Shown: positions 1 to 64,000 of the stretch, in pieces | Position numbering within the stretch: the stretch's first letter is position 1 | Layout: each line of letters starts with the position of its first letter | DNA from: Acidobacteriota bacterium | GTDB lineage: Bacteria; Acidobacteriota; Terriglobia; Terriglobales; Acidobacteriaceae | NCBI GenBank assembly: GCA_021792135.1 | Contig: JAJYVF010000024.1 | Span: forward strand, 1-64,000 | Length of the DNA stretch: 64,000 bases | Direction: 5' to 3' | Translations under genes and position numbers: made by a program | The notes under the pieces: model-generated | What the model was told of the DNA's origin: nothing | Seen by the model: the letters and a program-made list of their open reading frames with translations, nothing else | The model's database searches: none

Positions 1-122
1 CAGGCCATAACTCCAGTCGCCCTGCGGGCTCCTTCCGTTACGGCCTGCACGGAATGACAACAACCATAGAAAGGGTGGGGCCAGTTCAGATGATCAAAAG
101 GGGCCAGATGGAGTAGACAAAA
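1..122. mobile_element. Probable end of an IS21-type insertion sequence (partial)
   Basis: The stretch carries the motif GGGGCCAG twice within about 30 bases (around 77 and 101) joined by a TTCAGATGATCAAAA spacer. Spaced terminal repeats of this kind are typical of IS21-family ends, but this is recognition from memory, not a match I could run. It lies directly against the point where the adjacent transposase is cut short, so it could be the element that truncated it. The rest of the element would be left of the window. Confidence 0.35.
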
Positions 123-740
123 TCAAACGTGCTTCGCAACCGCCGCGCGGATCGTAGCCGCTTTGCCATCGGGGATGTGAACGTATTTCACGCGGCCACC
201 ACGTTCACGCATACCGAGAACCATATCGAACTTCTCAGAGCGGGGACGTTGGTTTTCCTTGCTGCGTCCGAAGCGGCGCTTGGTCTTGCCCCCGATGTAT
301 GTTTCGTCAATCTCTACAGTGCCGCGCAGCTTGTTAAAGGGGTCGTTCTCATCCTCCATCGCTTTACGGATACGGTGAGCCATGTACCATGCGGTGCGGT
401 AGGAACCCAGGCCCAGGTGCTCTTTCAACTGATTAGCAGAAATACTCTTCTTCGCGTCTACAACGATGGCTAGGGCCATGAACCACTTGTGGAGGGGAAG
501 ATGGGAGTCATTGAAGATTGTACCGGAGGTAGCAGAGAACTGCTGTTTGCAGGTCGGCTCTAAGCACTGATAGAGGCTCTTGCGGACATTCTTGGTCTTG
601 CTGTGGCGAGTGATTCGCGAGATGCGGTCACATCCGCAAACAGGGCAGCGCACAACCCCATCAGGCCAGCGCATCTGTTCGATGTACTTCAAGCACTCTT
701 CATCGGTGGGAAACTTCTGGACTACATCTATCAGGTTCAT
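123..740 (-). pseudogene. IS1595-family (ISXO2-like) transposase, C-terminally truncated
   Basis: The 205-residue product starts with the N-terminal zinc-ribbon of IS1595 transposases (CPVCG near residue 35, then C..TC about 25 residues later) and continues into the ISXO2-like DDE domain with the first catalytic Asp in EIDETYIGGK. Family members are roughly 300 residues. Here the reading ends at HIPDGKAATIRAAVAKHV, just before the region with the second catalytic Asp, so the enzyme should be inactive. The stop falls where IS21-like sequence begins. The start at 740 has a GAGGG ribosome-binding site. No neighbour looks functionally linked. Confidence 0.85.
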
Positions 741-867
741 GGCACCCTCGATTACTTCTCAAGTGTGCCAGAACTCAATGTCTGTGTCAAGTGCATAATC
801 GTCCGACGAAGGGCCGAACGGGAAGGAGTGTTCGAAGGCAGGATGATGCGAAGGGCACGGCGTCAGA

Positions 868-1290
868 GGTCCGTTTCGTCCGCAGCCGTCGCGCGGGCAA
901 GCGAGTGATGGCCCTGCTGCCGGGGCTGTAAGGCAAACTGCGTCTCACGGTCAACCCGACCAGGAGCGCAGTGGCCAGCCTGTTCCAGCGCAGGTTCCTG
1001 GGCTGCAGCTTCTGGGTGGCGCCCGGCGGCAAGATCCAACGCCGGGTAGCCAGCAAGCCGATGGCCGCGTTCGGGCAGCGGGTGCGGAAACTCACCCGTC
1101 GCGCGGGCGGGCGCAGTCTCGAAGCAGCGACACTGTTTATCGGGAACTGCTGGCTGTGGGAGCTTGCTCTGATGTTGCTGCACAAGTGGCGGCCAACGCC
1201 CGCCGCTGGTGGCGCAACAGCGGGATGCTCCTGAACGCGGTTCTGAATCCGGCATGGGCGGACAGGCTGGGTGTACCCCGTCTCGGTTGA
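868..1290 (+). pseudogene. Group II intron reverse transcriptase/maturase remnant
   Basis: Translating from 868 gives VRFVRSRRAGKRVMALL, an in-frame stop at 929-931, then KLRLTVNPTRSAVA and FLGCSFWVAP, followed by RRVASKPMAAFGQRVRKLTR. These are the thumb/maturase segments of bacterial group II intron proteins. After about 1125 the frame shifts, and the typical C-terminus continues as VAANARRWWRNSGMLLNAVL ending at a stop at 1288-1290. The N-terminal RT domain with the YADD box is missing, so only the last third remains, with one nonsense codon and at least one indel. The intron RNA domains V and VI follow directly, which confirms strand and identity. Confidence 0.8.
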
Positions 1291-1302
1291 CCTCAACTTC
1301 CT

Positions 1303-1376
1303 GAACCGCCCGCTGCGGACCCGCATGCCGGGTGGTGCGGCAGGGGAGAGCGGCTATCCGCTCCCCCTCTGCCGAT
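1303..1376 (+). ncRNA. Group II intron domains V and VI (3' end of intron)
   Basis: Position 1303 begins GAACCGCC, followed by GCGGACCCGC and GGTGGTG, the folded hairpin pattern of domain V in bacterial introns. Next comes a GC-rich hairpin (GGGGAGAGCGG at 1343-1353 against CCGCTCCCC at 1358-1366) that fits domain VI. The intron 3' end would be near 1376, ten bases before the stop codon of the convergent phosphoesterase gene. It is a relic: the 5' domains and most of the encoded protein are gone. Confidence 0.65.
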
Positions 1377-1385
1377 CGGCGTGTA

Positions 1386-2642
1386 TCACGAGACAGCGTG
1401 AGTGGCGAGGGTGACGGTCACCACGTCGTCGGGCGTTTTGGTCGTGCCGCCATCGCTTTCCGGATGGAATTCAATCCGCAGGGTGTCCGCAGTGACCACC
1501 ACGCGCATGTAGCCGTAGTCGGTATCGTCGTAGCTTTCGAGGGTGAGCTCGCTGTCAATGGGATACGGGGTCCGCAGGGTGGTGCGCAGCCGGGACAGGG
1601 GCGAGTGCCCACCGCATCCGGCGACGAGGAAGGGAATCGTCCTCCCGTTGACGGTGCGCGTGTAGCGCTGGTAATTGTGCGCATGCCCGGAAAAGACGGC
1701 GTGCGGCCATACGCCTGCCGCCACGCAGGCCCTGTCGATATCGGCCAGCATGGCGGGGCTGCCGCCGTGATCGGTGCCGCCTGTGAAGGGCGGATGGTGA
1801 ACGGCGATGATGACGGCACCGGCGAAATTGTCACTGCTCACGCGCCGCAGCGCGGCGGTAAGGAACTGGATCTGCCGTTGGTCCAGCGTGGGATAGCTTC
1901 CGTTCTCGCTGGAGATGACGCCGGGATCTTCCAGCACATTGCTGTAGAGCCCGAGAATCCGGACGAAGGGCGCCTCCAGCGTGAAGTAGACCGCGGGCTC
2001 AATCATGGTGGTACGCACCAGGCCGCCGGCGTCGGGAGCCGGCGCGGGCGCGGCGGTGCAGAAGTTCGCCATGAATGCAGAGAGCGACGGCGCCGGATCG
2101 CCGGGCCACACCACGCCGTCGTGATTGCCGGGAATGGCGATCACGGGCGCTGGATAATTGCGGTAGGGCTCGTAAAACTGATCGTAGTAGTAGGTAGCCT
2201 CGCCGAAGTAATAAACCACGTCGCCGAGATGATAGAAGAACGAGGGGATGTCGGCTGAGTTCGCCTCGTCGAAATCCGAGACCATCTTGTCTGCCACCAG
2301 GTTCTGTGTCGTTGGTCCCTTCGCGCTGCCGGTGTCGCCGACGCAGTGAAAGACAATCTGCCCGGAAACGGTGATTGCCTGCATTTTTGCGGCGCCCTGG
2401 CTGCCGTACACCTGCTCGAGGGTGAGGACCGGCTCCGCGGCACTGGCAACCGGCTGCGGCACGGCCTCGACCTGCTTCACTTCCCTCAGCCTCTGGTCCG
2501 TCACCGGGTCCTTAAAGCTGGTGGGATCGGGTGAAGGCGTGGGCTGCGCGAATACGGGATTGCCCGCGGCCGCAGGACGCGCAGCTTTCTTCGATCTCCG
2601 GCCAGGGGAGGGATGCTGAGAATGGCGCGTGCGCCTGGGCAT
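1386..2642 (-). CDS. Calcineurin-like metallophosphoesterase, purple acid phosphatase-like
   Basis: The 418-residue protein carries the metallophosphoesterase signature in order: GDTG (about residue 102), YHLGDVVYY, PGNHDG, VHHPPF and a C-terminal SGHAHNYQRY. The last motif, with Tyr-Gln-Arg after the metal-binding His, resembles the purple acid phosphatase branch, so a phosphomonoesterase or phosphodiesterase role with a dinuclear metal centre is likely. The substrate cannot be told. The N-terminus is rich in basic and Pro/Ala residues and lacks a clear signal peptide. The ATG at 2642 follows an excellent AAAGGAGG site. The stop codon lies ten bases from the 3' end of the group II intron relic. 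Confidence 0.85.
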   Translation of the reverse strand: MPRRTRHSQHPSPGRRSKKAARPAAAGNPVFAQPTPSPDPTSFKDPVTDQRLREVKQVEAVPQPVASAAEPVLTLEQVYGSQGAAKMQAITVSGQIVFHCVGDTGSAKGPTTQNLVADKMVSDFDEANSADIPSFFYHLGDVVYYFGEATYYYDQFYEPYRNYPAPVIAIPGNHDGVVWPGDPAPSLSAFMANFCTAAPAPAPDAGGLVRTTMIEPAVYFTLEAPFVRILGLYSNVLEDPGVISSENGSYPTLDQRQIQFLTAALRRVSSDNFAGAVIIAVHHPPFTGGTDHGGSPAMLADIDRACVAAGVWPHAVFSGHAHNYQRYTRTVNGRTIPFLVAGCGGHSPLSRLRTTLRTPYPIDSELTLESYDDTDYGYMRVVVTADTLRIEFHPESDGGTTKTPDDVVTVTLATHAVS

Positions 2643-2746
2643 TGGGGAGTCCTCCTTTGAGGAGCATAGGCCTTTGCCGGCCGGACGCGTGTGGAATTCT
2701 GACGATCGCGCTGCACGATGCCGGCACCCCGCTCGGCAGTCTCTAG

Positions 2747-2861
2747 TAGGAGCGTGTCCGAGTTATCAGTTTAGTAGCCACGTCCTGTGATCTCGGTCTT
2801 CTGAAACCGCAAGATATTGTAGCTGCGACCGCCGATTTTCCGTTACTCAGGCACGCTCCTA
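2747..2861. mobile_element. MITE-like element, 115 bp with 20-bp imperfect terminal inverted repeats
   Basis: The left end, TAGGAGCGTGTCCGAGTTAT from 2747, pairs with the inverted right end ending at 2861 (reverse complement TAGGAGCGTGCCTGAGTAAC), 16 of 20 positions matching and the first ten perfectly. The interior encodes nothing. If the repeats proper begin at GGAGCGTG, both ends are flanked by TA, which would suit an IS630/Tc1-type target duplication, but that is an inference. The right end supplies the stop codon of the PagL-like gene. No second copy was noticed in the window. Confidence 0.65.
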
Positions 2862-3599
2862 GCCCGGGCCGCGCGGCTTTCCCAGGTGATAGCTCAGGCC
2901 GAAGGTCGCGTTCATGACGTCCAGCCCGGGATTCGCAGGGACCATGAAGCCGTTGGAGAAATGAAAGTCGCCAAAGAGCCCCAGCCGGAGATCGTACCGC
3001 GGGGAAACTTTCACCAGCAGCCCCAGGGCTTCCTGGAGAGTGAATTCCTCATAGGTGGCAGCGGAGGACAGGGCTTTGTGATCGAAAACCAGAAAGCCGC
3101 CCTTGGCCTCAAAGTATGGCTGCAGTCCCCTATCGTTCCGCCAGACCATGCGCAGGCCGATGGGCGAGAACCCGACACCGTAGAGAATCTTTCGGCCTGG
3201 CCCGATGGTATCGCCCCAGATATCCAGCTTGGCCGGCTCATTGAGGACCACCATGGGCAGGAACTCCGCCGCATAATCCATCCGGGCTTTCAGGAAGTAT
3301 CCCCAGGAGTTCCGGTCGTACTCCACTCCGCTGGTGTAGAGGTGGCAATTGGAACCACCGGCAAAGATGCGGTAGTTGCCATAGGAGGCCAGCCCTTCGT
3401 AGACGAGATTGCTCTCCGGCGGCTGCTTTGTGGGAACAGGCTGGGTCACGGAGATCGAGCTGGAGGAAAGGGCCTGACCGTGCGCGACGCCGGGCAGAGA
3501 AAGGGAGAGGAACAGCGCAGGCAACAGCCCCGGGGGAAACCGGCGGCCCGTGCGTCTGTCAGCCTGGGAAGATGACCTACTGCGAAATCGCCGTCTCAA
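2859..3599 (-). CDS. PagL-like lipid A deacylase / acyloxyacyl hydrolase family outer membrane protein
   Basis: This 246-residue protein has a basic N-terminus, a hydrophobic signal segment (about residues 22-40, ending AHGQA) and alternating beta-barrel-like strands. Near the C-terminus, FHFSNGFMVPANPGLD aligns without gaps to the PagL active-site region: His213 and Ser215 match the His-x-Ser pair. The position of the catalytic Glu is Asp227. PagL removes the 3-O acyl chain of lipid A in the outer membrane, so a lipid A-modifying role is inferred. The start is a TTG at 3599, because no ATG precedes the signal peptide in frame. The TAG stop is formed inside the terminal repeat of the adjacent MITE, which may have changed the last few residues (KPRGPG). 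Confidence 0.7.
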   Translation of the reverse strand: MRRRFRSRSSSQADRRTGRRFPPGLLPALFLSLSLPGVAHGQALSSSSISVTQPVPTKQPPESNLVYEGLASYGNYRIFAGGSNCHLYTSGVEYDRNSWGYFLKARMDYAAEFLPMVVLNEPAKLDIWGDTIGPGRKILYGVGFSPIGLRMVWRNDRGLQPYFEAKGGFLVFDHKALSSAATYEEFTLQEALGLLVKVSPRYDLRLGLFGDFHFSNGFMVPANPGLDVMNATFGLSYHLGKPRGPG

Positions 3600-3915
3600 G
3601 CCCTCACCACGTATCGGGGAATAGACGCACCGGAAACTTCATCCCGCTGAAGCGAAAGTAATTCCCAGCGGAAATCCTTGTCAACAAGCGGGCCCCGGTG
3701 GGCAAAACGCGGGCCTCCGGGGCTCGCGGCTGCATTCGCATCCGGATGCTGCGAGTGCCAGCTAAATCGCCCGGGGTACCTCAAACGTGGCTTGTATGGC
3801 GCAACAAATGCGGCAAAATACCGATTCATAAAGACAGCGAGCTTCTTCATCCGGTAACAGGAGAGGCCCCCCAGGCTCCCCGCTGCCGGCAGCAGGGAAG
3901 AAGCGCGGAGGGACC
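3600..3915. other. Intergenic region between divergent genes, no gene seen
   Basis: These 316 bases separate the leftward PagL-like gene from a rightward hypothetical gene. I see no coding sequence. A 12-bp palindrome GCATCCGGATGC lies at 3738-3749. A minus-strand open frame of 84 codons here has no family resemblance and weak codon structure, so I do not call it. Confidence 0.5.
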
Positions 3916-4440
3916 ATGATTTCCGAACGCCACCCGTTGCGGCAGTTGTTTCATGAAGTTGTCGCCGACTGCTATGCCACCCACAGCGGGATCACCGACC
4001 CGGAGCTGACCAGCTACGTCGGCGATCTGCTGACGGAGTTTACTGCCGCCGAAAACCTCTATCGCATCCGCGATGCCGAGGGCAGGCCGGTGAAGGCCCT
4101 GCACGAGATGATCCTGGCTGCCGATCCTGTTTACGGTGCAGCGTCTTCGTTCGATCAGGAGCGCGAAGTCCGTCGGCACATCGGCGACTATGCCCTGTTC
4201 GCAACCGGCATGTATCCCGAATCGACCCAGCTGTGGAGACACAGCGGCGAAGACGGATTTGTGGAGATGGTGCGCGCCGGCAAGGAGAGCTACTACATCG
4301 TTTCGCAGTTCGATTTGTTCGAATACAAGGACGAAGCCCCGCTCTTCGCCCGCCTGTCGGCGGAGTTCGAGCGCTGCATGTACGGGCTGAAGCGCGTTCG
4401 CGAGGAGCTCGACCGCATGGGCGGAGGGATGATCCAGTAG
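3916..4440 (+). CDS. Conserved hypothetical protein, 174 aa
   Basis: A soluble, acidic, probably alpha-helical protein without signal peptide or membrane segment. I recognise no domain. Features visible are an aromatic-rich middle (LFATGMYPESTQLW, about residues 95-108; ESYYIVSQFDLFEYKDE, about 124-140) and a charged helical C-terminus ending in GGGMIQ. The ATG at 3916 follows GCGGAGGGACC, a good ribosome-binding site. It is a single gene between a divergent promoter region and a 180-bp gap. Coding character is supported by GC-rich third positions and the strong Shine-Dalgarno. Confidence 0.7.
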   Translation: MISERHPLRQLFHEVVADCYATHSGITDPELTSYVGDLLTEFTAAENLYRIRDAEGRPVKALHEMILAADPVYGAASSFDQEREVRRHIGDYALFATGMYPESTQLWRHSGEDGFVEMVRAGKESYYIVSQFDLFEYKDEAPLFARLSAEFERCMYGLKRVREELDRMGGGMIQ

Positions 4441-4647
4441 GAATGCCCTGCGCCGGCGGCCTCCCGGACCGGGGAAGTCGTGCGGCGTGCGTCCGGTATG
4501 GCTGCGCTGTGCAGTCTTTCTGCGTTCAGGGCGGTCTGTTGCCGGCCTCTTCGCGCACCGATCCCTGAGAGCCCGCCGCTCCGCCGGGTGCATCGACTGA
4601 AACCGACTTCGACGTGACTCTGCATGTTCGTTCTTCCGGTGCATGAC

Positions 4648-4653
4648 TATACT
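4648..4653 (+). promoter_or_regulatory. Candidate -10 element TATACT
   Basis: TATACT at 4648-4653 would place a transcription start near 4660, about 20 bases before a GTG at 4681 that has GAGGG upstream. This is why the GTG, not the ATG at 4624, is chosen for the following gene. No convincing -35 box is visible. Confidence 0.35.
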
Positions 4654-4680
4654 GGGAGCCGCATCTTACCGAGGGCTGCT

Positions 4681-5952
4681 GTGAGTCCCAACGGGTCTCT
4701 TCCTGTGTTCAGGGCCGCTGACCGAATCACCACCGTGTTTCGTGGCTGCATTCCCGGCCATCGCGGGTTCCTTTCTCTGTCGATCCTGTTGTCGATGATG
4801 ATGGCCGGCGTCTGCCGGGCTGAGGGGCAGCAGGTGCTGTGCATCGACGGCGACGGCCACTTCGACGCGCATTTCGATACCGGGGTCAACATCCTGGTGG
4901 CCGCGGTGCGCAGCGGCGAGTTCGCGGCCCACCGGTGTGGCGCGAGCCTGAGCTGGAAAGACGGAGACCTGGTGGTCACGCCGGAGGCAGCCCAGGTCGA
5001 TATCGACGTTCTCGGCGCCGACCCTGGCTTTGGGGCGCCTGTGGTTGCCTTCCAGGTGCGGAAAGCCGACAGCGATGTGCGGGCCACCTACCAGATCTAT
5101 GCACTCCGGAATCCGCGCCTGCTGCGCACCATCACGGGCGGCGATTTCTACCGTGCCGCCGATGCCGACTTTGACGGGCGCGTGGCGATCTGGACCGCCG
5201 ATGCGGCGGCCGCAGACGGCTTTGACGGGCTGGCCTATGCCGACTTCGACGTTCCTCCGGTCGTCGCCATGCGCTTCCAGCGCGGCCGACTGGTCGATGT
5301 GAGCGCGGATTATCCCGAGGACTACGACCGGTGGATCGCCGGCCTTCGCGCGCATCTCGACCCAAAGGCTGCCAGCGAGTTCCACGCGAGCGACAGCCGG
5401 CCTGACAGGACGCTGCCGCAGGAACAGCTCGCGAGGCTGAAGAAGACCAGGGTCCGCATCCTGGAGATCGCCTGGCTGTACCTCTACAGCGGACGACAAC
5501 AGAAGGCGTGGGAGGAACTGGCCCAGGTGTGGCCGCCGGAGGATCTTGCCCGGGTCGAGGCGGCCGTTCTGCAGGCTCGCAAAACGGGGATTGATGCCCA
5601 GGTGGACGCGGTTGCGCCGGCTCCGGAGCATTACCGTCCCAGGCAGCACACGACCGTCTACGAAACGCAGCTGGCCAACACCAGCCTGCGTTTCCAGGCC
5701 CAGGCAATTCACCTGGGAAATGTCGTCGATATTCTGCCGCGCGAGATCCTGCTTCAGCGCAGGACGTGGCCGAGTTCGGACGAGACGGTGGATCTCATGC
5801 TGGATGCGGCCGGCAAGGTCTGGTCGATCAAAACGGAGATACCCGATCCCGAACTGAAGGAAGTGGCGAAAGGATGGAAATTCATTCCGGCCTTCAAGGA
5901 TGGGCTGCCTGTGGCCTGCAATTACCGGGTGATCATCGCCCCAAACCGCTGA
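4681..5952 (+). CDS. Secreted protein of unknown function with TonB-like C-terminal segment
   Basis: From the GTG at 4681 the product is 423 residues, with a hydrophobic segment (GFLSLSILLSMMMAGVCRA) that looks like a signal peptide. The middle is not recognisable; it contains Asp-rich stretches (DADFDGR, YADFDVP) that could be beta-propeller or metal-binding-like. The last 40 residues include KGWKFIPAFKDGLPVACNYRV. This is close in pattern to the C-terminal domain of TonB-type energy transducers (GW.F.PA.KDG.PV), although the usual N-terminal membrane anchor and proline-rich linker are absent. The gene converges with fabH, with only 7 bases between the stops. Function unknown. Confidence 0.6.
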   Translation: MSPNGSLPVFRAADRITTVFRGCIPGHRGFLSLSILLSMMMAGVCRAEGQQVLCIDGDGHFDAHFDTGVNILVAAVRSGEFAAHRCGASLSWKDGDLVVTPEAAQVDIDVLGADPGFGAPVVAFQVRKADSDVRATYQIYALRNPRLLRTITGGDFYRAADADFDGRVAIWTADAAAADGFDGLAYADFDVPPVVAMRFQRGRLVDVSADYPEDYDRWIAGLRAHLDPKAASEFHASDSRPDRTLPQEQLARLKKTRVRILEIAWLYLYSGRQQKAWEELAQVWPPEDLARVEAAVLQARKTGIDAQVDAVAPAPEHYRPRQHTTVYETQLANTSLRFQAQAIHLGNVVDILPREILLQRRTWPSSDETVDLMLDAAGKVWSIKTEIPDPELKEVAKGWKFIPAFKDGLPVACNYRVIIAPNR

Positions 5953-5959
5953 AGGCCGC

Positions 5960-6976
5960 CTAAATCTCCCAGCGCAAGAGTGCCGCGCCCACCGTGAAGC
6001 CTGCGCCCACACTGACCATCAGAATGAGGTCACCCCTTTTGAACCGGCCTTCCTGGAGGGCAGTTTCAGTGGCCAGGGGGATGGTGGCCGCGGTCGTGTT
6101 GCCATAGCGGTCGATGTTGATGACGACCTGATCGTCGCGCAGGCCAAGCCGCTCGGCGCTGGAGGTGATGATCCGGCGGTTGGCCTGGTGCGGGATGAAG
6201 CAGGCGATGTCAGCGGCGGTCAGGTTGTTGCGCGTGAGCAGAGTCTCAGCGGCTTCCACCATCTTGCGCACGGCAAATCTGTAGACGGCCTGCCCGTCCT
6301 GATGGACGTAGTGCATCTTCTTGTCCACGGTCTGGTGGGACGAGGGATGCAGGCTTCCTCCTCCGGGCATGTAGAGCGAGCAGCCGCCGGAGCCGTCGAT
6401 CTCATGGTAGTAGTCGATCATGCCCAACTCACCGTGTGCGGCAGGCTCGATCAGCACCGCGCCGCCGCCATCGCCAAAGAGCACGCAGGTGGCGCGGTCG
6501 GTGTAGTCGATGATCGAGGACATGGTGTCGGCCCCGATGACGAGAACCTTGCTGTGCGCCCCGCTTTCCACCAGCTTGCAGCCCATCTGCAGCGCATAGA
6601 CGAAACCGGAGCAGGCGCCGGAGAGGTCGAACCCCCAGGCGCCCTTCGCGCCCAGGCGATCCTGGACGAGACAGGCCGTGGCGGGAAAGAACATATCGGG
6701 CGTGACGGTGGCCACGATGATGACTTCCACCTGTGAAGCGTCGATTCCGCGGGCGGCGAGGCAGCGCTTCGCCGCTTCGACCGCCATATGGCTGGTGGCC
6801 ATGCCCGGCTCGACGATGTGGCGTTCGCGGATGCCAACACGGGTGGTGATCCATTCGTCGGAGGTGTCGACCATTCTTTCCAGATCGGCGTTGGTGAGCA
6901 GGCGGGGCGGCGTCCAGGTTCCGAGGGCGCTGATTTTGGCACGAGCGGGTACACGCGGACGCAGATTCAGGGGCAA
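5960..6976 (-). CDS. fabH: Beta-ketoacyl-ACP synthase III
   Basis: FabH condenses acetyl-CoA (or another short acyl-CoA) with malonyl-ACP to start fatty acid synthesis in the cytoplasm. The 338-residue protein shows the full catalytic triad: Cys122 in SGACSGF, His263 in IPHQANRRI and Asn293 in [10 protein letters not shown], plus the C-terminal G.G.GFT.GA. Length is normal. The start is TTG at 6976, six residues before the conserved RAKISALG; a GGGAGA site precedes it and no in-frame ATG is available. The usual neighbours plsX and fabD are not next to it, so it is a single gene. Confidence 0.93.
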
Positions 6977-7035
6977 ATCGTTTCTCCCGGTGAAGGAATA
7001 TTGTCGCAGAAAAGAAGAGGGAACAGGGTGGGCCT

Positions 7036-7111
7036 GAGAGCGGCCAGTCGAGAAGCGGTCAGGGCAAGAGCGGCCAGCGAAGAGACGGCCAGAAAGAGCA
7101 GCCGGAGGATT
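7036..7111. repeat. Degenerate short tandem repeat, about 14-16 bp unit
   Basis: About four and a half imperfect copies of a unit like GAGCGGCCAGCGAA follow one another (GAGCGGCCAGTCGA, GAAGCGGTCAGGGCAA, GAGCGGCCAGCGAA, GAGACGGCCAGAAA). The array lies upstream of fabH. Nothing shows a function. Confidence 0.45.
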
Positions 7112-7340
7112 GAGGAAGACGTTGAAGCCGGCAGGCGGATGCCCTCCGGAAATACCTGGAAGGAGACGACGAGGGGATCACGGCAATTCCTGAAGTGAAG
7201 ACGGGCGAGGTGATGGGTCGGCGAACGATGCTGGAATGGATGCTGTTGCGGGCGCCGATATCAGAGCGGATCGGCGACCAGGAGCTGGGACGGCTGAGTG
7301 AAGCAAGGGAATTTTTCAGAGGATGAGACTGAAGGATTCG

Positions 7341-7439
7341 TGCACCGGGTGACCTGCTGCGCACGCACTGGCCCGTTACCGTTGCTTCCTTCCGGACCTG
7401 GCGGGGTTGGCGGGATTGCGTCGCGCAGGACCCGGCACA
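7341..7439 (-). ncRNA. ffs: Signal recognition particle RNA, small bacterial (4.5S) type
   Basis: On the minus strand the apical motif CAGGTCCGGAAGGAAGCA (around 7381-7400), the binding site for Ffh, sits in a long hairpin. The outer arms, starting GTGCCGGGTCCTGCGCGACGC and ending with GCGTGCGCAGCAGGTCACCC, are complementary. About 100 nt is the normal size of the small form without an Alu domain. The RNA pairs with Ffh to target membrane proteins to FtsY and SecYEG. A TATGAT box ending seven bases upstream fits a start at 7439. Confidence 0.92.
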
Positions 7440-7445
7440 CTCCTG

Positions 7446-7451
7446 ATCATA
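7446..7451 (-). promoter_or_regulatory. -10 element of the SRP RNA gene
   Basis: Read on the minus strand, TATGAT occupies 7451 down to 7446, placing the transcription start at about 7439, exactly where the SRP RNA stem begins. The -35 region is not a good match to TTGACA. Confidence 0.5.
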
Positions 7452-7517
7452 GCATCCCGGCACCTCTCCCATCTGGAGCGGACAGAGCGGCGGGAATGCA
7501 CAGAACTGGACGCCCGG

Positions 7518-8306
7518 TTAGTGCTCGGCCGGACCTGTGGGCTCAACGGTCCAGAGGGGTCCTGGGGCATAAAACGGACCGACCAGCCGCACGAACGATG
7601 GCTGGGCCTCGTCGGTCACCCAGATGTGAATATCGGCGGGCTGCCTGTCGACGACGCGGGCAAGGAGGCTGAGCATACTCGGCAGTTCAGGATGAATGGT
7701 GTATTCGCTGGCCTTTTCCGAGACTCCATCGGGGTCGACGGTTTCGGTTCCGGCGGGCGTGACGGAAAGCGTCACCAGAAGCGGCCGGATGTCGATGGCC
7801 ACCCAGGAGACTTTCATTGCCGCGGATCCCGGCGGGAAGTTCTCGGCCAGAAGCGGCATGATTCCGTTGGCCAGATCGTCCGGCAACCGAAGGTGCTCCG
7901 TGCGGATCGTGTCCCTGCCGCCCTTCTGCTCGTGCCAGGTCAGGGTGCCTGAGGGCACATCGATCATGGCGTCCAGGGGAGTGGGAAAGGAAGGGCCCTT
8001 CTGGATGTGGTGATCGCTGATCAGGTGGAAGGCCTTACCCTGCGTAAAGACTGCCTCTTCGTCGTCCAGAGAGCCATCCCGGAAACGGAAGGTCATCCGC
8101 GAATGCACTCGGCCGCCCTGGGCCGCAGCGGTTTCTTCGGCGGTGGCGAGGACTTTTCCGTCGGCGGATCTTAGAACGAATGCCCGGTGCATTGGCTCCT
8201 GTCTGCGCTTCACCGGGACCGGTTCGGCAAAGGCAGGTGCCGCAAGAGCCAAAGCCAGGCCCAGGATCAGCAGACGGCGATATGTGGCTGTGAAAAGAGC
8301 ACCCAT
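7518..8306 (-). CDS. Secreted hypothetical protein, 262 aa
   Basis: The protein starts with a clear signal peptide (RRLLILGLALALAAPAFA) and continues as a soluble, mixed alpha/beta domain with no motif I know. It contains no cysteines in the mature part and no repeats. Its location is probably periplasmic. It is read divergently from rimO, with 143 bases between the starts, and has no obvious partner gene. A conserved envelope protein of unknown function is the safest description. Confidence 0.65.
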   Translation of the reverse strand: MGALFTATYRRLLILGLALALAAPAFAEPVPVKRRQEPMHRAFVLRSADGKVLATAEETAAAQGGRVHSRMTFRFRDGSLDDEEAVFTQGKAFHLISDHHIQKGPSFPTPLDAMIDVPSGTLTWHEQKGGRDTIRTEHLRLPDDLANGIMPLLAENFPPGSAAMKVSWVAIDIRPLLVTLSVTPAGTETVDPDGVSEKASEYTIHPELPSMLSLLARVVDRQPADIHIWVTDEAQPSFVRLVGPFYAPGPLWTVEPTGPAEH

Positions 8307-8437
8307 GATGAAGTGAGATTCCCACCGGCTGGAGAAGTTCTCCGGGAGGAAGCGATCTTACCGGATCGACGTATCAGGAGAGAAGTGGTAACCAGCCCGA
8401 CGAAAAGATGCTGCGGCGGGGTTTCGTCAGCTACCGG

Positions 8438-8443
8438 TAAAAT
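8438..8443 (+). promoter_or_regulatory. Candidate -10 of the rimO operon, placed for a leaderless transcript
   Basis: TAAAAT at 8438-8443 ends six bases before the rimO GTG at 8450, so transcription would begin at or within a base of the start codon. No Shine-Dalgarno sequence is seen before the GTG. No good -35 box. Confidence 0.3.
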
Positions 8444-8449
8444 GAAGGT

Positions 8450-10003
8450 GTGACAAACGTTTTGCCGGAAGAGGGGACGACTGATTCTTCGGAGTTGAGG
8501 CCCCGCCCCAGGGTGGGCTTTGTATCCCTTGGCTGCCCCAAGAATCTGGTCGACAGCGAAGTGATGATGGGTTTGCTCGACCGGGCGGGCGCGGAGATGA
8601 CATCCGAGCCCGAGGCGGCCGAGATCCTGGTGGTGAATACCTGCTCGTTTATCGACGCGGCGAAGCAGGAGTCGGTGGACGCGATCCTGGAGATGGCGCG
8701 GCATAAGGCTGCGGGTACGGCGCGACGGCTGATTGTGGCCGGATGCCTGGTGGAGCGCTATCGCGACGAGATTCAGAAGAATATCCCCGAGGTCGACGCC
8801 GTGGTAGGGACGGGCGAGCTGGAGAAGATCCTGGCCGCGGCCGGCCTGGCTGCGCCCCCTCCTGAGATCGTGCAGCCGTCGCCCTTTACGATCCTGAACC
8901 ATCGGGAACCCGGTGCGCGCGCCGAGGGCGATCGGCGGGAGGAGCAGGGGCGGTTTGCCCGCAACGTTTGGGACGGCGCAACAGCGGCGCTGCCGCAGTA
9001 CCTGTACGATCACACAACGCCACGCCTGCGGGCCACCAGGAGTGCTTCGGCGTACATCAAGATCGCCGAAGGCTGCGATCATCCGTGCAGCTTCTGCGTG
9101 ATTCCCAACCTGCGCGGGAAGTTTCGTTCGCGGCGGTTCGAGTCGGTGATCGCCGAGGCTGAGGCGCTGGTGGCGGATGGTGTCCGCGAGATCACGCTGA
9201 TCGGCCAGGATACGACCTGTTATGGAGAAGACCTGGGGCTGAAGGAGGGCCTGGCGACACTGCTCGACCGCCTGGCACAGATCGAGGGGCTTACGTGGCT
9301 GCGATTCCTGTATGCCTATCCAAATCGGATCACGGGGCGGCTGCTGGAGGTGATGGCCAGGCACGAGAACATCTGCAAGTACCTCGATGTGCCGCTGCAG
9401 CATGCGTCGGCGCCGATTCTGAAGGCCATGAAGCGCGGCGGCGGCGCGGAGATCTTCGTCCGGATGCTGGAGAAGGTCCGGGCTGCGGTGCCCGGCGTTG
9501 CGCTGCGGACGTCGTTCATTGTCGGCTTCCCGGGCGAAACGGATGCGGATTTTGAGGCGCTGTGCGATTTCGTCGTCGACGCACGGTTCGACTGGCTGGG
9601 TGTCTTCGCGTATTCGGATGAGGAGGGTTCGGGCGCCTTCAGGCTGGCAAAGAAGGTTCCGAAGCGGGTGATCGAGCAGCGCCGGCGCGCGCTGATGAAG
9701 CTCCAGAAGGGAATCAGCCGTCAGGCGAAGCAGGAGATGGTGGGGCGCACCTTCGATGTTCTGGTGGAGGGGGAATCTGAAGAGACGCCGCTGCTTTGGG
9801 AAGGCCGGACGCAGTTTCAAGCCCCGGAAATTGACGGCACGGTGTATCTGAACGACTTCGGCCCGCTGGAAGCTGTGATTCCGGGGCGGTTCTATCGCTG
9901 CCAGGTAACCGAGGCCCACGATTACGACCTCGTGGCGCGTGTGCTGGGTGACTTTTCGGCGGATGCGGCGGGTCGAATCGAGGAAGTGGAGGTTGCGCTG
10001 TGA
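8450..10003 (+). CDS. rimO: Ribosomal protein S12 methylthiotransferase RimO
   Basis: RimO is a radical-SAM enzyme that adds a methylthio group to a conserved Asp of ribosomal protein S12. The 517-residue protein has the N-terminal MTTase domain with Cys29 (SLGCPKN), Cys65 (NTCSF) and Cys99 (AGCL), which bind one 4Fe-4S cluster. The radical-SAM motif follows at Cys209, Cys213 and Cys216 (CDHPCSFC), and a C-terminal TRAM domain ends the protein. The SLGCPKNLVDSE signature separates RimO from MiaB. It is longer than usual (about 440) because of an insert of about 50 residues (140-190) between the first two domains. First gene of an operon; its stop overlaps yacG by four bases. Confidence 0.95.
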   Translation: MTNVLPEEGTTDSSELRPRPRVGFVSLGCPKNLVDSEVMMGLLDRAGAEMTSEPEAAEILVVNTCSFIDAAKQESVDAILEMARHKAAGTARRLIVAGCLVERYRDEIQKNIPEVDAVVGTGELEKILAAAGLAAPPPEIVQPSPFTILNHREPGARAEGDRREEQGRFARNVWDGATAALPQYLYDHTTPRLRATRSASAYIKIAEGCDHPCSFCVIPNLRGKFRSRRFESVIAEAEALVADGVREITLIGQDTTCYGEDLGLKEGLATLLDRLAQIEGLTWLRFLYAYPNRITGRLLEVMARHENICKYLDVPLQHASAPILKAMKRGGGAEIFVRMLEKVRAAVPGVALRTSFIVGFPGETDADFEALCDFVVDARFDWLGVFAYSDEEGSGAFRLAKKVPKRVIEQRRRALMKLQKGISRQAKQEMVGRTFDVLVEGESEETPLLWEGRTQFQAPEIDGTVYLNDFGPLEAVIPGRFYRCQVTEAHDYDLVARVLGDFSADAAGRIEEVEVAL

Positions 10004-10221
10004 GCGGGACAAAGAAAGCGTTGCGTTGCCCAACCTGCCGGACTCTGGTGATGGAGGAGGACGAGAATTTCCCCTTCTGCAGCGATCGCTGCCGGGGCAT
10101 CGATCTGGGAAAGTGGGCGAGCGGCGGCTACCGAATTTCCTCGCCGATCCTCGATCCGGAAGTGCTGGAAGGGCTGGGCGGCGATGCGACAGCTCGCGGG
10201 GACCATGACGAGCAGGACTGA
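10000..10221 (+). CDS. yacG: DNA gyrase inhibitor YacG, zinc-binding
   Basis: YacG is a small protein with one structural zinc that binds the GyrB C-terminal region and inhibits gyrase in E. coli. The 73-residue product has the four ligands CPTC (residues 10-13) and C..RC (27-31), followed by the hallmark IDLGKWASGGYRI. The GTG start overlaps the rimO TGA (GTGA), indicating translational coupling. Length is typical. Confidence 0.9.
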   Translation: MSGTKKALRCPTCRTLVMEEDENFPFCSDRCRGIDLGKWASGGYRISSPILDPEVLEGLGGDATARGDHDEQD

Positions 10222-10744
10222 AACGGCGGAGAGGAAGATCCAGGCTGGTGCGGCCGAGGGTGGCGGGCCGGCCGCGAGGACCAGATGGGCCTGGACGATG
10301 GCGACCTTTTTCGGCGTGGGATGGCTGAAGCCAGGCCCGGGAACGTGGGGGTCGCTTGCTGCTGCGGCGATCTGGTATGTTGGGCTGCGCGCGGTGCATC
10401 TTACCGGTTGGGCGGCGGCGGCGACGACGGTGGCGGGAGCGGCGGGGGTTGCGCTTGCAGGGATTCCGGCCGGTACGATTGTGGCCCGGGAGAGCGAGCG
10501 CGAAGACCCCGGGTTTGTGGTCATTGACGAGGTGGCCGGGCAGTGGGTGGCTCTGGCTGCGGTTCCCGTGGACGTTCGGCATGCGCTCCTTGGTTTCGCC
10601 TTGTTCCGGGTATTCGATATTGTGAAACCGTGGCCGGCACGGCAGCTGGAGCGGCTGCACGGCGGCACGGGGATTATGCTGGATGATCTTGCGGCAGGCG
10701 CGTATGCGCTGGGAGTTATGCTGATCGTCCGGCACTGGTGGTGA
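10205..10744 (+). CDS. pgpA: Phosphatidylglycerophosphatase A
   Basis: PgpA removes the phosphate of phosphatidylglycerophosphate at the inner membrane, the last step of phosphatidylglycerol synthesis. The product from the ATG at 10205 (179 residues) shows the family motifs KPGPGTWGS, the acidic VVIDEVAGQW and RVFDIVKPWP, with GTGIMLDDLAAG near the C-terminus, plus four hydrophobic segments. An in-frame ATG at 10184 is possible but less well spaced from a ribosome-binding site. The gene overlaps the end of yacG by 17 bases, so it belongs to the same operon. Confidence 0.9.
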   Translation: MTSRTETAERKIQAGAAEGGGPAARTRWAWTMATFFGVGWLKPGPGTWGSLAAAAIWYVGLRAVHLTGWAAAATTVAGAAGVALAGIPAGTIVARESEREDPGFVVIDEVAGQWVALAAVPVDVRHALLGFALFRVFDIVKPWPARQLERLHGGTGIMLDDLAAGAYALGVMLIVRHWW

Positions 10745-10753
10745 CAGGGTTCG

Positions 10754-11833
10754 ATGGTACGCATTCTGAAATCCGACTCCGGCACGGCGCCGAGGATCGA
10801 TGCGATCTCTCCCGGCGCGGCGCTGCCTGGCGGTGAGGTGGAAATCCGCGGTTTGCATCTGGGTGCGCTGGCCGTGGGCCAGAGCGATGCGAATCGGTGG
10901 GGTGGCGTGGAGTGGCGGCGGCCTGTGGCGATGCTGGGCGATCTGGCTGCGCCCGTGCTGCTCAGCCGCGCGGGCCGGCTGATGCTGCGTGTGCCCGAAG
11001 AGGCAGAGACAGGACGATTGCGCATTCTGCAGGACGGCGCCCAGAGCAATGCCGTGGAAGTGCGTGTCGGGAGTCTGATCGCGACGGGTGTGCACGCGGT
11101 TGGCAATCCGGTTCTGGATCACTCCGGCAACATCTACGTTACATTCTCGGGGCAACGCGGCCAGGAGACGCCGGTTTCGGTATTCCGGATCGAGCGCGAC
11201 GGCGAGATGCGCCCCTTCGTGCGCGGCATCATGAACGCGACGGGTCTGGCCGTAGACTACGAGGAGAACCTCTACGTCTCATCGCGGCATGAGGGCAAGG
11301 TTTATCGGGTGACCCGTGGGGGCTCGCCTTCGGTCTACGCAGAGGGCATGGGCGTAGCCACCGGGCTGGCCTTCGACGTGGACCAGAACCTGTATGTCGG
11401 GGACCGCAGCGGCACGATTTTCAAGATCGCGCCGGACCGGCAGATCTTTGTCTTCGCCACACTGGAGCCAAGTGTCGCGGCGTATCACCTGGCCTTCGGA
11501 CCGGATGGGACACTGTACGTGACCGGACCCACCACGTCGAGTTATGACGCGGTGTACGCGATCAATCGCGACGGAGATATCCGTGTGCTCCACCGCGGGC
11601 TGGGACGGCCGCAGGGCCTGGCGGTCGATATCGCCGGCAATGTGTATGTCGCTGGCTCTCTGCGTGGGCGGCGCGGTGTAACCGCTATTTCCAGCGAGGG
11701 AGAAACGTCGCTGGTTGTCTCCGGCACAGGTGTTGTCGGCTTTACCTTCGTTCCAGGAGGAGGAGCACTGCTGGCGACCAGCACGTCCGTTTACCACATC
11801 GCCCTGAGCATCGAAGGGTGGCGGCTGGCATGA
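10754..11833 (+). CDS. IPT/TIG-domain and NHL/SMP-30-type beta-propeller protein
   Basis: The first 100 residues (PRIDAISPGAALPGGEVEIRG...LRLPE type) form an immunoglobulin-like IPT/TIG domain. The rest contains at least five repeats of the NHL/SMP-30 kind (GNIYVTF, ENLYVSS, QNLYVGD, GTLYVTG, GNVYVAG), each followed by G.V.R/I...G, which predicts a six-bladed beta-propeller. No signal peptide is visible, so it may be cytoplasmic despite a fold often found outside cells. It lies between pgpA and cinA in one operon. An enzymatic role (gluconolactonase-like) is possible but the metal ligands are not evident; function unknown. Confidence 0.7.
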   Translation: MVRILKSDSGTAPRIDAISPGAALPGGEVEIRGLHLGALAVGQSDANRWGGVEWRRPVAMLGDLAAPVLLSRAGRLMLRVPEEAETGRLRILQDGAQSNAVEVRVGSLIATGVHAVGNPVLDHSGNIYVTFSGQRGQETPVSVFRIERDGEMRPFVRGIMNATGLAVDYEENLYVSSRHEGKVYRVTRGGSPSVYAEGMGVATGLAFDVDQNLYVGDRSGTIFKIAPDRQIFVFATLEPSVAAYHLAFGPDGTLYVTGPTTSSYDAVYAINRDGDIRVLHRGLGRPQGLAVDIAGNVYVAGSLRGRRGVTAISSEGETSLVVSGTGVVGFTFVPGGGALLATSTSVYHIALSIEGWRLA

Positions 11834-11879
11834 GCCTCCTGACCGCGGCTACACGGATAAGTCACGGCCGAGGAGATCG

Positions 11880-13124
11880 ATGAACGCGGAGATTATCGCG
11901 GTTGGCTCGGAAATGCTCACGCCTTACCGCCAGGATACCAATTCCCTCTACATCACCGAGAAGCTGAACGGGGTGGGGGTCTCTGTCGATTTCAAGACCA
12001 TCGCAGGCGACAGGCGGAAACACCTGGTGAATGTCGTGCGCCACGCGCTCGGTCGCGTGGACATCGTCGTTATTTCAGGAGGCCTCGGTCCCACCGAGGA
12101 CGACCTGACGCGCGAAGCGGCTGCCGATGCACTCGGGGTCCGGCTCAAGCGCGATCCGGACATTATTGCGCAGCTCTATAAGCGCGCAGCAGTACGGCGC
12201 TGGACGATGACCCGCAACAATGAAAAGCAGGCCGACGTGATTACGGGCGCGACCCTTCTGCCGAACGCGCTCGGGACGGCGCCGGGCCAGTGGATCGATA
12301 CCGTCTTCGGAACGCATCGCAAGCTGGTTATGCTGCTGCCCGGGCCGCCGCACGAACTGAAGGCCATGTTTGAGGAGCAGTGCCTGCCGCGGCTCTCCGA
12401 AATTCTGCCGAAGCGGCATATCGCAACGCGGGTGCTGAAGGCCGCAATGATCGGGGAGTCGGCCGCGGACACGAAGATCGCGCCGATTTACACGCAGTAC
12501 AAGGATGTTGAGACGACCATCCTTGCCCACATGGGCGACATCGAAGTCCGGCTGAGCTGCTCGAAGCCGATTGCCGATCTGGCTCAGGCTCGAGTGGATG
12601 AACTTGCTGGAAAAATTGAGGAGGAGCTGGAGGACTTCATCTACTCCTCGCAGGGCGAGACGCTGGAACAGATTGTTCTGTATTACCTGGAGATGCGCGG
12701 CGCAACCCTGGCAGTCGCGGAGAGCTGCACCGGAGGCATGGTGGCGGAACGGCTGACCAGCGTCAGCGGCAGCTCGCGGTCTTTCACGGGTGGCGCAGTA
12801 GTCTACAGCAACCGGCTGAAAGTGGAGCTGGCCGGCGTTGATCCGCGGCTAATCGAGCAGCACGGAGCGGTGAGCCGCGATGTGGCCGTGGCGCTGGCGG
12901 AAGGCATTCGCGAGCGCTGCGGGGCAACTATCGGGCTGGGCATCACCGGCATCGCGGGACCGGCGGGCGGCAGCGAGGAAAAACCAGTAGGCATGGTCTA
13001 TGTCGCTGTCAGCGACGCCGATGGTACGGAGGCTGTGGAGAAGCGCTTTCCGGGGGATCGCCGCAGCATCCGCTTCTTCGCCAGCCAGCAGGCCCTGGAT
13101 CTGGTTCGCCGGCGGCTGATGTAG
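11880..13124 (+). CDS. cinA: CinA family protein: MoaB-like domain plus nicotinamide-nucleotide amidase
   Basis: The 414-residue protein has the N-terminal MoaB/MogA-like COG1058 domain (AEIIAVGSEML, VVISGGLGPTEDDLTREA, LPGPPHELK). It is followed by a PncC amidase domain (AVAESCTGGMVAERLTSVSGSS, with Ser/Thr near residue 281, and GITGIAGPAGG). Family members hydrolyse ADP-ribose and/or deamidate NMN in pyridine nucleotide salvage. In some bacteria the gene is competence- or damage-induced next to recA, which is not seen here. The ATG at 11880 follows a purine-rich GAGGAGATCG site. Last gene of the rimO operon. Confidence 0.93.
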   Translation: MNAEIIAVGSEMLTPYRQDTNSLYITEKLNGVGVSVDFKTIAGDRRKHLVNVVRHALGRVDIVVISGGLGPTEDDLTREAAADALGVRLKRDPDIIAQLYKRAAVRRWTMTRNNEKQADVITGATLLPNALGTAPGQWIDTVFGTHRKLVMLLPGPPHELKAMFEEQCLPRLSEILPKRHIATRVLKAAMIGESAADTKIAPIYTQYKDVETTILAHMGDIEVRLSCSKPIADLAQARVDELAGKIEEELEDFIYSSQGETLEQIVLYYLEMRGATLAVAESCTGGMVAERLTSVSGSSRSFTGGAVVYSNRLKVELAGVDPRLIEQHGAVSRDVAVALAEGIRERCGATIGLGITGIAGPAGGSEEKPVGMVYVAVSDADGTEAVEKRFPGDRRSIRFFASQQALDLVRRRLM

Positions 13125-13499
13125 CAGTGCTGTACGCACGCTTGATCCAGGTTGCGTTTGCGCTGCAGATCCGGTTGCAGCGGCTGACCTGACCATGCCG
13201 GCTGGCATTGGTTGCCCAATGGGCCAATGACTTCCGGTCTGCATTGCGAGCCGCACTCCCTCCTGGTACCGGCGTCTTCGCCGACTGGCAACAGTCATGC
13301 CGAACACAAGCCGATTGGCCTGCGAATCTGCCTTTGTCGAGCGAGTTATCCGGCTCCGATTCTGCTCCAAATCACAAAGGCTTGTGACCAGGCTCACATA
13401 CAGATGCTCTGTTGCCTGAGGTACGAATGTATAGGACAACAACTCTTCTAAAACACCTTTATTGAAATCTGTGGTAACCCGCTGGAGGGAATCGAGGTC
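13125..13499 (+). other. 375-bp regulatory gap upstream of the cytochrome module
   Basis: No coding sequence is seen. The AT content rises towards 13500, and the region contains the CRP/FNR-class palindrome at 13383-13398 and a possible -10 box TATAGG at 13430-13435. The leader before the ATG at 13500 ends with GGAGGGAATCGAGGTC, a good ribosome-binding site. Confidence 0.5.
13383..13398. promoter_or_regulatory. CRP/FNR-superfamily binding site, TGTGA-N6-TCACA
   Basis: TGTGACCAGGCTCACA is a perfect match to the TGTGA-N6-TCACA consensus of the CRP branch; both half-sites are complete. It lies about 102 bases before the cytochrome start codon and about 50 bases before a plausible transcription start, a position suited to activation. 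The regulator itself is not in the window. A chance palindrome of this exactness in the one gap before a respiratory operon seems unlikely, but it is unproven. Confidence 0.55.
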
Positions 13500-13970
13500 A
13501 TGAACGTCTTCAGGGACGCAGGACATCTTTTCCGGTTAGCGCTGCTCTTTGTGATCGGAACCCTGGCGTTCTTTGTGCTCCGAAGCTTTGTGGTTCCACG
13601 GAGCTTCGGGGAATACGGACATTACAGGGGTGCGGCGATTACCGAGATTGCAGCTCGGCCGGAGCATTTTGCCGGACACCAGACCTGCGAAACATGTCAC
13701 GCCGATATCGCCCAGACCAAGAGCGCGGGCAAACATGCGCATGTGAACTGCGAAGCCTGCCACGGACCGCAGATAAAGCATGCCGAGGATCCATCGATTG
13801 ATCCTGGAAAACCGGATACGGCAGTGCTCTGCGTTCGGTGCCACGAGGCCAGCGCCGCCCGGCCGAAGGATTTTCCCCAGGTCAACGCTGCAGAACATGC
13901 GAACGGGGTTCCCTGCCAGACATGCCATCAGCCGCACAGTCCGGCCATCACGACGGGAGAAAGCAAATGA
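13500..13970 (+). CDS. Membrane-anchored tetraheme cytochrome c
   Basis: The 156-residue protein has an uncleaved N-terminal anchor or signal (residues 11-29) and four CxxCH haem c sites at residues 63-67, 84-88, 111-115 and 139-143. At least six further His residues could provide the second axial ligands (bis-His haems). It therefore belongs on the periplasmic side, carrying electrons. It is translationally coupled (ATGA overlap) to the ferredoxin gene downstream and co-directional with an NrfD gene, so the three probably form one quinol-linked complex. It resembles NapC/NrfH- and class III-type cytochromes in general layout but I cannot place it in either family. Confidence 0.85.
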   Translation: MNVFRDAGHLFRLALLFVIGTLAFFVLRSFVVPRSFGEYGHYRGAAITEIAARPEHFAGHQTCETCHADIAQTKSAGKHAHVNCEACHGPQIKHAEDPSIDPGKPDTAVLCVRCHEASAARPKDFPQVNAAEHANGVPCQTCHQPHSPAITTGESK

Positions 13971-14698
13971 ATATTACGCGGCGCCATCTGCTGATCCTGC
14001 TGCCCGCGGCCGCGGTGGCGTGGAAATCCGTGCTCGCCGGAACTCCGGAAGCTTCGCCTAACTACACCATGACCGATCACTGGTGGAGCATGCTGATCGA
14101 CATCCCCAAATGTATCGGCTGCGGGAACTGCGTTCGCGCCTGCCAGGCGGAGAACGATGTGCCGGACGGATTTTTCCGGACGTGGGTCGAGCGTTATCAC
14201 GTAACGGACTGGCACCTTAACAATCCTCAGGTTATTTCTCCGGATGGCGGCAAGGAAGGTTTTCCTGTCGCGAAAGAGGACGAAGGCAAGTATTTCTTCG
14301 TCCCGAAGCTTTGCAACCAGTGCGCGGATTCGCCCTGCACCCAGGTTTGTCCCGTGGGTGCGACGTTTGTAACTCCTGACGGCGTGGTACTGGTGGACCA
14401 GAAATACTGTCTGGGCTGTGCTTACTGCGTGCAGGCATGCCCCTATGGCTGCCGTTACATTCATCCGAAGAAGAAAGTAGCGGATAAGTGCACGCTTTGC
14501 TATCACCGGATCACGAAGGGACTGACAACGGCGTGCTGCGAAGCCTGCCCAACGGGCGCGCGCCAGCTGGCCGATCTCAGGAATCCAAACGATCCGATCC
14601 ACGCGTTCCTGAAGACACATACCGTGCAGATACTGAAGCCACAGATGGCCACAGGCGCGAAGGTTTTTTACCACGACCTGGATGGTTCGGTGCGGTGA
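13967..14698 (+). CDS. Periplasmic 4Fe-4S ferredoxin subunit, NrfC/DmsB-like, with Tat signal
   Basis: The true start is the ATG at 13967, which overlaps the cytochrome stop. The N-terminus MNITRRHLLILLPAAAVAWK is a twin-arginine signal. The body (243 residues in all) carries four ferredoxin-type cysteine groups, CIGCGNCVRAC, CNQCADSPCTQVC, CLGCAYCVQAC and CTLC...CCEAC, enough for four 4Fe-4S clusters as in NrfC, DmsB and PsrB. Such subunits pass electrons between a membrane NrfD-type quinol protein and a periplasmic partner. Here the only visible partner is the tetraheme cytochrome. Confidence 0.92.
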   Translation: MNITRRHLLILLPAAAVAWKSVLAGTPEASPNYTMTDHWWSMLIDIPKCIGCGNCVRACQAENDVPDGFFRTWVERYHVTDWHLNNPQVISPDGGKEGFPVAKEDEGKYFFVPKLCNQCADSPCTQVCPVGATFVTPDGVVLVDQKYCLGCAYCVQACPYGCRYIHPKKKVADKCTLCYHRITKGLTTACCEACPTGARQLADLRNPNDPIHAFLKTHTVQILKPQMATGAKVFYHDLDGSVR

Positions 14699-14731
14699 GT
14701 TCAACGGAACGACAAGGAGACTGCTGACCGT

Positions 14732-15919
14732 ATGCACGGCGTTGAAGGCTTCATGTATCCGAACGAGGTCTCGCTCTACTGGAGCGTGCTTATCGTTCTC
14801 TATCCCTACATTACAGGTCTGGTGGCCGGGGCTTTCATTCTGGCTTCACTGGAACGGGTCTTCCGGGTGGAGGCGGTGAAGCCGACGTACCGGCTGGCGC
14901 TGCTGACGGCGCTCGCATTTCTGCTTGTCGCACCCTTGCCGCTCCAGCTGCATCTGGGACATCCGGAGCGTTCGCTGGAGATGTACATGACGCCGCATCG
15001 TTCCTCGGCGATGGCGATGTTCGGCTTTGTCTATCTCTGGTATCTCATGGCTGTTCTGGTCGTGGAGATCTGGCTGGATTACCGGGCGGACATCGTGAAG
15101 CTTGCGCAATCCACCACAGGCTGGAAACGGCTGCTCTACCGCATGATGACTCTGGGATCGTACAACATCAGCCCACGCGCACTCCGGATCGACGATCGCG
15201 CGGGCTGGTTTGTCACCCTCATCGGAGTTCCCTCGGCCTTTCTGCTGCATGGGTACGTTGGATTTATCTTTGGCTCTATCAAGGCGAATCCCTGGTGGTC
15301 GTCGCCGCTGATGCCGGTAGTCTTTATCTTCTCGGCGATGGTTTCCGGGATCGCCGCGGTGATGCTGCTCTACATGGTTTCGATGCGACTGCGGCGGCAG
15401 CCGATCGATATGCGCTGCGTGGATACCGTGGCCAGGTACATGTTTTATATCTTCATCATTGATTTCAGCCTGGAGATGCTCGATCTTCTCCACCGCATTT
15501 ACGAAGCGGACGAGTCATTTCGCAGTCTGGACTTCATGGTGCATACCAAACTGTATTTCTCCCAGATCGTGCTGCAGATCTATATTGGCACTCTGATTCC
15601 GATTCTGTTGCTGGCACTGACCCAGGTTGTAAAGCTGTCGGAAATCGCTCGAAAGCGGATCTACGTGGTTGCCGGATCCCTGGCGCTCATCGGCATTCTT
15701 GCGATGCGCTGGAACGTGGTGATCGGCGGCCAGCTGTTTTCGAAGAGCTTTCTCGGGTATACGACCTACAAGATGGCGCTGGCTACGCGCGAGGGCCTGC
15801 TCGTATCGATCGCTCTCACCATCCTGCCCCTGCCGATCCTTGTGTTTCTGATCAAAATTCTGCCGCCGTGGGCCAGGGAGAGCCATACGCCGGCGACCGT
15901 GGTCGCCTCCGCGGATTAG
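14732..15919 (+). CDS. nrfD: NrfD/PsrC-type quinol-interacting membrane subunit
   Basis: A 395-residue polytopic protein with about nine or ten hydrophobic segments in the pattern of NrfD/PsrC (start YPNEVSLYWSVLIVLYPYITGL; conserved HLGHPERSLEMYMTPHRSSAM; C-terminal RWNVVIGGQ). The family exchanges electrons with the menaquinone/ubiquinone pool and hands them to an attached ferredoxin subunit. It lies 33 bases after that subunit, so the order is cytochrome-ferredoxin-NrfD. No molybdopterin oxidoreductase, NrfA or other catalytic gene is adjacent. Direction of electron flow cannot be read from the sequence. Confidence 0.88.
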   Translation: MHGVEGFMYPNEVSLYWSVLIVLYPYITGLVAGAFILASLERVFRVEAVKPTYRLALLTALAFLLVAPLPLQLHLGHPERSLEMYMTPHRSSAMAMFGFVYLWYLMAVLVVEIWLDYRADIVKLAQSTTGWKRLLYRMMTLGSYNISPRALRIDDRAGWFVTLIGVPSAFLLHGYVGFIFGSIKANPWWSSPLMPVVFIFSAMVSGIAAVMLLYMVSMRLRRQPIDMRCVDTVARYMFYIFIIDFSLEMLDLLHRIYEADESFRSLDFMVHTKLYFSQIVLQIYIGTLIPILLLALTQVVKLSEIARKRIYVVAGSLALIGILAMRWNVVIGGQLFSKSFLGYTTYKMALATREGLLVSIALTILPLPILVFLIKILPPWARESHTPATVVASAD

Positions 15920-15958
15920 CGCAGCGACATTCGGCGGCGCTCAGAAAGGCGGCGCAGG

Positions 15959-17653
15959 ATGAACGATCTTTCTGATGTTGTTGAGCGGCTTGCGCGGAGC
16001 GTGGAAGCTCTGGAGCGCCGCGTTTCCGCCCTCGAGGGACGTTCGCAGCCGGAGTTGCCGGTCGAGGTTCCGCCTGCTGCGCCGCAACTGCGTCCTGCGA
16101 GACCGGCGGGGGCGCAGGCGGGAATCTTCTCGCTCCTTGGCAAGGCGATGCTGGGCATTGCCGGAGCGTATCTGCTTCGCGCCCTGGCGGAGTCGAGCGC
16201 CCTGCCAGGCGGTCCGGTGATCGCGGTGGCGATTGCGTACGCCCTGGTCTGGCTGATTCCGGCTTCGCGGGCCCCGGAGAGAGCGTCGGTCAGCAGCCTG
16301 GTGTGGGCCAGCACATCGGTCCTGATTCTGGTGCCGATGCTTTGGGAGCTGACTCTTCGCTTCCGCCTTCTTTCCGATGCGGTGACTGCCGGAGTTCTTG
16401 CCGGATTTGTCATCGCGGCTCTGGTGCTGGGATGGCGGCGCCATTTCGCGGCATTGACATGGGTGGTCAGCGGAGTGGCGAGCGTGGCTGCAGTCTCTTT
16501 TGCCATCGTGACGCAGGATCTTCTGCCTTTCCTGCTCACGCTGCTGCTGATCGCGGTGGCCACTGAAGTTGCGGTGCTCCGGCAGCGGAACGCTCACGTG
16601 AGGGCTGTCGTCGCGGCTGCTGCCGACCTGGGGATCTTTGCTCTGATCTGGGTGTTCTCGAGCGCCCCGGCCGAGCACGCGGAATATCGACCTGTCGCTG
16701 CCGCTCTGCTGCCGGCTCCCGGCGCCATCCTGCTGTTCATCTATGCGGCCAGCGCCAGCACACAAACGGTCCTTCTGCGGCGAGGGATATCCTTCTTCGA
16801 GATCGTGCAGACGCTGGTTGCGTTTCTTCTGGCGATCTGGGGTGTGCTGGTCTTCTGGTCGGGTCCCGGAGCTGCGGTTCTCGGATTGGTTTGCCTTGGG
16901 GCGTCGATTGCCGGTTATGCCGTCACCTTTGGCTGGTTCGATCCTGCGCACGCACAGCGGAACTACCACGTCTATGCCACAGGCAGCCTGGCGCTGCTTC
17001 TGGCCGGCTGCTTTCTCAGCCTGCCGGCTCCATGGCTTGCCGTCTGCCTCAGCGGGTGCGCGGTTGCAGCAGCGGTGCTGGGAGCGTCCAGCGGCCGGCT
17101 GACCCTGGGATTTCACGGGCTGGCCTGTCTGGTGTCGGCTGCGGTTTCATCCGGGCTGCTGGTCTGGGCTCCTCATGCAATGGCCGGTCCTTTTCCGGGT
17201 TCCCCCGGATGGGTACGTCTCACGGTCTTCGGATCGGCGGTCGCCTGCTATGGCGCCGTGGTTCGGTCTGCCGGAGAGCGTTGGTGGAATCGCACGCTCA
17301 GTCTTCTCTGCGCGGGGACAGCGGCAGGATCGGCGGCGGCCTTCATTGTGTGGGCTTTGGTGCGAGTCACGGTCCCGGCAACTCCCGCCGCGTCCACGCT
17401 CGCGGTCATTCGCACCCTGGTCCTGTGCGCTGTTTCGCTGGGTTTGGCGTGGGCTGGTTCGTTCTGGCGTAAGGTCGAACTCGTCTGGCTTGCCTGGAGC
17501 GGCCTGGTTCTGGGCGCGCTCAAGCTGCTCGTTGAAGACCTGCGCCATGGCCACCTGGGGTTCACCGCAGCCTCAATCTTCCTCTACGCGGTCACACTGC
17601 TTCTGGTTCCGCGGGTCGTCCGTTTGCAGCACAGAGCCGCCGGCCGGAACTGA
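15959..17653 (+). CDS. Polytopic membrane protein, DUF2339-like architecture
   Basis: A short N-terminal coiled coil (DVVERLARSVEALERRVSALEG, in two halves) and a Pro-rich linker (residues 35-60) precede roughly sixteen hydrophobic helices that fill the remaining 500 residues. This layout, with LLGKAMLGIAGAYLLRALAE at the first helix, resembles DUF2339 proteins, but the similarity is by pattern only. No catalytic or transport motif is seen. It starts 39 bases after nrfD on the same strand, so it may be co-transcribed with the respiratory module; the codon use is like its neighbours. Confidence 0.65.
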   Translation: MNDLSDVVERLARSVEALERRVSALEGRSQPELPVEVPPAAPQLRPARPAGAQAGIFSLLGKAMLGIAGAYLLRALAESSALPGGPVIAVAIAYALVWLIPASRAPERASVSSLVWASTSVLILVPMLWELTLRFRLLSDAVTAGVLAGFVIAALVLGWRRHFAALTWVVSGVASVAAVSFAIVTQDLLPFLLTLLLIAVATEVAVLRQRNAHVRAVVAAAADLGIFALIWVFSSAPAEHAEYRPVAAALLPAPGAILLFIYAASASTQTVLLRRGISFFEIVQTLVAFLLAIWGVLVFWSGPGAAVLGLVCLGASIAGYAVTFGWFDPAHAQRNYHVYATGSLALLLAGCFLSLPAPWLAVCLSGCAVAAAVLGASSGRLTLGFHGLACLVSAAVSSGLLVWAPHAMAGPFPGSPGWVRLTVFGSAVACYGAVVRSAGERWWNRTLSLLCAGTAAGSAAAFIVWALVRVTVPATPAASTLAVIRTLVLCAVSLGLAWAGSFWRKVELVWLAWSGLVLGALKLLVEDLRHGHLGFTAASIFLYAVTLLLVPRVVRLQHRAAGRN

Positions 17654-17671
17654 CGTTTCCTGCCCGTGGAC

Positions 17672-17709
17672 GAAAAAAAAGGGCCCGGATCTCACTCATC
17701 TCCGGGCCC
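17672..17709 (-). terminator. Rho-independent terminator
   Basis: On the minus strand a GC-rich hairpin (GGGCCCGGAGAT paired with ATCCGGGCCC, 7-base loop) is followed by eight Ts (17680-17673). It lies 16 bases after the stop of the small secreted protein gene and would also stop little else, since the plus-strand gene ends at 17653. Confidence 0.85.
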
Positions 17710-17725
17710 GATAGGTCCTGGTACA

Positions 17726-18148
17726 TCACTTGAGGGCCAGAAAGACCTTATGCGCGCCTTCAAGGTTCGCATCCTCGTGCCACGCCCGGCGTTCCCGCTT
17801 CGAGGCGGGAAGGTCCATGTTCATGGAAACGGAGGGGCACAGGATCTGGCTCAGAAAATATTCGTGGCCGTAGTAGTGGAAGACCAACCTGCCGGGGTCG
17901 GTCGAGTTGGCCTGCACAAACTCCGCCACCGATGGGGAGAGCACGCCGACCGGCAGATCGCGGTTGTGAATCTCGATGGCGCCGGACGAGACCGGCGTGA
18001 TCGTGTAGGTACCTGCGGGGAGAACCTTATTGCCCACCGTGAAATCGAATGGAACAGTCGCCTGGACTGCACGACCCTGAGCCACGGCACCGGCTGTTGT
18101 GAGGAGGCTGGCCAGGGCAAAAACGACGATTGAGGTGATGCCTTTCAT
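17726..18148 (-). CDS. Small secreted protein, sigma-54-driven, function unknown
   Basis: From the ATG at 18148 (GGGAGA site nine bases upstream) the product is 140 residues. A typical Sec signal peptide (KGITSIVVFALASLLTTAGAVAQ) precedes a beta-rich domain beginning VQATVPFDFTVGNKVLPAGTYTI. I associate this opening with a small-protein family common in acidobacterial genomes, but its function is not known to me. Two Cys are absent from the mature N-terminal half; the C-terminus is basic. The gene has its own -24/-12 promoter, a roughly 120-nt leader and a strong terminator, so it is a monocistronic regulon member divergent from a sigma-54 activator. Confidence 0.8.
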   Translation of the reverse strand: MKGITSIVVFALASLLTTAGAVAQGRAVQATVPFDFTVGNKVLPAGTYTITPVSSGAIEIHNRDLPVGVLSPSVAEFVQANSTDPGRLVFHYYGHEYFLSQILCPSVSMNMDLPASKRERRAWHEDANLEGAHKVFLALK

Positions 18149-18277
18149 GACGATATCTCCCTTCTCGAAGCGCCTTCTGAGCGCCTCTCCGGACTCCTCA
18201 CAGTGGAGCCCGAACTGAATTTTGTCTGGTGTTCGGAAGGCCCTTCCTTCCGGGCTTGGGGTAACGCCCGGGAATAT

Positions 18278-18294
18278 TGCAGTCTTCGTGCCAA
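18278..18294 (-). promoter_or_regulatory. Sigma-54 (RpoN) -24/-12 promoter
   Basis: On the minus strand TTGGCACGAAGACTGCAA occupies 18294 to 18277. GG (18292-18291) and GC (18280-18279) are separated by exactly ten bases, and TGGCACG-N4-CTGCA differs from the TGGCACG-N4-TTGCA consensus at one base. The start site would be near 18268, with the secreted protein ATG at 18148. Confidence 0.8.
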
Positions 18295-18383
18295 AGCTGC
18301 CGCTGCTGCCGCACAGCGCGCGTACTGATTGGTGCCCGTGTGTTTTCAATGCGATACGGATGGAGAGGTTGTGAGATCCCTGG

Positions 18384-18400
18384 GTTCCCTGGCCGGGAAC
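18384..18400. promoter_or_regulatory. Inverted repeat GTTCCC-N5-GGGAAC, candidate activator site
   Basis: Perfect 6-bp arms in the divergent region, about 92-108 bases upstream of the -24 element. GGTTCCC recurs at about 18444-18450 and 18479-18485, suggesting a repeated binding motif. Assignment to the adjacent activator is an inference. Confidence 0.4.
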
Positions 18401-18410
18401 TACCCCTCGC

Positions 18411-18428
18411 GGTATCCGATCGGATACC
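18411..18428. promoter_or_regulatory. Perfect 18-bp palindrome, candidate enhancer of the sigma-54 promoter
   Basis: GGTATCCGATCGGATACC is its own reverse complement and lies about 120 bases upstream of the -24 box, the normal place for an activator binding site of a sigma-54 promoter. Confidence 0.5.
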
Positions 18429-18473
18429 CTCCAGGAATCGGTTGGTTCCCAGCGATCTTCGCCCGCGTGATGG

Positions 18474-18503
18474 GTGACGGTTCCCGTACGGGTTCGCTAC
18501 ACT
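18474..18503 (+). promoter_or_regulatory. Sigma-70-type promoter of the FHA-sigma-54 activator gene
   Basis: GTGACG (18474-18479) and TACACT (18498-18503) are separated by 18 bases. The palindrome CCCGTACGGG (18483-18492) sits between them, where a bound protein would block polymerase, so autorepression is possible. AGGAG lies before the TTG start at 18523. Confidence 0.5.
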
Positions 18504-18522
18504 GGAGCGCTCAGGAGAATTC

Positions 18523-20376
18523 TTGAAACCGAGGCTCGCTGGAATCTCTGGTCCGCTGCGGGGCACCGTACGCGAACTGGGTAGTGAAGAACTGTCCATC
18601 GGTCGGCTGGAGGCGAACGGCCTTTGCCTGCCCGACCCCGCCGTTTCGCGGAAGCACTGTACGATTCAGCAGGTGGACGGACGCTTTGAACTGGCGGATC
18701 TCGACAGCCGGAACGGCACCTTTGTCAACGGGATCCCGGTTCGAAACAAGGTACTGGAGCACGGCGACACGATCCGCGTTGGCCACTGCGAGCTGGTTTT
18801 CCTTTTGGGCGAAGACGAAGGCGGGGAAAGCCTGAACCTGCGTCCGGTTGAGGAGCCGCCGGTCCTGGCAACCAGGACGATTCAGTTCGCTCAGCCGTCA
18901 TCCAGATTTCCCACGGCGGGAGTCGAAGTTGGGCGCATGGCGCGGGACCTGACGGCGCTGTTCCGGATCACGAATGTCATTAATTCCATACGCGACCTCG
19001 GGGCACTTCAGCGCGAACTTCTGCAGGTGATTTGTGAGGTCATCCCGGCGGAGCAAGGCGCGATCATCCTGCTCACCGATCCCAACAATGAGGCGGGCTC
19101 GGTTTGTAACTGGTGCCGAGAGGACGGGGACAAGCGGCCTCTCAGGGTCCATAGGGATCTGGTGCATCGGGCCCTGTGGGAACGCTCGGCGGTGTTCACG
19201 GACGTGGGCTGCGACGCGAAGGATCCCTGTAACGTGCTCTGCGTGCCCCTGATTGCCGCGGAGCGAACGCTGGGGGTCATCTACCTGACGGCCTCGCAAC
19301 CCGTTTCACCTTTCCTGGAAGACCATATCCACTTCCTGAGTTCCGTCTCGCGGATCGCCGCGGTCACCCTCGAGAACAGGCTCGCGCTCGATGCGCTGAG
19401 TTCGGAAAACGAGGCGCTGAAGGAACAAATCCATACCAGCAAAATGGTGGGGGAGAGCCGGCAAATCCGGCAGGTGGAGGAATTCGTCACCCGGGTGGCG
19501 CGGGGAGACACGACCGTCCTGATCCGCGGGGAGAGCGGCACCGGCAAGGAGCTCGTCGCCCGCGCGATCCATCATCACAGCCCGCGTTCGGGTCGGCCTT
19601 TCGTGGCCATCAACTGTGCGGCGATCCCGGAGGCTCTGCTGGAAAGCGAACTCTTCGGGCACGAAAAGGGTGCGTTCACCGGGGCTGTCGCAATGAAAAA
19701 GGGCAAGCTGGAAGCGGCCGAGAACGGGACTCTGTTCCTGGACGAGATTGGCGAACTTGCGCCGGGCCTGCAGGCGAAACTGCTGCGCGTGCTGCAGCAG
19801 AGGGAATTTGAGCGTCTCGGCGGAACACGGCCGATTGCTTTCACCGCCCGCGTCGTAGCCGCGACAAACAGGAACCTGGAGCAGGCCATCAAGTCCGGGG
19901 AATTTCGGCAGGATCTTTATTACCGGCTCAATGTTGTCTCGGTGACTGTGCCTCCGTTGCGCGAGCACCGCGACGACATTCCGCTGCTGGCCCTCTTCTT
20001 TGCGGCGAAATATGCGGAGAAGAGCAAACGTCCGTTCAAGGGCATCTCGCGCGAGGCGCGAACGCTGCTGATGCATTACAGCTGGCCTGGGAATGTGCGC
20101 GAACTGGAGAATGCCATCGAGCATGCCATCGTGCTGGGCCTGACGGAGGAGATTCTGCCCGAAGACCTCCCGACCGCCATCCTCGAGGAAGAGTCCGCCG
20201 GGCTGGAGGCGGCCCGGTACCATGCGGTGCTGAATAACACAAAGAAGGAGCTGATCCTGCGTGCGCTTCGGGAAGCCGATGGAAGTTATCCGGAGGCGGC
20301 GCGGCTGCTCGGGATCCATCCGAAGTATCTGCACCGGCTGGTGCGGACCTTGAACCTGAAATCAAAGATTCGTTAG
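18523..20376 (+). CDS. Sigma-54-dependent transcriptional activator, FHA-GAF-AAA+-Fis HTH
   Basis: The 617-residue protein begins with an FHA phosphothreonine-binding domain (GR at 27-28, SRKH at 42-45, N64 and N69). A GAF sensor domain follows (about 140-290), then an AAA+ domain with Walker A GESGTGKE (336-343), GAFTGA (383-388) and Walker B FLDEIG (405-410), and a C-terminal Fis-type helix-turn-helix (about 575-610). The GAFTGA loop means it can open RpoN polymerase. The FHA domain suggests input from a Ser/Thr kinase, but no kinase gene is adjacent. TTG start at 18523. A good -24/-12 promoter lies in the divergent region, the natural first target. Confidence 0.93.
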
Positions 20377-20509
20377 GGGCGGCTGCGCCAGGTCGCGATG
20401 CGGCGATGGCCGAGTTTAGACTTAGGGGTCGCGTGAGGCGCGAGCTCTGGGTTACTTGTTCTGGCCCGGCGCGGAGTCGTAGAAGCGGCCGGCGCTGCGG
20501 AGATTGTCG

Positions 20510-22207
20510 ATGAATTGCAGAGTCCTGAGAGGCCTGGTTTCCCTTTCCCTTGCGGCAGCCCTGGTCTGCCCTGTTGTCGCTGCGGAGGACCCGGCGCGCG
20601 AGCAGTCGCGCTCCATGGTGATGACGCAGTACGGAATCGTCGCCACCAGCCAGGCGGTCGCCTCGCAGGCGGGCGCGGCGATCCTGGCCAGGGGCGGGAA
20701 TGCCGTCGATGCGGCCATCGCGGCGAACGCCGCGCTGGGCGTGATTGAGCCGATGATGAACGGCGTGGGCGGCGATCTGTTTGCCATTGTCTACGATGCG
20801 AAGGCGCACCACCTGTACGGGCTGAATGCGAGCGGCTGGGCTCCGGAGAAGCTGAGCGTCGAAGCTCTCGCGCAGCGTGGCATAACGCATATGAGGACCA
20901 TCGACGAGGTGACGGTTCCGGGCGCTGTGGCGGGATGGGATGCGCTGAGAAAACGCTGGGGCCGGCTTTCGATGGCAGAGGATCTGGCGCCTGCGATCGC
21001 GCTGGCCAAGAACGGGATCGCCGTCACGGAAACGGATGCGGAGAACTGGAAGACCTACGGGATGCCGTTCGCAGCAAATCCTGAGTTCGCGAAGGTCTTT
21101 CTGCCCGAAGGGCATGCTCCCGCCGCGGGGGATCTGTTCCGGAATCCGGAACTGGCGGCGACGCTGGGCAGGATTGCCGAGCACGGCCGCGACGGCTTCT
21201 ACCAGGGCCCGACGGCAGATGCCATTCTGAAGCTGGAGCGGCAGCTCGGCGGCTTCATGGAGGCCGATGATCTGACGGAGTTCCAGCCGGAATGGGTGGA
21301 TCCGGTGAGCACCACCTATCACGGCTGGACGGTCTACGAGATGCCGCCGAACGGGCAGGGCATTGCCGCTCTGCAGATGCTCAACATCATGGAGAACTTT
21401 CCCATCCGGGAATGGGGCCACAACAGCCAGAAATCCCTCCACGTGGAAATCGAGGCGAAGAAGCTGGCCTATGCGGATCTGCAGCATTATGTCGGCGATC
21501 CGCATGCGACCCATATCCCGGTTCAGGAACTCATCTCCAAGAGCCTGGCGGCACAGCGGGCGAAGCTGATCACCGATAAGGCCGCCTGCAGTGTCCTTCC
21601 TTCGAAGCTCAACACCGAACTTTCGCACCTTTCCAGCGACACAACCTATCTGGCTGTGGTGGACCACGAGGGCGATGAGGTATCGCTGATCCAGAGCAAC
21701 GCTGGCGCATTTGGAGGCGGTCTGGTCGCTCCCGGGACCGGCTTTCCGCTGCAGAATCGCGGCGCGGGATTCACGCTGCAGCCGGACAGGCCGAACACGC
21801 TGCGCCCGCGTACGCGTCCGCTGCACACGATTATTCCGGGATTCATGCAGAAGGGCGGCCGCCGGATCGCATTCGGCATCATGGGCGGCTTCAATCAGGC
21901 GCAGGCGCACGCGCAGTTTGTCTCGAATATCGTGGATTTCAACATGAATATTCAGGCTGCTCTCGAAGCGGCACGGTTCACGAAGCGCGATTTCGGCGGC
22001 TGCGACGTGTGGATGGAGAACGGCATTGCGCCGGATGTGATCGCAGGGCTGCGCAGACAGGGTCACATCATTACCGTCTGGCCACGTTACTTCCAGGGAA
22101 TGGGCAGGGGAAACGCCGTCGAGGTCAACGAGTCTTCACCTGTACACTATGGAGCGACAGATCCCCGAGCCGATGGAGAGGCAGTCCCGGAGCAGATGCC
22201 ATTCTGA
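20510..22207 (+). CDS. ggt: Gamma-glutamyltransferase, secreted
   Basis: GGT cleaves or transfers the gamma-glutamyl group of glutathione and related peptides in the periplasm and matures by self-cleavage. The ATG at 20510 (CGGAG upstream) gives 565 residues with a signal peptide (about 1-25). The processing site and nucleophile are Thr378 in SSDTTYLAVVDHEGD; the start of the large subunit (ATSQAVASQAGAAILARGGNAVDAA) and MNGVGGDLF are typical. The oxyanion region QSNAGAFGGGLV and the loop IPGFMQKGGRR/GIMGGF are also present. It opens a run of exported enzymes (isomerase, oxidoreductase, DinB, acylase) on the same strand. Confidence 0.93.
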   Translation: MNCRVLRGLVSLSLAAALVCPVVAAEDPAREQSRSMVMTQYGIVATSQAVASQAGAAILARGGNAVDAAIAANAALGVIEPMMNGVGGDLFAIVYDAKAHHLYGLNASGWAPEKLSVEALAQRGITHMRTIDEVTVPGAVAGWDALRKRWGRLSMAEDLAPAIALAKNGIAVTETDAENWKTYGMPFAANPEFAKVFLPEGHAPAAGDLFRNPELAATLGRIAEHGRDGFYQGPTADAILKLERQLGGFMEADDLTEFQPEWVDPVSTTYHGWTVYEMPPNGQGIAALQMLNIMENFPIREWGHNSQKSLHVEIEAKKLAYADLQHYVGDPHATHIPVQELISKSLAAQRAKLITDKAACSVLPSKLNTELSHLSSDTTYLAVVDHEGDEVSLIQSNAGAFGGGLVAPGTGFPLQNRGAGFTLQPDRPNTLRPRTRPLHTIIPGFMQKGGRRIAFGIMGGFNQAQAHAQFVSNIVDFNMNIQAALEAARFTKRDFGGCDVWMENGIAPDVIAGLRRQGHIITVWPRYFQGMGRGNAVEVNESSPVHYGATDPRADGEAVPEQMPF

Positions 22208-22276
22208 CGGGGAAGGGTCGAACAGAACAGCGCTCCGGCAAAGGCGCATTCGAGGATTCATTCTGAAGGGGTCACC

Positions 22277-23272
22277 ATGCAGAGGAGAGAATTTCTGGCG
22301 GGCGCATTCAGCGCGACCATGATGGGGGCTGCCGCGTATGCGGGCGCTGTTCCTGCGGGATCGGGTGCGAGTTCGGCCGATCCGGGTTCACCAACCGGGC
22401 AGGAAGAGCAGGGAATTCCCGGCGTAAAGCCGATGGCAGTCGGTCTTCTGATTCAGCCTGCCAATGGGCCGGAAGAAGCCATCGCGCGGGTGCATGAGCT
22501 GGGCATGTCCAACTGCTTTCTGTCTCTGGATGGCTATCTGGGGCGGTATTCCAGATCGCTGGCTGAGCAGATCGGCGGTCTTCTGGACAAATACCAGGTA
22601 GTGGCGACCGCGGCGGAGGTAGTCGGTCCCGGCCCGCTGGTGTGGGATTTCCTGCACGGGCCTGCGACCATCGGCCTGGTGCCGCGCGCAACCCGCAGGG
22701 CGAGGATGGATGCTCTGAAGCAGACCTCGGATTTCGCCGCCCAGCTGAAGATTCGCCAGGTGCAGACCCACTGCGGCTTCCTGCCGGAAAACCCAGCCGA
22801 TCCGTTATACGACGAAGCGGTTCTGGCCATTCGCGAGGTGGCTCAGCACTGCGCTGGCAACGGGCAGATGTTTCTGATGGAAACCGGCCAGGAAACGCCG
22901 ACGACGATGTCGCGGGCGATTCTGGACGTGAACCAGCCCAACCTCGGCGTCGGCCTCGACACCGCGAATCTGATCCTCTACGGCAAGGCGAATCCGGTGG
23001 ATGCCGTTGATATCATCGGAACTCATGTGCGAAGCATTCATGCCAAGGACGGAAGGTGGCCTACGGACCCGATGAAACTTGGCGAGGAGGTCCTGATCGG
23101 CAAGGGGCTGGTCAATTTCCAGCAGGTTTTCACCAGGCTGCATCGCCTCGGCTACAGGGGCGCGGTCACGATTGAGCGTGAAATTTCAGGCCCGCAGCAG
23201 ATTGCGGATGTTAAGGTCGAGAAAGTCTATCTCGATCGAGTTATCTCTCGCGTGCATTCAGAACAGGTATAA
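22277..23272 (+). CDS. Sugar phosphate isomerase/epimerase-like TIM-barrel protein, exported
   Basis: The N-terminus MQRREFLAGAFSATMMGAAA carries an RREFL twin-arginine motif. The 331-residue protein then shows the xylose-isomerase-like TIM-barrel pattern: VQTHCGF, FLMETGQETP with a metal-ligand Glu, VGLDTANLILYG with Asp, SIHAKDGRW with His and Asp, and a late VTIEREI Glu. These supply a divalent metal site for an isomerase, epimerase or dehydratase on sugars or polyols. It is 17 bases before a Gfo/Idh/MocA oxidoreductase that also has a Tat signal, so the two probably act on one substrate outside the cytoplasm. Confidence 0.82.
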   Translation: MQRREFLAGAFSATMMGAAAYAGAVPAGSGASSADPGSPTGQEEQGIPGVKPMAVGLLIQPANGPEEAIARVHELGMSNCFLSLDGYLGRYSRSLAEQIGGLLDKYQVVATAAEVVGPGPLVWDFLHGPATIGLVPRATRRARMDALKQTSDFAAQLKIRQVQTHCGFLPENPADPLYDEAVLAIREVAQHCAGNGQMFLMETGQETPTTMSRAILDVNQPNLGVGLDTANLILYGKANPVDAVDIIGTHVRSIHAKDGRWPTDPMKLGEEVLIGKGLVNFQQVFTRLHRLGYRGAVTIEREISGPQQIADVKVEKVYLDRVISRVHSEQV

Positions 23273-23289
23273 GGGATCATTCATTGGCT

Positions 23290-24561
23290 ATGGATAGAAG
23301 AGAGTTCATCGGCGGCGCTGCCGCATCGGGTGTGATGTTACTCAAATCGCGCACGGCCTTTGGTTCGCAGGCCAATTCCGCTGTGCGGCTCGGGCTGCTG
23401 GGTTGCGGCAGTCGCGGGACGTCGGTCGCTACGTCGTTTGCGAAAAACACTTCGGCGCGCATTGTGGCGCTCGCGGATATCTTTCCGGACCAACTGGCCA
23501 CAGCCAAAGCTCACTTCGACCAGGTGAACAGCTCGCTGGGCGTTCCGGCCATCGATCCGAAGCTGATGTTCCGCGGCTACCGGGCCTTCGAGGAACTGGC
23601 TGCCTCGCCCGACGTCGATGCGATCCAGATTTCGACACCGCCGTGGTTCCATGTGCAGCACCTGGACGCGGTGGTGGAGGCCGGCAAGCATGCCTACTGC
23701 GAGAAACCGCTGGGCGTGGACGTTGCCCAGGCGAAACAGGCGCTGGAGATCGGGAAGCGCGCGCAGGGACGGCTCAGCCTGGACGTTGGATTTGAGGTTC
23801 GCAGCGCGCCTCCGATTGCCGAAGCGATCCGGCGCATTCATGCCGGCGACATCGGCAAGGTGGTCTGCATCGCCGCGCACTACAACGCCCCGGCCGCGGT
23901 GAGTCACAGCGGGACCAACTGGTCGGCGGATGAATTTCGCCTGCGCAACTGGCTGTGGGACCGCGTGCTTTCCGGCGACATCATCGTGGAGCAGAACATC
24001 CACGTGATCGACCTCTGCAACTGGATTATCGGCAGCCATCCGCTGAAGGCATCGGCTACCGGCGGACGGAATGTTATCACCCACCAGGGAGATACCTGGG
24101 ATAACTACCAGGTCATCTACACCTATCCCGGAGATGTCCATGTGAGCTTCTCCTCGACGCAGTGGGGAGGAGGGAGCTGGTTCGACGTGACAGAGCGCAT
24201 CTTCGGAGCGACGGGCATTGCGGAAGCGCCGTACTCGGGTCCGGTGCGCATCATCGGCGCAAATGCGTGGTCCTGGCAGGGGAATGCTCCTGCCGCGCCG
24301 GGTGCGCCGGCTGCAGGCTTTGCCGCGAACGGAGCCTTCAGCGATAACCTGGAGTTTGCCGACCGCGAAAAGGACCGCGGATTCATCGAAAGCATCACCT
24401 CCGGCAATTTCCATAACCAGGCGGAAGCAGGCGCCGAGAGCGCAGTGAGCGCCATGCTGGGACGGATGGCCGGGCAGCGCGGCCATGAAGTGAGCTGGGA
24501 TGAGCAGATGCAGCATCCTGAGGTCTACACCCTGAACATGAACATGGCCCAGTTCACGTAA
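23290..24561 (+). CDS. Gfo/Idh/MocA family oxidoreductase, Tat-exported
   Basis: From the ATG at 23290 (MDRREFIGGAAASG, a Tat motif) the 423-residue product has a Rossmann dinucleotide site (VRLGLLGCGSRGTSVA, about residues 33-48), the family hallmark HAYCEKPLGVD with the catalytic Lys, and the second-domain motif DHVIDL-like NIHVIDLCNW. These enzymes oxidise or reduce sugars and related polyols with tightly bound NAD(P). A Tat signal fits export of a folded, cofactor-loaded protein. It is paired with the TIM-barrel isomerase upstream. Substrate unknown. Confidence 0.87.
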   Translation: MDRREFIGGAAASGVMLLKSRTAFGSQANSAVRLGLLGCGSRGTSVATSFAKNTSARIVALADIFPDQLATAKAHFDQVNSSLGVPAIDPKLMFRGYRAFEELAASPDVDAIQISTPPWFHVQHLDAVVEAGKHAYCEKPLGVDVAQAKQALEIGKRAQGRLSLDVGFEVRSAPPIAEAIRRIHAGDIGKVVCIAAHYNAPAAVSHSGTNWSADEFRLRNWLWDRVLSGDIIVEQNIHVIDLCNWIIGSHPLKASATGGRNVITHQGDTWDNYQVIYTYPGDVHVSFSSTQWGGGSWFDVTERIFGATGIAEAPYSGPVRIIGANAWSWQGNAPAAPGAPAAGFAANGAFSDNLEFADREKDRGFIESITSGNFHNQAEAGAESAVSAMLGRMAGQRGHEVSWDEQMQHPEVYTLNMNMAQFT

Positions 24562-24644
24562 CCTCACAATTCGGCACTCCTCCGCGCGCTGTGGCAATCT
24601 GGTAGCCTTGGGGCGCGGCTCTGCGCCGCAGCGAGGAGACGGCT

Positions 24645-25250
24645 ATGCGTGTATGCGGCCTTGTAGGGTTGGGATTGTGTCTGGCGCTGACCGGGCCAGC
24701 GGCTCTGAATGCACATGCGGCAGCGGCGGCGAGGGCTGCCACGCAGACATCCGGACAGGCGGCGCAGGTGCCTCCTGCCGAGTCTTTGAATGGGCTCCTC
24801 ACGATGATGGAGCACGAGGTGGTTGGGGCGGCGGATGCCATGCCGGCAGAGAAATACGACTTCGCGCCGGCGACCAGCATGGGACTGTATACCGGAGTGC
24901 GCAGTTTCAGCGCGCAGGTGAAGCACCTGGCCGAATCCAATTATGAATTCTTCGCCCCCTGGGGCGGACCTGGTGCGGTCGATCCCAAGACCATCGAGGC
25001 GCTCAAGACCAAGGATCAAATCATGGAGGCGCTTCGGGTTTCCTACGCTTACGCGCACCATGCGATCAACACCATCACGCCGGAGAACGCGTTCGAGGCT
25101 CTGCCCGGACCGCCGCAGAGGAAGATGACGCGGGTGTCGATGGCGGCTTTTGGTATGGCGCATTCGATGGATCACTACGGGCAGCTCGTCGAGTATCTGC
25201 GGATGAACGGCATTGTGCCGCCCGCCAGCCGCCACACAGGTCGAAGGTAG
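24645..25250 (+). CDS. DinB-like four-helix protein with signal peptide
   Basis: The protein has a cleavable signal peptide and an Ala-rich linker (residues 1-48), then a DinB fold. Visible are a first helix with the metal-binding His near FSAQVKHLAESNYEFF, and the C-terminal MAHSMDHYGQLVEYLRMNGIVPP, whose HS..H pattern supplies the other ligands. DinB-like proteins are metal-dependent thiol transferases or hydrolases, and most are cytoplasmic, so export is unusual. 201 residues. The start at 24645 has GAGGAGACGGCT upstream. It lies between the exported oxidoreductase and the acylase on the same strand. Confidence 0.78.
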   Translation: MRVCGLVGLGLCLALTGPAALNAHAAAAARAATQTSGQAAQVPPAESLNGLLTMMEHEVVGAADAMPAEKYDFAPATSMGLYTGVRSFSAQVKHLAESNYEFFAPWGGPGAVDPKTIEALKTKDQIMEALRVSYAYAHHAINTITPENAFEALPGPPQRKMTRVSMAAFGMAHSMDHYGQLVEYLRMNGIVPPASRHTGRR

Positions 25251-25330
25251 GGAGGCGGAGTCGGATGTGAATTCATCGGCTGGATCCGAGCTTCCGCGTA
25301 ACCTGGCTGTGTCTGAGACAATGAAGCCGG

Positions 25331-27769
25331 ATGACTCTCGGACGCAGCGTGGAAGTCGAGGAGGAGCGCACCCATCCGGTACTGCGGGTGTTATCCATCC
25401 TGCTGCTACTCGCTGTGCTCGTTGCGGCCGGCGCAGTTTTCGGCATGGCGGTGTGGCTCAAACATGCGATGCGCGCCTCTCTGCCGCAGCTCGACGGAAT
25501 CATTCCGGTGTCGGGACTGAGCGCGCCGGTGACGGTGCGGCGCGATCAGCATGGGGTTCCCCACATCGAAGCGGCGAACCTCGACGATTTACTCTTTGCA
25601 CAGGGGTACATCACGGCGCAGGACCGCCTGTGGGAGATGGATATGGCCCGCCGAATGGCGGCGGGCAACGCGGCGGAGATCCTGGGCCCGCGGCTGGTGG
25701 AGCACGATCGGGTGCAGCGCGTGCTGGCCATGCGGGCAACGGCGGAACGGCTCACGGCGACTCTTGACGATCGCGACCGCCGCTACTTCGACGATTACGC
25801 ACGCGGCGTCAATGCCTTCATTGGCGAGAATCAGGACCACCTGCCCGCAGAGTTTCGGCTGCTGATGTACCGGCCGCGGCCGTGGCAGCCGGTCGATTCC
25901 ATGCTGGTGGCCATGAGCATGGTTCAGATGCTGGACGAACACTGGCCGGAGAAGCTGGCGCGCGAGCGGATCACCGCCCGTCTGGGGCCGACTCTGGCGG
26001 CGGATCTGTATCCCACCGGCTCCTGGCGCGATCGACCTCCGATTGCAACCGAACCACCGATTACAGCGCCAGGCCAGACCATCCCGGATATTCCCCTGGA
26101 CGAGTCGCAGATCGGTATTCTTCAGGATGACCTGCTGCATCTCGATCGGGTCATCGGCGTGAGGGGAGTGGATTGCCTGGGGTGCACGCCGGGGTCGAAC
26201 GAATGGGCCGTCGCCGGCTCGCGAACCGCCAGCGGAAAGGCCATGCTCTCGAATGACATGCATCTGCGGCATCAGATTCCGAATATCTGGTACATGAGCG
26301 GCCTGAGAGCGCCTGGGTTTCACGCTGCCGGCGTCACCGTTCCTGGGATCCCACTCATCATTGCCGGGCATAACGAGCATGTTGCGTGGGGATTCACGGC
26401 GCTCTACGGCGATACGCAGGATATCTATGTGGAGCGGGTGAACGCGCAGGATCAGTACCAGGGGCCGGACGGTACATGGCGTCCGATCGAACACGACCGG
26501 GAGACGATTCGGGTTCGCGGCGGCCATGATGTGACCGTGGATGTGGAGCGCACCGGTCATGGCGTGGTGATTACCCCGCTCATTCCTGGCGAGAGGCGCA
26601 CTCTGGCGCTGAAATGGACGGTCTACGATCCGAAGGTGGCTGGCATGCCGCTGCTCGACATGGACACGGCGGCGAACTGGACGGATTTTCGCAACGCCCT
26701 GCGGGAGTGGTGGGGACCTACGCAGAATGTCGTCTATGCCGACGACCAGGGGCATATCGGGTATCAGGCGGTGGGCGATATTCCGTATAGGCCCAACGGG
26801 CTTTCCGGCGTTCCCATTTCCGATCAGCAGCACGAGTGGCAGGGATTCATTTCCTTCGATCAGCTTCCCTCGGCCTTCGATCCTCCCGGGGGCATTCTGG
26901 CGACGGCGAATGCGCGCGTGACGCCAGACGACTACCCGACTCCGCTCACTTTGGAGTGGGCCGATCCCTACCGCAACGAGCGTATCTGGAAGTGGATCGA
27001 GCCGAAGGACAAGTTGACCCCGCAGGACATGCTGACGCTGCAGACGGATGTGTATTCGGAGCTGGACCAGGAGATCGCGCAGCGGCTGGCTTATGGAATC
27101 GATCATGCAGGCCATGTGGATGCGCGGCTGCGTCAGGCGGCCGATCTGCTGCGGTCCTGGAACGGCGAGGTGGGTATCAATTCGGCCCCGGCAGCCATTG
27201 TTGCCGCGGCCAGAGCGGTCTTCCTTCCTATGCTGCTGCGGCCGAAACTGGGGAATGACTGGAGGCTGTACAGGTGGGCCGAGAGCCTTTTTGCGGGCGA
27301 GCAGATCCTGATGAACGAGCCCGTCGCATGGTTGCCGAAGCAGTATGCCAGCTGGGACGATTTCCTGGCCGACATGGTCCGGCAGGGGCTCGAGCGAGCG
27401 CACGCACCGGCGAATCTGGCGCAGTGGCGCTACGGCTATGCGCATCCGGTGGAGCTGGAGCACCCCATCTTCGGCCTGCTGCCCTGGTTCAAAAAGTGGA
27501 CAGGAACCGGCGCGCAGCCGCAGTCCGGCGACACGACGACGGTGAAACAGGTCGGCCGCACCTTCGGGCCGTCACAGCGATTCACGATTGACTGGAACAA
27601 CGTGGACGGGGCAACGGAGAACATCGTGATGGGAGAATCGGGCGATCCGCTGGGAGCGTATTATCGCGATCAGTGGCCGTACTGGTATGACGGCAGGACC
27701 TTTGCGATGCCATTTACCAACCAGGCTGTGAATGCAGCCACGAGTCATACTCTGCGGCTGGAGCCGTGA
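25331..27769 (+). CDS. Penicillin acylase family Ntn-hydrolase
   Basis: The 812-residue precursor has an N-terminal membrane anchor (HPVLRVLSILLLLAVLVAAGA), an alpha-chain region (GVPHIEAANLDDLLFAQGYITAQDRLWEM) and a beta chain that begins at the nucleophile Ser in TPGSNEWAVAG (about residue 287). It also contains the conserved DMHL, GHNEHVAWGFTA and NVVYAD motifs. Family enzymes cleave amide bonds of acyl side chains, including N-acyl homoserine lactones and beta-lactams, after autoproteolysis in the periplasm. The stop overlaps the next gene by four bases. A homoserine lactone acylase role is possible but not decidable from motifs. Confidence 0.87.
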   Translation: MTLGRSVEVEEERTHPVLRVLSILLLLAVLVAAGAVFGMAVWLKHAMRASLPQLDGIIPVSGLSAPVTVRRDQHGVPHIEAANLDDLLFAQGYITAQDRLWEMDMARRMAAGNAAEILGPRLVEHDRVQRVLAMRATAERLTATLDDRDRRYFDDYARGVNAFIGENQDHLPAEFRLLMYRPRPWQPVDSMLVAMSMVQMLDEHWPEKLARERITARLGPTLAADLYPTGSWRDRPPIATEPPITAPGQTIPDIPLDESQIGILQDDLLHLDRVIGVRGVDCLGCTPGSNEWAVAGSRTASGKAMLSNDMHLRHQIPNIWYMSGLRAPGFHAAGVTVPGIPLIIAGHNEHVAWGFTALYGDTQDIYVERVNAQDQYQGPDGTWRPIEHDRETIRVRGGHDVTVDVERTGHGVVITPLIPGERRTLALKWTVYDPKVAGMPLLDMDTAANWTDFRNALREWWGPTQNVVYADDQGHIGYQAVGDIPYRPNGLSGVPISDQQHEWQGFISFDQLPSAFDPPGGILATANARVTPDDYPTPLTLEWADPYRNERIWKWIEPKDKLTPQDMLTLQTDVYSELDQEIAQRLAYGIDHAGHVDARLRQAADLLRSWNGEVGINSAPAAIVAAARAVFLPMLLRPKLGNDWRLYRWAESLFAGEQILMNEPVAWLPKQYASWDDFLADMVRQGLERAHAPANLAQWRYGYAHPVELEHPIFGLLPWFKKWTGTGAQPQSGDTTTVKQVGRTFGPSQRFTIDWNNVDGATENIVMGESGDPLGAYYRDQWPYWYDGRTFAMPFTNQAVNAATSHTLRLEP

Positions 27770-29562
27770 GACCCCTGCTTGCCACATCGAGCGCCGATGT
27801 GGGAACCTGGTTCGGGGGCAAGCTCCTGCTCCTGGTGGTAGCGACTATCGCCGTGCTTCCGCTGGCTCTGCGCGGTACCTCGTGCGGCCAGGACTTCGAT
27901 TTTCACCTGCAGAACTGGCTGGAGGTGACTCGAAGCTGGCATCAGGGCGTGCTGTACCCGCACTGGGCGGCCTCAGCCAATTACGGCGCCGGGGAGCCGC
28001 GGTTTATCTTCTATCCACCCCTGGCGTGGATGCTCGGGGCGTCGCTGGGCACGGTCTTGCCGTGGAGCTGGACCCCGTTCGCGTTCGCATTTCTGGCTCT
28101 GCTCGGCGCAGGCTGGAGCTTCCAGGCGATGGCTCGTGAGTGGGTGACCGATGAGGCCGCGACGGCCGGCGCCTGCCTTTATGTGGTGAACCCGTACCTG
28201 CTGTTTGTCCTGTACGAACGCTCAGCCCTCGCGGAGCTGCTGGCGGCGAGCTGGATTCCACTGCTTGTGCTCTGCGGGCTGAGGAAGAAGGCGGCCCTGG
28301 TCCAGCTGGCCCTGGCTCTTGCGGCCATCTGGCTGACAAATGCTCCCGCGGCGGTCATCGGCTGCTACATGCTGGCTGGGCTGGTCGCGGTGGACGCTCT
28401 GCAGCAGAGGGATTGGGCGCTGGTGCGGCGGGCTGCAATCGCTGTCCCTCTGGGGCTGGGGCTGGCAGCGTTCTGGCTGGTGCCGGCGCTCTTTGAGCAG
28501 CGCTGGGTGCAAATCGGGCGCGCCATCGGGCCGCTGATGCGTGTCGAGGACAGCTTTCTCTTTGAGCCTGTGAAATGGCCGGGCAAGTTCCCTCCCACCT
28601 CCGACGAGATCCTGGCGACCGCTTACCACAATCTGGTGCTCCATACGGCTTCCTGGATTGTGGTGTCGCTGGTCCTGGCTGCAGCACTCGCGGCCTGGCT
28701 CTCTTATCGCAGGCGCAGCGTTTTGTGGGTACCGCTGGTGGTGGTGGGTGCAGCAATCGCCGTGCTGCAGCTTCGCTGGAGTGACCTGATTTGGCGCATC
28801 ACGCCCGAGCTCAGGTACCTGCAGTTTCCCTGGCGATGGATGCTGGCTCTGGGCATGATTGCAGCAGCTCTGGCGGGGCTCGCGCTCGAGACTGGGGCGC
28901 GGGGGCGGTCCTCGCTGTCCGGGCCGCGTGGCCGCATGCTCGGCAGGTGGTTCGGCCGAGTCGCCGTTCTGATGCTCGCTCTCGGGCTGACGGCGTTCGC
29001 GGCCCTCCACTTCTGGCAGCCCTGCGACGAAGAAGATAACGTGCAGGCGCAGATCGCGACCCTGCATACAACTGGATTCGAAGGGACAGACGAGTACACG
29101 CCCCTGGGCGGCAGCAATGACGATCTGGACGACATGATGTCGGATCGGGACGAGATGATCGCCCCGGTGACCCTGCTGGAAACTGATGCGACCCTGGACA
29201 GCGACCTGTTCGCGGACGATTCCTCTGAGCCACACACTGCGCCGGGGCATGTGGAACTCCAGGATTGGGACACCGAGCACATGACGGCGGTAGTCACCAC
29301 TCCTGGATCTGAACTGGCGCTGCTTCGTCTGATGGATTACCCCGGCTGGCGCATCCGGCTGAACGGCTCCGCCGTTCGGATGCGTCACATGGATGGGCTC
29401 CCGGTGGTCCCGCTCGCCGCCGGCGTTAATCGGATCGATATCCGCTGGATTACGACCGGCGACGTATGGGCCGGGCGGGGACTCTCGATAGCCGCCCTGG
29501 CGATTACACTGGCACTCAGCAGGAGAGAAAGGCGAAAAATACGCGCAGTTCCGATACCATGA
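27766..29562 (+). CDS. PTPS-related polytopic membrane protein
   Basis: The 598-residue protein has around ten hydrophobic helices and the marks of the family named 6-pyruvoyl-tetrahydropterin synthase-related membrane proteins: HLQNWLEVTRSWHQGVLYPHW near the start and LYERSALAELLAASWIPL (about residues 147-164). The layout resembles lipid-linked sugar glycosyltransferases (GT-C). An acidic loop (GSNDDLDDMMSDRDE, about 445-460) and a C-terminal soluble domain follow. The GTG start overlaps the acylase stop (GTGA) and the stop overlaps ispA (ATGA), so the three genes are coupled. A role in exporting or glycosylating a lipid-carried molecule is a guess. Confidence 0.72.
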   Translation: MRPLLATSSADVGTWFGGKLLLLVVATIAVLPLALRGTSCGQDFDFHLQNWLEVTRSWHQGVLYPHWAASANYGAGEPRFIFYPPLAWMLGASLGTVLPWSWTPFAFAFLALLGAGWSFQAMAREWVTDEAATAGACLYVVNPYLLFVLYERSALAELLAASWIPLLVLCGLRKKAALVQLALALAAIWLTNAPAAVIGCYMLAGLVAVDALQQRDWALVRRAAIAVPLGLGLAAFWLVPALFEQRWVQIGRAIGPLMRVEDSFLFEPVKWPGKFPPTSDEILATAYHNLVLHTASWIVVSLVLAAALAAWLSYRRRSVLWVPLVVVGAAIAVLQLRWSDLIWRITPELRYLQFPWRWMLALGMIAAALAGLALETGARGRSSLSGPRGRMLGRWFGRVAVLMLALGLTAFAALHFWQPCDEEDNVQAQIATLHTTGFEGTDEYTPLGGSNDDLDDMMSDRDEMIAPVTLLETDATLDSDLFADDSSEPHTAPGHVELQDWDTEHMTAVVTTPGSELALLRLMDYPGWRIRLNGSAVRMRHMDGLPVVPLAAGVNRIDIRWITTGDVWAGRGLSIAALAITLALSRRERRKIRAVPIP

Positions 29563-30473
29563 TCGAGATGCAGTCCGACGTGCAGGATATTTTGCGGGAG
29601 GGCGTGGAGCGAACGGATGCTGCGCTGGAGCGGTTGCTTCCGCCCGTGAGCCAAACACCAGCTTCGATCCACAAGGCGATGCGGCACAGCGTTTTTGCCG
29701 GAGGCAAGCGGTTGCGGCCGGTACTGGCCATGGAGGCGGCGTGGATGATTGCGGCGGTTCGCGGCGGTTCCGGTCTGCCCGACGGGATCGAGGAACTCGG
29801 CGCGGCCATCGAGATGCTGCATACTTACTCCCTGATCCACGACGACCTGCCGGCGCTCGATGACGACGACCTGCGGCGCGGCAAGCCCACCTGCCATGTA
29901 GCTTTCGGCGAGGCGATTGCAATCCTGGCTGGCGACGCGCTACAGACGCTTGCGTACCAGACTCTGGCGCGCATGCGCTGCTCTGCCGACCGGAGAGTGG
30001 AGATGATCCGGCTCATCGCGGACGCGACCGGCACCATCGAAGGAATGATCGGCGGACAGGTGCTCGACCTCGAAGGGGAGCACACCAAACCCACAGCGGA
30101 AATGGTGCTGGCCATCCATCGAGCCAAAACAGGCGCCCTCATCCGGGTCAGCATTGTAACGGGGGGCATTTACGCCGGAGCAGACGTGGAAGACGCGGCT
30201 CGCCTCGAGAAGTTTGGGCGCAAGGCGGGGCTGGCATTCCAGATTGTGGACGACATCCTGGACGTTACCCAGGACTCGCAGCACCTGGGCAAGACGGCTG
30301 GGAAGGATGTGGCCAGCGATAAAGCGACCTGGCCGGCGGTGTTTGGCATCGAAACCGCGCGGCGCGACGCGAACCGGCTGATTGCCGAGGCCTTTGCCGT
30401 GCTGGAGCCCTGGGGAGACGCAGCCGGGAGCCTGAAAGCCGTCGCCCGGTACCTGGTGGAGCGGACGCACTAA
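29559..30473 (+). CDS. ispA: Farnesyl diphosphate synthase / short-chain polyprenyl synthase
   Basis: The enzyme condenses isopentenyl diphosphate with allylic diphosphates in the cytoplasm. The start at 29559 overlaps the upstream stop (ATGA) and gives 304 residues. The first Asp-rich motif is DDLPALDDDDLRRGKPTCH (residues 95-113), with the two-residue insert typical of bacterial FPP synthases; the second is DDILDVT. GGKRLRP binds isopentenyl diphosphate. The residues just before the first motif (HTYSLIHDD) fit a short product (C15). dxs is not adjacent. Confidence 0.9.
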   Translation: MIEMQSDVQDILREGVERTDAALERLLPPVSQTPASIHKAMRHSVFAGGKRLRPVLAMEAAWMIAAVRGGSGLPDGIEELGAAIEMLHTYSLIHDDLPALDDDDLRRGKPTCHVAFGEAIAILAGDALQTLAYQTLARMRCSADRRVEMIRLIADATGTIEGMIGGQVLDLEGEHTKPTAEMVLAIHRAKTGALIRVSIVTGGIYAGADVEDAARLEKFGRKAGLAFQIVDDILDVTQDSQHLGKTAGKDVASDKATWPAVFGIETARRDANRLIAEAFAVLEPWGDAAGSLKAVARYLVERTH

Positions 30474-30548
30474 AGGCGTTGCCCGACGAAGGTTGGGTCC
30501 CAGGGGCAGCTGTCTTTTTCGGATTCGGAGTTGAGATCGTCCGGAATT

Positions 30549-30779
30549 CTAAATGCCCATCCCGAATTCGGCGTTCATCTCCTCACCAGCATGGGAGAAG
30601 AAATCCGAGGGAGTACGGCGCTTAAACTTGTAGCGCAGCCTTAGTTCGCGGCCGATGTACAGGCCGAGCGCGGTGACCCCCACTGCGACCGAGGTCCATC
30701 CCACGGCGCGCAGCGCGCGGCATGAAGCCGGTGCGGTCGAACTATTGTCGGATCTCGCCAAAGCAATCGTCCTCTTCAT
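30549..30779 (-). CDS. Small single-span membrane protein, 76 aa
   Basis: The product has a hydrophilic N-terminus, one transmembrane segment (VGWTSVAVGVTALGLYIGREL, in two parts) and a basic C-terminal tail (RLRYKFKRRTP) ending in FGMGI. The pattern of a short anchor followed by K/R-rich tail and an aromatic-rich end resembles small conserved proteins of Acidobacteria, from memory. The ATG at 30779 lacks a clear ribosome-binding site, so the exact start is uncertain. It is downstream of add, with 124 bases between. Confidence 0.5.
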   Translation of the reverse strand: MKRTIALARSDNSSTAPASCRALRAVGWTSVAVGVTALGLYIGRELRLRYKFKRRTPSDFFSHAGEEMNAEFGMGI

Positions 30780-30903
30780 CAAACGGCAACAAAACGTGCG
30801 CTTTCCCCGCGGCGCCATGGGTTCATGATAGCGCAGATGCCGATGCGCCGGGCTTCCCGGCTTTCTGCAGATATATATCGGCAGCCGCGAGCAGAGCCAT
30901 AAC

Positions 30904-31908
30904 TCATTCGAGGGATTCGATGCGCCGCAGCAGGGCGACTTTGCGCTCGGGAGGAAGAAAACTTGCCTCGATGGAGTTGGCCGCCAGTTCCCGCAGATGT
31001 TCTTCGGTGAAACCGAATCGGCCCGCGGCGAGACGGTACTCATCTTCCAGATCGGCCCCGAAAAGAGCCGGGTCGTCGGAGTTGAGGGTTACCATGATGC
31101 CGGAATCGAAGTACCGGCGCAGCGGGTGGTCTTCGACCCGTGCGCAGCATCCGGTCTTCAGGTTGGAGGTGACGCAGATTTCCACAGGGATCTGGCGCTC
31201 CGCCAGAACTTCCATCAGATCGGGATCCTGGATTGCGGAGAGGCCATGTCCGATACGTTCCGCCCCGATATTCAATGCGGCCCAGATGCCCTCCGGCCCG
31301 ACCGTCTCGCCGGCATGAACGGTCAGCCGCAGACCGGCATCGCGGGCTTCTGCGTACAGGTCGCGGAAGGGCTCGGCTCCGGTGCGCCTCTCGTCGCCGC
31401 CAATCCCGATTCCGACGATGGAGGGGAACTCCGCCCGCAACTCGGCAGCTTTGCGGAAGACGCGCGCAGCCTCCTCCGGGCCGAAGTGGCGCACAGCGTC
31501 GAAGATCCAGCAGGCCGAAATGCCAAGTTGCGCCTCAGCCCGGACGCGCGCTCGCTCCATTCCCGCGAGCAGAGGCTCGAATTCACAACGTTGCCAGTAG
31601 TAAACCACGCCGACCGAAACGTAGACCTCCGCGTGGACGACACCCTGCCGGGCGAGCCGCTCGAGCATCCTCGAGGTGACAAGCTCATAATCCTCGGCGC
31701 TTCGCAGGTGTTCGGTGATGGCCTTAAAAGCCATCAGAAATCCGGTGAAATCGGTATAGCGAAAGAGCGCACGCGCCCGGGCCAGATCGAGGGCGCCAAC
31801 ACCCTGATGGGCGCTCAGATCCACCAGCGTCTCGGGCGTCACGGTGCCTTCGAGATGCAGATGCAGTTCGGCTTTGGGCAGCCGGCGAATGAACGGAAGC
31901 GCATCCAT
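30904..31908 (-). CDS. add: Adenosine deaminase family protein
   Basis: Purine salvage enzyme that hydrolytically deaminates adenosine (or adenine in one branch). The 334-residue protein has the zinc ligands HLHLEG (His16 and His18), the catalytic HAGE (about residue 192), GHGLSA with the third His, and SDDPALFG with the catalytic Asp. The F...F motif region KAI.. and overall length fit bacterial Add; an adenine deaminase specificity cannot be ruled out. ATG at 31908. Divergent from mutY with 157 bases between the starts. Confidence 0.92.
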   Translation of the reverse strand: MDALPFIRRLPKAELHLHLEGTVTPETLVDLSAHQGVGALDLARARALFRYTDFTGFLMAFKAITEHLRSAEDYELVTSRMLERLARQGVVHAEVYVSVGVVYYWQRCEFEPLLAGMERARVRAEAQLGISACWIFDAVRHFGPEEAARVFRKAAELRAEFPSIVGIGIGGDERRTGAEPFRDLYAEARDAGLRLTVHAGETVGPEGIWAALNIGAERIGHGLSAIQDPDLMEVLAERQIPVEICVTSNLKTGCCARVEDHPLRRYFDSGIMVTLNSDDPALFGADLEDEYRLAAGRFGFTEEHLRELAANSIEASFLPPERKVALLRRIESLE

Positions 31909-32053
31909 GGTAACTGCTCAGAGTACAGCAGACTTCGCCGGAGGTCTGTGACCTCGAGGCGGCGATCCGCGGCGCTTGCCCTGTTCTGAGCGAACTGTGC
32001 CGGAGGAAGGGACGCAAGCTGCCGATGAGATCGCGCAAAGAGGGGACCGCAGT

Positions 32054-32059
32054 TACAAT
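32054..32059 (+). promoter_or_regulatory. Candidate -10 of mutY placed for a leaderless transcript
   Basis: TACAAT at 32054-32059 ends six bases before the mutY ATG at 32066, and no Shine-Dalgarno sequence precedes that ATG. A -35 box is not evident. Confidence 0.3.
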
Positions 32060-32065
32060 CCGGGA

Positions 32066-33175
32066 ATGGCGTCGAAGCAGGGGAAGGCCGAGTTTCGTCG
32101 GGATCTGCTCAGGTGGTTTGACCAGAACGCCCGCGATCTGCCCTGGCGGCGAACGCGCGACCCTTATGCGATCTGGGTATCGGAGACCATGCTGCAGCAG
32201 ACGCGGGTTGCCGTTGTCATCGATTACTACACCCGATTCATGGAGAGGTTTCCGACGCTGGCCTCGCTCGCCGAGGCGAAAGAATCGGAGGTTCTGGCGC
32301 AATGGAGCGGCCTGGGGTACTATCGGCGGGCACGCGCGCTTCACGAGTCAGCGCGGGCGGTGATGGCCGAACACGACGGGAAGATTCCGGGGGTTGCGGC
32401 GGAACTCGCCCGGCTGCCAGGGGTTGGCGTCTATACCGCGGGGGCGGTTGCCAGCATTGCGTTTGGCGAATGCGTCGCAGCGATCGACGGCAATGTGGAG
32501 CGAGTGCTGACGCGCTACTTTGGCCACGAGCCGGTTCCGGGTGCCGCGCGCAGCGGGGAACTGAGGCGGAATGCGGAAGAGCTGGTCGATCCGGACCGTC
32601 CCGGCGCTTTCAACGAAGCCATGATGGAACTGGGCGCGACCCTTTGTCTGCCTCGTGCGCCGCTCTGTCTGACCTGTCCACTGCGTCAGGGTTGCGCCAC
32701 CCGAGGAGAACACAGCGTACCCCGCGCCAGGAAGATGCTGAGCCGTGAGATCGGCCGGGTCCTGATCCAGCGGCGGCAGTGGCCCAGGACGGAGGTCCTG
32801 CTCGATCAGCGTCCGGCGGATGCGCCGCAGATGCCTTGTTTCTGGGAGCTGCCCCAGATCAGGGAGGGGCGCGAGATCAAAGAGGCCGCGCTCCTGACCC
32901 TGCGGCATTCGATCACGAACACGAACTACTACGTGACCGTCTATGGCCTGAATTCCAACGAACAAAAGCTGCTGTCGGAGAGCCACGGTGAGCGTGCCTG
33001 GGTTCCGGTCCGCGATCTGCAGGGGCGGCCCCTGACGGGGCTGACATTGAAAATCCTCAGGCGTTTGAAGGTCATGCCGGGGTACAGCGGCAGGGGACCA
33101 GCCATCGCCCTCGACGAAGTGGCGCCCGATGCGGACCTTGAATTTGAACTTGCAGTCCCCGAGAACGCAACCTGA
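32066..33175 (+). CDS. mutY: A/G-specific adenine DNA glycosylase
   Basis: MutY removes adenine mispaired with 8-oxoguanine. The 369-residue protein from the ATG at 32066 has the catalytic Glu40 in WVSETMLQQTRV, the helix-hairpin-helix LPGVGVYTAGAVAS, and the catalytic Asp141 in AAIDGNVERV. The 4Fe-4S ligands C-x6-C-x2-C-x5-C follow (CLPRAPLCLTCPLRQGC). The C-terminal Nudix-like domain that reads 8-oxoG is present but diverged (about residues 230-345). Some 30 residues of open frame precede the ATG but look non-coding, and the candidate -10 supports the chosen start. Confidence 0.95.
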   Translation: MASKQGKAEFRRDLLRWFDQNARDLPWRRTRDPYAIWVSETMLQQTRVAVVIDYYTRFMERFPTLASLAEAKESEVLAQWSGLGYYRRARALHESARAVMAEHDGKIPGVAAELARLPGVGVYTAGAVASIAFGECVAAIDGNVERVLTRYFGHEPVPGAARSGELRRNAEELVDPDRPGAFNEAMMELGATLCLPRAPLCLTCPLRQGCATRGEHSVPRARKMLSREIGRVLIQRRQWPRTEVLLDQRPADAPQMPCFWELPQIREGREIKEAALLTLRHSITNTNYYVTVYGLNSNEQKLLSESHGERAWVPVRDLQGRPLTGLTLKILRRLKVMPGYSGRGPAIALDEVAPDADLEFELAVPENAT

Positions 33176-33230
33176 AGGAAGGAGCGAGGTGGCCGGGCAT
33201 TAGCGCCGGCGGAGGCATGGCCCGCCCACT

Positions 33231-34913
33231 ATGAATCTTTGTGCACGCGTTATTGCGTTTTCCTGCCTTCTGGCTGCGCCGGTTTTCGCGCAGCAGACGA
33301 CGGTTCCTGCCATCCCCGGTGTTCCCAAAGCTGCGCAACGGGCGGCCGAGTCCATCGATCCGGAGAAGATTCGCGCTCATGTTCGCTTCCTTGCCAGCGA
33401 TCTTCTCGAAGGACGCGGACCCGGAGTCCGCGGCGGCAACATTGCCGCCGAGTATGTCGCCACACAGTTTGCCCTGGACGGGCTGAAACCCGCCGGCGAC
33501 AACGGCACGTATTTTCAGAATGTGCCGCTCTATGCTGTGCATACCATCGAGGATCAAACCCGCTTCACGCTGGTTCCGCAGCATGGCGCGCCCATTCCGC
33601 TCATCTACGGCCAGGACGTGGTGACCAAGGACGAAACCGGGCAGGAGTCCGCCGAGATTGACGCCCCTATCGTCTTCGTCGGCTACGGCATCGACGCGCC
33701 GGAATACCACTGGAACGACTACGCCGGTGTGGATGTGAAAGGCAAGGTCCTGCTGGTCATCGTCAATGAGCCGCCTTCGGACGATCCGAGTTTCTTCAAA
33801 GGCAAGGCGCTGACTTACTACGGTCGGTGGACTTATAAGTACGAAGACGCGGCACGAAGAGGAGCCGCGGGCGTGCTGATCATCCATCGGACCGATCTGG
33901 CGAGCTATGGGTGGGACGTGGTTCGCAATTCGCAGTCGGTGGAGAAGTCGTTTCTGGAAGGCGATCCAACTGCTACCCTCCGGGCTGCCAGCTGGGTTCA
34001 ATACGACGTGGCGCGGAAACTCATGGGTGCTGTCGGCCTGAATGTCGACCAGGAGATTGAGGCGGCAGGGAAACGGGGCTTTCATGCTGTGGAGTTGCCT
34101 GTTCGGCTGCAGGCGCACATTGCCAGCCGCGTGCGCCATTACAACTCCCCGAATGTGATTGCCGAAGTGCCCGGCAGGGAAAGCGGCCCCGACCAGGCTG
34201 TCATCTATTCGGCCCACTATGACCACCTCGGCATCAATCCTGATCTGAAGGGTCACAATATCTACAATGGAGCCGCCGATAACGGTACGGGCTGCGGCAT
34301 TCTGCTCGAGCTGGCGCGGGCGTGGTCCACGCTCCATCCGCCGCATACGGTGTTTCTGGCCTCGGTCACCGCGGAAGAGCAGGGGCTTCTCGGGTCGCAG
34401 TATCTTGGTATGCACCCGCCCATCCCGGCTGGCCAGATCGCGCTGGACCTCAATTACGACATGCTGAATCCCATCGGCATCCCACTTTCCGTGGAGGTGA
34501 GCGGCGCCGAGCGGACGACGTTTTATCCTGAAGTCAAGCGCACCGCAAAGGCCTTCCACCTCGCCATCCAGCCGGATCAGTTCCCCATGGCCGGGCTCTA
34601 CTACCGCTCGGACCACTTCAGCTTCGCGCGTGTCGGCATCCCCGGATTCTCCATCGAGCAGGGCACGCTCTTTGCCGGACATGACGGCGCCTGGGGCATT
34701 GCACAGGCGAAGGACTATAACGAGCATCGCTACCATCAGCCATGGGATCAGTACAGGCCGGAGATGGACTTTCGCGGGAATGCGAAGATGGCGCGGTTCG
34801 GCCTCATTCTCGGGTGGGAAGCTATGACAGTGAAGGGCGGTATCGGCTGGGAACCTGGCGATGAGTTTGCAGCCGCCCGCAGGAAGAGCCTCGCGTCGAG
34901 TGGCGGACAGTGA
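33231..34913 (+). CDS. Secreted M28-family zinc aminopeptidase
   Basis: A signal peptide (NLCARVIAFSCLLAAPVFA) precedes a 540-residue mature protein. An inserted PA-type domain lies at about residues 110-290 (GQDVV...VFVGYGI..., GKVLLVIVNEPPSDDP). The M28 catalytic domain has the zinc ligands in order: SAHYDHLG (His), GAADNGTG (bridging Asp), TAEEQGLLGS (catalytic Glu and zinc Glu), LNYDM (Asp) and a late SDHFSFA (His). Such enzymes take N-terminal residues from peptides in the periplasm or outside. The gene stands alone between mutY and an acyl-CoA dehydrogenase. Confidence 0.9.
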   Translation: MNLCARVIAFSCLLAAPVFAQQTTVPAIPGVPKAAQRAAESIDPEKIRAHVRFLASDLLEGRGPGVRGGNIAAEYVATQFALDGLKPAGDNGTYFQNVPLYAVHTIEDQTRFTLVPQHGAPIPLIYGQDVVTKDETGQESAEIDAPIVFVGYGIDAPEYHWNDYAGVDVKGKVLLVIVNEPPSDDPSFFKGKALTYYGRWTYKYEDAARRGAAGVLIIHRTDLASYGWDVVRNSQSVEKSFLEGDPTATLRAASWVQYDVARKLMGAVGLNVDQEIEAAGKRGFHAVELPVRLQAHIASRVRHYNSPNVIAEVPGRESGPDQAVIYSAHYDHLGINPDLKGHNIYNGAADNGTGCGILLELARAWSTLHPPHTVFLASVTAEEQGLLGSQYLGMHPPIPAGQIALDLNYDMLNPIGIPLSVEVSGAERTTFYPEVKRTAKAFHLAIQPDQFPMAGLYYRSDHFSFARVGIPGFSIEQGTLFAGHDGAWGIAQAKDYNEHRYHQPWDQYRPEMDFRGNAKMARFGLILGWEAMTVKGGIGWEPGDEFAAARRKSLASSGGQ

Positions 34914-34980
34914 TTCTGCCAGGATAGGCTCGGTTTTCGGGCCATTTCGTTTGTCGCTTCGACTGGCCCGAGGAGAGGCT

Positions 34981-36153
34981 ATGCCCGAAACCCAGTCTGC
35001 CACGGAATTGACTCCGCCGCTGACTTCGCTCAGCGAAGAAGAGGTGATGCTGCGGGACGCCGTCCGGCAGTTTGCGCAGCAGGAAATTGCGCCCCGCGTG
35101 CGCGAAATGGACGAAGCGCAGAAGCTGGACCCGGAGATTCTCCGGCAGCTCTTTGCCCTGGGCCTGATGGCGATCGAAGCGCCGCCGGAACTGGGCGGCG
35201 CGGGCGCATCCTTCTTCAGTGCCCTGCTTACAGTGGAGGAGATTGCGCGGGTGGATCCCGCGGTTGCGGTCATCGTTGACGTCCAGAACACCCTGGCCGT
35301 GAACGCGCTGCTGCGATGGGGCAACAGCGATCAGAAGCAGAAATGGCTGCCGTGTCTGGCGGAGAACACGGTCTGCGCTTACGCACTCAGCGAGGCTGGG
35401 TCCGGTTCGGACGCGTTTTCGCTGACCACGCAGGCGCGCCCGCAGGGCGACAGCTTCATCCTGAGCGGCCGGAAGCTCTGGATCTCGAATGCGCTCGAAG
35501 CGGATCTCTTCCTGGTGTTTGCTACGGTTAATCCGGAAGCGGGCTACCGCGGCATTACCGCTTTCCTTGTGGAGCGCGGAACTCCTGGCTTTGCCGTGGG
35601 GCATAAGGAAGACAAGATGGGAATCCGCGCCTCCTCCACCTGCGAGCTGCTCTTCGATGATTGCCGCGTGCCCCGGGAGAACGTGCTGGGAGAAATCGGG
35701 AAAGGCTACAAAATCGCCATCGAGACGCTGAACGAAGGCCGCATCGGCATTGCGGCGCAAATGCTGGGGCTGGCGGAAGGGGCATGGTCGCTGGCGCTTC
35801 GGTACAGCAAAGAGAGGAAGCAGTTCGGCAAAGCGATCGCCGAGTTTCAGGCGGTGCAGTTTGCGCTGGCGGAGATGGCCACCCAGATCGAAGCCGCCCG
35901 CATGCTGGTCTATAACGCTGCGCGCATGAAACTCGCCGGCGTGCCCTTTGTGAAGGAGGCGGCGATGGCGAAGGTGTTTGCCTCCAGTGTTGCCGAAGAA
36001 GTAGCCAGCAAAGCCGTGGAGATTCATGGCGGCTATGGCTTCGTGAAGGACTATCCGGTGGAGAAGTTCTATCGCGATGCAAAAATCGGCGCCATCTACG
36101 AGGGTACCTCCAATATGCAGCTGGCCACCATCGGCAAGCTGATTTTGGCCTGA
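34981..36153 (+). CDS. Acyl-CoA dehydrogenase, short/branched-chain type
   Basis: From the ATG at 34981 (AGGAGAGGCT upstream) the 390-residue protein has the full acyl-CoA dehydrogenase fold: FAD-binding CAYALSEAGSGSDAF, KLWISNA, the substrate loop KMGIRASSTCELLFDDCRVP, the GYKIAIETLNEGRI helix, and GGYGFVKDYPVEKFYRDAKI with the expected catalytic Glu in the IYEGTS loop. It oxidises acyl-CoA at C2-C3, passing electrons to ETF. It resembles butyryl- or 2-methylbutyryl-CoA dehydrogenases in length. It is distinct from the long FadE-type gene at 37.4-39.2 kb. Confidence 0.9.
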   Translation: MPETQSATELTPPLTSLSEEEVMLRDAVRQFAQQEIAPRVREMDEAQKLDPEILRQLFALGLMAIEAPPELGGAGASFFSALLTVEEIARVDPAVAVIVDVQNTLAVNALLRWGNSDQKQKWLPCLAENTVCAYALSEAGSGSDAFSLTTQARPQGDSFILSGRKLWISNALEADLFLVFATVNPEAGYRGITAFLVERGTPGFAVGHKEDKMGIRASSTCELLFDDCRVPRENVLGEIGKGYKIAIETLNEGRIGIAAQMLGLAEGAWSLALRYSKERKQFGKAIAEFQAVQFALAEMATQIEAARMLVYNAARMKLAGVPFVKEAAMAKVFASSVAEEVASKAVEIHGGYGFVKDYPVEKFYRDAKIGAIYEGTSNMQLATIGKLILA

Positions 36154-36224
36154 TTAGCTAATTTCATTGCCTGGTGGTTCGTGCTACACTTCCGCGCGTC
36201 TCAAACTTACCCCGGAGAGACTGC

Positions 36225-37031
36225 ATGAACGGCACAATCAGGAATCTCAGGGCCCCTTTTTCCGCTCTGCTCGTTGTGGCGTTTTCGACTCTGCCGGCGT
36301 TAGCAGCCGAAAACCCATGGATCGGTACATGGAAGCTCAATAAGGCGAAGAGTCATTTTACCGGGCAAACCTTCACCTACTCGAAAAACGCCAATGGCCT
36401 GGACCACTTCTCCGATGGCGCCATGGAATACGATTTCACCGCCAACGGCATCGATTACCCCGTGATCGGCGGTTCGACCGAAAGCTGGACCTTTACGGGC
36501 CCCAATGTCTGGACTGTCACGGATAAACAGGACGGGAAGGTCACCACCGTCTCGAAGGTCGAGCTTTCGAAGGACTGCAAAACGATGAAGACGGAGACGA
36601 CCGGTACCCGGCCGGACGGTAGCAGCATCAACGACCAGAGCACCTATACGAAGAGCAAGCCCGGAGATGGCTGCCTCGAAGGCACATGGAAGAGTGTCAA
36701 AGTCAACAGCAGTTCTCCCGGGATGTGGATCGTCTCGCAGACCTCGCCCGACGAATGGAAGTGGGACATCCCCGACTGGAAGGAGACCGTGACCGGCAAA
36801 GCCGATGGCTCCGACCTTCCGCTCACCGGCCCGTCTGTTCCCAGCGGCCTGACCGTCGCGATCAAGGAGGACAGCCCGCACAAGATGACCTACACAGTGA
36901 AGCAAAATGGAAAAGTATTGTCGCAGGGCGAGCAGACTCTTGCCCCCAACGGCAAGAGCTTCACCGATCAGAGCTGGGTGCCAGGCAAGGAAAACGAGAA
37001 GCAGATCGGGGTGTACGAGAAGCAGGCATAA
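36225..37031 (+). CDS. Secreted hypothetical protein, lipocalin-like opening
   Basis: The ATG at 36225 follows CCGGAGAGACTGC, and a TACACT box lies at 36185-36190. The 268-residue product has a signal peptide ending LPALAAE and then ENPWIGTWKLNKAKSHF, the typical start of lipocalin-like and related beta-barrel proteins of Acidobacteria. The rest is rich in Thr, Ser, Lys and Trp, and the two halves (about 25-140 and 150-268) share a similar alternation of strands. No catalytic motif. Probably periplasmic; function unknown. Confidence 0.7.
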   Translation: MNGTIRNLRAPFSALLVVAFSTLPALAAENPWIGTWKLNKAKSHFTGQTFTYSKNANGLDHFSDGAMEYDFTANGIDYPVIGGSTESWTFTGPNVWTVTDKQDGKVTTVSKVELSKDCKTMKTETTGTRPDGSSINDQSTYTKSKPGDGCLEGTWKSVKVNSSSPGMWIVSQTSPDEWKWDIPDWKETVTGKADGSDLPLTGPSVPSGLTVAIKEDSPHKMTYTVKQNGKVLSQGEQTLAPNGKSFTDQSWVPGKENEKQIGVYEKQA

Positions 37032-37123
37032 AGCCGCGATTTGCAGAGTGGCAGGCTATCCGCTCCGGGCAGCCTGCTTCTGTCTTGAGCTATCCTTCTG
37101 CAGGACTTTCACCGGGACGCAGG

Positions 37124-37429
37124 ATGACAACCGCTGAATTCGATCAGTCACTCGCGCTGCCAGAGCCGCCGCCGGGCCTGTCCGCTCCGGTTGCGGCGCT
37201 CTGGTGGGATACGAAGGGCGACTGGACGCGGGCTCATGATCTGGTGAATGAACTGGAGACCGCCGAGGGCATGGCTGTTCATGCCTACCTGCACCGTAAG
37301 GAGGGCGCGCTCTCGAATGCCGATTACTGGTACGGGCGCGCCGGAAAAACTTATCACCGCTCCTCGCTCGATGAGGAGCGCCGGGCGCTGATCGAAGCTC
37401 TTCTGCGCCACATCCCTTCCGCCCGCTGA
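37124..37429 (+). CDS. Conserved hypothetical protein, 101 aa
   Basis: The product contains ALWWDTKGDWTRAHDLVNEL and VHAYLHRKEGALSNADYWYGRAG, a helical pattern I recognise as a widespread small family of unknown function (tetratricopeptide-like helix pairs). The ATG at 37124 follows GGGACGCAGG. It ends one base before the fadE stop on the opposite strand. No signal peptide. Confidence 0.75.
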   Translation: MTTAEFDQSLALPEPPPGLSAPVAALWWDTKGDWTRAHDLVNELETAEGMAVHAYLHRKEGALSNADYWYGRAGKTYHRSSLDEERRALIEALLRHIPSAR

Positions 37430-37430
37430 A

Positions 37431-39200
37431 TTACAGCGTGTACCGCTCGGCCGCGATCATCTCTTCGGCAACAGCCCGTCCGATGGCTACCGTATTCACC
37501 GGGTCGTGTTTGGCCAGACGGCGGAAGATCGTCATCTGGGTGCGCAGCATATCGCCTTCGGCCACCGCTGCCAGGATCCGTTCGGCGGAATCCTCGATGA
37601 TGCGGAAGGAGCGCGCAGCGCTCAGCTGCGCGAGGCTGATGGCGATCTGGCTGCGGCTGCCAAACTTTTCCGCGCGCAGGACAGCGGATTCCATGAGCAG
37701 AATTTCGACCAGCATATCCGCCAGCGCGCCCATGATCTCCTGCTGATCCTGCAGGTTCGTTGGATACTTCTGGCTGGCCGCACCGGAACAAAAAAGTCCC
37801 AGCTTCTTTGCGGCTGCAACCAGCGCCTTTTCGGCGGCTAACGGTCCTGTCGCTTCGCTGCGCGCGGCCGGTCCCGCCATCACTTCGTCCATCACTTTGC
37901 CGATGGCCGGCAGCAGCGGCAGCCGCCCCTGCATTGCCCGTCGCAGCAAAAATCCGGTGATGATCAGGCGGTTGATTTCGTTGGTGCCTTCAAAGATGCG
38001 GTTGATGCGCGCATCCCGGTAAGCGCGCTCCGCCGGGTATTCCTCGACATAGCCGTATCCGCCGTAAATCTGCACACAGGAGTCGACGCCGCGCTCCAGC
38101 ATCTCCGAACACCAGACCTTCACAATCGAGCACTCAACGGCATATTCCTCGATGCGCTTCTGCACATCCGCGGCGGGCGCGTCCGCGGGAAGGGCGGAGA
38201 GGGCCGCGTCAATCGCTCCCACGACGCGATAAACAAGCGCTTCTCCCGCGAAGATGTCTGCCGCAGCACGAGCAATCTTTTCGTGAACAAGCCCGAACGA
38301 CGTGATCGGCTTGCCAAAGGCCATGCGCTGCTTTCCATAGCGAATCGTGTTGCGCAGCGTGTGACGCGCACCGCCCACAGCCGCGGCTCCCAATTTGTAA
38401 CGGCCGACATTCAGAATATTGAACGCGATGTGGTGCCCCTTGCCGGCTTCTCCCAGCAGGTTCTCAACAGGGATTGCGCAGTCGGAGAGCACCAGTGGAC
38501 AGGTAGAGGAACCGCGAATCCCGAGTTTGTGCTCTTCCGCCCCGATGGTGAGTCCCGGCGTATTCCTGTCCACCAGAAAAGCCGAAAACTGCTCGCCGTC
38601 AATCTTTGCGAAAACGATGAACAGGTCAGCGAATCCGGCATTCGAGATCCACATCTTTTCGCCGTTCAGCATGTATTGCCTGCCGTCAGGCGAGAGACGA
38701 GCCTGGGCGCGGATGTTCATGGCATCGGAGCCGGACGAGGACTCGGAAAGGGCATAAGCAGCGATCCATTCTCCCGATGCCAGCTTCGGCAGGTACTTCT
38801 CCTTCTGCGCCGAAGTGCCGTACCAGATCACGGGCAGCGTGCCGATTCCTGTATGTGCGCTGATGCTCACCGAGAAGCTGGCGCAGACGGCGATGCGATC
38901 GGCGACCAGTGCGGAGGTCACCTTATCGAGAGCCAGGCCGCCATAGCCTTCAGGGATATCGACGGCCAGCAGTCCAAGCTGACCGGCCTCCAGCAGAAGT
39001 TCACGCGTGACAGCGAAATCCTTCGCTTCGATCTCGGAAATGCGCGGCATGATCGATCTTTCTGCGAACTCGGCTGTGGCGCGCGCGATCTCCTGCTGTT
39101 CTTCGGAGAAGTCTTCGGGAGTGAAGATGTCTTCGGGCGCGGCGTTCTCCAGCAGAAAGCTGCCGCCACTGACGATTTTGGGAACGGAAATGCTGGTCAT
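37431..39200 (-). CDS. fadE: Long-chain acyl-CoA dehydrogenase with C-terminal extension (FadE)
   Basis: The 589-residue enzyme from the ATG at 39200 has the acyl-CoA dehydrogenase core (IAAYALSESSSGSDAMN, KMWISNAGFAD, HKLGIRGSSTCPL, QIYGGYGYVEEYPAERAYRDARINRIFEGTNEI with the catalytic Glu). A further 170-residue helical domain like that of FadE of Bacillus and of mitochondrial VLCAD follows. It catalyses the first step of beta-oxidation. A CGGAG site lies before the ATG. It is the last gene of fadN-fadA-fadE and is separated from fadA by a toxin fragment of about 140 bases. Confidence 0.92.
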   Translation of the reverse strand: MTSISVPKIVSGGSFLLENAAPEDIFTPEDFSEEQQEIARATAEFAERSIMPRISEIEAKDFAVTRELLLEAGQLGLLAVDIPEGYGGLALDKVTSALVADRIAVCASFSVSISAHTGIGTLPVIWYGTSAQKEKYLPKLASGEWIAAYALSESSSGSDAMNIRAQARLSPDGRQYMLNGEKMWISNAGFADLFIVFAKIDGEQFSAFLVDRNTPGLTIGAEEHKLGIRGSSTCPLVLSDCAIPVENLLGEAGKGHHIAFNILNVGRYKLGAAAVGGARHTLRNTIRYGKQRMAFGKPITSFGLVHEKIARAAADIFAGEALVYRVVGAIDAALSALPADAPAADVQKRIEEYAVECSIVKVWCSEMLERGVDSCVQIYGGYGYVEEYPAERAYRDARINRIFEGTNEINRLIITGFLLRRAMQGRLPLLPAIGKVMDEVMAGPAARSEATGPLAAEKALVAAAKKLGLFCSGAASQKYPTNLQDQQEIMGALADMLVEILLMESAVLRAEKFGSRSQIAISLAQLSAARSFRIIEDSAERILAAVAEGDMLRTQMTIFRRLAKHDPVNTVAIGRAVAEEMIAAERYTL

Positions 39201-39241
39201 GACAGAACTCCGAATAGAAGATCCTACGCCGATCAGTTGAA

Positions 39242-39385
39242 TCAGGTGGTCCTGAGCCCCGCGGCTTTGGCGAGTTTCGCCTGGCGCTCGTCGAAGGTCC
39301 AGAACCTGTTGGCCTTTAGCTCCATTGCACAGGCAACGTGAAGCGAATCGAGCGTTCGTGCGCCAAGCTGCGCGCCAGAGCAAGG
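39242..39385 (-). pseudogene. C-terminal fragment of a VapC-like PIN-domain toxin
   Basis: In the gap between fadA and fadE the minus strand reads LGARTLDSLHVACAMELKAN then FWTFDERQAKLAKAAGL and a stop at 39242. This is the C-terminal third of a PIN-domain ribonuclease, with the RTLDSLHVA helix and the TFDERQ..LA.AAGL end (the Asp of TFD is a metal ligand). The N-terminal domain and the antitoxin are absent, and the frame runs into unrelated sequence upstream. It is a relic without function. Confidence 0.75.
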
Positions 39386-39461
39386 ATGCATCGCCTTGCC
39401 CGCAACCGTTTTCGGCGGAATTCCACGCCGGTTCATGAAGGAGTTCCGGCGCATTCGCCCG

Positions 39462-40634
39462 TTATGCGAGCCGCTCGAAAACCCCTGCCGCGCCCATCCC
39501 GCCGCCGACACACATCGTCACCAGCCCATAGCGCACTTTGCGCCGTCTGAGTTCGCTGAGGAGAGTCGCCGTGAGCTTCGCTCCGGTGCATCCCAGCGGA
39601 TGCCCAAGGGCAATGGCCCCTCCATGCACATTGAGTTTTGCCGGGTCGAATTCAAGCTGGCGCACCACCGCTAGCGACTGCGCCGCAAAAGCTTCGTTCA
39701 GTTCAATCAGCTCGATCTGCTCCAGGCTAAGCCCGGCCAGCTTCAGAGCCTTTGGCACCGCATGGACCGGTCCCATGCCCATCTCCTCCGGATCGCAGCC
39801 GGCATACGCATAGGCGACAAAGCGGGCCAGTGGCTGAATCCTCAGCAGCGCTGCGCGCTCGGCGGACATGACGACCGCCGCCGCCGCGCCGTCGGAGGTC
39901 TGCGAGGAATTGCCGGCCGTTACAACACCATGAGCATGAAAGGCCGGCGGCAATTTCGCCAGCGCTTCGTAGCTGCTGTCGGCCCGCGGACCTTCATCTT
40001 CGCGAAACTCTGTTTTGGGTTTGCCATCGCCGTTGGGCGTGGAGAGTGTAACCGGAACCGGCACAATCTCATCGGCAAAGAGTCCATCCCGGATGGCAGC
40101 CAGGGCTTTCTCGTGGCTTGCCAGGGCGAAGCGGTCGGAGTCCTCGCGAGAGATGCCGTAGTGTTTGGCTACGCGCTCGGCGGTGAGGCCCATCGAGAGG
40201 TACGAGCTCGGATGATTTTCCACGAGCCACGGATTGACCGCCAGCTTGTTGCCGCCCATGGGCACGAACGACATCGATTCGGCGCCTCCGGCGACGATCA
40301 CCTCGGCGCTGCCGCTGCGGATACGCTCCGCAGCCAGGGCGATGGCCTGGAGGCCGGAGGCGCAGAAGCGGTTGATGGTCATGGCCGCGGTTTCGACAGG
40401 CAGCTTTGCCCGCAGCATCGCAATGCGGGCCAGGTTCATACCCTGCTCCGCTTCGGGCATGGCGCAGCCGAGGATCACATCGTCGACTTCATGCACATCG
40501 AGCTGCGGCACGCGATCGAGCGCACCGCGGAGTGCGATCGCGGCCAGGTCGTCGGGGCGGGTGAAGCGCAGGGCTCCCCGCGGCGCTTTGCCCACCGCGG
40601 TACGAACGGCGCTCACGATGACGGCATCTCTCAT
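39462..40634 (-). CDS. fadA: Acetyl-CoA acyltransferase (thiolase)
   Basis: The 390-residue thiolase has the nucleophilic Cys in [14 protein letters not shown] (about residue 88), the His in [15 protein letters not shown] and the second Cys in [15 protein letters not shown]. It performs the last step of beta-oxidation, releasing acetyl-CoA. It follows fadN by nine bases on the same strand, which makes the two subunits of a likely complex co-translated. The ATG at 40634 is followed by [19 protein letters not shown], a normal thiolase start. Confidence 0.95.
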
Positions 40635-40643
40635 GTCGGCTCC

Positions 40644-43082
40644 CTAGTTCCTCAGCGGTTTTCCGGTTTTCAGGGTGTAGGCGATGCGTTCCTGCGTCCG
40701 GCGTTCGCCGCAGAGCGAGAGGAAGTGCTCCAGCTCGAGATCGAGGAGGTACTGTTCGCTGACCGGAGTGCCGGATGTGATGGCGCCTCCACAAAGCACC
40801 TCAGCAAGATGCGTCGCGACCTTCACATCGTGGTCGCTGGCATGTTCTCCTTCGCGCATCGTGTAAATGCCCAGGCGGAGTGCGGCGAGCACGCTTTCCC
40901 CGGGTGCAGGCATATCGGTGACGGGAAGCGGCGGGCGATAGCCTGTTTCGGCCAGGGCGATCGCCTGTGCCATGGCATCGTGCAGCAGGCGGTCGCGGTT
41001 CATGCTAATGCCGTCAGAACTGCGAAGAAGCTGCAGCTGCCGCGCCTCGTACGCTGAGGTGGAAACCCTGGCGAGGGCCATGTTCTCGAAGACGAGGCGC
41101 ATCCAGTGGTGCAACTCGACCGAATCCGCTCGGGGCTGCGCAGGAATTCGCGCGTTCCTGATCGCCCGCAGCGTCATCTCCTTGCATCCGCCTCCCGCGG
41201 GAATCAGACCCACTCCCGTTTCCACCAGTCCTGTATAGAGTTCGAGATACGCCTGCCGTTTGGCGGCATGCAGCGACACCTCCGTTCCGCCGCCCAGGCA
41301 TAATCCGAACGGCGCCGCGACCACCGGGCAGGGACAGAACTTGATCGCCTGCGTCATCTGCTGAAAGGCGCGAATGTAGAACCGAATCTCGTCCCACTCC
41401 TCATCCTGCGCGGCCAGCAGCAGCTGGACCAGGTTCGCTCCCGCCGAGAAATTCGTTGCGTCATTGGTGATCACGAACCCGCGAAAGTTGCGCACCGCGT
41501 TGCCTGCGGGATCGAGCGTCTGCCGCAGAAATGTAACGATGTCGGTGCCCAGCGCATTCATCTTCGTGTGGAACTCAATGCATGCGATGCCATCACCCAC
41601 ATCGATCAGAGAAGCGCCCGGATTCTCCGCGACGACTCCGCCGGAACGCTTGGCGCGCCGCAGCGTCACCACGGCCGAAGGGGCTTCCACCGGGAGATAA
41701 CCCCCGGACTTCGGATCGAAATATTCAGCCCCGCTGCTGCGGTACCAGGAACCATCGTTCGCTGCTGACAGCTTCTCGACAGTCGCCGGAATCGCGTATC
41801 CCTGGTCGCGCATTTTCGTTACGGTCTCACGCACTCCAGCGGCATCCCACATTTCGAAAGGCCCCAGGTCCCAGTTGAACCCGGCCCGCATGGCGCGATC
41901 GATATCCGCGACGCTGTCGGTAATCTCGCCAATACGGTTGGCCGCATAGAGCCACAGTTCCGGCAGGATGCCCCAGTAAAACGCCGCCGCCTTGTCTTTC
42001 TCCGGATTTCCGCCGAGCAGCGCACGGATCCGCTCCGGAAGAGCTTCGATGTTCCTCGCAACATCGAGCGCAGGGAACCTGGGCTTCTGCGCGGCGCGGT
42101 ACTCCAGGGCCGCAATATCGAGTACCAGCCGCTCCTCGCCTGCTGAGCCTTTCTGCCTGCGATAAAAGCCCTGGCCGGTCTTATCGCCGAACCATCTGCG
42201 TGCCAGCATCTGCTCCAGAAATTCCGGGAGGGTCAGGTCGCTGCGCTCATCTCTTGTATTCGCGGTGAAGTTGCGGACCACGCTGCCGAGCACATCGAGG
42301 CCGACCATATCCCCGAGGCGGAAGGTTCCCGTTTTCGGCCAGCCCAGTGGCTTGCCGGTGAGGGCGTCGACTTCCTCGATGCTGAGCCCCATCCGCTGCA
42401 TCACCCGGATCGTATTCAGGATGGCAAAGGCCCCAATCCGGTTGGCGACGAAGTTTGGGCGGTCGTTCGCAGGCACCACAGTCTTGCCAAGATGAAGCTC
42501 AGCAAATCGGGCAACCGAAGCGAGAGCCTCAGGGTCGGTCTCCGGAGCCGCAATGATCTCCAGCAGTTGCATATAACGCGGAGGGTTGAAAAAATGCGTG
42601 CCGAACCAGCGGCTGCGTCGTTCCGCAGGCAGTACCACGGCGATTTCACCGACGGGCAGCCCGCTGGTGTTGGTGGTCAGCATCGCATCCGGCCGCAGAT
42701 GAGGGACGACGCGGGCCAGCAGCGCCTGCTTGATCTGCAGATTCTCGGCGACAGCTTCAATGATCCAGTCGCAGTCCTTCAGCTTCGACAGGTCCTCGTC
42801 GAAGTTCCCGATGCTGATTCGCCCGGCGAATTCCGGAGAGGCCAGAGCCGGGGGCTTCGCCTTCTTCAGGGCTTCCAGAGCCTGTGCGGTCAGCCGGTTC
42901 GGTTCGCCGCTCTGGGCCATATCCAGCAGCAGTACGGGAAATCCGGCGTTGGCGATATGAGCTGCGATGCGTGATCCCATGGTTCCGGCGCCCAGGACAG
43001 CAATGCGGCGGATGGTATAGGCCAAGGGCGCGCTCTGCCATGTTGCAGAGCGGGTGCTTTCAGTGGTGATTGCGGAGTGCAT
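40644..43082 (-). CDS. fadN: 3-hydroxyacyl-CoA dehydrogenase / enoyl-CoA hydratase (FadN type)
   Basis: The 812-residue protein from the ATG at 43082 has the dehydrogenase first: NAD site AVLGAGTMGSRIA (residues 28-40), TNTSGLPV, the catalytic His in GTHFFNPP, and C-terminal HAD domains (about 190-420). The enoyl-CoA hydratase/isomerase domain follows (about 500-690; FSAGANL, oxyanion LCLGGGTEVSLHA, GLIPAGGG). This order is the reverse of E. coli FadB and matches FadN. It carries out the two middle steps of beta-oxidation. GAGAGAA precedes the ATG. The operon order fadN-fadA-fadE is that of Bacillus. Confidence 0.93.
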   Translation of the reverse strand: MHSAITTESTRSATWQSAPLAYTIRRIAVLGAGTMGSRIAAHIANAGFPVLLLDMAQSGEPNRLTAQALEALKKAKPPALASPEFAGRISIGNFDEDLSKLKDCDWIIEAVAENLQIKQALLARVVPHLRPDAMLTTNTSGLPVGEIAVVLPAERRSRWFGTHFFNPPRYMQLLEIIAAPETDPEALASVARFAELHLGKTVVPANDRPNFVANRIGAFAILNTIRVMQRMGLSIEEVDALTGKPLGWPKTGTFRLGDMVGLDVLGSVVRNFTANTRDERSDLTLPEFLEQMLARRWFGDKTGQGFYRRQKGSAGEERLVLDIAALEYRAAQKPRFPALDVARNIEALPERIRALLGGNPEKDKAAAFYWGILPELWLYAANRIGEITDSVADIDRAMRAGFNWDLGPFEMWDAAGVRETVTKMRDQGYAIPATVEKLSAANDGSWYRSSGAEYFDPKSGGYLPVEAPSAVVTLRRAKRSGGVVAENPGASLIDVGDGIACIEFHTKMNALGTDIVTFLRQTLDPAGNAVRNFRGFVITNDATNFSAGANLVQLLLAAQDEEWDEIRFYIRAFQQMTQAIKFCPCPVVAAPFGLCLGGGTEVSLHAAKRQAYLELYTGLVETGVGLIPAGGGCKEMTLRAIRNARIPAQPRADSVELHHWMRLVFENMALARVSTSAYEARQLQLLRSSDGISMNRDRLLHDAMAQAIALAETGYRPPLPVTDMPAPGESVLAALRLGIYTMREGEHASDHDVKVATHLAEVLCGGAITSGTPVSEQYLLDLELEHFLSLCGERRTQERIAYTLKTGKPLRN

Positions 43083-43310
43083 CAGGGATTCTCTCGAACG
43101 GCGATTCTGAACCAACAGAACACCCTACCTGATTCGGGTCCTCTTTGGCTTGCGCTGCGAATCCACGCCAGGAGTTGGAACCGCCCAACGGATTCGCAAT
43201 GTTCAGGATTTGCGCGAGTCAGCACCGAGCCGTGCGCCCGGAACGGCAGGAGCACGACCCGACCATCGGGGGAAGTGCCCGCCCCATGTACGCTCCTGCT
43301 GGAAGTGCAA

Positions 43311-43667
43311 CTAAGCCGAAGGTGTTTCAGGTTCCGAATTGCCGTCTGCGGCTGTTGCGGGTGCTGCGCTGGGCTGTTCCTGAGACTTGGCCGGCGGGTT
43401 CACCAGATCGCGCAATTCCTTGCTGGGCTTGAAGTAGGGGACCTTTTTTGCGGGGACTTCCACGCGCGTGCCGGTTTTGGGGTTGCGTCCAATGCGAGGC
43501 TTGCGCTGGCGGATGCGAAAGCTGCCAAACCCGCGAATTTCGATCTTGTCGCCCGAACGCAGGGCGCCGATGACGGAGTCGAAGATCGTATCGACGATGA
43601 CTTCACTGTCGCGCCGCGTGAGATCGCCCAACTTGGTCACTTCCTCAACAAGGTCGGCTTTTGTCAT
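43311..43667 (-). CDS. HU/IHF-family DNA-binding protein
   Basis: The 118-residue protein starts MTKADLVEEVTKLGDLTRRD and has the HU beta-arm and signature GFGSFRIRQRKPRIGRNPKTG, followed by VPAKKVPYFKPSKELRDLV. It binds and bends DNA. It carries an extra 25-residue Ala/Pro/Glu-rich tail beyond the usual 90-95 residues. The core is nearer to IhfB than to HupB. The open frame reaches further upstream, but the ATG at 43667 begins the conserved domain. Between it and fadN lie about 230 bases with nothing obvious. Confidence 0.92.
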   Translation of the reverse strand: MTKADLVEEVTKLGDLTRRDSEVIVDTIFDSVIGALRSGDKIEIRGFGSFRIRQRKPRIGRNPKTGTRVEVPAKKVPYFKPSKELRDLVNPPAKSQEQPSAAPATAADGNSEPETPSA

Positions 43668-43829
43668 GGTGAGAGTCGCTCCCGTTTTGTTGACCCCTGC
43701 TAACCATACTAGATGCAATCTCTTCCGGTTGCATAGTCTGGCGGTGGGTGCGTGTGGATAGCCTGAAAGCTCCCGCGGCCCCGGAGGGTCGTCCTTCAGG
43801 CATGCCCCGGGGAGATCAGGAAGCACCCT

Positions 43830-44792
43830 TCAGCGCCACAGGAAATAGAAACCGGCATGCCGTTCCATCAGCCTCCCTGGATCCGGGAACAGATCGTCAG
43901 CGTCGGAGGTAAGCAGGCCCCAGAGGGTTCGGTGCCGCACGCGGGCTTTCACCATGCTCGGCTCGCCGGAGATGCCGACCGACTTCGCCGTCGCCAGCAG
44001 CGCATCCCGAAATCCCCCTGCGGCGTCGATGAGGTGCAGGGGCAGAGCCTGTTCGCCGGTCCAGACCTGTCCGGTAGCAAGCGAGCGTATCTGATTCGCC
44101 GGCAGATGGCGTCCCGATGCCACATCGCTGATGAACTGACCATACATGTTGTCGACAAGTCCCTGAAAATAGGCCTTTTCCTGGGGTGTCATCGGGCGCG
44201 TTGGGTCACCAGCATCCTTGAGGGCTCCGGCGTTGATGACCTCAGGTTTCAGTTTCGCCCACTGCATGAGGTTCCCGTAATTGGTCCATTCCATGATGAC
44301 CCCGATCGATCCCACCACGCTGGCGTCGTTCGCATAGATCTTTGTCGCCCCGGATGCGATATAGTAGGCTCCACTGGCTCCGACGCTCTCGATGGACGCG
44401 ACAATCGGTTTCTTCTTCTCGTCGCGGATGCGCCGGACCTCGTGATAAATTTCCTGCGAAGGCGCTGCAGCTCCCCCCGGCGAGTCGATGTGGAGAATGA
44501 TGGCCTTGATGGAGCCGTCCTGGTTGAACTTGCGCAACTGGTCCACGATGGTGTCCGCCGAGGTAATGACTCCGTCGATGTCCACCACCGCGATGTTCCC
44601 CCCGGAGGCCGCAAATCCGAGGCCCGGGCCCCCCAGAGATCGTGCCACCGCAAGAATGAGCAGACTCACCACCGTCAGTAATCCCGCAAACAGACCGCAG
44701 GCCAGCAGGACCCAGGTCCATACCGCCCGGCGCGGTCTGGAAGTTTGTACCGGGGTGGCCTGGGCGGCGGTGTTTTCAGCAGGATCGACCAT
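43830..44792 (-). CDS. sppA: Signal peptide peptidase SppA, short (36K) type
   Basis: SppA degrades leftover signal peptides at the membrane. The 320-residue protein has one N-terminal membrane helix (residues 24-50) and a single ClpP-like domain: ILHIDSPGGAAAPSQEI, the nucleophile Ser140 in SVGASGAYYIASGA and the general base Lys192 in NAGALKDAG, the Ser-Lys dyad. Length fits the single-domain type of Gram-positive and other bacteria. The ATG at 44792 lacks a Shine-Dalgarno but has TACACT seven bases upstream, so a leaderless message is possible. It is divergent from the glycosyltransferase. Confidence 0.92.
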   Translation of the reverse strand: MVDPAENTAAQATPVQTSRPRRAVWTWVLLACGLFAGLLTVVSLLILAVARSLGGPGLGFAASGGNIAVVDIDGVITSADTIVDQLRKFNQDGSIKAIILHIDSPGGAAAPSQEIYHEVRRIRDEKKKPIVASIESVGASGAYYIASGATKIYANDASVVGSIGVIMEWTNYGNLMQWAKLKPEVINAGALKDAGDPTRPMTPQEKAYFQGLVDNMYGQFISDVASGRHLPANQIRSLATGQVWTGEQALPLHLIDAAGGFRDALLATAKSVGISGEPSMVKARVRHRTLWGLLTSDADDLFPDPGRLMERHAGFYFLWR

Positions 44793-44799
44793 AGCGGCG

Positions 44800-44805
44800 A
44801 GTGTA
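44800..44805 (-). promoter_or_regulatory. Candidate -10 of sppA placed for a leaderless transcript
   Basis: On the minus strand TACACT (44805-44800) ends seven bases before the sppA ATG at 44792. No Shine-Dalgarno sequence and no clear -35 box. Confidence 0.3.
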
Positions 44806-44978
44806 GCACCGCGAATCGTGCCTGCGGCATGTAACCTCCGGCGCTGCAAATGCTTCCAGCACGTGGTTTCTGAGAGGCGCTATGATGAGGGAGGAACCAG
44901 GCAACTGCTTTGGTCCTGTGGAAAGGAGCGGGTCTGTTCGCCACGGGTGCATTGCCGGAGGAGATCGGCGGGGCCATT

Positions 44979-45770
44979 GTGAATCCGCAATACAGCATCG
45001 TCATCCCGGCTTACAACGAAAGCGCGCGCATAGGCGGTGCCCTGGCGGATGTCCTGCGCATTCTGGACGAGAAGCACTGGAACGCCGAAGTCATCGTCGT
45101 GAATGACGGCTCCGTCGATGAGACCGCTCAGATTGTCGGGAGTTTCGCGGCGCGTGACCGGCGGGTGAGGCTGATCGAGAATCCAAAGAACTGCGGCAAG
45201 GGCTACAGCGTCCGCAACGGCCTGCTGCACGGCATCGGCGACATCGTTATGTTTACCGATGCAGATCTGTCTGCTCCGATGGAGGAGGCAGAGCGACTTT
45301 TCGCCGCCATCCGCGAAGGCGCGGACGTGGCCATCGGCTCGCGCTGGCTGGATCGCAGCCGGCAGACGATCCATCAGCCGCTCTACCGGCAGATTTTCGG
45401 CCGCTGCTTCAACCTGGTGACCCGCATGGTGATGCGGCTGCCCTTTGCCGACACCCAGTGTGGATTCAAGGCCTTCCGCCGCGGTGCCGCGCAAACCATC
45501 TTTCAGCTGCAGCGCATCGAGCGCTGGGGCTTCGATCCCGAGATTCTGTTCATTGCCCTGAAGCGCGGATACCAGGTCCGCGAAGTGCCGGTGAGCTGGG
45601 GGCACGATGAGCGGACGCGCATCAGTTACCTGCGGGACGGTATCAAGATGCTGGAGGAGTTGATCTACGTTCGCTGGAACTCGCTGATCGGCGTCTACAA
45701 CCGGGAGGTGACCGAAATCGTGCCGGAGCGGGGAATGGGGCAAAACGCTACCTTCAAGCGTCCGGTCTAA
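44979..45770 (+). CDS. Family 2 glycosyltransferase, dolichyl-phosphate glucosyltransferase-like
   Basis: The enzyme has the GT-A opening NPQYSIVIPAYNESARIGGAL, VIVVNDGSVDETAQIV, the metal-binding DADL (VMFTDADLSAPMEEAE) and the family-specific GSRWLDRSRQ, DTQCGFKAFRR and WGFDPEILFIA. These fit transferases that move a sugar from a nucleotide donor to a polyprenyl phosphate at the cytoplasmic face of the membrane. From the GTG at 44979 it has 263 residues. A TTG at 44952 and one at 44910 are in frame and the start is uncertain; GTG is chosen because the conserved domain begins two residues later. No transmembrane helix at the C-terminus. Confidence 0.85.
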   Translation: MNPQYSIVIPAYNESARIGGALADVLRILDEKHWNAEVIVVNDGSVDETAQIVGSFAARDRRVRLIENPKNCGKGYSVRNGLLHGIGDIVMFTDADLSAPMEEAERLFAAIREGADVAIGSRWLDRSRQTIHQPLYRQIFGRCFNLVTRMVMRLPFADTQCGFKAFRRGAAQTIFQLQRIERWGFDPEILFIALKRGYQVREVPVSWGHDERTRISYLRDGIKMLEELIYVRWNSLIGVYNREVTEIVPERGMGQNATFKRPV

Positions 45771-45898
45771 GCGGCCCTTCCGGTTTCCCATCCGCACGAG
45801 TCTTCACTGAATTTTGGAGTGCAGTTCTGCGGTGGCGCGGCAACAAGGCCATCCGATCCAGTATGGGTTTGCGCGGCGAAGGCGCACAGATTCGGCAC

Positions 45899-45975
45899 TG
45901 GTGGCGGCGGATGGAATCGAACCATCGACCTTGGGGTTATGAATCCCACGCTCTAACCATCTGAGCTACGCCGCC
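45899..45975 (-). tRNA. tRNA-Met (CAT anticodon), elongator type
   Basis: On the minus strand GGCGGCGTAGCTCAG starts a normal cloverleaf with D arm AGCTCAGATGGTTAGAGC, a 7-base anticodon loop TTCATAA (anticodon CAT), T arm with GGTTCGATTCC, and matching acceptor ending CGCCGCC. CCA is encoded (45901-45899). A CAT anticodon also occurs in initiator tRNA and in tRNA-Ile2 read with lysidine. The paired first acceptor base excludes initiator type; the elongator call over Ile2 is by resemblance. Confidence 0.88.
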
Positions 45976-46106
45976 GAAACAAGGAGGGGCAAGTTTCATG
46001 ATACGAATGCGCCCGCAGCCGGTCAAACCCGCGCGCCGCCCTCCTGTCAACACCCTGTCCGATCATCCTTAGCCCCGCCCAAGCGTGTAAACTGACCAGC
46101 GGTAAA

Positions 46107-46130
46107 TCGTTTTCCCAAAAACTGAAACGA
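46107..46130. promoter_or_regulatory. Inverted repeat TCGTTT-N12-AAACGA upstream of the GH31 gene
   Basis: Six-base perfect arms lie 13 bases before the start codon and after a TAAACT box at 46087-46092, a position where a repressor could block transcription. It could be a chance repeat. Confidence 0.3.
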
Positions 46131-46142
46131 GCAAACCTGGTC

Positions 46143-48536
46143 ATGACTCGCTGCCTTCCCGGAATGCTTCTGATGGCGCTGCTGGCTGCCGGCAGCGCCT
46201 GTGCGCAGAAACCGATCGTGCTCCAGCGTCGCGATGCCACCGTTGTCCTCGAGGCCTACGGCCCCAACATCGTGCGCATCACGATGAGCCTCAGCCGGGA
46301 AGCGGCCCAGGCTCCTCCGGGCTACGGGATCAGTGCGCAGCCCTCGGATACCGGCTGGAGCTACCAGCACACCGACACCACCGACACCTACCGCTCCGAT
46401 CGCATGACGGTGACGATGGCCATCCCGCATTACGGCCGGGACAACAGCAAATACACCTGCGATACCTGCCAGTATTTCGGCGGATCGACCCCGGCCATTC
46501 CGCTCAGCGTCACCACGGCGGATGGCAAAAGCCTGCTCACCATGCGCGGCTGGTGGATGACGGTTCCCAATCATAAGGACGGCAACGCCGGGCTGCTCGA
46601 CCAGGTCAAGCCCTCGATTGGCTACGACCACTACGATCGGCGCCCTGCCAATCCCACCTGGGATCAGGTCGGCGCCAGCTTCTATTCTCCCGACGACGAA
46701 CATGACTACGGTTTGGGAGAGAACCAGCAAGGCTACCTCGACCACCGCGGTCATCCCATTCGCTGCTGGAATGACTACACCGCGCCGGCCGCGCCCACCT
46801 TCTGCGTCCCGTTCCTGGTCACGAACAAAGGCTACGCCGTTCTCTGGGACAATCCGTCGAAGACCACCATCGAGCCGGGATTCAACGAGCAGACCCGCTG
46901 GATCTCCGATCTGGGCGACCGCGTCTCGTTCTTTGTCATCGCCGGAAAGACCACAGATGAGCTCTACGCCGGCTACCGGCTGCTGACCGGCGATACGCCC
47001 ATGCTCCCGAAGTCCGCATACGGCTACATCCAGTGCAAGCAGCGATACTCGAGCCAGGCCGAAGTGCTGGCCGTCGCCGACGGCTACCGCGAGCGCCACC
47101 TGCCCGTGAGCATGATCATCGTCGACTGGTTCTACTACACCAACATGGGGCAGATGGACTTCGTCCCCCGCTACTGGCCCGATCCCGCGGCCATGAACCG
47201 GAAGCTGCATCAGCAGGGCATCGACACCATGATCAGCGTCTGGCCGCGTTTCGTTCCCACGGACCGCTACTACGCCGAGCTGGAGAAGAAGGGCTGGTTC
47301 GAGCACCTGGCCGACGGCACGCCCACCAACGGGCTGCCTTACGACCATGCCGGTTCCGATATCGACACCACCAACCCCGACGCTGCGAAGTGGTACTGGA
47401 ACGTGATCCGCGAAAACATCCTCAGCAAGGGCTTCGATTACATCTGGGCGGATGAAACCGAACCCGATCTGCCCCCGAACGGCAGCTACTTCCACGTCGG
47501 GCCTGGCTCGGCATTCTTCAACGTCTATCCGCTCTTTCACACCGGCGCGCTCTACAACGGCTACCGTTCGGAAGGGAATCGCCGCGGCCTGATCCTCTCC
47601 CGCGACGGCTATCTGGGCGTGCAGCACAACAGCGCCATCGTCTGGTCATCGGATATCTATCCCACCTGGGACACGCTGAAGCGGCAGATTCCCACCGGCC
47701 TCGACGTCGCAGCCTCCGGGCTGAATTACTGGAGCAACGACACCGGCGGCTGGCAGTACCTGCCCGCGGTGCATCATCCGGAACATCCGCCGCTGATCGA
47801 CCCCTCCGATGCCCGCAACAACGTCGGCGGCTACGACGATTATCCGGAGCTGTACACGCGCTGGTTCGAGTACGCCACCTTCCTGCCCATCATGCGCACC
47901 CACGGCAGCCGCCGGTACAACGAGGTATGGTCGTACGGCAAACAGGCCGAGCCTATCCTCGAGCAGTACGTGCGCCTGCGCTACACGCTGATGCCGTACA
48001 TCTATTCGCTCGGCTACTTCACCCACAAAACCGGCGCGCCCTTCATGCGGGCGCTCTTCATGGACTTTCCTGACGACCCGAAGGTGGCTGCGATCGGGAA
48101 CGAGTACATGTTCGGCCCAGCTTTCCTGGTGGCGCCTGTGACCGACCAGGGCCAGACGACGAAGCAGGTGTATCTGCCGGCGGGGGCGGATTGGTACAAC
48201 TACTGGACTCATCAGCGGCTCCACGGCGGCCGGACGGTCACGGTCGATGCCCCCATCGACAAGCTGCCGCTCTTTGTCCGGGCGGGCTCGATTATTCCTC
48301 TTGGCATCCGGATCGAGAACGCCGCCGATCCGCAGAGTATTGCGAAAGTCCAGGTGTGGCCGGGCGCAAATGCCGATTTTGCGCTCTACCGGGACGACGG
48401 GACGACCTACGCCTATGAGAAGGGCGATTTCCAGCTCACCCATCTGCACTGGGATGACAGCGCGCGGAAGCTGAGCCATTCCGGCGCGCCGGCCTGGAGT
48501 GGGCCTGACAGCTCGGTCGTGGAGGTTCTCCACTAG
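46143..48536 (+). CDS. Secreted GH31 glycosidase (alpha-xylosidase/alpha-glucosidase type)
   Basis: A signal peptide (TRCLPGMLLMALLAAGSACA) precedes the GH31 layout: an N-terminal beta-sandwich (residues 25-290) and the TIM barrel. The barrel carries MIIVDWFYYTNMGQMDF, the nucleophile Asp in YIWADETEPDLPPNG (about residue 437) and the acid/base Asp in YWSNDTGGW (about 531). C-terminal beta domains follow. WADETEP, with DET instead of DMNE, is nearer to the alpha-xylosidase/oligosaccharide branch. The protein would act on plant or exopolysaccharide oligomers in the periplasm. It stands alone, 167 bases from the divergent tRNA. Substrate unproven. Confidence 0.9.
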   Translation: MTRCLPGMLLMALLAAGSACAQKPIVLQRRDATVVLEAYGPNIVRITMSLSREAAQAPPGYGISAQPSDTGWSYQHTDTTDTYRSDRMTVTMAIPHYGRDNSKYTCDTCQYFGGSTPAIPLSVTTADGKSLLTMRGWWMTVPNHKDGNAGLLDQVKPSIGYDHYDRRPANPTWDQVGASFYSPDDEHDYGLGENQQGYLDHRGHPIRCWNDYTAPAAPTFCVPFLVTNKGYAVLWDNPSKTTIEPGFNEQTRWISDLGDRVSFFVIAGKTTDELYAGYRLLTGDTPMLPKSAYGYIQCKQRYSSQAEVLAVADGYRERHLPVSMIIVDWFYYTNMGQMDFVPRYWPDPAAMNRKLHQQGIDTMISVWPRFVPTDRYYAELEKKGWFEHLADGTPTNGLPYDHAGSDIDTTNPDAAKWYWNVIRENILSKGFDYIWADETEPDLPPNGSYFHVGPGSAFFNVYPLFHTGALYNGYRSEGNRRGLILSRDGYLGVQHNSAIVWSSDIYPTWDTLKRQIPTGLDVAASGLNYWSNDTGGWQYLPAVHHPEHPPLIDPSDARNNVGGYDDYPELYTRWFEYATFLPIMRTHGSRRYNEVWSYGKQAEPILEQYVRLRYTLMPYIYSLGYFTHKTGAPFMRALFMDFPDDPKVAAIGNEYMFGPAFLVAPVTDQGQTTKQVYLPAGADWYNYWTHQRLHGGRTVTVDAPIDKLPLFVRAGSIIPLGIRIENAADPQSIAKVQVWPGANADFALYRDDGTTYAYEKGDFQLTHLHWDDSARKLSHSGAPAWSGPDSSVVEVLH

Positions 48537-49136
48537 CCCTGGGGATGAAACCTGACGGTCCCGCAGGTTCTCCTTAGACGGGGTGACAGGTTCAGGGGGA
48601 TTAAACCGGATCTACACTTCAGCTTAGCTTGCGAATTTGTTGATCAGTGTAATTGCCACCACAATCAGAATCACTGCGGCCACCAGACCGCCAACCGCCA
48701 TCGCACCGATACTCATTTTTCTCCCCTGTCCCGTTCATCGGCGCAGCCTCTGACAGAATTCAGGCCGGCCATGAGCGAGAACGATCCAGGATAGATTCTT
48801 TGCCGCGGCGGCACAGTGATGGCGGTCACGAAGAATGGGGATTGGCCTCTGATGGGAGAGGAGCGAAGTGATCCCTCGGGGTCCATCAGGCGATCGATCG
48901 GCAGAGTCCGGAGTCAAATATAATGAGAAGAACCTTGCCGCGATCCGTTCGGCCGGATCGCGGGACGATGACATCAGGCAGCACCGTATCGAAAAGCCTG
49001 AGGGGTTGATGCTAGCTAAACGAGGGAGGCCCCCCGGCTCTGCCGGGGAGGCAGCAAACTGAATCGGCGTCGGGGGTGTCTCAGCGCCTCGGGAGGAAGA
49101 GTCCGAATTTCTCCAGCCGGGCTTAAGGAGAGCACC
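48537..49136. other. 600-bp gap with one very short gene and a hairpin
   Basis: Apart from the 30-codon gene on the minus strand (48624-48716), I see no credible coding sequence. A GC-rich hairpin (CCCCCGGC at 49031-49038, GCCGGGG at 49042-49048) lies about 90 bases before the next gene. It lacks a T-tract on either strand. Open frames elsewhere have no family resemblance. Confidence 0.45.
48624..48716 (-). CDS. 30-residue single-span membrane peptide
   Basis: The minus strand encodes MSIGAMAVGGLVAAVILIVV followed by AITLINKFAS and TAA. The peptide is one hydrophobic helix with a Gly-rich start and one basic residue near the C-terminus, so it would sit in the inner membrane with its N-terminus outside or in by charge. 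The ATG has AGGGGAG four bases upstream, one of the better ribosome-binding sites in the window. There are no homologues I recognise. It stands alone, converging with the GH31 gene. Confidence 0.5.
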   Translation of the reverse strand: MSIGAMAVGGLVAAVILIVVAITLINKFAS

Positions 49137-50093
49137 GTGCCCGATGCGACGACCGCGCAACGAGACCGTGTTCTGGCGGAGATCTTTGCCCTTGCATTTG
49201 TTGCCGTCGTCGCCTCTGCTGCCTATAAGACCGGTATCATTCTCTTTCTCTTTCCTGAACTTGCTGCACTTTCGCACGACGTGATGATTCGACCGCGTGG
49301 CCGATGGGCCAGGCAACCGGTCCGGCTGATCCTGACGCCTGTACTGACAGCAGTTGCGGGGATCCTGACAAGCCGCCATTTTTCGTATGGGGTCGGCTCA
49401 ATTCTGCTGGTGGTCGCGGTCAGCATGGCGATCATCGCGCTACTCCGATCCGACATCGGGCCGGCGTTTTCAGCAGGAGTCCTGCCCCTGGCGCTGAATG
49501 AGAAGAGCTGGGTATACCCCATCGCAATCTTCATAGGGCTGGTTGCCCTGGTGATGCTGCTGCGGTTCCGTATCGCCCTGGGCTTCGGAATGGAGAACCA
49601 TGCTCCATCTGCCGACCCCACTTCCATCGATGATGCGCTGGAGGAAGCGCCGCATTCGCGATTGGGAATGCTCCACATGGCAGCATTCGTAGCCTTTCTT
49701 GCCTCCATGAGCAGATACACAGGCTTGCGCCTTATCCTCTTTCCTCCATTGGTAGTCATGTCCTACGAAGTCTTTGGGCATCCCGAGATTCCAGAATGGT
49801 TGAGGAAGCTCCCGCACTTCCCAGTCGTCTGTGTAATCTCTGCGGCGGTAGGGATCGCCACTGTGAAACTGTGGGGGCCAACGGTACTGGGCGTGATTGT
49901 GACGGTGGGCCTTTCGATGGTGATGCTCCGGATTGCCCGGATGCACATGCCGCCGGTGCTCGCGATCGGCTTGCTGCCGTACATCGTGAAAGGACCGAGG
50001 CTGTGGTATCCAGTCGCTGTGGGTATTGGAACCTGCACCTTAATGGTCTGGTTCGCAATGCGGGCCAGAATGTCACGTTTATCGTTCTCCTGA
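49137..50093 (+). CDS. HPP-like membrane protein with internal duplication
   Basis: The GTG start at 49137 follows AAGGAGAGCACC. The 318-residue product has about eight helices in two similar halves. Each half has a segment like IILFLFPELAALSHDVM / LRLILFPPLVVMSYEVF, a conserved stretch of small residues, and a helix with the end PAFSAGVLPLALN / PPVLAIGLLPYIV. This pattern resembles HPP-family membrane proteins, some of which transport nitrite; the HPP motif itself is replaced by FPP or FPE. A cytoplasmic acidic loop (about 150-170) joins the halves. Substrate unknown. Confidence 0.65.
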   Translation: MPDATTAQRDRVLAEIFALAFVAVVASAAYKTGIILFLFPELAALSHDVMIRPRGRWARQPVRLILTPVLTAVAGILTSRHFSYGVGSILLVVAVSMAIIALLRSDIGPAFSAGVLPLALNEKSWVYPIAIFIGLVALVMLLRFRIALGFGMENHAPSADPTSIDDALEEAPHSRLGMLHMAAFVAFLASMSRYTGLRLILFPPLVVMSYEVFGHPEIPEWLRKLPHFPVVCVISAAVGIATVKLWGPTVLGVIVTVGLSMVMLRIARMHMPPVLAIGLLPYIVKGPRLWYPVAVGIGTCTLMVWFAMRARMSRLSFS

Positions 50094-50181
50094 CCTCTCG
50101 TTCTCGAATGAGCACAGTTCCTCTCCTGATTGTGCGCGACAAACGGAACAAGGTGCATAGCGTCCAGCTTTTTCGCGCTTT

Positions 50182-50201
50182 CTGAATCACCTGTGATTCA
50201 G
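50182..50201. repeat. 20-bp palindrome CTGAATCAC-CT-GTGATTCAG
   Basis: Perfect 9-bp arms with a 2-bp spacer, between two convergent genes. The spacer is too short for a stable RNA loop unless the stem opens, so an operator is as likely as a terminator; no T-tract follows on either strand. Confidence 0.45.
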
Positions 50202-50328
50202 GAGGGCTGCTGGTTGAGGCTGATCTGCTCCGGTCCCCACAGGGACCGCACGCGCCAACGCCGCCTCCGGCGGCCTGGCATTCATGCCGAAGACAGATTC
50301 CATTCCGTCCTGAACTCCGATTCTGCCC

Positions 50329-51030
50329 CTACTGCCTGGTCATCCTGAGATCCGTGACGATGCCTTCGGTGTTGTGAGCAAAACGGATGCCATAGACGCC
50401 GTCGGTCGACTCGAGTTTGCCGGGGCCAACCAGCTGCGATCTGTCATAAGTGGCTACCACAGTGCCGTTGATGGCGCAGTCGACTTTGTTGCCCTTTACC
50501 GACATGGCGATGTGCTGGGTTACTGGCTGGCCCGGAGCCGGGGCCTTGTGCACAGCGGGATTTTCTTCGCCGCGGCCGTTCATCTGGAAGGGCTGCGGAC
50601 CGAATCCGCGGACAATGAATGTGCCGTTGCCGTATGCCTCGCAATACAGCTCTGTTTCCTTGTTCGTGCCCATGTTATTGCCGGCGATGACGATGCCGTA
50701 GGGGTGGGGATGGCTGTTGAGATTCATGTATTTCGGCTCGGTGAACGTAGCCGACACCGTGTAATTGCCGCTTACCCGGTCCACCGGTTTCCAGTAGGTC
50801 ACCGCGGGTCCGGTGGTCACATGCAGGGAATCGCCTTCCTGGGTGAGCTTATCGTCCTTCACCGACTGGCCCGCCTGGGCCGCGCGCGTGTCGATTCTGC
50901 CTTCCCATCCAGGGACGAAGATGCCGCCGCCGTGAATGGAGCGGGAGGCGTCCGCCTGGGCCAGAGCGGGCAGTGCGGGGATGAGGAGCAGAGCGGCGGT
51001 TGCGAGCGTCAGCGTGTGAAATCGATGCAT
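50329..51030 (-). CDS. Secreted lectin/glucanase-fold protein (DUF1080-like)
   Basis: A signal peptide (LTLATAALLLIPALPALAQ) precedes a 210-residue beta-sandwich with the marks of the concanavalin-A-like fold: GNYTVSATFTEPKY, YGIVIAGNNM, FIVRGFGP, HIAMSVKGNKVDCAINGTVVATYDRSQL and GVYGIRFAHN. It resembles the DUF1080/3-keto-disaccharide hydrolase fold but lacks obvious active-site residues. It may bind a sugar polymer. The ATG at 51030 has AAAGGAGATCCCCGAC upstream. It lies 105 bases after the RND operon and may or may not be read through from it. Confidence 0.65.
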   Translation of the reverse strand: MHRFHTLTLATAALLLIPALPALAQADASRSIHGGGIFVPGWEGRIDTRAAQAGQSVKDDKLTQEGDSLHVTTGPAVTYWKPVDRVSGNYTVSATFTEPKYMNLNSHPHPYGIVIAGNNMGTNKETELYCEAYGNGTFIVRGFGPQPFQMNGRGEENPAVHKAPAPGQPVTQHIAMSVKGNKVDCAINGTVVATYDRSQLVGPGKLESTDGVYGIRFAHNTEGIVTDLRMTRQ

Positions 51031-51135
51031 GTCGGGGATCTCCTTTTTCTGAGAACCGCATTGTAGCCGCTTCCGCGAGCACTGTGACAGCAGGCTGGGC
51101 GCTCTCAGAGTGCTCGAAGCGGAGATCCTCCGGCT

Positions 51136-52674
51136 TCAACGCTGCATTTTATAGAGCGATGCCGGCACCTTCTTTGTAACCTGCGACGGGGTCGGGAGCT
51201 GCGAGACGTCCCAGCCGCCGCCGAGAGCCTGCACCAGCTGCACCGCTGACATCATCTCCGACACCTGCAGTGTGTTCAGTCCCACCTGATCCCCAAGCAA
51301 TGTCGTCTGCGCGATGGTGACATCGATATACGGATCCACGCCGGTGTTGTAGCGCTGCATCTCGAGATCGAGGTATTGCTGCCCCGATTGCACCGCTTCC
51401 TGCTGGCGGATGATCTGCTGCGAGTAGTTCCGGGTGGCGACCAGAGCGTCCTCCACCTGCTGGAAGGCAGTGAGCGCGGTCTGGCGGTAATTGGCCAGGT
51501 CGGTGTTGTAGATGGCTTCGTACTGATGCAGGGTGGCCTGGTAGAGGCCCGCATCGAAGATGACCTGCGAGGCGGAAGTACCGATGGACCAGAAGCGGCT
51601 GGGCCAGTCGGCGATCTGATAAATCTGCGAGGTCTGTGTTCCGCCCGCGGCCGTCAGCGTAAGCTGCGGGAAAAATGCTCCGTAGCCGATGCCGATGGTA
51701 GCGTTGGCGGCGGCCAGGGTGCGCTCCGCGGCGGCTACATCCGGGCGGCGCTCAAGCAGTTGCGAAGGCACGCCCGTGGGGATGGGCGGCGGCGTGTAGA
51801 TTACGGGCCTTACGGGGATGGAAAAATCCGTGGCGACTCTGCCCAGCAGAACAGCGATGGCGTGTTCATACTGCGCCCGCAACAGCCCCACGGCGATGGC
51901 CGAAGCCTGGGTGGCCTGCAGGGTATTGCGGGCCTGGACGACGGCAATATAGTCGCCCACACCGGCATCGTACGCAGCCTGCGTCACGTTGAGTGCAGCC
52001 TGATCGGCAGCCACCGTTTCGTTGAGGATCTTCTGGAGCATGTCCTGGCCGCGAATCTCGAAATAGTACTCGGCGAGCGAAGCCTGCTCGACGAGGATCT
52101 CGCCCGCAAGGTCAGCGGCACTGACCTGGGCGGAGTACTGTTCGGTACGGACCTCGTTGCGGATCTTGCCCCACAGGTCGGGGCTCCAGGAGGCGTCCAG
52201 CGGAGCAGTCCACATGGTGCTCGTGTGGCCGGTGTTGGCAAGGGTGGACTGGGAGAGATTGCCGGAGGTTTTCTGGCGGCTATAGGTGGGCGTGGCGAAA
52301 AGCGTAGGCCAGTACTGCGCGCGCGCCTCCGCGATGAGGGCGCGGGCCTGCATGTACTGCTCGAAATAGAACTTGATGTCCTGGTTGTTGAGGTTGAGCT
52401 GGTCCTCGAGATTGTTCAGTTCAGACTCGTGAAATATTTCCCACCACTTGCCGCGAAGCATCGCCTCCTGCGGGCGGGCAACCTTCCAGCCGGGCTGGTC
52501 TTTGAAGTTGACGGTGGACTCCTTGTAATTGGAAGCGGCAATCTGAGGCGGCGCAGGCGGATGGTATTTAGGCCCAACCAGGCAGCCAGCCAGCGCGACG
52601 AGGGCCAGCGAGCCTGCTGCAAGTGCGGTCCGGATATTTCGTTTCAGCATGGTGGTACTCTTCTTTGGGCTCAC
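51136..52674 (-). CDS. Outer membrane factor of an RND pump, NodT family lipoprotein
   Basis: The protein is an outer membrane channel of the TolC/OprM class that completes the pump. The N-terminus has a lipobox (SLALVALAGC) and then VGPKYHPP, typical of NodT-type lipoproteins. Two outer membrane efflux repeats follow with long coiled-coil helices (EQYMQARALIAEARAQY, and later QVEDALVATRNYSQQIIRQQEAV). The motif LLERRPDVAAAERTLAAANA marks the start of the second repeat. 512 residues. The GTG at 52674 overlaps the upstream permease stop (GTGA); an ATG at 52650 is a possible alternative. Confidence 0.93.
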   Translation of the reverse strand: MSPKKSTTMLKRNIRTALAAGSLALVALAGCLVGPKYHPPAPPQIAASNYKESTVNFKDQPGWKVARPQEAMLRGKWWEIFHESELNNLEDQLNLNNQDIKFYFEQYMQARALIAEARAQYWPTLFATPTYSRQKTSGNLSQSTLANTGHTSTMWTAPLDASWSPDLWGKIRNEVRTEQYSAQVSAADLAGEILVEQASLAEYYFEIRGQDMLQKILNETVAADQAALNVTQAAYDAGVGDYIAVVQARNTLQATQASAIAVGLLRAQYEHAIAVLLGRVATDFSIPVRPVIYTPPPIPTGVPSQLLERRPDVAAAERTLAAANATIGIGYGAFFPQLTLTAAGGTQTSQIYQIADWPSRFWSIGTSASQVIFDAGLYQATLHQYEAIYNTDLANYRQTALTAFQQVEDALVATRNYSQQIIRQQEAVQSGQQYLDLEMQRYNTGVDPYIDVTIAQTTLLGDQVGLNTLQVSEMMSAVQLVQALGGGWDVSQLPTPSQVTKKVPASLYKMQR

Positions 52675-55600
52675 GACACCGCTCCTTCGATTTCAGGACG
52701 GAACGTATCGTGCGTCTTGCCCAGAATGCGCAGGCGCAGACGGTCGAGGGCGAGATAGACGACCGGCGTGGTGTATAGGGTGATCAGCTGGCTGAGCAGC
52801 AGCCCGCCCACGATGGTGATCCCCAGAGGCCGCCGCAGCTCCGAGCCCGTGCCGGTGCCGAAAGCCAGCGGCAGCGCGCCGCAGATGGCGGACATCGTGG
52901 TCATCAAAATGGGACGGAAGCGGAGTATGCAGGCTTCAAAGATCGCGTCGTAGGTGGTCTTCTGTTCCTCGCGTTCGGCCATCAGCGCAAAGTCGATCAT
53001 CATGATGGCATTTTTCTTGACGATGCCGATGAGAAGGATGATACCGATGATGGAGATGACGTTCAGATCCATGTGGAAGAGCATGAGCGCGAGCATGGCG
53101 CCGATGCTGGCCGAGGGCAGCGTGGAAAGGATCGTGAAGGGGTGCACCAGACTTTCGTACAGGATTCCCAGAACGATGTAGACGGCGAGGATCGCGGTAA
53201 TGACCAGGTATTTTTCCGTGGCCAGCGAGTCCTGGTAGGCCTGGGCGGTTCCCGCGAAGAACCCGCGCACAGTGGAGGGCATGCCCAGCCGCTGCTCCAT
53301 TTCCGTGACCTCACGCGTCGCGTCGCTGAGCGACATTCCATTGGCGAGGTTGAATGAAACGGTGACGGAGGGGAAGAGGCCCGTGTGGTTGACCTGCAGA
53401 GGTGTGGTACCGGTCCGGGCACTCATGACCGTACGCAGCGGCGCGATGGAATTGATCCCCGCCGGAGGCGGCGCCACAGTGCCGACGCCGGCGGTGCCTG
53501 AGCCGCCGGCGGGCGTGAACCAGATGTTCTTAAGGCCTTCGGGAGACTGCCAGTACTGGGGGGCGACTTCCATCACCACGTAGTACTGATTGAGCTGCGT
53601 GTAGATGACCGATACCTCCGACTGGCCGAAGGCGCTGTACAGGCTCCCGTCGAGGGACTGCGATGTCTGACCGAGGCGCGCGGCGGAGGTACGGTCGTAG
53701 GTCAGCATCTCCTCGAGGCCGCCGTTCTGCTGATCGGTGTTCACGTCCTGGAGGCCGGGAAGCATCTTCATCTGGCTCAGCAGAATGGGCCCCCAGTGGG
53801 CGAGATCATGGATGTTATCGGACTGAATCGTGTACTGGTACAGCGCATTGCTGGACCGCGCTCCGATCCGGAGGTCCTGTACCGGTTGAAGAAAGGCCGA
53901 CGCCACAGGGAGCCGGTTCAGCTTCGGACGCAGCCGGTTGATGACCTCCATGGCCCTCGCTTTGCGCTGGCCTGTCCCGCTCCCCAGCGGTTTCAGCGCG
54001 ACATAGATGAATCCACCGTTGCTGGCCCCGTTGCCGCCGGTATAGGCATTGGCATGCGCTACGGCGGGATCGGATTTGATGACCTCCATCAGCCGCTGCA
54101 CCGAGTAGTTCATGAACGGGAACGACGCATCCTGCGGACCCTGCACGCCGCCGACCAGCGCGCCGGCATCCTGCTGCGGGAAAAATCCCTTGGGAATCCG
54201 GACGATGACCACCACGTTGAGGGCAATGGTCAGCGCCAGCACAATGAGCATGAGGGCTGAGTTCTCAAGAGCCCAGGTGAGCGAGACACGGTAAATGGAG
54301 AGCAGTCCGCGGAAGAACCGCTCGCTGGTCCGGTAGAAGATGTTGTGCTTCTCCTCGTGGTCATGCTGCTTGAGCAGGTGGGCGCACATCGTGGGCGTGG
54401 TGGTGAGCGAGATGACCATCGAAACGATGATGGCCGTGGAGAGTGTGACGGCAAATTCGCGGAACAGCCTTCCAACGATTCCCCCCATCATGAGGATCGG
54501 AATGAAGACCGCGATCAGCGACATGCTGATGGAAAAGACGGTGAAGCCGATCTCGCGTGCGCCTACCAGAGCCGCGTTCAAGGGCGGGATTCCGCTTTCG
54601 AGGTGCCTCGTGATGTTTTCCATCACCACGATGGCGTCATCGACCACAAACCCGGTGGCGATGGTAAGCGCCATGAGGGAAAGATTGTCGATGCTGTAAC
54701 CGAACAGGTACATCACAGCGAAGGTGCCAACGAGGGAGACCGGCACGGCGACGCTGGGGATGAGCGTGGCCCGCGGGCTGCGCAGAAAGATGAAGACGAC
54801 CAGCACCACCAGCACGATGGATCCGATCAGGGTCTTCTCGACGTCGCTGACCGAGGCGCGGATCGTCAGGGTACGATCCAGAACGATCGTCGTGTGAATA
54901 CCCCTGGGCAGAACCGCTTCGAGGAACGGCAGTTGGGAGCGGATGCTGTCGACGGTGTCGATGATATTGGCGCCGGGCTGGCGGAAGATGATGACGAAGA
55001 CAGCACGCTGGCCATCCATGTAGCCCGCAGCCCGGACGTTACTGGTCGAATTAATGACGGTAGCCACATCCGACAGCCGCACGGCGGCGCCGTTGTGATA
55101 TCCGACGATCAGCGGCTTGTACTGGCCGGCGCGGGAAATCTGGTCGTTCGTAATGATATCGGCGGTGACGGCGCCGTCGGAGAGCTGGCCGCGCGGCGCG
55201 TCCGAGTTCTGCAGGCTCAGCATGGACTGCACATTTCCGAGGGTCAGGCCATAGCTCTCCAGCTTCGTGGGGTCCACCTCGACCCGCACCGAGGGTGTGG
55301 CCCCTCCGCCCACGAAGACCTGGCCGACGCCGTTAATCTGGGAGAGCTTTTGTTCCAGAATCGTCGATGCCAGATCGTAAACCTTGGTCACGTCATACTT
55401 CTTCGACGTGAGGCCCAGGATCATGATGGGCGCATCCGACGGGTTCACTTTGCGGTAGAACGGGTTCTGCGGCAGGTTGGTCGGCAGATAGGTGCGCGCG
55501 GCGTTGATGGCCGCCTGCACATCGTGGGCCGCACCGTCGATATTGCGGCTGAGGTCGAACTGCAGGGTGATGGAGGTGTTGCCGAGCGAACTCGACGAGG

Positions 55601-55841
55601 TCATTTCCGTGATGCCGGCGATGTGTCCCAGCTGGCGTTCCAGCGGCGTGGCCACCGACGCGGCCATGATCTGAGCGCTCGCGCCGGGCAGGCTGGACGA
55701 GATGCTGATGGTGGGAAAGTCCACCTGCGGCAGCGGCGACACCGGCAGCACCGTGAAGGCGATGGCCCCGACAATCGCAATCGCGATGGTGAGCAGCGTG
55801 GTTCCGACCGGTCGCCGGATGAATGCCCACGAGAAGCTCAC
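52671..55841 (-). CDS. mdtC: RND efflux permease, MdtC/MuxC type
   Basis: The 1056-residue protein has the RND layout of twelve membrane helices with two large periplasmic loops. Its start, [20 protein letters not shown], and [32 protein letters not shown] and [15 protein letters not shown] are of the heteromeric MdtB/MdtC kind. The helix-4 region keeps the DD pair (FVVDDAIVV) that carries protons. It forms a heterotrimer with the next permease upstream. A 20-residue Gly/Thr/Ala/Pro insert (about 785-805) lies in the second periplasmic loop. Overlaps at both ends indicate strict translational coupling. Confidence 0.94.
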
Positions 55842-58800
55842 AGGCTGGTCTCCTCCGCGCTCGGCATCGAGTCGCCCGCCAGTTCGGCGGAATGCAGTGA
55901 AGGCCGCTTTCCGGTGAGCTTCCGGCCGATCCTGTCAAAGAAAATGTAAATGACAGGGGTGGTGTAGAGGGTGAGGATCTGGCTGAGCAGCAGGCCGCCG
56001 ACCATCGAGATTCCCAGCGGGCGGCGCAGTTCCGAACCCAGCCCGGTGCCGAGCGCCAGCGGCAGTCCGCCGAGCAGGGCAGCCATGGTAGTCATCATGA
56101 TGGGGCGGAAGCGCAGCATGCTGGCTTCGAAAATGGCCTCGGTGGAGTCCTTGCCCCGCTCGCGCTCCGCTTCGAGCGCGAAGTCCACAATCAGAATGCC
56201 GTTCTTCTTGACGATCCCGATCAGCAGGATGATGCCGATTATGGCGACCACGCTCAGGTCCTGGTGGAAGAGCATGAGCGAGAGTAGCGCTCCCACTCCG
56301 GCTGAGGGTAGCGTGGAGAGAATCGTGATCGGGTGAATGAAGCTCTCGTACAGCACGCCGAGCACGATGTAGACCGTCACAATGGCGGCAAGGATCAGCA
56401 GCGCTTCATTGGAGAGCGAGTTTTCGAAGGCGGCCGCGGTTCCCTGGAATTCGGCCTGCAGGCTGGCAGGGAAGTGCAGCCCGTCCGCAACCTTGTTGAT
56501 GTCCGTGATCGCCGTGCCCAGGGAGGTGTCGGGAGCCAGGTTGAACGATACCGTCACCACAGGGAACTGGCCCTGGTGGTTGATGGAGAGGGCTTCGGTG
56601 GTATCCGATGCGTGCGTGAAGGCCCTGAGCGGAACCGCATTGGCCCCCACCGCGGCCGTCGTGGCATTCGGGGTAGTCCCGGCAATCGTTCCGCCCAGCG
56701 GAGAGGAGACACCCTGCGTGCTGGTGCTCCCGGCCAGTACCGTCGCGGGCGCCACCAGCACCACAGCAGAGGGAGTGTAGCGAGTTGCCGTGGTGAGAGC
56801 GTTCGATCCTGCTGCGGCCGAGGCCGACGCGGCAAAGGAAGTGGCAGCTCCGGCCCCGCTTGCGCCCGACGACGCGTTGGTCTGGATGTACAGATCGCCA
56901 AGGTTGTCCGGGTTCTGCTGCCACTGCGGTGCCGTTTCCAGCACCACATGATACTGGTTGAGCTGCGTATAGAGAGTGTTGATCTCGCGCTGTCCGTAAG
57001 AGTCGTACAGCGTATTGTCGATCGTGGTCGGAGCGATGCCCAGGCGTGACGCCGTCACCCGGTCGATCATCAGCGAAACGGCGCGCCCGCCCGTCTGCTC
57101 GTCGGTGGCGACATCTTCCAGCTCCGGCAGTTTCTTCAGTCGGGACACAAACCTCGCCGTCCATTCATTCAGCTCGTCCGTGTTGGGATCCTCCAGCGTG
57201 TACTGGTACTGCGTACGGCTCACCCGGTCATCTACCGTGATATCCTGCACCGGCTGCATGTAAAGGTGAATCCCGTGTACCTGATCGAGGGACCGCTGCA
57301 GCCTGCGAATCACATCGGCTGCGCTCATGTGGCGCTGATCGAGCGGCTTCAGGTTGATGTTGATCCGGCCGCTGTTCAGCGTGGTGTTGATGCCGTCGGC
57401 GCCGATAAACGACGACAGGCTCTCGACTGCTGGATCCTTGAGGATGACCGCCGCCAGTTCCTTCTGCTTCTCCTTCATGGCTTCAAAGGAACTTGCCTGG
57501 GGCGCTTGGGAAATGCCCTGGATAACCCCCGTATCCTGCACCGGGAAGAAGCCCTTGGGAATAATAATGTAGAGGTAGACGGTCAGGACCAGGGTGGCCA
57601 GGGCGACCAGCAGCGTCAGGGTCTGGTAGCGGAGGATCACGCGCAGCGTGCGGCCGTAGAACGCGATCATGCGCGTAAATACGTGCTCCGACCATCGATA
57701 CAGCCGGGTTTGCTGGATCTCCGGCTCGTGGCGCAGGATTCGGGAGCACATCATGGGAGTCAGCGTGAGCGATACCACCGCCGAGATAATGATGGTGACC
57801 GCCAAGGTTACGGCGAATTCCCGGAAAAGATGTCCCACCACATCGCCCATAAAGAGCAGCGGGATGAGCACAGCAATTAGCGAGATGGTGAGCGAGACGA
57901 TGGTGAAGCCGATCTGCCCGGCGCCGGTCAGCGCGGCCTGGAGCGGCGACATGCCCTCCTCGAGGTAGCGCGAGATGTTCTCGATCATGACGATGGCATC
58001 GTCCACCACGAATCCGGTGGAGATGGTCAGCGCCATCAGCGACAGGTTATCGAGGCTGTAGCCCAGCAGGTACATCGCCGCGAAAGTGCCGATCAGCGAG
58101 AGCGGAACCGCCACGCTCGGAATGATGGTGGCGTAGAGGCTCCGCAGGAAGAGGAAAATAACCAGAACCACCAGGCCGATGGTGAGCATCAGCTCGAACT
58201 CGACATCGTTCACCGAGGCCTGAATGCTGGTCGTCATGTCCGTGAGCGTGTGAATGCGGATCGACGCCGGCAGATCCGTCTCCAGTTGCGGCAGGATCTT
58301 CTTGATGGAACGGACAACCGTGATGGTATTGGCGCCCGGCTGCCGCTGGATGTTCAGGATGATGGACGGGGTTTTATTCATCCAGGCGGCCTGATCCTTG
58401 TTCTCCACGCCATTGACGACCGTGGCTACGTCCCTGACAAACACGGGCGCGCCATTCAGGTAAGACACCACGATGTCTCGGTATTGCGCCGCCGTGCTGA
58501 TCTGATCGTTGGAGTCGATCTGCCAGTCCTGCCGGGGACCGTCGAAGTTGCCCTTCGCGGAATTGACGCTGGCGTTGGTAAGAGCCGTGCGCAGATCCTC
58601 CATGTTCAGTCCGTAAGAGGAGAGCGCAACCGGATTGGCCTCGATGCGCACCGCCGGCTTCTGGCCGCCGCTGATGCTCACCAGTCCGACGCCGCTCAGT
58701 TGCGAGATCTTGGGCGCAAGGCGGGTATCCACCAGATCCTCGACCTGCGATAGCGGCAGGGCATTGGAGGTGATCGCCATGGTAAGGATGGGCGCGTCGG

Positions 58801-59203
58801 CCGGGTTGGTCTTGTTGTAGACCGGCGGCGTCGGCAGATCGGAGGGCAGATAGGTCTGGGCGGCGTTCATGCCCGCCTGAACCTCTTCCTCTGCCACGTC
58901 CATGCCCAGAGAAAGATTGAATTGCAGGACGATCACCGAGACGCCCTCCGCGCTGGTGGAGGTCATCTGGCTGAGGCCCTGCATCTCGCCGAACTGCCGT
59001 TCGAGAGGCGCGGTGATGGTGGTCGCCGTTACATCGGGGCTGGCGCCCGGATAGAACGTCAGCACCTGAATGGTGGGATAGTCCACCTGAGGCAATGCCG
59101 AGACTGGAAGCTGGGTGAACGCCACGATGCCCACGAGCAGGATGGCCGCCATCAGCAGCGACGTGGCGACCGGCCGCAGAATAAATGGGCGGGACGGACT
59201 CAC
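55838..59203 (-). CDS. mdtB: RND efflux permease, MdtB/MuxB type, with long low-complexity insert
   Basis: Twelve-helix RND permease, 1121 residues, about 80 longer than usual. It starts [19 protein letters not shown], with [20 protein letters not shown] at helix 4 and [16 protein letters not shown] at helix 10. The extra length is almost all one Ala/Ser/Thr/Gly-rich stretch at about residues 775-855 (for example [20 protein letters not shown]) in the second periplasmic loop, where the paired MdtC has a shorter insert. The GTG start overlaps the adaptor stop and its stop overlaps mdtC. Proton-driven export of hydrophobic drugs, bile-like compounds or metabolites is the family role; the substrate is unknown. 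Confidence 0.93.
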
Positions 59204-60606
59204 GGGGCGCTGCTTTCCATGGTGACGGTGGCCTGCGCCGACGGGAAGTTGGCTGTGGTCAGGTAGACCGCCGCACCGCTCTCCAGCCTGTTGAAGCTGC
59301 TGTTGGCCACCAGATCGCCTGGCTGAATCCCCTCAACGGCGGTGTCGCCGCGATCGGTCACGCCCGTTTTCACGACCTGCATCACAACGTGGTACTGCGC
59401 CTTCTGTGCTTGCTGTGCGCCTGTGCCACTCGGAGGGCCGCTGTGGCCCTGCTCGTTTCCGCGCTGGCCGGTGCTGACGTTCGGATTTTTGGCGCTGCCG
59501 CTCTGCGGAGTCCCGGTGCTCTGCGGCGGTACCTTCGCAGGGGTGCCGGAACCGGGCTTGAGAAGGTAAACGAACGCCGTATTGCCGTTGTGCTGGATTG
59601 CCGAAGAGGGAACGATGACCTGGTTCTGCAGCGTATTGACCAGCAGGCGGGTGTTTACGAACTGGTTGGGGAAGAGCCCATCCTTCGTGTTCGGGAACAC
59701 TGCACGAAGCTTGACGGTGCCCGTCGTGGTATCGATCAGGTTATCCACGGTCATCAGACGGCCGGTTCCGATCTGGCCTTCATTGGCCCGGTCCCAGGCT
59801 TCCACCATGAGTTTTTTGCCCTGCCGCATCGGAGCCACTACCTGGGGCAGGTCATCCTCGGGCAGCGTAAAGATGACGGTAATAGGCTGAAGCTGGGCCA
59901 CCACGACCAGAGTCGTGGTGGAATTCGCCGTGACCAGATTGCCGGGATCGACCAGCCGCAGGCCGACTCGGCCCGTGATCGGCGAGGCGATGTGGCAAAA
60001 ATCGACCTGCACCTGATCGAATTGCACGAGGCCCTGGTCATTTCTCACCGTTCCCTGGTCCTGCAGCACCAGCTTTTGCTGGTCTTCCAGCATCTGCCGG
60101 GGAATCGCGTTCTTCGCCCACGCCTGCTGGTAGCGCTCCAGGTCCATCTGCGCCTGGGAAAGCATGTTCTGGTCGCGCTCGAGAGCGCCCTGTGCCTGCA
60201 CCAGCTGCGCCCGGTAGGGCCGGTCGTCGATGTCAATGAGGGGATCGCCCTTCCTGACCATCTGGCCTTCGCGGTAATGGACGTCCGTGATGACGCCCGT
60301 TACCTCTGCCGTGATGGAGTCTGTGTAGACGGGGGTGACGGTGCCGAGCGCCGGAAGGTAAACGCCCAGGCTGCCCCGCCTGGCCGTGGCGGGAACCACT
60401 GGTACAGGGCCGAACATCATGCGCCGCCCGCCCCCCATGGTGGCCTGTGACTGGCGGTGAGTGGCGATGACCCAATAGAACAGCAGCCCGAAAAGGATGA
60501 GAATTACAGCCCATATCCAGCGGTGACGCCGCTTGCCCGGCGGCTTGGGCGCTGCGGGCGCCTGATGGTCCGGTGGCGCGGTGGAAGCAGAAGCTTGAGC
60601 ATTCAT
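59200..60606 (-). CDS. mdtA: Periplasmic adaptor (membrane fusion protein) of the RND pump
   Basis: The adaptor from the ATG at 60606 has 468 residues: a Pro-rich N-terminus, one anchor helix ([19 protein letters not shown]), the lipoyl halves ([24 protein letters not shown] and [22 protein letters not shown]) around a helical hairpin, a beta-barrel domain ([14 protein letters not shown]) and a membrane-proximal domain. A Gly/Ser/Thr/Gln-rich insert of about 55 residues (about 350-405) lies in the last part. It links the permeases to the outer membrane channel. First gene of the four-gene operon; no TetR, MarR or two-component regulator is adjacent. Confidence 0.92.
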
Positions 60607-60674
60607 CTTGTGTTCTGATCGGTCACGTGGAACTTCAAAGTAGGATTTCCCCGGAGGGGCATTCAGATCTACAT

Positions 60675-60691
60675 CGCCTTGGCCGAAGGCG
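60675..60691. promoter_or_regulatory. Inverted repeat CGCCTT-N5-AAGGCG upstream of the RND operon
   Basis: Six-base perfect arms lie about 70-85 bases before the adaptor ATG, in the only non-coding gap of the operon, where a repressor site would be expected. No promoter boxes can be named. Confidence 0.35.
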
Positions 60692-60904
60692 ACAAAAGGC
60701 CCATTAAATCCGCAGTTTACCACCGCAGGAGACAACCCCCTGCCGGACGTACGGCACCGGAGGCGCCTCTGAGCTGCTCTTCCGCGGCATGCTGCAGAAC
60801 AGTGTTGAGTAAGGGACGGGCGAGCAGCCCAAATGGTCGCAAAAATGTCCACGACGGATCGCCGCGTCCCGGACATCGGAACGCCGCGGCCCGCGCGGGG
60901 GCCG

Positions 60905-62503
60905 TCAACGCAGCGTCGAATGCCCGGAGCGGCTCGATTCCGCCGCGATTTTTCTTAGCTGCGGAAGAATGCTGCCGAGGGCAGCGGCCGGCGCATCGGC
61001 GGTACCAAGCGAGAAATACACCTGGCGGTACAGGGGAAAGAGCCGGTCGTAAATGGCAGCGGCCGCCGGGTCGGGATCGACGGTCTTGTCGGGCAGGCAC
61101 ATCGCTGCCTGTGCCGCTTCAATCGAGGGGAAGGCGCCGGCGGCGAGCGCGGCGATGATCCCCGATCCCAGGCTGGTAGGCACACCGTCCGGCACCAGCA
61201 CCGGCTTGTTCAGCACATTGGCATAGACCTGATTCAGCACCGCATTGCGCTGCGGCACGCCGCCGGCATTGACGATACGTTCCACCGGCACGCCGTGATC
61301 GGCCATCCGCTCCAGAATGATCCGCGTATGAAAGGCCGTGCCCTCGATGGCGGCGAAGAGCTCATCCTGTGCGGTGTGGATCAGATTCCAGCCGAGCGTG
61401 ATCCCGCCCAGTTCGGGATTCACCAGCACGGTGCGGTCGCCGTTGTCCCAGGACAGACGGAGCAGGCCGGTTTGCCCTGCGCGGTAACTCTCGAGACCTC
61501 CGGAGAGCGCGGCGACGGTGGTTCCGGCGCGGCGGGCGATAGCGTCGAAGATATCCCCCGTGGCGGAGAGGCCGGCCTCAATGCCCGTGTACTGCGGGTG
61601 CACGCTGCCCGGCACGACACCGCATACCCCCGGCACCAGTTGTGTCCGGCGGGACATGGCAATGATGCAGGTAGAGGTGCCGACGACGTTGACCACATCG
61701 CCTTCGCGGATCCCGGAGCCGAGCGCGTCCCAGTGGGCATCGAAGGCGCCAACCGGGATGGGAATGCCGGGGCGAAGGCCCAGTTCGCCCGCCCAATTTT
61801 CAGAGAGGCGACCGGCGATGTGGTCGGAGGTGAGATACTCCCCGTCCAGTCTGGAGCGAACGCCTGCGAGCAGGGGATCCACTTTGACAAGGAAGTCCTC
61901 GGGTGGCAAACCGCCCCATTTTGGATTCCACATCCATTTGTGGCCCATGGCGCAGACGCTGCGTTTTGCCTGGTGCGGCGAGGTGACGCCGCAGAGCGCA
62001 GCGGCCACCATGTCGCAGTGTTCGAAGGCGCTGGCAAAGCGGTCGCGCTTGTCGGGGTTGTGGCGCAGCCAGTGGAGCAGCTTTGCAAAACCCCATTCGT
62101 GGGAGTAGACGCCGCCGCACCACTCGATGGCTTCGAGGTGCTCGCGGTGGGCAAGTTCGGTGATTTTGCGTGCTTCTTCGTGAGCGCGGTGGTCGCACCA
62201 GAGGTAGTACTCACTCAGCGGCTGCATCTGCGCGTCGACGGGAACGACGCTGGAGCCGGTCGTGTCGAGTGCGATGGCCGCAACCTGCTCGCCCGCGGTA
62301 CCGGAGTCGCGCAGGACCGCATGCGTGGCCTGGGTGAGAGCGCGCATCTGGTCGGCGTGCGACTGGGTGGCAAAATCCGGATCGTCGCGGCGGCGGTGAA
62401 GAGGATACTCCGCTGAGGCGGTGCCCAGACGGCCGCGCTCAGTATCGAGGAGGGTGACGCGGACGCTGAGAGTTCCGAAGTCGACGCCGGCAACGATGGT
62501 CAT
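60905..62503 (-). CDS. araB: Ribulokinase
   Basis: AraB phosphorylates L-ribulose at O5 in arabinose catabolism. The 532-residue protein has the FGGY-kinase marks: VAGVDFGTLSVRV (ATP phosphate loop), ALDTTGSSVVPVD, YYLWCDHRAHEEA, GAFDAHWDALGSGI with the catalytic Asp region, VVGTSTCIIAMS, and NAGGVPQRNAVLNQVYANVLNKPV. Residues around GHKWMWNPKWGGLPPEDF are of the ribulokinase type and not of xylulokinase or glycerol kinase. No araA, araD or transporter gene is next to it within the window. ATG at 62503. Confidence 0.93.
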   Translation of the reverse strand: MTIVAGVDFGTLSVRVTLLDTERGRLGTASAEYPLHRRRDDPDFATQSHADQMRALTQATHAVLRDSGTAGEQVAAIALDTTGSSVVPVDAQMQPLSEYYLWCDHRAHEEARKITELAHREHLEAIEWCGGVYSHEWGFAKLLHWLRHNPDKRDRFASAFEHCDMVAAALCGVTSPHQAKRSVCAMGHKWMWNPKWGGLPPEDFLVKVDPLLAGVRSRLDGEYLTSDHIAGRLSENWAGELGLRPGIPIPVGAFDAHWDALGSGIREGDVVNVVGTSTCIIAMSRRTQLVPGVCGVVPGSVHPQYTGIEAGLSATGDIFDAIARRAGTTVAALSGGLESYRAGQTGLLRLSWDNGDRTVLVNPELGGITLGWNLIHTAQDELFAAIEGTAFHTRIILERMADHGVPVERIVNAGGVPQRNAVLNQVYANVLNKPVLVPDGVPTSLGSGIIAALAAGAFPSIEAAQAAMCLPDKTVDPDPAAAAIYDRLFPLYRQVYFSLGTADAPAAALGSILPQLRKIAAESSRSGHSTLR

Positions 62504-62757
62504 AGAAAGGCCTCGCGGATGGGAACCGGCAGAAGTCCGGGACTGCCGGTAAACATTTTCCTGCGCTTTTCATTCAAATGGAACAGTGCGTGCTTGTCCA
62601 GCACCCACTGGACGGCAAGGCTCAGTCGCATTACTGTGGAACTACCCACCGGGAACGACTGGGCCGCCCCCTGGTGCATCTAAACCACTACCCTGGCGTG
62701 GTATAGCCGCGACTGTGTTTACCCGGCCCCGGTCGGCAACCTCCCACCTGTGAATGG

Positions 62758-64000
62758 ATGAGCGGCGAAGGTAATAACGATTCGCGAAACGCATGGGCGG
62801 AGCGTCTGCGCGCTCTCCGCAATGTACCCCATGTGCTGAGAATCCTGTGGCAGGCCGGTAAGTCGATCGTGACCTGGGGTCTGATTTTGCGGGTCATCCA
62901 GCCGGCCGTGACGCTGGGGATCGGCATCGTCGCCGCGCAGATTGTCTACGGCGTCACCCGTACCATTGAACATCAGCCGCAGCTGCACCACTTCTGGTGG
63001 CTCGTGGGGGGGGAAATCGGGCTGGCTCTGCTGAACGGCATTTTGAATCGCCTGATGGATTACACGGACCAGATTCTGGCCGACCGGTATACGAATCACG
63101 TCAGCGTCCAGGTGATGGAGCAGGCCGCGAAGCTGGATCTGACCACCTACGAGAACCCCGAGTTTTACGACCGCCTCGAACGGGCCCGGGTGCAGGCCAC
63201 GGACCGGCTGGCCATGATCCAGCAGATGGGGCGGCTCCTCCAGCAGGTGATCATGACCCTGATCTGGAGCAGTGTGCTGATCTACCGGTCTCCCCTGATG
63301 GTTCTGCCGCTGGTGGCCGGTGTACTGCCGTCGTTTGTGGGCGAGACGCATTTTGCGTTTCTGGGCTACGAGAAGAACTTCCGCCAGACCCCGCGCAAGC
63401 GCGTCATGGACTACCTGCGCCAGGTGGGCGGCAGCAAAGAGTCCGCCAAGGAGCTGAAACTCTTCAATCTCAGCGAATACCTGACCAACCGATTCCGCGA
63501 TCTGTCTGAGGGCATCTACCAGGAGAATGTTGCGCTGGCGAACAGGAAGATGGTCTGGGGCGGCCTCCTGTCGCTCGTCAGCACGCTCGGCTATTACGGC
63601 GCGTATGTGTATGCGATCTATGAGGCGGTTACCGGCCAGTATCCCAATGTGGCGGCTTTCGTCCTGGTGACCCAGGCCATTCAGCAGGCAAGCTCGAACT
63701 TCCAGCAGGCGTTCTCGACTGCGTCCGGCATTGCGGACCAGGCGCTGTTCCTCACGGACCTGATTGCGTTCTTCGAGATGAAGCCGACCGTCCAGTCGAA
63801 GCCGAATGCCCTGCCGGCGCCGCGGCCCATCCGGCGCGGATTCGAATTCCGCAACGTTTCCTTTGCCTATCCGGGGACGACGAGGAAGGTCCTGAAGAAC
63901 TTCAATTTCAGCATTCAGCCGGGCGAGCGTATTGCGCTGATTGGCGAAAACGGCCAGGGCAAGACGACCGTCGTCAAGCTGATCACACGGCTTTACGATC
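62758..64000 (+). CDS. ABC exporter, fused permease/ATPase (runs off the window)
   Basis: The open frame from the ATG at 62758 (MSGEGNNDSRNAWAERLRAL) continues to the end of the window, 414 codons. It has about six hydrophobic helices in the first 320 residues. The start of the nucleotide-binding domain follows: FRNVSFAYPGTTRKVLKNF and the Walker A box GENGQGKTT, about residues 398-406. The Q-loop, signature and Walker B lie beyond 64000. This is an exporter-type half transporter; substrate not apparent. It is divergent from araB with 254 bases between, in which nothing else is seen. Confidence 0.88.
   Translation, partial: MSGEGNNDSRNAWAERLRALRNVPHVLRILWQAGKSIVTWGLILRVIQPAVTLGIGIVAAQIVYGVTRTIEHQPQLHHFWWLVGGEIGLALLNGILNRLMDYTDQILADRYTNHVSVQVMEQAAKLDLTTYENPEFYDRLERARVQATDRLAMIQQMGRLLQQVIMTLIWSSVLIYRSPLMVLPLVAGVLPSFVGETHFAFLGYEKNFRQTPRKRVMDYLRQVGGSKESAKELKLFNLSEYLTNRFRDLSEGIYQENVALANRKMVWGGLLSLVSTLGYYGAYVYAIYEAVTGQYPNVAAFVLVTQAIQQASSNFQQAFSTASGIADQALFLTDLIAFFEMKPTVQSKPNALPAPRPIRRGFEFRNVSFAYPGTTRKVLKNFNFSIQPGERIALIGENGQGKTTVVKLITRLYD

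Follow-up and report, generated by a model that had tools for sequence, protein, structure and literature searches.

The region between two divergent genes of a probably acidobacterial genome very probably houses a self-contained local sigma-54 circuit, consisting of an activator, its putative enhancer and the promoter of a small-protein gene. The window, i.e. the whole 64-kb stretch of DNA that was analysed, is part of contig C31; the genome measures 5.1 Mb. It carries the activator gene on the plus strand (18523..20376; 617 aa from a TTG start at 18523) and the small-protein gene, the presumed output, on the minus strand (17726..18148; 140 aa), with the promoter and a palindrome in between. 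Comparison of related loci shows that promoter, putative enhancer, spacing and divergent arrangement recur, and that the putative enhancer covaries with the recognition helix of the activator. We infer activator binding, RpoN dependence, the signal, and both the secretion and the role of the small protein. In the circuit as proposed, the activator would be expressed from its own housekeeping-type promoter, and an oligomer of it would bind the palindrome at 18411-18428 via the C-terminal helix; the sensor part, GAF with FHA as a modulator in those activators that have it, would gate the activator, which, once gated, would contact sigma-54 RNA polymerase poised at 18278-18293, opening it by ATP hydrolysis. 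Promoter opening would lead to production of the small secreted protein.

The putative intergenic promoter and the palindrome

The site TGGCACGAAGACTGCA (18278-18293, minus strand; TGGCACG-AAGA-CTGCA) has one mismatch to the consensus TGGCACGN4TTGCW, and it combines the GG-N10-GC pattern of sigma-54 promoters with near-consensus flanks. The first-pass annotation had named it as the -24/-12 promoter of the small protein, and the claim holds up well: the spacing is exact, no other site in the window has as few as one mismatch to the consensus, an approximate matrix places it at the top of both strands of the window (17.6 of 20.1, runner-up 13.5), and it recurs in orthologous loci. Transcription from sigma-54 promoters starts some 12 nt downstream of the -12 GC, which predicts 18267..18268 (minus strand) as the start of the small-protein transcript.

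On its own, the promoter sequence match is weak evidence. The window has 9 sites that deviate from the -24/-12 consensus at no more than two positions, against 12.1 expected by shuffling. Genome-wide, with one mismatch allowed, the consensus shows no enrichment over its reversed pattern (98 vs 119). The exact pattern TGGCACGN4YTGCW occurs four times in 5.1 Mb, the window's site included; the other three lie under stop-to-stop frames of 394-619 aa, and the window's site lies under one of 256 aa. Loose -24/-12 matches turn up just as often in shuffled sequence, and the argument is therefore built on comparison. The same frequency speaks for the alternative that the -24/-12-like and palindromic sequences stand here by chance, without function; this is extremely improbable, since the recurrence in the further loci described below far exceeds both shuffles and control windows.

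The palindrome GGTATCCGATCGGATACC (18411-18428), placed 118 bp upstream of the -24 box, was confirmed as a perfect 18-bp palindrome and is the sole perfect palindrome longer than 14 bp within the 64 kb. It is read as the predicted enhancer (UAS) of the activator because it recurs at similar spacing and because the dyad covaries with the activator's helix; by sequence comparison, a dyad upstream of the promoter is conserved together with both activator and promoter. A possible degenerate second copy, about 22 bp from the first, lies at 18435..18449 and keeps the GGTTCC half, a weak resemblance seen by eye; a second copy 19-22 bp from the first was likewise seen by eye in several relatives.

Two further elements proposed in the first-pass annotation did not survive comparison. 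The GTTCCC-N5-GGGAAC repeat is present at 18384-18400, yet the window holds 23 repeats of the same geometry and 11/11 close relatives lack it, and we rejected it as a regulatory site. Autoregulation of the activator through CCCGTACGGG, a palindrome between putative sigma-70 boxes, was dropped as well, the palindrome being found by eye in none of the 11 close relatives; the -10-like TACACT of the activator's own promoter (18498..18503, plus strand) is present, by eye, in 9/11 of them.

Recurrence in related loci and helix-to-dyad matching

The discovery loci were drawn from 100 family genomes, each of which matches the activator somewhere at E<=1e-60. Thirty loci and seven more made 37; L040, with 66 nt of upstream sequence, and L042, which is no orthologue, were dropped, leaving 35. 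Upstream of the activators stands a 14-bp dyad, followed by a GG-N10-GC site directed at the divergent gene. With loci of unrecognised helix counted as Tyr class, here as in the dyad and promoter counts of the further and the outside-family sets, a dyad of the class corresponding to the helix (at least 9 of 10 letters) was found in 31/35 loci against 0.6 expected by mononucleotide shuffling. T-GG-N10-GC-W lies 115-160 bp beyond the dyad in 31/35 loci (offsets 118-157; L020, L037, L041 and L086 have no promoter in this range), as compared with 0/35 on the other strand and 0/35 in each of three other windows on the same strand.

The further set came from 398 family genomes, which gave 78 new places; 64 were taken and 14 left, some of them at contig ends, and 62 proved usable once L193, whose frame is broken, and L230, with 2 nt of upstream sequence, were removed. 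The dyad models were settled before this set, the helix and dyad classes having first been seen in the discovery set. The helix-predicted dyad is present in 47/62 further loci against 0.66 expected by shuffling; these loci belong to the same family, many to one genus (g7), and include the near-identical pairs L174/L175 and L178/L181, so that they are not independent. No helix-class dyad of 8 letters was found in six Tyr loci (L172, L174, L175, L187, L189 and L192) and one Ser locus (L217); L187, L189 and L192 retain a near-consensus -24/-12 site. GG-N10-GC stands at +115 to +160 in 46/54 loci tested, a range that was set after the further loci were visible and approximates the discovery offsets of 118-157; the controls gave 2/54 on the other strand and 2/54, 1/54 and 0/53 in other same-strand windows. 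Six of the eight misses (L171, L176, L191, L201, L213 and L220) have GG-N10-GC just beyond the range or differ in the last base alone.

A phylum-wide draw outside the family yielded 35 places, of which 34 were taken and one, with an internal stop, was left out. Here the dyad is present in 18/34 loci (0.52 expected) and the promoter in 9/25 tested (other strand 0/25; two other windows 1/25 each), which suggests that the wiring extends beyond the family and is looser there. Of the first-pass description of the locus, the divergent arrangement, the promoter, the dyad and the spacing are borne out by recurrence in related genomes.

Across all 131 loci, perfect dyads were defined as TANCN-N4-NGNTA, with bases 3 and 5 free. 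Activators with a Tyr helix (YLHR) are accompanied by 56 TATCC, 3 TATCT and 1 TATCG dyads; those with a Ser helix (SLLR) by 7, all TAACC; those with a His helix (HLFR, HLHR) by 5, all TAACA; and those with an Asn helix (NLHR), a class noticed only in the last, outside-family set, by 3 TATCA and 1 TATCC. Base 3 of the dyad thus tracks the helix in 76/76 perfect dyads, being T for the Tyr and Asn helices and A for the Ser and His helices. A perfect dyad is missing in 61/131 loci: 45/99 with YLHR, 4/11 with SLLR, 4/8 with HLFR, 3/7 with NLHR and 0/1 with HLHR, and four rarer helix types have one in none of their 5 loci. The helix classes are clustered among related genomes and further helix residues vary as well; we infer that a single helix residue may be the cause of the dyad class.

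The covariation of base 3 with the recognition helix points strongly to the adjacent activator as the protein that would bind the dyad. Lying between both genes, the dyad could instead serve as operator for some other regulator, such as one repressing the activator gene, with a different activator driving the sigma-54 promoter, and the genome does hold 15 PF00158 matches, 10 of them strong. We consider this quite unlikely, because base 3 of the dyad tracks the helix of the activator next door without exception among the perfect dyads, and because GG-N10-GC stands at a similar distance from it on one strand only. The adjoining activator is consequently retained as the predicted regulator of the small protein, as first annotated, on the strength of the covariation and of the recurrence in further loci.

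The activator, its sensors and its reach

Profile searches divide the activator into FHA (residues 25-87), GAF (157-285), Sigma54_activat (308-474) and HTH_8 (575-605) domains, i.e. an FHA-GAF-AAA+ protein with a sigma-54 interaction region and a Fis-type HTH (PF00158 5e-72; PF00498, FHA, 2.5e-20; PF02954 1.4e-5, over the cut-off). Its sequence contains the GAFTGA motif, as expected of sigma-54 enhancer-binding proteins, and the N-terminal FHA domain places it with the FHA-type members of that group; the recognition helix reads PKYLHRL. It falls below the cut-offs of the curated NifA (TIGR01817; 399.8 vs 528.85 bits) and NorR (NF003451; 352.6 vs 476 bits) families. On the contigs of named genomes, 72 loci match the activator, nearly all of them over the AAA+ domain only or over AAA+ plus part of GAF, and the best named-genome match is to an Acidobacteriaceae MAG (42%). 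Within the genus, the activator is found at E<=1e-130 in only 2/12 sampled genomes.

The first-pass annotation had proposed that a phosphothreonine signal from a Ser/Thr kinase enters through the FHA domain. In favour of this, FHA is intact by profile and the genome has six Pkinase matches over the cut-off, none of them on the window's contig; an obligatory role is weakened by the close orthologues L017 and L018, which lack FHA and retain GAF (63% and 56% identity). Because these two still have a dyad, a GG-N10-GC site and, next to the activator, a secreted protein of the window protein's family, FHA is dispensable for the wiring of the circuit. Kinase-to-secretion signalling via FHA is possible in the window locus, and would not be what holds the circuit together; judged from sequence, GAF is the more constant sensor among the loci looked at.

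The circuit looks private to the window's gene pair because a search of the 5.1-Mb genome finds the dyad core in perfect form at the window locus alone. The self-containment claimed at the outset is upheld by this uniqueness, together with a single copy of rpoN. Alternatively, the activator could govern a wider regulon, with the neighbouring promoter as one target among several: activators can bind degenerate sites, and when one mismatch is allowed the dyad core occurs at 10 places as compared with 2 for the reversed-pattern control. The nine sites with one mismatch are all covered by stop-to-stop frames (234-923 aa), a weak argument for the short frames given that the window's own intergenic site lies under one of 256 aa. 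Only one of the nine, within an 874-aa frame, has GG-N10-GC at a distance of 100-175 bp. With these points against it, we regard the wider regulon as unlikely and keep to a single local target.

The general type, a local enhancer-dependent sigma-54 circuit, is already known, and the present example is unusually well supported by comparison. Myxococcus xanthus reportedly has FHA-domain enhancer-binding proteins (Jelsbak 2005), which resemble the window activator in carrying FHA on a sigma-54 activator; the window activator has in addition a GAF domain between FHA and AAA+, a helix-matched local enhancer and a small divergent output, the myxococcal proteins having been compared by FHA alone. NorR sits divergently beside its target promoter, and NifA and NorR (GAF-AAA+-HTH) share with the window activator a GAF sensor and a local sigma-54 target; unlike them, the window activator scores below the curated cut-offs and has an added FHA. 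In circuits of the CbrB-CrcZ type a sigma-54 activator drives a small RNA, as may be the case in sister loci with a structured RNA, whereas the window has a protein gene in that position. A literature search of titles, abstract beginnings and passages returned no description of this circuit. Two parts look new: the enhancer classes matched to the helix, and the swapping of outputs, one of which is an RNA absent from Rfam.

We lean slightly towards a broader interpretation, in which the phylum's FHA/GAF activators, that of the window included, would be portable one-target cassettes with a near one-residue helix-enhancer code (Tyr TATCC, Ser TAACC, His TAACA, Asn TATCA) and swapped outputs (small secreted proteins, short peptides, structured RNA). 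Many sigma-54 activators have no known targets; here a predicted target, an enhancer and a helix-to-DNA rule come together in many natural variants, which make the specificity of this activator class directly testable. Matched activator-enhancer classes could supply orthogonal parts for synthetic switches, and the locus opens a way to study a so far unnamed family of secreted proteins as well as the structured RNA.

The predicted small secreted protein and its counterparts in sister loci

The 140-aa protein belongs to a VPFDF...LPAGTY family, and its signal-peptide-like start, recognised by eye, suggests that it is secreted. Pfam and NCBIfam contain no family that matches it at E<=1. The AlphaFold model is beta-rich (pLDDT 78.6); a fold search of the PDB returned no match at E<=0.001, and the best Z from VIA-align was 2.1; by these searches the predicted fold would count as neither new nor known. 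Most probably the product is a beta protein of the envelope or periplasm. Three tandem paralogues lie elsewhere in the genome (G000:C64:84954-86292); a candidate enhancer and promoter ahead of them were rejected, the 660 bp upstream holding one poor GG-N10-GC and one 8/10 dyad in the wrong order. Under a strict pattern, a VPF-type secreted protein stands divergent to the activator in 24/100 loci, and a FEWRxLLGPTH protein is the neighbour in 4/100.

In many sister loci a structured RNA takes the place of the small protein, being found by pattern in 10/37 discovery loci and 25/63 further loci. It consists of a hairpin with a G-rich loop, a terminator-like hairpin with a C-rich loop and a U-run, and lies shortly past the GG-N10-GC site (e.g. 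L022:3637-3752, L083:1659-1774 and L211:2213-2328). Among 26 sequences, both partners have changed in 12 of the 29 proposed pairs, and the terminator stem accounts for 11 of these 12; the predicted inner hairpin and a proposed loop-loop pairing show hardly any variation. In a search of 17 loci against Rfam only two tRNAs exceed the gathering score, and the L022 stretch carrying the RNA has no match up to E 1. A model of the RNA matches 20/100 family genomes, some of which supplied sequences for building it. As an element of the window the RNA was rejected (best E 1.4), and the window's own genome has none.

Nine RNA places lie away from the known loci. At L244 and L246 the RNA is preceded by both a dyad and a promoter; at L245 a promoter-like site precedes it, with an FHA-type signature about 1.6 kb off; the other six are without this arrangement. 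At L247, L249, L250, L251 and L252 no sigma-54 site stands immediately upstream of the RNA, and in at least four of these five the RNA follows, by eye, the apparent end of an M23-type peptidase gene.

Short peptides were observed at loci with a His helix. A search that covered these loci found, in 6/8 (L084, L195, L198, L208, L212 and L229), peptides of roughly 55-65 aa that look secreted and share an ADGGPxxLCPP-like core. In the other two, L029 and L033, tandem 16-residue peptides M(K/T)(I/V)KTNTKAGSAVWGG lie divergent to the activator and resemble peptide precursors.

The 5' leader of the window's secreted-protein gene (18149-18268, minus strand) has a hairpin, GGGCUCC-ACUGUGA-GGAGUCC (18190..18212, minus strand), with weak covariation, 1/7 pairs being changed on both sides among 8 sequences. 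By eye, the leader's hairpin and start are common to close relatives.
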